Below are positions 1-33,175 of a stretch of DNA of 33,175 nt, in pieces. The stretch is from Bacteroidales bacterium. GTDB taxonomy: Bacteria > Bacteroidota > Bacteroidia > Bacteroidales > VadinHA17. The notes beneath the pieces are model-generated. The model was not told the origin of the DNA. It ran no database searches and worked only from the letters and a program-made list of their open reading frames with translations. Position 1 is the first letter of the stretch; every line of letters begins with the position of its first letter. Location of the stretch: NCBI GenBank assembly GCA_023251395.1, contig JAHEYW010000007.1, positions 1-33,175 of the forward strand. Direction: 5' to 3'. The position numbers and the translations under genes are program-made.

Positions 1-999
1 ATAAATAAAAACAGGATCAAAGTTTATATCCCACTTACGGTGGTGGTACTTTTAGTTCTTGCAGGTGCATATTATTGGTACCGTGATTATTCTATGTACA
101 TAACAACCGATGATGCTCATGTAGATGCTGATAATGTAACCGTTAGTTCAAAGATCCTTGGCAGGATCTCTAATCTTTATGCAAATGAAAGTGATGTTGT
201 CAGACAAGGTACCCTTCTGGCTGATCTCGACAGCTCAGATCTCGTAGCCCAAAGAAATCAGGCGTTTGCAGTAAAAGCACAGGCGATTGCCAGTCTTTCG
301 CAGGCTGAGGTGAAATACAATTCTGATCAGAAGAGCATCAGGGTTCTTGAAATAAATCTTGAGAGAGCAAATGAGGATCTGGAAAGAGCTAAAAAGCAAT
401 CGGAAGGTGGTGTGATAACTGCTGAACAATTTGACCACATTAAGAAAGCCGCTGAAGGCGCCGCCGCACAACTTGACGCTGCAAAAGCTCAACTTTCAGT
501 CTCAAAATCAACGATATCTACTGCTTCTGCTGCGGTTGAAACTGCAAACTCACAGATCAGGGTTTTAGATACTCAAATCAGGAATACAAGGCTTTATGCA
601 CCTGCAGATGGCATAGTTGCAAAAAGATGGTTGCTGCCAGGTGATGTGGTACAACCAAGCCAGTCTGTATTTACATTGACGATGAGTAAAAAGATATGGA
701 TTATTGCTTTTCTCGAAGAAACAAATATTATTGAAGTGCATAACGGACAGGATGTCAGATTCACACTGGATGCCTTTCCGGGTATCAGGTTCACCGGTAA
801 AATATTTCTTATTGGCTCAAGCACAGCTTCTGTATTTTCCTTAATTCCGGCAAATAATGCATCCGGCAACTTCACAAAAGTGACTCAAAGAATACCAGTC
901 AGAATATCTATTGACAGCTCAGACAGCAAGAAGGATATAGCTTCATTTAATATACTTTCCGGAATGTCTGCGGTTGTAAAGATTATCAGGAGTAAATAA
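1..999 (+). CDS. HlyD/EmrA-family membrane fusion protein, 5' truncated by window edge
   Basis: Reading frame is open to base 1 (INKNRIKVYIPLTVVVLLVLAGAYYWYRDY...). TM anchor, 'TTDDAHVDADNVTVSSKILGRISNL' lipoyl-like motif, coiled coil, 'RNTRLYAPADGIVAKRWLLPGDVVQPSQ'. Overlaps the start of the MFS gene. Confidence 0.93.
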   Translation: MNKNRIKVYIPLTVVVLLVLAGAYYWYRDYSMYITTDDAHVDADNVTVSSKILGRISNLYANESDVVRQGTLLADLDSSDLVAQRNQAFAVKAQAIASLSQAEVKYNSDQKSIRVLEINLERANEDLERAKKQSEGGVITAEQFDHIKKAAEGAAAQLDAAKAQLSVSKSTISTASAAVETANSQIRVLDTQIRNTRLYAPADGIVAKRWLLPGDVVQPSQSVFTLTMSKKIWIIAFLEETNIIEVHNGQDVRFTLDAFPGIRFTGKIFLIGSSTASVFSLIPANNASGNFTKVTQRIPVRISIDSSDSKKDIASFNILSGMSAVVKIIRSK

Positions 1000-2627
1000 T
1001 GGCCAGAAGATTATCGACAACACATCGGGTAAGAAGCCTGGTTCGCAGACGTAGCGCCATTTTCCACCCAAAACATGATTCATACAAGTGGTTGCTGCTT
1101 GCCAATGTCATGCTGGGAACATTTATGGCGGTTCTCGATGCGACAATTGTAAATGTCGGTTTGCCAAAAATAATGGCCTCATTCGGTGTAAGTCTTGACA
1201 AAATAGAATGGGTAATTACTGCCTACATGTTGTCAATGGCTGTTGCACTTCCCACATCCGGATGGCTTGCTGATAAATTTGGTTATAAGAAATTATATTT
1301 CATCGGTTTATTTCTTTTCACTCTGGGATCAATGCTATGCGGAAGGTCTACAGACGAAAACATGCTTATTATCTCAAGGGTTATCCAGGGCCTTGGTGCG
1401 GGAACGATACAGCCACTTGGTATGGCTATCATAACAAGGGAATTTCCTCCAAACCAGAGAGGCTTTGCTCTTGGGTTCTGGGGAATTTCTGCAGCTGCAT
1501 CCGTGTCATTCGGACCTCTTATCGGAGGCTTCTTGATCGACCATTTCAGCTGGCCATTGATTTTTGATGTAAATATTCCTATTGGTATCCTGGCAATGCT
1601 TTTTACCCTGATCATTCAGGGTGAATATATTAATCCTAAAATCAGAAGCTTCGATGTTGCCGGTTTCATTTCAGTCACTATTTTTCTTCCGCTTACGCTT
1701 TATACCCTTTCTCAGGGAAATGCAGCAACTAATTCACAGGGCTGGCATGCTCCTTATATTTTAGCTTGCGGGGCTATAAGTTTGATTGCATTGGCGGTAT
1801 TTCTTACCGCCGAATTAACAGTAAAAGAGCCATTATTGGACTTGAGACTACTTCTGAATCATAATTTCGGAATTGCTAACATAATACTTATTCTATTCAG
1901 CCTGGGTATGTTCGGAAGTACTTTTCTCCTTCCGGTATATCTTCAGAATTCGCTGGGTTATTCAGCGCTGCAATCCGGAAGAGTATTTCTACCTGTTGGA
2001 ATTATTCAGGGTATCATGGCTCCGATCACAGGTAAAATATCTGACAGGTTGAATCCAAAGTTCCCACTGATCCTGGGTGTTTTGCTTTTCGCATTCAGCT
2101 TTTACCTTAATTCAAACCTTTCATGGCTTACCGAACATAGCTTTATTATGCTGACACTTTATCTCCGGGGTCTTGCTATGGGGTTGATGTTTACCTCACT
2201 TACCACTGTATCCATGCTTGATATCCCCAGGGAGAAAATGGCGCAGGCTTCTGCAATAACCAATTCTATCAGACAGCTCGGTGGCAGCCTTGGTGTGGCA
2301 TTTCTTGCAACAATGCTTACCGCAAGAGTTACATATCATTCGCAGATATTTGGTGAATCCGTCAAACCCGGCACTGAATTATATCAGAAGACAATTGACA
2401 ACATGAAACATCATATTGTATATGAGGCTGGTGCAGCACCTTCAAACGCGACAAGGCTGGGGCAAAGCATGCTGCTTACAAACCTTGGCAAACAGGCATA
2501 TATTGAAGGTATAAACGACGACTTCCTGATCGCAGGATTAATAACACTTACCGGTTTAATTCCAGTTTTCTTCCTTCATACTAAAAAGAAACAAACAAAT
2601 ACAGAAAATATCGTTACACATGAATAG
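999..2627 (+). CDS. DHA2-family MFS drug transporter (EmrB/QacA type)
   Basis: 542 aa; 'LGTFMAVLDATIVNVGLPKIMASFG', 'GAGTIQPLGMAIITREFPPNQRGFALGFWGI', multiple TM helices; follows EmrA-like gene. Confidence 0.94.
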   Translation: MARRLSTTHRVRSLVRRRSAIFHPKHDSYKWLLLANVMLGTFMAVLDATIVNVGLPKIMASFGVSLDKIEWVITAYMLSMAVALPTSGWLADKFGYKKLYFIGLFLFTLGSMLCGRSTDENMLIISRVIQGLGAGTIQPLGMAIITREFPPNQRGFALGFWGISAAASVSFGPLIGGFLIDHFSWPLIFDVNIPIGILAMLFTLIIQGEYINPKIRSFDVAGFISVTIFLPLTLYTLSQGNAATNSQGWHAPYILACGAISLIALAVFLTAELTVKEPLLDLRLLLNHNFGIANIILILFSLGMFGSTFLLPVYLQNSLGYSALQSGRVFLPVGIIQGIMAPITGKISDRLNPKFPLILGVLLFAFSFYLNSNLSWLTEHSFIMLTLYLRGLAMGLMFTSLTTVSMLDIPREKMAQASAITNSIRQLGGSLGVAFLATMLTARVTYHSQIFGESVKPGTELYQKTIDNMKHHIVYEAGAAPSNATRLGQSMLLTNLGKQAYIEGINDDFLIAGLITLTGLIPVFFLHTKKKQTNTENIVTHE

Positions 2628-3963
2628 TTTTCCAAAAATAAAAATATTGGTAATCACTGCAGTTTTACTGGCAATCTCAGGCAATCCTGCATTCTGTGTC
2701 TCATATAAAAACTCTGAGGCCGATGTGTCATCCGATTCGCTTTCACTCAAAGAAATAATAGCGGAGGTAATCAAAAATCATCCTTCCATTAAAGGTGTTG
2801 AGGAGACCCTCAATAATGCAGACGCAAGAATCGGTCTGGCGAAAACAGGCAGTTATCCACAGGTCGACCTGGGAGCCAATTATTCGTTCCTCGGTCCGGT
2901 AACAAAGATATCAATCCCTAACATGGGGACTTTTCAACTATATCCTCAAAATAACTATTCTGCTTCAGTCAATTTCCGTGAGGTCATTTATGATTTCGGA
3001 AGAACACGGCAAAGCATAGCAGTTGAAACTGAAAGCAAGACAATTGGTGAAAAGACTCTTGATCAGGCCAGACAAAAACTATCAGCCGCTACAATAAATA
3101 ATTTCTACACTATAGCTTTTTTGCAGGATGCAATAATAATAAAGGATGAACAACTTGCAGCCCTGAAGGAACATCTCAGATATGTAGAGACACTTAAGTC
3201 GACTGGCTCAGCAAATGACTATCAGATTCTCTCGACCAAAGTCAAAATTTCCACTGTCGAGAGTCAGAAGGTAGATATAATAGCTTCATTGACAATGCAG
3301 CAATCATATCTCAACTGTCTTCTGGGTCTTAGCGAAAAAAATGTACCAGTGGTAAAAAAGGAACTCTATGTTAATCCTCCTGTTGTTCCGAGTGATTCTC
3401 TTCTGTCGTTCGCTTACAGGAACAGGGATGAGATTCTTATAAACAATGACAAGGTAAAACTTGCACAGTTGAGATATGATCTTGTAAAGACTTCAAATAA
3501 ACCATATGTCAATTTCATGGCGAGCGGTGGTGCAAAAAACGGGTACCTTCCTAATCTCAATGAACCAAAACCCAATTACGTACTTGGTGTAGGGTTTACA
3601 GTTCCTCTGTTCGACGGAATGAAGACTAAATACAATCTTGCCCAGGCTGAATCTGCAATTCATTCTGTCGCAATAGATAATGAATCATTAAGACGAACTA
3701 TTACTTCTGATGTGATAGAAGCGGTTGCATACATGAATGCAGCTGTACAGAAGGTAAAGCAATTTGAATTACAACTTGAACAGGCACAAAAGGCGTATTC
3801 ACTGGCAGAAACAAGTTTCAAAGCCGGATCTATAACAAACCTTGATCTTCTGGATTCCAATACTGCAGTTTCAGAGAGTATGCTGATGCTCCTTAAGGCA
3901 AGGATTGATTATGCCGCAAGCATTTACAGGCTCAAGGCTGCCCTAGGAGAAAGGCTTTATTAA
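2620..3963 (+). CDS. TolC-family outer membrane efflux protein
   Basis: 447 aa; signal peptide, TolC-like repeats ('SLKEIIAEVIKNHPSIKGVEETLNNADARIGLAKTGSYPQVDLGANYS'); overlaps the 3' end of the MFS gene by 8 nt. Confidence 0.93.
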   Translation: MNSFPKIKILVITAVLLAISGNPAFCVSYKNSEADVSSDSLSLKEIIAEVIKNHPSIKGVEETLNNADARIGLAKTGSYPQVDLGANYSFLGPVTKISIPNMGTFQLYPQNNYSASVNFREVIYDFGRTRQSIAVETESKTIGEKTLDQARQKLSAATINNFYTIAFLQDAIIIKDEQLAALKEHLRYVETLKSTGSANDYQILSTKVKISTVESQKVDIIASLTMQQSYLNCLLGLSEKNVPVVKKELYVNPPVVPSDSLLSFAYRNRDEILINNDKVKLAQLRYDLVKTSNKPYVNFMASGGAKNGYLPNLNEPKPNYVLGVGFTVPLFDGMKTKYNLAQAESAIHSVAIDNESLRRTITSDVIEAVAYMNAAVQKVKQFELQLEQAQKAYSLAETSFKAGSITNLDLLDSNTAVSESMLMLLKARIDYAASIYRLKAALGERLY

Positions 3964-4140
3964 TTTCGGATTTCGAATTTCGGATTGGCTTCGCCGAGCT
4001 CGCCTGCGGCCCGGTTGCGGATTGATGATTGCGGCTTTGTCCACCGCAGCCTTCTTTGAGAACCGCAGCTTCAGCAAAGGTTCTGGCGAAGGTGGATTGC
4101 GGATTGGAGTCTTCTGACTTCGGACAATATTGATCTCTTA
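3964..4140. repeat. Intergenic repeat-rich, hairpin-forming segment between convergent genes
   Basis: Tandem-like 'atttcggatttcgaatttcggatt', repeated 'gattgcgg/ttgcggatt', and a long imperfect hairpin 4041..4095: CCACC(gcag)CCTTC...AGAACC-N14-GGTTCT...GAAGGTGG. Confidence 0.5.
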
Positions 4141-4147
4141 AAACAAA

Positions 4148-5533
4148 TTATCCCCTTCCAACTGTACATTCTTTCAGATCAATTTCAAGCCGGGGTGTAT
4201 CCTCTTTAAATACCGAATTATATATCAAATGTGCAACCCCAAGTCCTGAGATATATTTATAGTCAGTTGTAAAAACCCTCAGATGAGGATACGAACTTGC
4301 TATAAGTTTAACAAACAGATCATTCGCTGAAAATCTACCTGCAAGAATCAGGCTATTCAGATTTTCGTTTTCGGGGATCACAAGGTTTATTGAATCCAGG
4401 GTCATATCAGCAAGCTCAATCATAAGTTGATGATATGCTTCAACAAAATGATCAAATTCAAATAAATCCGGATCTTCCTTTAGTTCCCTGGGATAAGCGC
4501 CATCTTTCAAAAAAACTTGTTTATCACGGAACTTAATACTAAGTTTATTAAAGAGTCTTATATCTGGTTTAATAAGCTTAAAACTGTCAGTCTGAATTTT
4601 AAAATACCGGCTCATTTTATCAAGTACCGAATCGTGAAGCTGGCCCAGGGCATATCTTGACGATTTAATCTGTTTCATATCATGACTTAGGTAACAGAAG
4701 CAACCGTTAGCCAGTTGAAAATCTGTAAGCCTCTCATCATTAAATGGATTCAGACTTATAAATTCGTCTCCGGTTAATACAAGGATGAATTCACCTGTAC
4801 CCGATCCGGACAAGGGGACGAGTGATGCAGGAGTGCGCTGTAATCCTGATCCGACAAAAATATTCTTTCCTTCTATTTTAATTTCTATTGCTTCACCAGA
4901 GGGTTTAAAATCTGGAAACGGAAGAGATTCATCCCTTACCCATTTGTGATAGTTCATAATGTCAAAATCCCAAAGGGCTGAATAACAACCGACTGATGTC
5001 AACTCGGAATTCATCATTCCGGAAAGTGAATATGACAGGTATTGCGGTAAATGAAGAATATTTCTTGTCCTTGAAAACTGTTCAGGATTTGTATGTTTAA
5101 ACCATAAAATCTGGATACCGGAATTATTCATCCCCATTGCGGGTGATCCAGTCTGAAGACAGAATTCTTCTTTGCCGCCATACCTTTCATATAATAGTCC
5201 AGGAATACTTATATCAATAGGTTTCGATTGGTTGTAAAGCTGATTCAGTGGTTTTCCATGCGAATCCAGGAACACAACGGCCGGACCATATGTTGTGAAA
5301 TTGACAGCAATCAAATCCCAGATTGATGAATGAATAAGATTGGAAACAGATTTTTTAACCCATTTTTCAATCATCTCTATATCGTCGCATTCAAATCCAT
5401 CCTCGTCTTTGATCATCGGAAATTTTTCCTCATACTCTTCAATCAATATGAGTCCATGATTAAACATCAGTAACTTCTTACTGAACTTCCCGATTTCAAA
5501 GACTGCTATAACCTTTTCCTTCATAGTTTTCAT
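4148..5533 (-). CDS. FGGY-like carbohydrate kinase (rhamnulokinase/fuculokinase-like fold)
   Basis: 461 aa; N-terminal 'VIAVFEIGKFSKKLLMFN', 'YNQSKPIDI', 'GSGTGEFILVLTGDEFISLNPF', 'LILAGRFSANDLFVKLIASSYP'. Resembles the ATPase fold of FGGY kinases but is divergent. Confidence 0.65.
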   Translation of the reverse strand: MKTMKEKVIAVFEIGKFSKKLLMFNHGLILIEEYEEKFPMIKDEDGFECDDIEMIEKWVKKSVSNLIHSSIWDLIAVNFTTYGPAVVFLDSHGKPLNQLYNQSKPIDISIPGLLYERYGGKEEFCLQTGSPAMGMNNSGIQILWFKHTNPEQFSRTRNILHLPQYLSYSLSGMMNSELTSVGCYSALWDFDIMNYHKWVRDESLPFPDFKPSGEAIEIKIEGKNIFVGSGLQRTPASLVPLSGSGTGEFILVLTGDEFISLNPFNDERLTDFQLANGCFCYLSHDMKQIKSSRYALGQLHDSVLDKMSRYFKIQTDSFKLIKPDIRLFNKLSIKFRDKQVFLKDGAYPRELKEDPDLFEFDHFVEAYHQLMIELADMTLDSINLVIPENENLNSLILAGRFSANDLFVKLIASSYPHLRVFTTDYKYISGLGVAHLIYNSVFKEDTPRLEIDLKECTVGRG

Positions 5534-5604
5534 TAAACATGAGATGCCAAAGAAAATATACCTTTATCAATATTTGAAATTAATTCGGATTTTTACCACA
5601 GGAT

Positions 5605-6351
5605 TCAGGATATCCTTTTCTGAACCTCTTTCCATGAATCTGTGATAAGGAAACTCTCGTCCATATAATTTACCATTTTGAGGAATTTCACCATCGGAAC
5701 AGCAAATGAAAGTATCCCCGGTTTTACACACGGACGTGCAGAGACATCAAACATCCCGATGACAGACCTGGGGTTTTCAGAATCTTTTTCAAGGTACGGA
5801 TAATGCACAATCGCCCCACAACCAGCACCAAAGGGCGCAATGGTGCTGTTATTGTCTGTCTGATCAAATCCGGAAAGAGTGAATAGACCGGAAAGTACAT
5901 CAGGCGTCACAAAAAAGATCACTACATCCGGATAATCATTTTCTACGAGGTTATCCCATCTTTTAAAGACGATGTATTTTCCTGAAATGCCGATCTTCTT
6001 TTGATTTCTCATTATCTCCCTTACAATCTCCGGTGTTCTCTTGTATCTCTCCCCTTCCATCTCATTTTCAATCCCACAAGAAAGAAAATATTCAAAATTT
6101 GGACGTATGGATTCAGAGAAACCCAGATATCTTTTAGCACCGCTGCAATTCAGAGATTCCTTGCTGAAGGCAAGCGATTCCCCTGAAAACACTTTCTTAA
6201 GTTGACATATAATGCAGTGCCGTTTGCTATCTGGCTGCAAAATATTGACATTCTCAGGTTTGTCGGAGTAATAAAAAGTAATTGGAAGTTCTGTATTGTT
6301 GAAATACTTTTTCCACTGATTTATAAAATGAAGTTTAATGAGTGCGTCCAT
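5605..6351 (-). CDS. DUF169-family protein
   Basis: The track ORF is extended to 6522, but the probable start is the internal ATG at 6351 (MDALIKLHFINQWKKYFNNTELPITFYYSDKPENV...). Upstream extension would overlap the divergent EamA gene. 'CIICQLKKVFSGESLAFSKESLNCSGAKRYLGF' is DUF169-like. Confidence 0.7.
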   Translation of the reverse strand: MDALIKLHFINQWKKYFNNTELPITFYYSDKPENVNILQPDSKRHCIICQLKKVFSGESLAFSKESLNCSGAKRYLGFSESIRPNFEYFLSCGIENEMEGERYKRTPEIVREIMRNQKKIGISGKYIVFKRWDNLVENDYPDVVIFFVTPDVLSGLFTLSGFDQTDNNSTIAPFGAGCGAIVHYPYLEKDSENPRSVIGMFDVSARPCVKPGILSFAVPMVKFLKMVNYMDESFLITDSWKEVQKRIS

Positions 6352-6424
6352 AAAATAAAAGGCAAATAATATTAATTTTACCGACCCGTAATAAACGGGA
6401 TTAAATATAAGAAATGATTTTAAA

Positions 6425-7327
6425 ATGAGTTTTATTGAATCCCATTTAGGTGAATTTGCTGCACTACTTACAGCTTTTTTCTGGACTATCACCTCACTTT
6501 CATTTGAATCTGCAGGAAACAAAGTAGGATCCCTTGCAGTAAATGTTCTCAGGCTGTTATTGGGATTTTTGTTTCTCAGTATTTTTAATTTATTAAGAAG
6601 AGGAATGGTTTTGCCATTTGATGCCAGTGCTCAAAACTGGATATGGCTGACTCTTTCTGGCCTTGTTGGATTTGTTTTCGGAGATCTGTTGCTCTTCAAA
6701 GCCTACACAGTTATCGGATCTAGGTTTTCAATGCTGATCATGACTCTCGTCCCCCCACTTACAACCTTTTTCGGGTGGATAATAATAGGCGAAAGACTCA
6801 GGTTGATCCATTTTGCCGGTATGGCGCTTACATTTTCTGGAATTGCACTGGCTATATTTAACAGGAACGGTAAAGGTGAAAAGTTCTCTCTCAAACTTGA
6901 TTCCAAAGGAATTCTTCTGGCTGTGGGAGGCGCAATTGGCCAGGCGCTTGGTATGGTTCTCAGCAAACTGGGACTAGGTGATTATGATCCGTTTGCAGCA
7001 ACACAGATCAGGATCATAGCTGGTATTGCAGGTTTTACCATCCTGACCACAATTCTTTCACGATGGAAAAACATCCTTAGCGCCACACGAAACAGGTCAG
7101 GCATGTCAGCGATAACACTTGGTGCCTTTTTCGGACCATTTCTTGGAGTTTCATTTTCACTTATTGCAGTGAAATACACGGAGGCAGGTATAGCCGCAAC
7201 AATCATGGCGCTTGTCCCTGTGTTGATAATTCCACCAGCAGTAATGCTGCAAAAGGAAAAAGTTACTCTTCCAGAGATTATTGGTGCAATAATAAGTGTG
7301 GCAGGTGTTGCCGTGTTCTTCCTGTAA
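6425..7327 (+). CDS. DMT superfamily permease, EamA domain
   Basis: 300 aa, about ten hydrophobic helices, two EamA-like halves ('GEFAALLTAFFWTITSLSFESAGNKVG', 'GAIGQALGMVLSKLGL'). Confidence 0.88.
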   Translation: MSFIESHLGEFAALLTAFFWTITSLSFESAGNKVGSLAVNVLRLLLGFLFLSIFNLLRRGMVLPFDASAQNWIWLTLSGLVGFVFGDLLLFKAYTVIGSRFSMLIMTLVPPLTTFFGWIIIGERLRLIHFAGMALTFSGIALAIFNRNGKGEKFSLKLDSKGILLAVGGAIGQALGMVLSKLGLGDYDPFAATQIRIIAGIAGFTILTTILSRWKNILSATRNRSGMSAITLGAFFGPFLGVSFSLIAVKYTEAGIAATIMALVPVLIIPPAVMLQKEKVTLPEIIGAIISVAGVAVFFL

Positions 7328-7340
7328 ATTGAAAAAAACC

Positions 7341-7760
7341 ATGACGCCTTACGAGCTTAAAACAAGGAAACTTGAAGGAGAATTCATTTTTCAGACATCA
7401 CGAAGTGGCGGTCCGGGTGGACAGAATGTAAATAAGGTAAGTACAAAAGTCGAGCTAAGATTCAATATCTCCGGTACCACTTTGCTGTCGGACGGAGAAA
7501 AGAACCTGATATTTAAGAAACTTAAAAATAAAATTAACAAAGAATCTGAACTGATCCTGGTTTCACAATCCGAAAGAACCCAGCTTCTGAATAAACAGAA
7601 TGTGATAGAAAAGTTTTATGATCTTGTTGCAAAAGCGTTAACGACTCCTGTTAAGCGAAGGGCTACAAGACCTACTTTATCATCTCAGTTGAAACGGATT
7701 GAGACAAAAAAAATACGTGGTCAGGTAAAAATAACGAGGCGGAGATTTGATCCTGAATGA
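7341..7760 (+). CDS. arfB: Release-factor-like peptidyl-tRNA hydrolase, ArfB/YaeJ type
   Basis: GGQ motif 'SRSGGPGGQNVNKVSTKVELRF' and basic C-terminal tail 'RRATRPTLSSQLKRIETKKIRGQVKITRRR'. The ATG at 7341 is a better start than 7296. Confidence 0.85.
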   Translation: MTPYELKTRKLEGEFIFQTSRSGGPGGQNVNKVSTKVELRFNISGTTLLSDGEKNLIFKKLKNKINKESELILVSQSERTQLLNKQNVIEKFYDLVAKALTTPVKRRATRPTLSSQLKRIETKKIRGQVKITRRRFDPE

Positions 7761-7791
7761 GTTATCATAAAGAGGAATGGCTTGTACTTTT

Positions 7792-9312
7792 TTAAACCTT
7801 CTTTAATTTCCATTTTCCCCTTCTGAAAACAAGCCATGCAACAATTGTCATAATTGATTCTGAAATCAGTATCGCAAGGAAAACTCCACGTTCATTCATT
7901 CCGCTCTTAATCGCAAGAATCCAGGCAAGCGGTATCTCAATAAGCCAATAGGCAAATATATTGATCTTCAGAGGGGTTGATGTATCTCCCGCACCATTAA
8001 AAGAATTTACCAGTACCATTCCAAATCCATAGGCAACATATCCAAGGCTTACGATCCTCAGACATTCAACGCCTGATTTGAGTACTAGAGGATCATTTAT
8101 GAAGATTCCAATGAAAGTTGAAGGAAAAATAGCAAGTATACAGCCTATGATCCCAAGGAGTATCATATTGATCCACCCTGTAAATAGTGCAGACCTCTCT
8201 GCTCTGTCCGGCTTTTTAGCACCGAGGTTCTGACCAACCAGTGTAGATGCTGCGTTACTCAGACCCCATGATGGAAGCAAAGTAAAACTTATAATCCTGA
8301 TGGCAATCGTATAACCTGCGACCACAATACTGCCAAAGACAGAAATTATCCTGACAAGAAAGATCCAGCTTGAAGTAACAATAAGATTCTGCCCGATACT
8401 CCCAAGCGAAATCTTCACAATCTTACCTATGATCCTGAAATCGATTCCAAAGTTTTTTAAGGAAAGTCTTATCCTGTTTTTACCCATGAATAACAGGTAG
8501 AACTGATACAGGACAGCTATTCCCCTTCCTGTTGTTGTAGCCACTGCAGCACCTGCCACGCCAAGTTTCGGGAAAGGACCAAGTCCGAAAATAAGACAGG
8601 GATCAAGTATAATATTAATTATGTTTCCAAGCCAGAGAACCCGCATAGCAACAGCAGCGTCTCCTGCACTTCTGAAGATCGCATTAATAATAAATAAGAG
8701 CATTATAACCAGGTTGCCTGCAAGCATGATCTTTGTGTACCCCGACATATTATGGACAATATTGTCTGAAGCACCCATAAATGATAGCAGATCAGATGAA
8801 AACAGAGCACCCGGTAATCCGATCAGAAAGGCAATAACTATCCCAGTTAGGATTGCCTGAAATGCAACTTTCGATGCTGCCTCATTGTTCTTTTCTCCAA
8901 TTCTTCTTGACACAAGTGAAGTTGTGGCAGTTGCCAGACCAAATGAAATAGAGTAAATTATGGTCATCATAGACTCCGTCAGACCAACGGTGGCGACAGC
9001 TTCAGCCCCTAATCTTGATACAAAATAAATATCTGCAATGACAAATACAGATTCCATAACCATTTCAAGAACTGCAGGAACTGATAATAAAAGTATTGCT
9101 CTGCGAAGACTGCCCTCGGTGAAATCCTGTTCGGTACCGGATACAGCTTCAATCATGTCACCTATGAAAATATTCAGGCTATTCTTAATCCTGAGTAGTA
9201 TGTGAGAACTTCTTATTTTATTAACCATCTTTTTTACAATTGAAATGAGAACTCCGGGTTCAATCAGTTTATGATGGCATCGGGTGTCAGGATCAGGACA
9301 ATCATAAATCAA
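7792..9312 (-). CDS. MATE-family efflux transporter
   Basis: 506 aa; 'RAILLLSVPAVLEMVMESVFVIADIYFVSRLGAEAVATVGLTE', 'NAIFRSAGDAAVAMRVLWLGNIINIILDPCLIFG'. True start may be internal, e.g. MVNK at about 9228. Confidence 0.92.
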   Translation of the reverse strand: MIYDCPDPDTRCHHKLIEPGVLISIVKKMVNKIRSSHILLRIKNSLNIFIGDMIEAVSGTEQDFTEGSLRRAILLLSVPAVLEMVMESVFVIADIYFVSRLGAEAVATVGLTESMMTIIYSISFGLATATTSLVSRRIGEKNNEAASKVAFQAILTGIVIAFLIGLPGALFSSDLLSFMGASDNIVHNMSGYTKIMLAGNLVIMLLFIINAIFRSAGDAAVAMRVLWLGNIINIILDPCLIFGLGPFPKLGVAGAAVATTTGRGIAVLYQFYLLFMGKNRIRLSLKNFGIDFRIIGKIVKISLGSIGQNLIVTSSWIFLVRIISVFGSIVVAGYTIAIRIISFTLLPSWGLSNAASTLVGQNLGAKKPDRAERSALFTGWINMILLGIIGCILAIFPSTFIGIFINDPLVLKSGVECLRIVSLGYVAYGFGMVLVNSFNGAGDTSTPLKINIFAYWLIEIPLAWILAIKSGMNERGVFLAILISESIMTIVAWLVFRRGKWKLKKV

Positions 9313-9376
9313 CTTTTATGATTTACTCAAGCAGGATTAGTTTGATTTACAGGATTTTCTGAAAGAGGTATACAAA

Positions 9377-9446
9377 CAGCCCGTGCCGTGCATTAAAACT
9401 GCACTGGAAAATTGATCACTCTCACGGTTAAAGTTTTCATGGGCTG
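9377..9446 (-). ncRNA. Candidate structured RNA upstream of the MATE gene
   Basis: Outer 9-bp stem CAGCCCGTG (9377-9385)/CATGGGCTG (9438-9446). Inner CCGTG (9386-9390)/CACGG (9423-9427) competes with GTGCA (9388-9392)/TGCAC (9400-9404). Lies 5' of the minus-strand MATE gene. Confidence 0.35.
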
Positions 9447-9543
9447 CAAAATATTTATCCTCAAATATATGGAATAATTCAAATACTAATAAAAGATCAG
9501 ATCAAATATTTTTCTATTTTTTTCCGCCCGGGAATATAGAAAA

Positions 9544-9613
9544 GGTCAGTTTGACCGCAAAGAACGCAAAGGTCAACGCAAAGTACGCAAATGATTTGAT
9601 CCTGTTCTTTGCG
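9544..9613. repeat. Dispersed-type intergenic 'CGCAAAG' repeat with inverted arms
   Basis: GGTCA-GTT-TGACC, then 'CCGCAAAGAACGCAAAGGT' / 'CAACGCAAAGTACGCAAATG' tandem-like units; CGCAAAGAAC (9556-9565) is exactly inverted as GTTCTTTGCG (9604-9613). Confidence 0.55.
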
Positions 9614-10016
9614 AACTTAGCGATCCGTCATCTGTGCGGATGCGGTCTCAGCGGTTAATGGATTTCCATTTTTTCTACAACATCATATAATCATGATTTT
9701 ATATTAATTGGCTAATGACATACTGTTTCGATTTACCCTATCGCCAAATAAATGTAAATCGACTCATTACAAAAAAATAATAGAAGAGTTACAACTCCGG
9801 ATATCTTCCGGACTAAAAAAGAAAATAAAAATTCAAAATAAGCAACAATGGAATTACTTTTTTTTCAAATTATGCAACAAAAATATTTCTGCATCGTTTA
9901 AGACACAATTAAATTATTTTTTTGAAATACAAATGGAGAACATATTATATATACTTAAATATCTGATAATTACAAATTGAAAATATTAATAGATATAAAG
10001 ATCATAAAATCTTTTA

Positions 10017-10046
10017 TTTGTGATAATTATTTTATGAATATATTTG
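10017..10046 (+). promoter_or_regulatory. Candidate Bacteroidota-type promoter upstream of kamA-like gene
   Basis: TTTG (10017-10020) followed 18 nt later by TATATTTG (10039-10046), matching the -33 TTTG / -7 TAnnTTTG pattern; AT-rich context makes chance matches possible. Confidence 0.3.
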
Positions 10047-10301
10047 CGACAATTTTTATTTAAAAAGAGAAAATTATATTCTAAAATGTATACCTTTATA
10101 AAAATCTGACGTACTGTTATTTACGAATAAACTTGCAACGTGGGAATATACATTGTTAATAAAATATAATATATGTTAATATTTCCGGTGATGATAAAAC
10201 ACATAGTATTAATAGATTTAATATTTTCGTCTCAATTATAAAAAGATAATTCAAATAACTAAAAAACAATTAAACACAAAAGGTGAAAATTATCATCTGA
10301 T

Positions 10302-11543
10302 ATGAACGCTAACAGTAATGAGGTTATGGCCCTCCACGGCGAGGGCCGCCTCACGGGTTGTTCTTCTGATGAAGAGCCTGGCGCGAAAACCACGATTTTT
10401 TCGCAAAACGAAATCCCAGTTCAGTTAGTTAGCAACCGAAGTTCGGAATTTATTCACCGCTACTTCCCTCTGGCAACTGCAGATTCATGGAATGATTGGA
10501 AATGGCAACTTCGAAATTCAATAACCAATATCGAAGACCTTAAGAAGATCATTAAACTCTCAGATAAAGAAATTCTGGCTATCAATAATCTAAAAGGTCG
10601 TCTTCCGTTAAGGATAACACCCTATTTTGCATCATTGATCTGGAATACAAATTCTTCCCACCCCTTAAGAAGGAATGTTGTTCCTGTCGTTGAGGAACTA
10701 CTTCAAAGTTCAGCCGAACAATCAGATCCGCTTCACGAACATTCTTATTCTCCGGTAAAGGGAATAGTGCACAGATATCCTGACAGGGTTCTGTTTACAG
10801 TAACCCAGGTGTGTTCATCTTATTGCAGGTATTGCACTCGTTCTCATACTGTTGGTAAACTTGATAAACTTGGCAGACAGGATTTTGAAAAAGCTTTCAA
10901 CTATATCCGTAGCCATAAAGAAGTACGTGATGTTCTCATCAGTGGTGGTGATCCATTAACTTTGTCAGATGAAGTACTGGATTATATACTTTCAAATATC
11001 AGAAGCATCGAGCATGTTGAAATGGTAAGGATAGGATCACGCGTTCCTGTTGTTCTCCCTCAGAGAATTACAGACAACCTGATCCAGGTTCTCAGAAAAT
11101 ATCATCCATTATTTATAAGCCTACACTTCTCCCATCCACTTGAAATAACTGATGAATGTGCCCTGGCTTGTACAAAACTTGCAGACGGTGGTATCCCTCT
11201 CGGCAGTCAGACGGTATTACTCAAAGGAATAAATGATAATGTTCCTGTTATGAAGGAACTTATGCATAAGCTCCTGAAGATACGGGTCAGACCATATTAT
11301 CTGTATCAATGTGATCTTATACCAGGTTCAGGGCATTTCAGAACTACTGTCAAAAAAGGTCTTGAAATTATTAAAGGGTTGAGAGGTTTTACAAGTGGTT
11401 ATGCAGTTCCTACTTTCGTTGTTGATGCTCCCGGAGGTGGCGGAAAAATCCCTCTCCTTCCGGACTACGTGGTAGAGCATAATGATGAGAAAATAGTCCT
11501 GCGCAACTATAAGGGAGTAATATGCGAATACCCTGAGAAATAA
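10302..11543 (+). CDS. kamA: KamA-family radical SAM protein, probable lysine 2,3-aminomutase
   Basis: 413 aa; radical SAM motif 'CSSYCRYCTRSHTVG'; 'RPYYLYQCDLIPGSGHFRT' and 'PTFVVDAPGGGGKIPLLPDYVV' match the lysine 2,3-aminomutase PLP/lysine-binding regions, with both recognition aspartates present. Confidence 0.88.
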   Translation: MNANSNEVMALHGEGRLTGCSSDEEPGAKTTIFSQNEIPVQLVSNRSSEFIHRYFPLATADSWNDWKWQLRNSITNIEDLKKIIKLSDKEILAINNLKGRLPLRITPYFASLIWNTNSSHPLRRNVVPVVEELLQSSAEQSDPLHEHSYSPVKGIVHRYPDRVLFTVTQVCSSYCRYCTRSHTVGKLDKLGRQDFEKAFNYIRSHKEVRDVLISGGDPLTLSDEVLDYILSNIRSIEHVEMVRIGSRVPVVLPQRITDNLIQVLRKYHPLFISLHFSHPLEITDECALACTKLADGGIPLGSQTVLLKGINDNVPVMKELMHKLLKIRVRPYYLYQCDLIPGSGHFRTTVKKGLEIIKGLRGFTSGYAVPTFVVDAPGGGGKIPLLPDYVVEHNDEKIVLRNYKGVICEYPEK

Positions 11544-11550
11544 AATCCAG

Positions 11551-12519
11551 ATGAAAATTGGTTTGACATACGACCTTCGGTCATGGTACATCGACCGCGG
11601 ATATTCTATGGAAGATACTGCTGAATTCGACAAACAGGAAACCGTAGATGCTCTTGGAGATTCTCTGCGGAAAATGGGTTACGAGACTGAAATGATTGGC
11701 AACGCATTCCAGTTAATCGAAAGCCTCGTTAATGGTAAAAAATGGGATCTGGTTTTTAATATCGCTGAAGGGTTATATGGTGATGGCAGGGAATCAGTAA
11801 TTCCTGCTATTCTTGACCAGTACAAGATTCCATACGTTTTCAGCGGACCAGTAATAATGGGACTTTCACTGAACAAGCATCTGACTAAAGTAATTGTCGG
11901 AGCTGCAGGTGTTCCTGTTAGTCCCGGATTCCTTGTTTCAAAAATTGAGGATCTGGATAATTGCAAACTCGAATATCCTTTATTCGTAAAACCTGTCTCA
12001 GAAGGAACCGGAAAAGGTATAACAGAAAAGAGCCTGGTCCGTTCACATACAGAACTTAAAAAGATGGTTGAATGGATACTTGAAAGATTCAATCAGCCTG
12101 CACTCGTTGAAGAATATCTTCCCGGGAGAGAGTTCACAGTAGGAATTACAGGCTCCGGTGAAGAAGCTGTGGCTATCGGAGGCATGGAAGTTATTTGTGC
12201 CAATAACCTCCCATATTCTGTTGAGGTAAAAGAGAATTATGAACAATACTGTCAGTATAAACCTCTGGATAAGGAAATAGAAGGAGAATGTAAAAAAGCT
12301 GCACTGGATGCGTGGAAGGCATTATCAGCAGTTGATGCAGGAAGGGTTGATCTGAAAGCTAACAGAAATGGAAGGATATGTTTCATTGAGGCAAATCCAC
12401 TTGCAGGTTTAAATCCAATACATTCTGATCTGCCAATACTGGCCAGACTGTATGGGATCGATTACCAGACCCTGATGGAATCGATAATGAGATCTGCAAT
12501 TAAACGGCATAATTTATAA
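11551..12519 (+). CDS. ATP-grasp ligase, D-Ala-D-Ala ligase-like
   Basis: 322 aa; 'DLVFNIAEGLYGDGRESVIPAILDQYKIPYVFSGPVIMGLSLNKHLTK', 'PLFVKPVSEGTGKGI', 'ALVEEYLPGREFTVGI', 'GRICFIEANPLAGL'. Starts 7 nt after the kamA-like stop. Confidence 0.88.
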   Translation: MKIGLTYDLRSWYIDRGYSMEDTAEFDKQETVDALGDSLRKMGYETEMIGNAFQLIESLVNGKKWDLVFNIAEGLYGDGRESVIPAILDQYKIPYVFSGPVIMGLSLNKHLTKVIVGAAGVPVSPGFLVSKIEDLDNCKLEYPLFVKPVSEGTGKGITEKSLVRSHTELKKMVEWILERFNQPALVEEYLPGREFTVGITGSGEEAVAIGGMEVICANNLPYSVEVKENYEQYCQYKPLDKEIEGECKKAALDAWKALSAVDAGRVDLKANRNGRICFIEANPLAGLNPIHSDLPILARLYGIDYQTLMESIMRSAIKRHNL

Positions 12520-12593
12520 CTACCAGGGCCATTTAACAGATATTAAATTCATTTTTAAGAAGTCTGTTATAATTTGGTATAAAATATATTATA

Positions 12594-13571
12594 ATGGATA
12601 AGAAAAGGTGTTGTATCATCTATAATCAGCCTGGGAAAGGTGCTTTAGCTGATGAACTTGATGTTCTGGAACAGGTTGAATTCGTTGAACAACACCTTAT
12701 TGAACTTGGGATTGATGTCATAAGGAATGGCATAACCAGCTCCTTTATGAAAGAGGTGGAGGAACTTAAAAATGAAAAACCTGATTTTGTTTTTAATCTT
12801 GTTGAATCGATAGACAACAAAGGCGAACTTAACTATTTTGTTCCCGCATTATTGAATCTACACCGCATACCATATTCAGGTAATCCTCTTGAAGCAATAT
12901 TCACAACGACAAGTAAAATTCTGACTTACAAAATATTAGTTGCCTCAGGTATTGATAATCCACAATCCTTTCTTCCATCCCAGCAACATCTGCTGATACC
13001 AGGTAAAAAATATATCGTCAAACCTATCTGGGAAGACGGCTCCCTTGGCATAACCGGGGATTCAGTATTTCTATACAATACTGGCGATATCCGTGACAGA
13101 CTTCTGGCTCTTGATGACACCCATTGGTTCATCCAGAATTATATTGACGGAAGGGAGTTCAACATAAGCGTTCTTGCAGGGAAAAATGGCCCACAAACCA
13201 TGCCTCCGGCAGAGATTCTATTTAACAATTTTACCGGGGATAAACCTAAGATTGTTGATTTTAAAGCAAAATGGGAAATGGAGGCATTTGAATATGTAAA
13301 TACTCCAAGAGATTTTCCAGGAGATGCTCTTGATCCGGTTCTTAAAGAAAAACTTTTATCGATAGCATTGAGGTGCTGGGATATATTCGGACTTAAGGGT
13401 TATGCAAGGGTTGATTTGCGAACCGACGAAAACAATATTCCATATGTAATCGAAATAAATGCCAATCCATGCATTGCTCCGGAAAGTGGGTTCGTTGCAG
13501 CTACAAAACAGGCTGGACTGGATTTCCATGAGGTCCTGACAAGGATAATTGCTGATCTCAACAATTTGTAA
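12594..13571 (+). CDS. Second ATP-grasp ligase, D-Ala-D-Ala ligase-like
   Basis: 325 aa; 'PDFVFNLVESIDNKGELNYFVPALLNLHRIPYSGNPLEAIFTTTSKILTYKIL', 'KYIVKPIWEDGSLGI', 'WFIQNYIDGREFNISV', 'PYVIEINANPCIAPESGF'. Confidence 0.87.
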   Translation: MDKKRCCIIYNQPGKGALADELDVLEQVEFVEQHLIELGIDVIRNGITSSFMKEVEELKNEKPDFVFNLVESIDNKGELNYFVPALLNLHRIPYSGNPLEAIFTTTSKILTYKILVASGIDNPQSFLPSQQHLLIPGKKYIVKPIWEDGSLGITGDSVFLYNTGDIRDRLLALDDTHWFIQNYIDGREFNISVLAGKNGPQTMPPAEILFNNFTGDKPKIVDFKAKWEMEAFEYVNTPRDFPGDALDPVLKEKLLSIALRCWDIFGLKGYARVDLRTDENNIPYVIEINANPCIAPESGFVAATKQAGLDFHEVLTRIIADLNNL

Positions 13572-13690
13572 TCTACATTTTCTGTCAGAAACCTGACTCA
13601 TTAAGTCTTGCCTCCCTTACCGGAAAAACAGTAATCAATATTTCCTGTATATTTGCCGGACTTTTATTTAAAAAGCTTACATGATATTCG

Positions 13691-14065
13691 ATGATAATGA
13701 AAGGTCTTTCAACTATTTTACTTCTGGTAATGTCAAATGGGTTTATGACAATTGCATGGTATGGTCATCTTAAAATGAGACAATATTCCTGGTTTGAGAA
13801 TCTTACTCTTTTCGCTGTTATTTTACTTAGCTGGGGGATTGCCCTGTTTGAGTACTTTTTCCAGGTACCTGCCAACCGGATTGGTTTCAGGGAAAATGGA
13901 GGTCCGTTTTCACTTGTTGAGCTGAAAGTAATCCAGGAAGTAATCTCACTAATTGTATTTACCGGGTTTACACTTATTGTCTTCAAAACTGAACAGTTCA
14001 AACTGAACCACCTGATTGGTTTCATATTCCCTATTCTGGCAGTATACTTTGTTTTCAAGAAGTAA
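13691..14065 (+). CDS. DUF486 (DMT-like) small membrane protein
   Basis: 124 aa, four hydrophobic helices, 'LLSWGIALFEYFFQVPANRIGF...FSLVELKVIQEVISLIVF' is characteristic of DUF486. Confidence 0.88.
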   Translation: MIMKGLSTILLLVMSNGFMTIAWYGHLKMRQYSWFENLTLFAVILLSWGIALFEYFFQVPANRIGFRENGGPFSLVELKVIQEVISLIVFTGFTLIVFKTEQFKLNHLIGFIFPILAVYFVFKK

Positions 14066-14069
14066 AGCT

Positions 14070-14516
14070 TCAAATAAGACTCGAATTATAATAGCCGGGA
14101 TTGCCAGTCACCTCCTCTCCCAGCCAATCAGGTTTTTCAAAATCTTCCGTCTCTGAGGTCAGTTCCAATTCAGCCACGATCAGACCTTCCCTTTTCCCAT
14201 GGAATACATCCACCTCGAAAATGTGATTTTCGAAAGGAACAATGTATCTGGTTTTATCAATCATTCCGGGCAAACAAATTTCAAACATTTCCTCGGCCTC
14301 ATTAAAAGGTATTGTGAATTCCCATTCATTCCTGGTGAAGGAATTTTTTATTGGTCTGGACTTAAAAGTCAGCAACCCTTTTCCATCGGTAATTCTGAGT
14401 CTGATAATCCTGTCAGAATCAATGCAAAAGTAGGCTTGCTTTATGCTGATCTTCTTAACTGCTAGATGGATGAATTCACCTTTTACCAGGAACTTCCTTT
14501 CAATTTCGATACCCAT
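14070..14516 (-). CDS. CYTH domain protein (triphosphate tunnel metalloenzyme family)
   Basis: 148 aa starting 'MGIEIERKFLVKGEF' (ExExK signature); 'YFCIDSDRIIRLRITDGKGLLTFKSRP', 'VDVFHGKREGLIVAELELTSE'. Confidence 0.92.
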   Translation of the reverse strand: MGIEIERKFLVKGEFIHLAVKKISIKQAYFCIDSDRIIRLRITDGKGLLTFKSRPIKNSFTRNEWEFTIPFNEAEEMFEICLPGMIDKTRYIVPFENHIFEVDVFHGKREGLIVAELELTSETEDFEKPDWLGEEVTGNPGYYNSSLI

Positions 14517-14642
14517 TTGGTTTTATTATTTCTGTAATGATCTTTTAACCTAAGCAATGTTAATGTTTCAGATTAGCCTTTTTTTGCAACTTTTTCTTCA
14601 TAAATTTAGTCTATTATTTGGTTTATTAACTGCATAAATTCC

Positions 14643-14676
14643 AGTGTTTATCAAACACTGCAAGCATCTGATGCTT
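14643..14676. repeat. Twin adjacent small hairpins
   Basis: AGTGTTT-ATC-AAACACT (14643-14659) followed by AAGCATC-T-GATGCTT (14662-14676) upstream of the decayed fibre gene. Confidence 0.45.
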
Positions 14677-14743
14677 TAAGATTAACAACTAGATGTTCAT
14701 TTCGACATTTATACTGACCTAATCAGAACAAAAATCAAAAGAT

Positions 14744-15358
14744 ATGAAAAAAATTATCCTCATTTTATTCCTGACAATCTTTGGGATCATTGCATATTCT
14801 CAAGTTCCACAAGGATTCAATTACCAGGCTATCGCCAGAAACAGTCAGGGTAATCCTATAACCAATACTACAATAAAGGTAAAGCTTTCTATTTTAACCG
14901 ATACAACAGGCTTCTACTTATCAGGCACAGGGACCTACCTGTGGGAAGAAGAGCATACCGGGATTACTACCAACTCATTTGGCTTATTCACTGTCGTTGT
15001 CTGAAATCCACTAGCATCTAAAACACAGGGTACTGCTGCATCTTTCAGTGTCATAGACTGGTCACAAAGCCCATTATATATCGGAGTCAAGGTGGCAAAT
15101 CCAACTGATTATAAGAACATGGGGGCAGCCAGGTTATGGTCTGTACCATATTCTAGGGTAACTGCCTAAGCAAGTAATTCTACCACAGTGAGCACTGTTG
15201 ACTCAGCCTCACAAATATTGTGGTATCCAAATAAGCAGGCATTCCTTGCAGGGAGAATAAGCATCTTAGTTGCCGATAGTGTAGGGACAAACTCGACTGC
15301 CCTTGGATTTAAATCCAGAGCAATTGGAAACTACTTACAGGCATTATTCGAAAAATGA
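14744..15358 (+). pseudogene. Decayed surface-fibre/adhesin paralog of the 15600..21803 gene
   Basis: N-terminus 'SQVPQGFNYQAIARNSQGNPITNTTIKVKLSILTDTTGFYLSGTGTYLWEEEHTGITTNSFGLFTVVV' is closely similar to the downstream gene. Homology continues in frame through TGA (15002) and TAA (15167): NPLASKTQGTAASFSVIDWSQSPLYIGVKVANPTDYKNMGAARLWSVPYSRVTA*..., ending in a YadA-head-like 'NSTALGFKSRAIGNYLQAL'. Confidence 0.85.
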
Positions 15359-15599
15359 AATATATTTTGCAGCTCCGGAGCATGTAAGTTTAGAATCTTT
15401 TAATACTTATCAATGAAATTTCTGACCTGAGACCGCATCGCCAGGAATCTTAATCCTCATGATTTAAGTATTTAAGTATGATTTTAATCAATTGATCAAA
15501 TACTGAATTCTTTTTCTTAAAAATCATTACCCTCAGATTCTATGGATTTCATAATTTTATACATTGTTCCGGTGCCTGAAAACATAAAAATCTGTTTAT

Positions 15600-18500
15600 A
15601 TGAAAACACTTATTCTGTTTTTGATGATAGCTTCTGCTGGAGTATCTGTCTGGTCGCAGGTTCCACAGGGTTTCAATTACCAGGCAATAGCCCGGGATGC
15701 CTCAGGTAATCCTATTGCAAATGCCACAATTAAAGTAAAGCTTTCAATCCTGACTGACACGACAGGGTTTTATGCGTCTGGCGGAGGCACTTACATTTGG
15801 GAAGAAGAACAAACCAATGTAAAGACAAATGCATTTGGCCTCTTCACTATTGTCCTTGGTAATCCTTCAGCTACAAAAACTCAGGGATCAGCAACAAGTT
15901 TCAGCACAATCGACTGGAATGCAGCAACCCTGTATATCGGAACCAAAATTGCCAACCCAACTGATTATAAATATCTTGGAGGAGCGAAACTCTGGACTGT
16001 CCCATATTCAATGATAGCTGCCAAAGCTAACCAGGCAACAAACGCAACTAATGCATCTTATGCTACAAGTGCCGGGTCTGCAGCAAGTGCCACCAGTGCT
16101 ACCAACGCTGATTATGCAACTACCGCAGGATCTGCAACTTCTGCAACAACAGCAACTACCGCAACTACAGTAACCAATGGAGTATATACTACTGGTTCAT
16201 ATGCAAATCCCACCTGGATCTCCTCTCTGGCAGGGGCAAAAATAACAGGTACAGTACCCAGTGCAACAAGTGCCGGGACTGTGACAAATTGGGTATATAC
16301 CAATGGAACATATGCAGATCCTTCATGGATCACCTCACTTGCAGGAACAAAGATATCAGGTACTGTAAATAACGCTACCAATGCTACAAATGCTACGAAT
16401 GCTACGAATGCCACTACCGTGACAAATGGAGTATACACAAATGGAGTATATGCAGATCCTGCATGGATTACCTCCCTTGCAGGAACAAAGATATCAGGTA
16501 CTGTAAATAACGCTACCAATGCTACAAATGCTACGAATGCCACTACAGTTACAAATGGAGTATATTCTACCGGAGCATATGCAGATCCTACATGGATCAC
16601 TTACCTGGCTGGTACAAAAATTACAGGTACAGTTGCAAATGCAACAAATGCTTCTAATGCTACGACTGTTACAAACGGAGTATACACAACCGGTCTATAT
16701 ACTAATCCGACATGGATCAACTCCCTGGCGGGTTCAAAAATAACTGGAGCTGTTGCCAGCGTAACTAATGGTGTTTATACAACCGGCGCTTACGCCGATC
16801 CAGCTTGGATCACTTCCCTTGCTGGCAGCAAGATCACTGGTTCTGTTGCCAATGCAACTAATGCTGCAAATGCAACCCTTGCAGCTAATGCCACAAACGC
16901 TGATCATGCATTATTAGCCGATAGCGCCAAAGGTATTCAGAGAGGGTCAAAACTAACGGTCAGGGAAAGCACAACGGGAACATCGGATGCACTTTTTGAA
17001 GTAAAAAGGAAAGATGGACAGACTGTATTTGCTGTTTACCCTGATGCAGTAAATGTTTATATTCCACAAACTGCAAAAGGAACAAAGGGAGGATTTGCAA
17101 TTGGTGGTTTTGACGGGGCAAAAGCATCCCCACAGGATTATTTAAGGGTAACAGCAGATAGTGTCAGGATATATATTGATAAAACTCCGGAAAATTTAAA
17201 AGGTTCTACAAAAGGAGGTTTTGCAATCGGTGGCTTTGATGAATCTAAAGGAACTGTACAGGATCTATTAACAGTAAGTAATGACAGCATCAGAATGTAT
17301 ATTGATAAAAATCCTGCCCCCGGAAAAGGATCAACAAAGGGAGGATTTGCAATCGGGGAATTTGGTACTGCAAAAGCAGGTACATCTTTTTATATGAATA
17401 TGTCACCTGATAACTATTTTATAGGTGAAGGAAGCGGAAAGAATACAACGACTGGTCTTTATAACTCATTCATCGGATTTGAATCGGGAATTAGTAATAC
17501 TACAGGTGGAAATAATGCCTTTTTTGGATATCAGTCGGGTGATAAAAACATAACCGGGGATAACAACCTCTTTCTCGGGTATCAGAGCGGTTATTCAAAC
17601 ACGGCAGGAAGCCTTAACTCCTTTATTGGATATAAGGCAGGATACGCAAATACAACCGGAGCCCGCAATTCCTTTCTCGGTAGCTATACTGGAATAAATA
17701 ATATTTCCGGTTATGATAACACTTTCATCGGTTATGAAACAGGGAATTTAAATATATCCGGCTGGGAAAACACTTTTATAGGATCAAGGGCAGGATTTTC
17801 TAATACAACAGGAACAAACAACGTTTTTATTGGTACTACATCTGGCTATACCAATAATGTCGGGAATTACAATATACTTCTGGGTTACAGAGCCGGATAT
17901 AATAACCTTGGTGGAAATAATAACATTTTTCTCGGATATTTATCCGGATCATCGAACAATACCGGATCTTCAAATGTATTTCTGGGATCAAACTCAGGGG
18001 CAAGCAATACCACTGGCTATTATAACATATATATTGGAGAACAGGCCGGTTATTACAACACAAGCGCTGCTTATAATACTTATATAGGTTATAATACTGG
18101 AAAGGGTGCATCAGGTTCTACGGGGTATTTTAATGCATTCCTCGGATATGTTTCAGGCTTTTCGATAACATCAGGATATTCCAACGTATTTGTGGGACCC
18201 CGGACAGGGTATAAAAATACAACCGGTTATAGTAATGTCTTCATTGGCGACCAGTCTGGTTACAATAATATTAATGGAGCAAGTAACGTATTTATTGGAG
18301 ACCAGGTAGGATGGACTAATGGATCTGGAAATACTAATGTATTTATAGGCAATGAGGCAGGTTTTTCAAATAGCTCAGGTTATTCCAATATTTACATAGG
18401 TAACCTCGCAGGCAGGCAGAATTCAACAGGTTTCTATAACGTTTCGCTCGGATATTCTGCCGGATACACCTCAGCAGCATCCTATAATACTTTTCTGGGG

Positions 18501-21500
18501 TATTCCAGCGGATACTCAAACCTCGGGGGCAATTATAATACTTTTGTAGGGTTTCAGTCAGGTCTTTCAAATTCAAGCGGATCATCCAATGTATTCCTCG
18601 GACCCAGTTCAGGATACAGCAACACAACCGGTGGAAGCAATATCTTTATGGGTGATCAGGCTGGATATTTTAACAGCACTGCTTCATTCAATACATATAT
18701 TGGATACTATACCGGGAAAGGAGTTGGTACTGGTTATACCGGAAATTCAAACACCTTTCTGGGTTATAAATCAGGATTTGGTATAACAAATGGCAATTCC
18801 AATGTCTTTATTGGCCCAAATTCCGGGTTCTCAAACACCACCGGAACCAGTAATGTATTCATTGGAGATCAGGCGGGTAACATAAACAACGGAAACTATA
18901 ATGTTTTCATGGGTTTCCAGGCAGGCAGGTTAAATAATGACGGTCTGAACAATGTTTACATCGGCAACCGTGCAGGTGAATCTAACGTCTCAGGCGATAA
19001 TAATATCTATCTTGGCTACTTTGCCGGTAATGCCGGGACGAGTGGCGATTTCAACATTTTTATTGGTCCTTCCACTGCCTCTGTTGCTACTTCACCCGGG
19101 CTTTATAATGCATTTATTGGCTTTGAATCCGGGAAAAACAATACCGGTTCCAGCAATGTTTTCTTAGGTTATAAAACTGGCAATAATAATACCAGCGGTG
19201 CAAGTAATGTCTTTATTGGTGACCAGGCCGGCCTTTTCAATAACACAGCTTCATATAACACTTATATTGGATTTAATACAGGTAAGGGATCGTCAACCAC
19301 ATTTTCTGGAATTTTGAATACGTTTATGGGCTACACTTCAGGATCCTCAATAACCGATGGCAGCTCTAATGTATTTCTGGGATCCAGATCAGGATATTCC
19401 AATACATCCGGTAGCAACAACATTTTCCAGGGTGATTCTACAGGATATTTTAATAACACCGCTTCATATAATACTTACATAGGTTACAGTACCGGAAGGG
19501 GGACTTCAACTTCCTCCACAGGAAACTTAAATACTTTTCTGGGTTTCAGGTCAGGTCATAAAATTGCAAATGGATCATCAAATGTATTTATTGGACCAAA
19601 TTCAGGTTATGCAAACACAGGCGGAAGCAGCAATGTCTTTATAGGTGATCAGGCTGGGGCTAATAATTTAAGTGCCAGTTTTAACGTTTTTATGGGTTAT
19701 CTCGCAGGTAAGGCAAATTCGACCGGAACTAATAATTTATTCCTTGGCAACAGGGCAGGCGAACTGAATACCAGCGGAAACAACAATGTATATCTTGGAT
19801 ACCTGGCAGGCAATGCAGGTACGAACGGTACTTATAATGTATTTATCGGACCATCCGTTGCAGTTTCAACAACCGCTCCTGGTTCCTTCAATGCCTTCAT
19901 AGGATATAGTGCCGGTAGACTTAATACCGGTAATTATAATACATTCTTCGGATACACTTCGGGCTATAGCAATTCTTCAGGATCATCAAATGTTTTCATC
20001 GGACCAAACTCTGGCTACACAAATTCAACAGGAAGCTACAATGTTTTCATGGGTTATCAGACCGGAAAGCTGAATTTAACCGGAATAAATAATCTTTACC
20101 TCGGCAACCAGGCAGGTGAATCGAATTCTACGGGAAGCAACAATGTTTACCTTGGTTACCTGGCTGGCAATGCCGGCACAAGCGGTGACTATGATATCTT
20201 TATCGGATCGTCTGCAGCTTCTCTCGCAGCTTCGCCAGGGTCATATAATGCATTTATAGGTTTTGAATCGGGAAAAAGTAACACTGGTTCCAGTAATATC
20301 TTTCTTGGTTACAAAACAGGAAATACTAACAGTTCCGGAGCAAGCAATATCTTTATTGGCGACCAGGCTGGCTACTCCAATACAACGGCATCCTATAATA
20401 CTTTCATAGGGTATAACGCAGGAAAGACGAATTCGACTGGTACTTCAAATACTTTTCTGGGCAACCAGGCAGGACTCACTAATTCAACAGGTAACTATAA
20501 CGTCTTTATGGGTTATCAATCAGGCAGATTAAATAGTACAGGTGCAAATAACCTCTTTTTGGGAAACCAGGCTGGTGAAAACAATGATATTGGAAATAGC
20601 AATGTTTACCTGGGTTATTTTGCCGGGAATTATGCTACCAGCGGAAATTTTAACATATTCATTGGTCCATCTACGGGTGGTGGCTCAGTTAATCCAGGGT
20701 CGTATAATACATTTATGGGCTACGCATCCGGACTTTTAAATACAGCAAGTTTCAATACTTACCTGGGTTATGCTTCAGGCTTTAGCAATACCTCGGGTTT
20801 CTCAAATGTCTTTTTGGGTCCTAAAACAGGATTCTTAAATACAACCGGTAGTTATAATATTTTTGTTGGAGACTCCGCCGGATATAAGAATACAACAGGC
20901 GCTTCAAATATTTTTATCGGAAATCAGGCAGGACTTAACAGCACTATTGCCGGATACAATGTTATAGTAGGCTATTATGCCGGTAATCAGAATACAGACG
21001 GCAATAGTAATGTTTTTGTAGGAAACCAGGCCGGGGAAGCAAATACAGGTGGTGATTATAATGTTGCACTCGGATATAAGGCCGGGACTTCTTCCTCAAC
21101 AGGAAACTATAATACTTATCTGGGAACCAGTGCTGGTTATAATTCACTCTCTGGCAGCACGAACACCTATGTTGGATATGCAGCTGGATACAGCTCAACA
21201 GGCAGTGATAATGTATTTCTGGGGAATGCGGCAGGATATGCCGAAACAGGATCATCCAAGCTATATATTGATAATTCCAGCACACCTTCCCCGTTAATTT
21301 ATGGTGATTTTGGTTCAAATTACGTTGTTATTAGCGGGAATTCCGGTCAGTATACAAGTTACGGAAAGACTTTTTTTGTAAATGGTGATGCAGGAGGAAT
21401 GAGTGCATTTGCAAATGCAAGCGATGCAAGACTTAAGACAGATATCCATACCGTTGAAAATGCTCTAGATAAGGTCCTTGGATTAAGGGGGATAAATTTC

Positions 21501-21803
21501 AGATGGAAAGATAGCCTTAATCTAAAACATGAAACAAAGCTCGGATTTATTGCCCAGGAAGTAGAGAAGGTCTTACCAGAAGTTGTATCAAAGAGCGGGG
21601 ATACTTATATGATGGAATATGCCCCGGTAACAGCTCTTTTAGTAGAAGCTATGAAAGAACAACAGCTCCATATCAAATCCGTAGAAAATGAAAACCTGAA
21701 TCTTAAATCAACAAATGAAATGCTGACAAAGGATCTGGAGTTGCTGAAATCAAGAATCGAAAAACTTGAAAAATTTATGATCACCAAACAAGAGAATAAA
21801 TAA
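15600..21803 (+). CDS. Giant repeat surface fibre / adhesin-like protein with C-terminal S74-type intramolecular chaperone domain
   Basis: 2067 aa; signal peptide; conserved 'SQVPQGFNYQAIARDASGNPIANATIKVKLSILTD' N-domain; three repeat zones; C-terminal 'NASDARLKTDIHTVENALDKVLGLRGINFRWKDS...KLGFIAQEVEKVLPEVV...YAPVTALLVEAMKEQQ' plus coiled coil. Confidence 0.95.
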   Translation: MKTLILFLMIASAGVSVWSQVPQGFNYQAIARDASGNPIANATIKVKLSILTDTTGFYASGGGTYIWEEEQTNVKTNAFGLFTIVLGNPSATKTQGSATSFSTIDWNAATLYIGTKIANPTDYKYLGGAKLWTVPYSMIAAKANQATNATNASYATSAGSAASATSATNADYATTAGSATSATTATTATTVTNGVYTTGSYANPTWISSLAGAKITGTVPSATSAGTVTNWVYTNGTYADPSWITSLAGTKISGTVNNATNATNATNATNATTVTNGVYTNGVYADPAWITSLAGTKISGTVNNATNATNATNATTVTNGVYSTGAYADPTWITYLAGTKITGTVANATNASNATTVTNGVYTTGLYTNPTWINSLAGSKITGAVASVTNGVYTTGAYADPAWITSLAGSKITGSVANATNAANATLAANATNADHALLADSAKGIQRGSKLTVRESTTGTSDALFEVKRKDGQTVFAVYPDAVNVYIPQTAKGTKGGFAIGGFDGAKASPQDYLRVTADSVRIYIDKTPENLKGSTKGGFAIGGFDESKGTVQDLLTVSNDSIRMYIDKNPAPGKGSTKGGFAIGEFGTAKAGTSFYMNMSPDNYFIGEGSGKNTTTGLYNSFIGFESGISNTTGGNNAFFGYQSGDKNITGDNNLFLGYQSGYSNTAGSLNSFIGYKAGYANTTGARNSFLGSYTGINNISGYDNTFIGYETGNLNISGWENTFIGSRAGFSNTTGTNNVFIGTTSGYTNNVGNYNILLGYRAGYNNLGGNNNIFLGYLSGSSNNTGSSNVFLGSNSGASNTTGYYNIYIGEQAGYYNTSAAYNTYIGYNTGKGASGSTGYFNAFLGYVSGFSITSGYSNVFVGPRTGYKNTTGYSNVFIGDQSGYNNINGASNVFIGDQVGWTNGSGNTNVFIGNEAGFSNSSGYSNIYIGNLAGRQNSTGFYNVSLGYSAGYTSAASYNTFLGYSSGYSNLGGNYNTFVGFQSGLSNSSGSSNVFLGPSSGYSNTTGGSNIFMGDQAGYFNSTASFNTYIGYYTGKGVGTGYTGNSNTFLGYKSGFGITNGNSNVFIGPNSGFSNTTGTSNVFIGDQAGNINNGNYNVFMGFQAGRLNNDGLNNVYIGNRAGESNVSGDNNIYLGYFAGNAGTSGDFNIFIGPSTASVATSPGLYNAFIGFESGKNNTGSSNVFLGYKTGNNNTSGASNVFIGDQAGLFNNTASYNTYIGFNTGKGSSTTFSGILNTFMGYTSGSSITDGSSNVFLGSRSGYSNTSGSNNIFQGDSTGYFNNTASYNTYIGYSTGRGTSTSSTGNLNTFLGFRSGHKIANGSSNVFIGPNSGYANTGGSSNVFIGDQAGANNLSASFNVFMGYLAGKANSTGTNNLFLGNRAGELNTSGNNNVYLGYLAGNAGTNGTYNVFIGPSVAVSTTAPGSFNAFIGYSAGRLNTGNYNTFFGYTSGYSNSSGSSNVFIGPNSGYTNSTGSYNVFMGYQTGKLNLTGINNLYLGNQAGESNSTGSNNVYLGYLAGNAGTSGDYDIFIGSSAASLAASPGSYNAFIGFESGKSNTGSSNIFLGYKTGNTNSSGASNIFIGDQAGYSNTTASYNTFIGYNAGKTNSTGTSNTFLGNQAGLTNSTGNYNVFMGYQSGRLNSTGANNLFLGNQAGENNDIGNSNVYLGYFAGNYATSGNFNIFIGPSTGGGSVNPGSYNTFMGYASGLLNTASFNTYLGYASGFSNTSGFSNVFLGPKTGFLNTTGSYNIFVGDSAGYKNTTGASNIFIGNQAGLNSTIAGYNVIVGYYAGNQNTDGNSNVFVGNQAGEANTGGDYNVALGYKAGTSSSTGNYNTYLGTSAGYNSLSGSTNTYVGYAAGYSSTGSDNVFLGNAAGYAETGSSKLYIDNSSTPSPLIYGDFGSNYVVISGNSGQYTSYGKTFFVNGDAGGMSAFANASDARLKTDIHTVENALDKVLGLRGINFRWKDSLNLKHETKLGFIAQEVEKVLPEVVSKSGDTYMMEYAPVTALLVEAMKEQQLHIKSVENENLNLKSTNEMLTKDLELLKSRIEKLEKFMITKQENK
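16170..16870 (+). repeat. In-frame ~120-140 nt tandem repeats with internal 9-nt minisatellite
   Basis: Repeated '...TTVTNGVYTTGAYADPTWITSLAGTKITGTV-NATNATNAT'; near-identical DNA at ~16341 and ~16479 ('gcaggaacaaagatatcaggtactgtaaataacgctaccaatgctacaaatgctacgaatgc'). Confidence 0.9.
17080..17400 (+). repeat. Three ~126-nt repeats encoding 'KGGFAIGGFD...DSVRIYIDK'
   Basis: KGTKGGFAIGGFDGAKASPQDYLRVTADSVRIYIDKTPENL / KGSTKGGFAIGGFDESKGTVQDLLTVSNDSIRMYIDKNPAPG / KGSTKGGFAIGEFGTAKAG. Confidence 0.88.
17410..21260 (+). repeat. Long solenoid-type repeat array (~14-16 aa unit: N-x-F-[IL]-G-x-x-[AS]-G-x-x-N-x-[ST]-G)
   Basis: Continuous 'SNVFIGDQAGYxNTTGSYNTYIGYNTG' units over ~1280 aa, with larger super-repeats such as 'NNVYLGYLAGNAGTSGDYNIFIGPS-A-S-A--PGSYNAFIGFESGK'. 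Confidence 0.93.
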
Positions 21804-21968
21804 CATAGCTGGCAGGATATCACCGTGATCGTCATGTTTGTAATACTTAATAAAATCTCGGAAAAGCATGCCTGTTTCTTTAAAACATTAATTTTTTCAA
21901 CAATATCATTTACATATCAATATATTCTGAAAATTGTTAGTATATTTAGATACTAAATAATCTTCTTC

Positions 21969-22030
21969 ATAGGTTGTTAGGGTTTTAAGAGGTATGAGGG
22001 CTGTCTTCGGATATGACAGCCCTTTTTTTT
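21969..22030 (+). promoter_or_regulatory. Copy A of a leader/attenuator-like element upstream of ung
   Basis: ATAGGTTGTTAGGGTTTTAAGAGGTATGAGG + hairpin + T8, 45 nt before the ung-like start; matches copy B at 23986..24037 (-). Confidence 0.5.
21998..22030 (+). terminator. Intrinsic terminator
   Basis: GGGCTGTC (21998-22005) - TTCGGATAT - GACAGCCC (22015-22022) followed by T8. Confidence 0.85.
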
Positions 22031-22075
22031 GCATAAAAAATCTTATATTAACATCAAAATGGTAAGTATAAAACA

Positions 22076-22741
22076 ATGGAAGTTAAGATAGAGAGTAGCT
22101 GGAAGATAAGATTAGATGAAGAATTTCAAAAGGATTATTTTATAAAGCTGGCAGAATATATTAAAGAGGAATATAGAACATAAACAGTTTTCCCCCCAGG
22201 GCTTCTTATTTTTAATGCATTTGACCTCTGCCCTTTCGATAAGGTAAAAGCTGTCATAATCGGCCAGGATCCTTATCATGGACCGGGCCAGGCCCATGGT
22301 CTTTGTTTCTCTGTCCGGGAAGGAGTTGAATACCCGCCAAGTCTTAAAAACATTTTTAAGGAAATTGAAAGCGATATTGGTCTGAAGCCCTATCCATCCG
22401 GTAATCTTGACAGATGGGCAAAACAAGGTGTCCTTCTGCTTAACGCTACACTGACTGTCAGGGAACACCAGGCAGGTTCTCATCAACGTAAAGGGTGGGA
22501 GGAATTTACAGACCAGACGATCAATATTCTAAACAGGGAAAAGAGTAATCTGGTATTTTTCCTTTGGGGTAATTACGCTCAACAAAAGGGTGCAACAATT
22601 GATGAAACCAGGCACATGGTACTCAGATCCGTGCACCCATCTCCCCTGTCAGCGTCAAGAGGCTTTTTTGGAAACAAACATTTCAGCAGATGCAATGATT
22701 ATCTGAAACAGAATGGCATTGAAACTATCGATTGGCGATAA
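22076..22741 (+). pseudogene. ung: Uracil-DNA glycosylase family 1, interrupted by one in-frame TAA
   Basis: Manual translation: [99 protein letters not shown]...[27 protein letters not shown]...[37 protein letters not shown]. Catalytic GQDPYHG and HPSPLSA motifs intact; TAA at 22181-22183. Not listed in the ORF track. Confidence 0.92.
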
Positions 22742-22771
22742 ACACCTGTAAAATTTCGAATAATGGGCTGA

Positions 22772-23947
22772 TTAATCCCCCTTTGCCAATGCAGTCATAA
22801 TGGTAGATTCCAATTCATTATATTCCTCGAATCCTACTGACAGCCTTATCATACCAGGCTCAGGGTACTTTGCCCCCCAGACCGATTCAACAGGCATTAG
22901 TATTGTATGCGGATCGCCAAGTGTTGGAATAAGCATTATCTTTTCAGAAACATTTTTTATAAACAGATCCCTCCTTTTTCTTTTCTCCACAGGATCTTTT
23001 CCTGCAAGATCAAATGTTATCATAGCACCATATCCATTGTTACCGAAAATCTCTTTTGCCTCCTGATATGTTTCATGCTGAACAAGGCCAGGGAAATAAA
23101 CTCTGGCAACAGTTTTATATCTGTTGAGCATTAACGCAATCCTGGCTGCATTCTCACATTGACGTGAGAATCGGAGATCAAAGCTCATAATCTGCGTCTG
23201 AAGCCGGTATGCATCATCCGGAGAGATGAGATGCCCTACAGATTTCCTGTATTCAATGGCACTTTTCATAAGGCCCTTATCATTACCACTGATCACTCCG
23301 GCAGTAATATTTCCATGACCAGCAAAGTATTTGGTCGCACTATGAACCACTATATCAGCTCCATGTTCAAGCGGCCTGAAAAGTTTTGGTGTTGCAAAAG
23401 TATTATCAACAATAACCCTGGATCCGTAACGTTTTGCTATTTCAGCAACTTTTGGAACATTTACCACAATTAATAAGGGGTTCGAAATCGTTTCAATATA
23501 TACGAATTCTGGTTTGAGGGCTTTCATTAATACCTCAAATTCAGTAAGATCATACCTGCCGTTAACCGGACTGAAAGTCTGTATATCAAGCCCTCTTCGT
23601 TTCTTAAGTACAATTTCGGAATAAGAAATTGTGCCACCATATATCTCGGTGAAAAAAAGCCAGGGTTTTGTTTGTGATCCGTTTTGAAATAAAGACACTG
23701 CGGTATCTATTGCAGACATGCCTGATTGAGTAAGGATTGACCACCTGCATTTTTCCAGTTTCATTATCTCTTCTTCTGCAGATATAACAGTTGGATTACG
23801 GTACCTTGAATAGATATAAATATCGGGTTCTCTTTCATTCAGAGATTCACTTTTAAATGCATTAGCTGTTGTTTCAGCATCATATAATTCAAACCCTGAT
23901 TCTCTGTAAATGGGCACCCTGGCGCTGTTAATCACTTTTCGTTTCAT
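22772..23947 (-). CDS. Cys/Met metabolism PLP-dependent enzyme (cystathionine gamma-synthase/lyase or methionine gamma-lyase type)
   Basis: 391 aa; 'YSRYRNPTVISAEEEIMKLE', 'TISNPLLIVVNVPKVAEIAKRYGSRVIVDNTFATPKLFRPLEHGADIVVHSATKYFAGHGNITAGVI' (PLP lysine in SATKY), 'MIRLSVGFEE'. Confidence 0.92.
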   Translation of the reverse strand: MKRKVINSARVPIYRESGFELYDAETTANAFKSESLNEREPDIYIYSRYRNPTVISAEEEIMKLEKCRWSILTQSGMSAIDTAVSLFQNGSQTKPWLFFTEIYGGTISYSEIVLKKRRGLDIQTFSPVNGRYDLTEFEVLMKALKPEFVYIETISNPLLIVVNVPKVAEIAKRYGSRVIVDNTFATPKLFRPLEHGADIVVHSATKYFAGHGNITAGVISGNDKGLMKSAIEYRKSVGHLISPDDAYRLQTQIMSFDLRFSRQCENAARIALMLNRYKTVARVYFPGLVQHETYQEAKEIFGNNGYGAMITFDLAGKDPVEKRKRRDLFIKNVSEKIMLIPTLGDPHTILMPVESVWGAKYPEPGMIRLSVGFEEYNELESTIMTALAKGD

Positions 23948-23985
23948 AATTCATCTTATTGATCACAAATAAGGTATCAAGTTAT

Positions 23986-24013
23986 AAAAAAAAGTAAGAG
24001 GCCTTATGGCCTC
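23986..24013 (-). terminator. Intrinsic terminator within copy B element
   Basis: Minus strand GAGGCC-ATAA-GGCCTC followed by TTAC and T8. Confidence 0.75.
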
Positions 24014-24037
24014 ATACCCTAACCTTAACTAACCTAT
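23986..24037 (-). promoter_or_regulatory. Copy B of the leader/attenuator-like element upstream of the PLP enzyme gene
   Basis: Minus strand: ATAGGTTAGTTAAGGTTAGGGTATGAGGCC-ATAA-GGCCTCTTAC-T8; ends 38 nt before the start at 23947. Confidence 0.5.
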
Positions 24038-24069
24038 ACAAAAAAGCAAAATCACTGTATAAATAAAAC

Positions 24070-24097
24070 AAACGCCGGACAATAATGTTCGGCGTTT
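24070..24097 (-). terminator. Probable terminator of the small lipoprotein gene
   Basis: AAACGCCGGACA-ATAA-TGTTCGGCGTTT hairpin 18 nt past the stop of 24115..24510 (-), followed on the minus strand by T-rich TGTTTTATTT. Confidence 0.6.
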
Positions 24098-24114
24098 GAT
24101 ATGAATCTTTGACT

Positions 24115-24510
24115 TTATTTCAGGGCTTCTTCAGGCACACATTTAAACAAAACAAGATGGCCGGGCGTGTCACTATAGACCCAGTAAGATGCCTTCATCT
24201 GCCCCAGATAGGCTTGATAAGAATAGTTGAACACTGTATCTGTTTTATATCTAATACCATTTATATATGCAGATATATTCACCTTGGTATAATAGGCCCT
24301 GCTGAATCTGTGATAATCAGAATATGATTGCTTTGCTATTGTCCCATAATTAAATGTGGTATCATAACAATTAACACACACATTACTCATGGGCAGGTCC
24401 ATATAATTAAATATCCTTATGTAAGTGGGTCCGTATGGTTCCTGACTTGTCTTTTTGCAGGATAAACCAAGGATAAGTATGACAGTGAGTACAATTATCA
24501 GATTCTTCAT
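24115..24510 (-). CDS. Small hypothetical lipoprotein
   Basis: 131 aa; 'MKNLIIVLTVILILGLSCKKTSQEP' lipobox-type signal peptide; no family recognised. Confidence 0.75.
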   Translation of the reverse strand: MKNLIIVLTVILILGLSCKKTSQEPYGPTYIRIFNYMDLPMSNVCVNCYDTTFNYGTIAKQSYSDYHRFSRAYYTKVNISAYINGIRYKTDTVFNYSYQAYLGQMKASYWVYSDTPGHLVLFKCVPEEALK

Positions 24511-24577
24511 GGTCAGAATTTTTTAGTTAAAGTTCCGGTAATCAGACTTGAAATTTAAGAAAATAGTTGCAAACTTT

Positions 24578-25357
24578 TCAGATCTTTTCCAATGAATTTG
24601 AAGGTACCCAGCCTTTATTTCCATCAGACAAACGAATTTCGAACCAGCCACCTACTGAATCCTCAATTGTAACTTTGGTGCCTTCATGCAAAACAAAAAG
24701 ATCCTTACCGCTATTGTCAGGAGAACTTTTACCATTCACTTGTGGGCTGAAAATAATTGCCCTGGAGTTATTGTATACAAGGTCTCTGTTGTGTATTGAT
24801 AACGATACAGATAACAAACTTACTATAAAAAGCAGTATTGCAGCCCAGAAGCCAATCACCTTTTGGGAATATTTAGATGAATAAATATAAACAGATAAGC
24901 TTATCAGACAAATAACGAATGATATAATACTGATTGTAGCCCAGGTATTTGTCGACATGGTCAGAGAGACAAAATCGTACCACCTTCTAAAAAAAAGTTC
25001 AGGTATCTCATTGAATTTATCAACCACAAGTGTCTTTGCAATCTGAAGATTATATCTAAGGTCTTCACTGCCTGGTTTTAGAAGTAAAGCTCTCTCATAG
25101 AACAAGATAGCAGCTGGAATATTATTCAGCTTAAAATTGACATTTGCAATATTATATTCAAGACTGGACGAGCGAACACCTGTGTTATAGATTGACATCC
25201 ACAGATCAAGCGCTTCTTTATACTTCCCACCTGAATATAGCCCTGAAGCTTTGGTGAAATTATCAGTCTGAGATTCCTGGGCGCTCAAACCTGTTGCCGA
25301 AATGAAGCAGATTACTGCTGCTAATATTGTCAACCAGCGATTTTTCATGTCAGTCAA
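24578..25357 (-). CDS. batE: BatE-like TPR + SH3 membrane protein
   Basis: 259 aa; TPR 'ALDLWMSIYNTGVRSSSLEYNIANVNFKLNNIPAAILFYERALLLKPGSEDLRYNLQIAK', two TM helices, C-terminal SH3-like 'VLHEGTKVTIEDSVGGWFEIRLSDGNKGWVPSNSLEKI'; last gene of Bat operon. Confidence 0.87.
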   Translation of the reverse strand: MTDMKNRWLTILAAVICFISATGLSAQESQTDNFTKASGLYSGGKYKEALDLWMSIYNTGVRSSSLEYNIANVNFKLNNIPAAILFYERALLLKPGSEDLRYNLQIAKTLVVDKFNEIPELFFRRWYDFVSLTMSTNTWATISIISFVICLISLSVYIYSSKYSQKVIGFWAAILLFIVSLLSVSLSIHNRDLVYNNSRAIIFSPQVNGKSSPDNSGKDLFVLHEGTKVTIEDSVGGWFEIRLSDGNKGWVPSNSLEKI

Positions 25358-27191
25358 TTGAATTTTCCACTGTTTTAATGAATTTCATGGCACCCTCATA
25401 AATATTTGTGACTTCACTTTCTGAGGATGCAGGCGAGTACCTTGCAAACTCACATTTATCAATAATATCTGAAAGCTCATTTATGACATCTGCCCCTACC
25501 CCTTTAGATGTTAGTGCTTCAACAGCATTTATCCTGGTGAGTTCTGATACAGGTATATTAAGTTTATCACTAAGATATCCCCAGAGTGCTTTAAGTATTT
25601 CTTCATAGAATGCATCATTTTTCCCTGAGATAATGAATTCTGATGCTTTTTTCAGACGTTTACCTGCGATCTTACCAGCTTTTCTGTTCCTTACCAGGGA
25701 AAGATCAGAATTTCTTCTGACGTGTTCACGTCTGAAAAATAACACGCCCAGAAAGATAATTAAAGCAAACCCATATAAAGCAGCAAATGAGCGTTTTGAG
25801 ACAACTACATCAGATGGCTTTTTAAGATCATCGGGCGATGTTTTTATGAAGCGAATATCTTTCCCAACGTACTTAACATCTTCTTTTGATATACCACCAT
25901 AAACTGTTACTGCTCCACCCTGGTCTGATCCTTTTCTGACATAAAAATGATATTCTTTTGTAGTCAGTTTTTCGTACCGGCGGTTTGAAGAATTGAAATA
26001 TGTATATGTTACAGGAGGTATAGTAAATTCACCATAATGTCTTGGAATCAGAAGAAAGTCAAAGGTTTTCTGTCCTGCAGATCCATTAATGCTATTCGTA
26101 ATATTGTCCGTTATCTTCGGATCATATACCTCAACATCCGGACTCAATTTCAATACCGGAGAAGCAGCAAGTTTAAGGTTACCGTTTCCAGTAATTGTTA
26201 TTTTGTAATTTACTGCATCATTGACATTTACAGTATCTTTACTAAGGGAGGAAATTAATGATAAATTACCGACAATCCCGGAAAAACCTTCCGGTTTGTC
26301 CCCGGGCAACGGCTTCACCAGGATTTTAACAGGAAGACTTGCAACAGCCCTTGGAACTGTTTGATAAGATTGAAAAAAATCACCAAAGAAGGGATCAGCC
26401 TGTCCGCTTTTTTGCTGGACCAAAACTGTAAGTTCAACCGGATCAACAGTTATTTCACCAGTTATCTGTGGATAGAGTATAAATTGTTGTATCAGTCCTG
26501 ATCCATAAATATCTCCATTCACATTTTCACGCTGCAATGAATTTAATGGAGGAGTTTCTATGTTTTCTCTCAGGAATCCGTTGAATGAAGGGAATTTGAT
26601 TTCATTAAAACCTGCCAGATCAACTTTGGTATAGACCTTTACTGATGCAATTATATGTTCACCGATATATACTTCACTCTTATTCAGATTTAACCTTATG
26701 AAAATAGATGATCCTCCTCCCTGTATTGACAAGGACTTGCCGGATCCCTGCTGATTATTTTGATTTACAGTCCCGGCACCGGCTCCAGAACCTGTTCCAG
26801 GTGTGGAATTCACATCCTTTATTACTTCAATGATCAACGAATCTGATTTGTAATCTTTGTTCTTATACTTGAATACAGCAGGGGCAATAGAATATCTTCC
26901 GGGATTCATTGCCTGCAGATAATATACATAGCTATATGAGGTTGATTGTGAAATTTTTCCGTTAATGATCTGTGTACTGGAACTATATGATGTCTGTGGT
27001 CCCATAATTTTGTAAAAACCTTCAAAAGAAGGGCTTGTAAGCTCACCTCCTCCGGTATTAATTGTAATCATTACTGTGAACTGTTCACCGGATGTCACAA
27101 CGCGCGGATATTCAGCCTTTACATAAATATCCTGAGCAGATACAACTCCCGCAAACAGAAATAGCAATATGAATATTAAGTTGTTCTTCAT
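25350..27191 (-). CDS. batD: BatD oxygen-tolerance protein
   Basis: Start moved to the ATG at 27191 (MKNNLIFILLFLFAGVVSAQDIYVKAEYPRVVTSGEQFTVMITIN); the upstream ORF extension overlaps batC. 'GEFTIPPVTYTYFNSSNRRYEKLTTKEYHFYV'. Confidence 0.9.
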   Translation of the reverse strand: MKNNLIFILLFLFAGVVSAQDIYVKAEYPRVVTSGEQFTVMITINTGGGELTSPSFEGFYKIMGPQTSYSSSTQIINGKISQSTSYSYVYYLQAMNPGRYSIAPAVFKYKNKDYKSDSLIIEVIKDVNSTPGTGSGAGAGTVNQNNQQGSGKSLSIQGGGSSIFIRLNLNKSEVYIGEHIIASVKVYTKVDLAGFNEIKFPSFNGFLRENIETPPLNSLQRENVNGDIYGSGLIQQFILYPQITGEITVDPVELTVLVQQKSGQADPFFGDFFQSYQTVPRAVASLPVKILVKPLPGDKPEGFSGIVGNLSLISSLSKDTVNVNDAVNYKITITGNGNLKLAASPVLKLSPDVEVYDPKITDNITNSINGSAGQKTFDFLLIPRHYGEFTIPPVTYTYFNSSNRRYEKLTTKEYHFYVRKGSDQGGAVTVYGGISKEDVKYVGKDIRFIKTSPDDLKKPSDVVVSKRSFAALYGFALIIFLGVLFFRREHVRRNSDLSLVRNRKAGKIAGKRLKKASEFIISGKNDAFYEEILKALWGYLSDKLNIPVSELTRINAVEALTSKGVGADVINELSDIIDKCEFARYSPASSESEVTNIYEGAMKFIKTVENSID

Positions 27192-27201
27192 TTGGACTTT
27201 T

Positions 27202-27957
27202 TTACCAGTTAATCCTTGTCCTGACCTTTTCTTTTGCAGCTTTTTCCAGTTTGACTTTTTCCTGGACCTTTTTCTCATCGTTTGCTATTGCATTAAGTAA
27301 ACGCTGGGCATCTTCCTTTGAAATCCCCTGCTGCTGCTGTTGCTGGTCTTTCTGGTCCTTTTTATTCTGATCCTGTTGTTTGTTCTGATCCTTGTTATTG
27401 TCTTTGTTTTGATCCTTATTCTGATCTTGTTTATTGTTGTCTTTGTTCTTATCGTTATCTTTCTTATTCTGGTCCTCCTTTTGTTGTTGCTGCTGCTGTT
27501 GCTGCTGGAGTTTCAGCTGATCCTGAGCATAAGCAAGGTTATACTTGGCTTCCTTGTTTCCAGGGTCAAGTTTAAGGGAGTTTTTATATGCTTTAATGCT
27601 TTCTTCAAGCTTTTTATTGTTTAGAAGTGAATTTCCCAGATTGTAAAGGCTGGCAGATTTCTTCTTATTATCCGTCATGGAGGAGAAACTCTCTGTAAAT
27701 TGTTTTCCCGCTTCTTCATATTTATTCTGCTTGTACAGAGCGTCTCCCAGATTGAATCCTGCATTGGAAGACTGACTTGCTTTATCGATCGCCTTCCTGT
27801 ATGATACCTCCGCTTCAGAGAATTTATTTTCTTCATACTGGGAGTTTCCCTGTCGGATATATTTCTTCTCGGTTTGTCCAAATGTAGTTCCAACTGTGCC
27901 TGTAATAAGCAGAACAAATAAGATGTTAATATTCCTATGACATACCATCTTATGCAT
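27202..27957 (-). CDS. batC: BatC-like TPR protein with Q/K/D/N-rich C-terminal tract
   Basis: TPRs 'YIRQGNSQYEENKFSEAEVSYRKAIDKASQSSNAGFNLGDALYKQNKYEEA' then low-complexity 'QQQQQQQQKEDQNKKDNDKNKDNNKQDQNKDQNKDNNKDQNKQQDQNKKDQKDQQQQQQG'. Confidence 0.88.
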   Translation of the reverse strand: MHKMVCHRNINILFVLLITGTVGTTFGQTEKKYIRQGNSQYEENKFSEAEVSYRKAIDKASQSSNAGFNLGDALYKQNKYEEAGKQFTESFSSMTDNKKKSASLYNLGNSLLNNKKLEESIKAYKNSLKLDPGNKEAKYNLAYAQDQLKLQQQQQQQQQKEDQNKKDNDKNKDNNKQDQNKDQNKDNNKDQNKQQDQNKKDQKDQQQQQQGISKEDAQRLLNAIANDEKKVQEKVKLEKAAKEKVRTRINW

Positions 27958-27959
27958 AA

Positions 27960-29000
27960 TTACACTTTTATTTTAAAGACCCGAAGGTTTGATAGTTTCC
28001 TGTTTTTTCTTTCCATAATCATGAAGTCAATCAGCAATAGCAGAAGGGCTGCTCCGGCAAATATCTGAAACTGATCATTATACTCGGTAAACATCTTACC
28101 CTCAAGCTCCTGCTTTTTGAGCTTTTTTATTTCATTATATACTTCGTCAAGTCCTATGTTTGAATTATTTGCCCGCACATATCTGCCATTACCTGCACCC
28201 GCAATTTCTTTAAGAATATCTTCATCCAGTTTTGTAATAACAGTATTACCGTCCGCATCCTTCAGATAGTCCTGACTACCTGAAGAGGATAAAGCAATTG
28301 GTACCCCTTCAATTGAGCCTATTCCGATGGTATGAATAATAATTCCCGCAGATGCTGCTTCCTTTGCTTTAGCAACCGGGTCATCTTCATGGTTCTCGCC
28401 ATCAGTAATAATGACCAGAGCTTTGCTTCGGTTTGTCGCAGGTGTGAATGACCTCATTGCCAGATCTATTGCCGAACCGATAGCTGTCCCCTGCTTAGGT
28501 AACATTTCAGGACCAATTGTAGACAGGAACATTTTTGCAGAAATATAATCCGTTGTTATTGGTATCTGAGTGTAAGAATCCCCTGCAAAAACGATCAATC
28601 CTATCTTATCATTATCGAGATTATCAACAAGTCTCGCAATTGCTTGTTTTGCGCGTTCAAGCCTGCTGGGCTGGATATCCTGGGCAAGCATTGAATTACT
28701 GACATCAAGCGCGAGGATTACCTCCACCCCCTGTCTCCTCACCTCTTCTAACTTGGAGCCGAATTGTGGCCTTGCCAGAACGATAATTGCCAAAGAAAAC
28801 GCAACAATCTGAAATATAAACTTCAATGCAGGCCTGATTTTGGACATATCAGGAATAAGTTTTAAGACCAGCTCGGTATTCCCAAGTCTCTTAATTGTCC
28901 TGTTTCTCCTCACTTCATTTAAGATCCAAAGCAGAATCAGAACAGGTATCAGAAGAAACAGATACAGGTATTCCGGGTTTGCAAATCTGAATAGTTGCAT
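27960..29000 (-). CDS. batB: BatB, VWA-domain membrane protein
   Basis: 346 aa; MIDAS 'VILALDVSNSMLAQDIQPSRLERAKQAIARLVDNLDNDKIGLIVFAGDSYTQIPITTDY', 'ALVIITDGENHEDDP'. Confidence 0.93.
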   Translation of the reverse strand: MQLFRFANPEYLYLFLLIPVLILLWILNEVRRNRTIKRLGNTELVLKLIPDMSKIRPALKFIFQIVAFSLAIIVLARPQFGSKLEEVRRQGVEVILALDVSNSMLAQDIQPSRLERAKQAIARLVDNLDNDKIGLIVFAGDSYTQIPITTDYISAKMFLSTIGPEMLPKQGTAIGSAIDLAMRSFTPATNRSKALVIITDGENHEDDPVAKAKEAASAGIIIHTIGIGSIEGVPIALSSSGSQDYLKDADGNTVITKLDEDILKEIAGAGNGRYVRANNSNIGLDEVYNEIKKLKKQELEGKMFTEYNDQFQIFAGAALLLLLIDFMIMERKNRKLSNLRVFKIKV

Positions 29001-29010
29001 ATATTATCCC

Positions 29011-30003
29011 TCAGGTAAGGTTTTTAAATATTGTACTTCTCAGAATAATCTCAAGCAGGATCAGGCAAAAAGCAGCTATTGCTAGGTTTCTATATTTTTC
29101 TTCCTTAAGCTTGAACTGCCTCGTATCCATTCTGGATTTCTCGAGTTTATCTATCTCAGCATATACCTGCTTAAGCTTTTCATTATCAGTTGCTCTGAAA
29201 TATTTTCCATCAGTCATCTTTGAAATATCTTTCAGGATTCCTTCATCAATTTCGACTTCCATATCCTGGTATCTTATTCCAAATGCAGTCTGAACAGGGT
29301 AAGGTGCAACCCCCTGGGTTCCAACTCCGATGGTATAGACCCTTATTCCATAAGTTTTTGCAATCTCAGCCGCGGTGATCGGAGCTACAAGTCCCCTGTT
29401 GTTTACGCCGTCAGTAAGAAGGATAATCACTTTGCTTTTTGCATCTGAATCCTTTAATCTGTTGACAGCTGTTGCGAGTCCCATACCTATGGCGGTACCA
29501 TCTTCGATCATCCCGCTTTTGATCTCTCTAAGCAGATTAATAAGAACAGCATGATCGGTTGTTATCGGGCATTGAGTAAAACTTTCTCCACTGAAAACAA
29601 CCAGACCAATTCTGTCATAGGGCCTTCCGGTTATAAATTCGGTTGCCACATTTTTTGATGCCTCAAGTCTGTCCGGACGAAAATCCCTTGCAAGCATACT
29701 TCCTGAAATATCAAGGTCCAGAATAATATCTATTCCCTCGGTTGAAACATCCTGGAAGTTATCAGTCGATTGTGGTCTGGCCAGAATTATTATCAGAAAT
29801 GTTATAGCTGCGGTCCTGAAGGCAAAAAGTACATGCCTGAGATAGTTTCTGAATGTTTTTAAGGATCGTTCAAAAGGCTGAGTTCCTGAAACCTTTAATG
29901 CAGCAACGGTTTTATGCTGTCTGTAGACATAAAATCCGACCATCATTGGTATGATGATCAGCAAATATAGAAATGCCGGTTGTGCAAAATCAAATCCTCT
30001 CAT
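29011..30003 (-). CDS. batA: BatA, VWA-domain membrane protein
   Basis: 330 aa; 'DIILDLDISGSMLARDFRPDRLEASKNVATEFI', 'VIILLTDGVNNRGLVAPITAAEIAK'. Confidence 0.93.
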   Translation of the reverse strand: MRGFDFAQPAFLYLLIIIPMMVGFYVYRQHKTVAALKVSGTQPFERSLKTFRNYLRHVLFAFRTAAITFLIIILARPQSTDNFQDVSTEGIDIILDLDISGSMLARDFRPDRLEASKNVATEFITGRPYDRIGLVVFSGESFTQCPITTDHAVLINLLREIKSGMIEDGTAIGMGLATAVNRLKDSDAKSKVIILLTDGVNNRGLVAPITAAEIAKTYGIRVYTIGVGTQGVAPYPVQTAFGIRYQDMEVEIDEGILKDISKMTDGKYFRATDNEKLKQVYAEIDKLEKSRMDTRQFKLKEEKYRNLAIAAFCLILLEIILRSTIFKNLT

Positions 30004-30989
30004 ATCTTCTTTTGATCAGCTCCGTTTATTTTTTCTGAATCCTTTTCAACTGGTTCCGGAATAAGTTTTGTTTCATTAACATACTCCCATATATAATTGT
30101 AATGAAGTTCATTCTCTGCTGGCTCCGGATTAAATTTTGCGAATTTCACGAGGTCCGCTCCAGTCAAAACTGTTCTCAGCTTTTTGGTTGACTCATTATC
30201 CTTAATGCCAGATTTCTTCAGTTCGGCCAAAGTTTCAACAGTTGTGAGCTCCATGGAATATATACCATATCTGTTTTCAAGATATAATCTGGCTATCTCA
30301 CTTAGTCTTGAATAATAGTTCTTTATTTCGCCATTCTCCCATAGTTTCTCCTGCTTAAGCTGTTCAAGCTGTCTGAAAGCTATCACATGAGCAGGATCAG
30401 GGTCGGGAATATATACCTTGCCGGTTTTTTTAAGCTGCATTTTTTTGAAATACTTTATGGCAAACCAGACAGCGACGGCTGCAACCATTATCAATAAAGC
30501 CCAGGGAAGGACTTCTCCTGCCGTAAGGGGAGCTTTATAAGGTTTGACAATATCAAAGATCCGTGCTGTGGTATCCGAAGGTGTGATCCTTACTCTCATT
30601 ACCTGCAGATTTGCATAATCAGAATAAAAACGCTTTATTCCATCCTTACTTCGTAATTCAGCATATACAGGGGGTATCTGATAAAAGCCTGAATCGAACG
30701 ATGTTACAAGATATTTTTGAGTTATTCTTACCCTTCCATCCTTAACAGAAGAATCTGAGACAGGCCCTTTTAAGATTTCGATGTTTTTGTAGAGGCTGTC
30801 CTTATACTGTTTTACATCGAGAAGATAACTTGCAGGTTTGTCAACAGTTACAGTAAAAAAAGTCTGGTCTCCGATGAAAATCCTGGCAGAATCAAAAGCG
30901 GAAGTGACTTTAACATCCTGTGCTTCAATAAATGAAAAGCCTGAAATAAGAAAAAATAATATGCACAGAAATCGCCTCATTACAGTCAT
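30000..30989 (-). CDS. Bat-operon membrane protein (BatD-like N-terminal domain, single TM)
   Basis: 329 aa; signal peptide, beta-rich domain, TM 'LPWALLIMVAAVAVWFAIKYF'; overlaps batA and DUF58 by 4 nt on each side. Confidence 0.8.
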   Translation of the reverse strand: MTVMRRFLCILFFLISGFSFIEAQDVKVTSAFDSARIFIGDQTFFTVTVDKPASYLLDVKQYKDSLYKNIEILKGPVSDSSVKDGRVRITQKYLVTSFDSGFYQIPPVYAELRSKDGIKRFYSDYANLQVMRVRITPSDTTARIFDIVKPYKAPLTAGEVLPWALLIMVAAVAVWFAIKYFKKMQLKKTGKVYIPDPDPAHVIAFRQLEQLKQEKLWENGEIKNYYSRLSEIARLYLENRYGIYSMELTTVETLAELKKSGIKDNESTKKLRTVLTGADLVKFAKFNPEPAENELHYNYIWEYVNETKLIPEPVEKDSEKINGADQKKI

Positions 30990-31849
30990 CTCGTTTTGAA
31001 AAGTTTCATCAGTGGCTTAACATAATCTTCATCAGTTGAGATCATTGATGAATCAACTCCACATCTCCTGAGAATATTAGTCAGATTACTAATGTGATCA
31101 TTCCACCAGCTTTCATATTCCATTCTGGTATATTTCGAAGTCGTATCGATCCATTTTTCTTTACCAGATTCAGAATCCATTATTTTAATCATACCGATAT
31201 CGGGCAAAGACCTTTCTACCGGGTCAAAGATCTTAAGAGCGACAATATCATGTTTGTTTGAGGCGATCCTGAGGGCTTCCTCAAAATCCGGGGCCATAAA
31301 ATCTGATATTATGAAGGCAGTGCATTTCTTTTTAATGGCGTTTGTAAGATACCTCAATGGTACATCCAGCCTGGTCAGATTACTTTCCGGCTGAAAGTCG
31401 AGGAGTTCTCTGATTATCCGAAGGATATGTTTTCTTCCTTTTAAAGGCGGGATGAATTTTTCCACTCTGTCGGAAAAGAATATCACACCAATCTTATCAT
31501 TATTGAAAATAGCTGAGAAAGAAAGAACTGCAGCGATTTCTGTCATTATATCGCGTTTAAAAGCGATCGATGTACCAAAACTTCCGGACCCACTTACATC
31601 TACAAGGAGCATTACGGTCAGCTCCCGCTCCTCCTCAAAAATCTTAATATAGGGATGGTTAAACCTTGCTGTTACATTCCAGTCGATATTCCTTATATCA
31701 TCACCATACTGGTATTCACGCACTTCGCTGAAAGCTATACCCCGCCCCTTAAATGCGCTATGATATTCCCCGGCAAAAATATGTTTAGTTAACCCTTTGG
31801 TCTTTATTTCTATCCGCCGAACCTTCTTCAGTAGTTCTGTTGCTTCCAC
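30986..31849 (-). CDS. DUF58 family protein
   Basis: 287 aa; 'HSAFKGRGIAFSEVREYQYGDDIRNIDWNVTARFNHPYIKIFEEERELTVMLLVDVSGSGSFG' is classic DUF58. Confidence 0.94.
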   Translation of the reverse strand: MEATELLKKVRRIEIKTKGLTKHIFAGEYHSAFKGRGIAFSEVREYQYGDDIRNIDWNVTARFNHPYIKIFEEERELTVMLLVDVSGSGSFGTSIAFKRDIMTEIAAVLSFSAIFNNDKIGVIFFSDRVEKFIPPLKGRKHILRIIRELLDFQPESNLTRLDVPLRYLTNAIKKKCTAFIISDFMAPDFEEALRIASNKHDIVALKIFDPVERSLPDIGMIKIMDSESGKEKWIDTTSKYTRMEYESWWNDHISNLTNILRRCGVDSSMISTDEDYVKPLMKLFKTR

Positions 31850-31856
31850 TTCTTAT

Positions 31857-32267
31857 CTATTCCTTTAGTGTAATTGTAACATTAAATGAATAATCCTCAT
31901 CCTTCAGCACTATCAGGTAATTTTTATCGTTTTTTGTGTCCCCCCATTGGTTGTCACCAATCTTTTTATATTTGGCATTCAACTCTGTAATTTTCTGTGC
32001 CTTCAGACTTTTATCACAAACCTGCCGGATACTTTTGCAGATAAATTGTTCATTCAGGAAAAAAAGTACCGTAATTGTCCCTTCACTGTCAGCATATTTA
32101 AGATATTTAAATGTGCTGTTATTAATAAAACTCTGATAATCAAGGCCCTTTTCATTTTCTGTCATATATTTCCTGATTTCCTGATCACTGGACCCAATCA
32201 GATTCTGACCAATCAGGCTTAAATTGACAAATAAGAGTAATATCGAAGGAACAAGGCTTTTTTTCAT
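31857..32267 (-). CDS. Hypothetical secreted protein inserted between moxR and DUF58 gene
   Basis: 136 aa; signal peptide 'MKKSLVPSILLLFVNLSLIGQN'; no family recognised. Confidence 0.75.
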   Translation of the reverse strand: MKKSLVPSILLLFVNLSLIGQNLIGSSDQEIRKYMTENEKGLDYQSFINNSTFKYLKYADSEGTITVLFFLNEQFICKSIRQVCDKSLKAQKITELNAKYKKIGDNQWGDTKNDKNYLIVLKDEDYSFNVTITLKE

Positions 32268-32277
32268 AATATATTGG

Positions 32278-33175
32278 TTAGGGAACTTCGGTTATATTCA
32301 GAATCTCAGTTATTATATGGTCCTGGTTTACATTCTCAGCTTCAGCTTCATATGTTAATCCGATTCTGTGCCTCATCACATCTGAACATACTGCTCGTAC
32401 ATCTTCCGGGATCACATAGCCCCGTCGCTTAATAAATGCATAGGCTTTTGCTGCAAGTGCAAGATTAATAGATGCGCGGGGTGAAGCCCCATATGAAATC
32501 ATATTTTTAAATCGTGGCAGGCCAAATTTCTCGGGGTCACGGCTGGCAAATACAATAGCAAGGATATAGTTTTCAATCTTCTCATCCATATAAACTTCCC
32601 TGACTGTATTTCTTGCTCTGATGATATCTTCAGGCTTTAAAACGGTGTTGGCGTTTGGAAATACTTTTGCCAGATTCTCCCTCATAATACCTTTCTCCTC
32701 CTCGATTGACGGGTAATCGATCAGTATCTTTAACATAAAACGGTCAACCTGTGCTTCAGGCAGCGGATAAGTCCCTTCCTGTTCTATCGGGTTCTGCGTA
32801 GCAAGTACAAGAAATGGTTCCTCGAGCTTATAGGTCATCTCACCAATTGTTACCTGCCGTTCCTGCATTGCTTCAAGAAGAGCACTTTGCACCTTTGCAG
32901 GTGATCTGTTAATCTCGTCTGCGAGTATGAGATTTGCAAAAACTGGTCCTTTCTTTACAATGAACTCTTCGCGCTTCTGACTATATATCATTGTACCAAT
33001 AAGGTCAGCAGGCAGAAGATCGGGAGTAAATTGAATCCTGCTGAATCTGGCATCAATGATTGATGCTAATGATTTTATAGCCAGCGTTTTAGCAAGCCCT
33101 GGGACTCCCTCGAGAAGAAGGTGCCCGTTAGAAAGCAGACCTATCAGCAAACTGTCAATCAGATGTTTCTGACCA
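32278..33175 (-). CDS. MoxR-family AAA+ ATPase, 5' truncated by window edge
   Basis: Frame open to window end (GQKHLIDSLLIGLLSNGHLLLEGVPGLAKTLAIKSLA); Walker B 'LILADEINRSPAKVQSALLEAMQERQVTIG', 'VLATQNPIEQEGTYPLPEAQVDRFMLK'. Confidence 0.95.
   Translation of the reverse strand, partial: GQKHLIDSLLIGLLSNGHLLLEGVPGLAKTLAIKSLASIIDARFSRIQFTPDLLPADLIGTMIYSQKREEFIVKKGPVFANLILADEINRSPAKVQSALLEAMQERQVTIGEMTYKLEEPFLVLATQNPIEQEGTYPLPEAQVDRFMLKILIDYPSIEEEKGIMRENLAKVFPNANTVLKPEDIIRARNTVREVYMDEKIENYILAIVFASRDPEKFGLPRFKNMISYGASPRASINLALAAKAYAFIKRRGYVIPEDVRAVCSDVMRHRIGLTYEAEAENVNQDHIITEILNITEVP

Follow-up and report, generated by a model that had tools for sequence, protein, structure and literature searches.

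A KamA-type aminomutase gene is followed by two ATP-grasp ligase genes

We analysed a 33,175-nucleotide stretch of contig JAHEYW010000007.1 (hereafter the window) from the assembly of a Bacteroidales bacterium (GCA_023251395.1; 91% complete, 4.7% contamination). Three adjacent genes in the window, here called KamA, AG1 and AG2, encode a KamA-family radical SAM/PLP aminomutase and two ATP-grasp ligases resembling D-alanine-D-alanine ligase (Ddl). All three open reading frames are intact and lie on the plus strand at the positions given by an earlier sequence-only reading of this DNA, which had described a KamA-type gene, a Ddl-like gene beginning 7 nt further on, and then a second, clearly different one. 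The coordinates (KamA stop at 11543, AG1 start at 11551) and an AG1/AG2 identity of 24% agree with that description. The same reading had placed the ligases outside any mur/dcw context and had seen neither lysine-fermentation genes nor an acetyltransferase nearby. Among the window ORFs examined, we likewise saw no mur/dcw, lysine-fermentation or acetyltransferase gene, and the window contains no tRNA genes. Both remarks hold for the window, but the one on the acetyltransferase does not extend to the genome, where the acetyltransferase of the set is found on contig C257.

Table 1 Features of the KamA/AG1/AG2 locus and of the associated acetyltransferase gene. Positions are those of the window unless a contig is named.
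Feature	Position	Strand	Length	Basis or remark
KamA-family radical SAM/PLP lysine 2,3-aminomutase (probable)	10302..11543	+	413 aa	TIGR00238, TIGR03820, 2a5h alignment
AG1, Ddl-like ATP-grasp ligase, first lineage	11551..12519	+	322 aa	PF07478 88.2 bits, AlphaFold2, tree
AG2, Ddl-like ATP-grasp ligase, second lineage	12594..13571	+	325 aa	PF07478 62.2 bits, AlphaFold2, tree
Direct repeat TGTTAATA-N12-TGTTAATA, ~150 bp upstream of KamA	10154..10181	+		Candidate operator
TATTTTCG block, resembles Bacteroidetes-type -7 promoter element	10222..10229	+		Conserved across 36 upstream regions
GNAT acetyltransferase	contig C257:10078-10560	minus		Profile search of source genome, E 9.7e-45

Upstream of KamA, the arrangement TGTTAATA-N12-TGTTAATA has one match in the window and none in 100 shuffles of it. 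Of 36 Bacteroidales loci, 27 carry the repeat with its 20-bp period unchanged, within surroundings that align poorly, and 9 have a degenerate form; it is probably an operator. The TATTTTCG block is read as a putative promoter element by comparison with the known TAnnTTTG consensus, and together the two elements look like an operator and promoter. A riboswitch was also considered here and rejected: within the window no Rfam match reached the gathering score, and the upstream region gave chance-level matches alone. Na+ riboswitches do occur on ablA (PMC9337991).

KamA keeps the lysine-contacting aspartates

The window KamA scores above the cut-off of the general KamA radical SAM model (TIGR00238, 372.9 bits). 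Its best family is the lysine 2,3-aminomutase AblA (TIGR03820), with 511.0 bits just under the cut-off of 525.4. It aligns with residues 13-367 of the 416 residues of the clostridial lysine 2,3-aminomutase 2a5h (E 3e-136), and the C-terminal tail of the latter, its last 49 residues, is missing. Since this tail carries a zinc site, the activity of the window enzyme may differ.

The three cysteines of the radical SAM CxxxCxxC motif (171, 175 and 178) and the PLP lysine Lys382 (GGGGK) occupy invariant alignment columns. The two aspartates singled out earlier from the motifs YQC-D-L and FVV-D-APGGGGK are indeed present and aligned with those of 2a5h. These residues, D338 and D375, which bind the side-chain amine of lysine, fall in nearly invariant columns, and wherever the two motifs are readable in an AG-linked KamA (27 sequences), both are found. 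KamA probably makes beta-lysine from lysine, an assignment drawn from the aspartate pair and from an AblA score slightly below its curated threshold.

A second KamA copy over the family cut-off was not found in the source genome. The profile PF09043, for KamD/E of lysine fermentation, had zero matches there, and zero in the control genomes too. Members of the KamA family also serve other purposes, and our KamA tree includes genes that have no AG partner.

AG1 and AG2 combine the Ddl fold with altered pockets

Both ligases exceed the cut-off of the Dala_Dala_lig_C model (PF07478). Against the best D-Ala-D-Ala ligase subfamily model, NF002378, AG1 scores 135 and AG2 99 bits where 243 are needed, and every curated Ddl cut-off is missed widely by both. 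Ddl is nevertheless the top match for each of them in sequence and in structure, being the closest PDB fold to the AlphaFold2 models (pLDDT 90.7 for AG1 and 91.1 for AG2). The models confirm the Ddl fold, which does not by itself tell the substrate. We placed 104 ATP-grasp proteins in one tree. Its canonical Ddl members form a single group with full support, and AG1 and AG2 form two separate ancient lineages, each spanning Bacteroidota, Planctomycetota, Acidobacteriota and one archaeon.

Residues of the ligases were compared with those of Ddl, along the lines that the sequence-only reading had proposed. They were assigned by motif and carry E. coli DdlB numbers. None of the AG1 and AG2 proteins examined shows a change at the catalytic K144, R255, D257 or N272, and K215 and E270 are almost as constant. 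The positions that differ are Y216, L282 and S150, which touch the amino-acid substrates in Ddl. Tyr216 is kept by 7 of 7 Ddl and replaced in 85 of 85 proteins of the AG1 and AG2 lineages; most window-type AG1 have Glu there (16 of 21), and every AG2 has Trp. At the Leu282 position, Asp occurs in all 21 window-type AG1 and Gly in all 13 window-type AG2, and the S150 position is Ala or Gly in AG2. With the catalytic residues intact and the substrate-touching positions changed, AG1 and AG2 appear to have kept the chemistry within pockets that are new and fixed. In window-type AG1, the Asp that replaces Leu282 would fit a second substrate bearing a positive charge near the acceptor site.

The canonical Ddl of the source genome lies on a separate contig, C290, which removes the concern that one of the two ligases might be the only Ddl of the genome. 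Taken with the altered substrate residues, its presence argues that neither AG1 nor AG2 is the cell-wall Ddl. A further AG1-like gene is carried by a short contig (C291) of the same assembly; its composition is not distinctive, and it could be contamination.

The gene set recurs across phyla and includes an acetyltransferase

The triad suspected from the window alone proved to be conserved when neighbourhoods were compared. We counted 44 Bacteroidales loci with KamA, 38 of which extend far enough to hold two further genes, and the order is KamA-AG1-AG2 in every one of these 38; the gap between KamA and AG1 is 6-12 nt in 37 Bacteroidales loci. The set is also present in Planctomycetota, Acidobacteriota, Spirochaetota, Chloroflexota and one Altiarchaeales archaeon, where it is rearranged, fused or scattered. 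The archaeon has AG-AG-KamA, an Anaerolineae member has KamA-AG, and a spirochaete carries KamA-AG as one fusion protein. AG1-AG2-GNAT-KamA is found in one acidobacterium and is the commonest order among the regions fetched from other families of the window's phylum, some of which have a lone AG beside KamA. Planctomycetota often show KamA-AG1-AG2-GNAT and at times AG1-AG2-GNAT-KamA; in one of their genomes a 721-aa AG1-AG2 protein lies beside KamA, and in another a 666-aa AG-AG protein does.

The fourth gene emerged from a gap of about 550 nt inside AG-AG-KamA clusters, which is filled by a GNAT acetyltransferase of a single family across phyla. The triad thus stands as a conserved unit, but not as the whole of it: the set has four genes, and the acetyltransferase had been overlooked. 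GNAT lies directly 3' of AG2 in 21 of the 37 Bacteroidales loci with room for it and is absent from that place in 16, the window included. A profile search recovered it in 13 of 13 genus members, with no strong match in 8 other genomes of the order. In 7 of the 13 it is close to KamA on the same contig or beside a KamA fragment, and in 6, our genome among them, it is on another contig. Because genus members keep GNAT, several of them on another contig, the window shows a derived arrangement in which the gene was relocated but retained. Among solved structures GNAT is closest to 2r7h, which was deposited as a putative D-alanine N-acetyltransferase.

Thioflavicoccus mobilis has KamA and an AG gene end to end, next to annotated 2,3-diaminopropionate synthesis genes and a diaminobutyrate transaminase, a neighbourhood that offers, as a lead only, a second diamino acid as a plausible coupling partner. 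On rhizobial plasmids, KamA adjoins a different ATP-grasp-type gene, which points the same way.

KamA and the ligase genes co-occur, and their trees place the window alike

The adjacency of KamA and AG genes is far beyond chance. We also examined their co-occurrence in two genome panels, counting by eye from tables, with p-values that ignore shared ancestry. Across 149 planctomycete genomes, a strong KamA (at least 300 bits) is present in 22 of 24 with AG1 (E <= 1e-40) and in 6 of 125 without it (p 8e-19). Across 147 genomes of the window's own phylum, the window genome left out, KamA over its cut-off is present in 25 of 26 with AG (AG2 at E < 1e-20) and in 27 of 121 without (p 9e-13, Fisher test). 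The three exceptions, two planctomycete and one from the own phylum, have their AG genes at a contig end, and a KamA fragment is visible in one of them.

The association also persists where the genes are scattered. Several planctomycete genomes keep KamA and AG genes far apart; in one, G265, they lie at 3.59 and 5.34 Mb of one contig. KamA and the two AG types occupy separate loci in four genomes of one family (f27) and in one of another (f14); in the KamA tree, the sampled KamA genes of both families fall within the AG-linked group. AblA-type KamA genes (L246, L247 and L143) form a separate lineage there, without AG partners. The window groups with the same planctomycete genomes in the KamA, AG1 and AG2 trees, as expected of a set inherited or transferred together. 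Joint function of KamA, AG1, AG2 and GNAT is well supported. The common genomic fate bears on this joint function and not on the substrate of the ligases, for which beta-lysine is a candidate.

A candidate pathway and its alternatives

We propose that KamA, AG1 and AG2 would supply three of the four enzymes of a conserved biosynthetic pathway. Using radical SAM and PLP chemistry, KamA would take free L-lysine and shift its 2-amino group to C3, yielding beta-lysine. AG1 and AG2, acting non-redundantly, would each convert a carboxylate to an acyl phosphate and then to an amide, linking beta-lysine with one or two further amino acids. GNAT would acetylate an amine, either on beta-lysine itself or on the completed peptide. 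The pathway would thus end in a small, soluble, N-acetylated di- or tripeptide containing beta-lysine, which might serve as a compatible solute or other protective metabolite. On balance we favour this sequence of lysine conversion, amide coupling by two ligases and N-acetylation as the probable reading of the locus, within which we infer that lysine is what KamA actually converts and that the ligases take beta-lysine, as well as the step order, the acetylation target and the role of the product.

The same enzymatic logic might serve the amide of another beta-amino acid, for example one derived from arginine or ornithine. Arginine 2,3-aminomutase is a relative of KamA, which reaches 411.5 bits on its model where 600 are required, and sequence alone gives no certain KamA substrate. 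The lysine model, however, scores 100 bits above the arginine model, and the aspartate pair that contacts lysine is present in every readable AG-linked KamA. We therefore regard another substrate as unlikely.

It is also improbable, to a similar degree, that KamA and GNAT make N-epsilon-acetyl-beta-lysine and that the ligases belong to an unrelated neighbouring process. AblA and AblB make this compound in methanogens, green sulfur bacteria and Bacillus and have a role in osmoadaptation (PMC3543383, PMC9337991). Their pathway shares with the window set a lysine 2,3-aminomutase family enzyme and a GNAT; AblA is the closest curated family of KamA, GNAT belongs to the set, and AblA-AblB neighbour pairs are found in other organisms. 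Yet the set adds two ATP-grasp ligases, and its GNAT is not AblB, scoring 16.2 bits in our genome and 21.9 in a Bacteroidales relative against a cut-off of 205.1 (TIGR03827). The window KamA, moreover, lacks the C-terminal tail and stands outside the AblA lineage, whose members have no AG partners, whereas AG1 and AG2 accompany KamA even when unlinked and one AG is fused to it in the spirochaete. The plain AblA/AblB osmolyte is rejected because GNAT fails the AblB model and the AblA lineage is distinct.

It is very unlikely that AG1 and AG2 modify the cell wall as alternative D-Ala-D-X ligases, in the manner of vancomycin-resistance operons, with KamA as an incidental neighbour. The two proteins have in common with the Ddl/VanA family the fold and the ATP-grasp catalytic residues, and Ddl is their best match in both sequence and structure. 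Their substrate-side residues are fixed differently, with Y216 and L282 replaced throughout and S150 changed in AG2; they usually occur as paired paralogues, their neighbour is KamA and not a van or mur gene, and the set is present in an archaeon. A cell-wall Ddl or Van-type role is rejected on these substrate-residue changes together with the canonical Ddl on C290.

Least probable of all is that an EpmB-like KamA supplies beta-lysine for elongation factor EF-P with the ligases standing in for EpmA: EpmB is a KamA relative that, like the window protein, lacks the clostridial tail, and EpmB/EpmA (YjeK/PoxA) likewise make beta-lysine and link it as an amide, but the EpmB model (TIGR03821) is missed (256.4 bits, cut-off 369.3), the lysine-type aspartates are kept, EF-P modification needs neither two ligases nor GNAT, and EpmA, a LysRS-like enzyme that acts on protein, has no match over its cut-off in the source genome, the best (235.5 against 286.9 bits) being a 576-aa frame typical of lysyl-tRNA synthetase. 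EF-P modification is rejected on the lack of an EpmA above cut-off, and the model scores do not point to the EpmB-like activity that the sequence-only reading had named as a possible refutation.

Discussion

Enzymes that couple amino acids outside the ribosome are familiar from several systems. L-amino acid ligases such as BL00235 (PDB 3vot) are ATP-grasp enzymes that join free amino acids to dipeptides; AG2 gives a weak profile match to BL00235 (34 bits), and both window ligases fall within the Ddl branch of the ATP-grasp enzymes. In the pathway of the osmolyte NAGGN (N-acetylglutaminylglutamine amide), an acetyltransferase and an ATP-grasp ligase make an acetylated dipeptide by the same logic, but there is no KamA, the ligase is another one and an amidotransferase takes part. 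Streptothricin and tuberactinomycin contain beta-lysine from a KamA-type enzyme, and there NRPS enzymes form the amide link; we saw no NRPS gene among the KamA/AG clusters.

The enzyme families of the set are thus each known, and their combination appears not to be. No paper describing the KamA/ATP-grasp gene set was found in a search of the open-access literature, and because subscription journals and preprints lay outside its scope, an earlier description may exist. We tentatively suggest, as a possibility held with less confidence than the pathway itself, that the set makes an unreported, widespread class of N-acetylated beta-lysine peptides, built without ribosome or NRPS in several phyla and an archaeon and perhaps acting as compatible solutes.

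The gene set is compact, free of NRPS genes and recurrent in many lineages, which makes the proposal testable in one heterologous host. Otherwise, beta-lysine is known to give rise to an osmolyte, to be built into antibiotics and to modify EF-P. If the proposal is true, it would give many proteins now annotated as D-alanine-D-alanine ligase their correct function, and it would add a fourth widespread route for beta-lysine, into two dedicated amide ligases, leading to a common metabolite that has been overlooked.

Genes flanking the operon and its acetyltransferase

Downstream of the operon, which comprises the lysine 2,3-aminomutase-like gene KamA and the two Ddl-like ATP-grasp ligase genes AG1 and AG2, the window encodes a 2067-aa protein composed of dozens of short repeats rich in glycine and asparagine, preceded by a short relative. 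In other genomes too, relatives of this repeat protein are encoded downstream of the operon. On contig C257 of the same assembly, the relocated GNAT acetyltransferase gene follows a gene whose 967-aa product contains a peptidase M28 domain; this gene pair recurs in three relatives. In one Bacteroidales contig, a single open frame spans AG1 and AG2, which may represent a fusion, or else an assembly or deletion artefact.

Coordinates of the features described
Feature	Locus	Position
Short repeat-protein relative	window	14744-15004
2067-aa repeat protein	window	15600-21803
967-aa M28 protein	L234 (G000:C257)	5116-8019
Single AG1-AG2 frame	L033	7252-9105
469-477-aa protein, Nitrospina	L060	4304-5713
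	L061	
	L066	4270-5703
KamA and ligase, pTHIMO01	L198	2467-7948
KamA neighbourhood, Rhizobium and Sinorhizobium plasmids	L199	4550-7158
	L200	5959-8418
KamA neighbourhood, Leptospira interrogans p1	L201	1616-6110
AG1-like gene	L069 (G000:C291)	3160-4194

KamA and ligase genes in other settings

At three Nitrospina loci, a gene for a 469-477-aa protein precedes KamA; a Pfam scan of the one from L060 returned no match. On Thioflavicoccus mobilis plasmid pTHIMO01, KamA and a ligase gene lie end to end. Next to them are sbnA and two other genes, one ornithine-cyclodeaminase-like and one for a diaminobutyrate transaminase. On Rhizobium and Sinorhizobium plasmids, KamA adjoins a different ATP-grasp-type gene, annotated as a biotin carboxylase subunit family protein, and on Leptospira interrogans plasmid p1 an elongation factor P gene lies ~3 kb from a divergent KamA gene.

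Contig C291 of the window's own assembly (4.3 kb, without KamA) carries an AG1-like gene with 39% identity to AG1, which may be contamination. An extra AG2-like ligase gene occurs at six further loci (L131-L134, L145, L164), oriented divergently from an adjoining gene whose ~280-aa product weakly matches Peptidase_C39_2 and the N-terminal domain of butirosin BtrH. Their genomes also contain AG1-AG2-GNAT-KamA, and the extra ligase and its neighbour possibly constitute a second module for the same chemistry.
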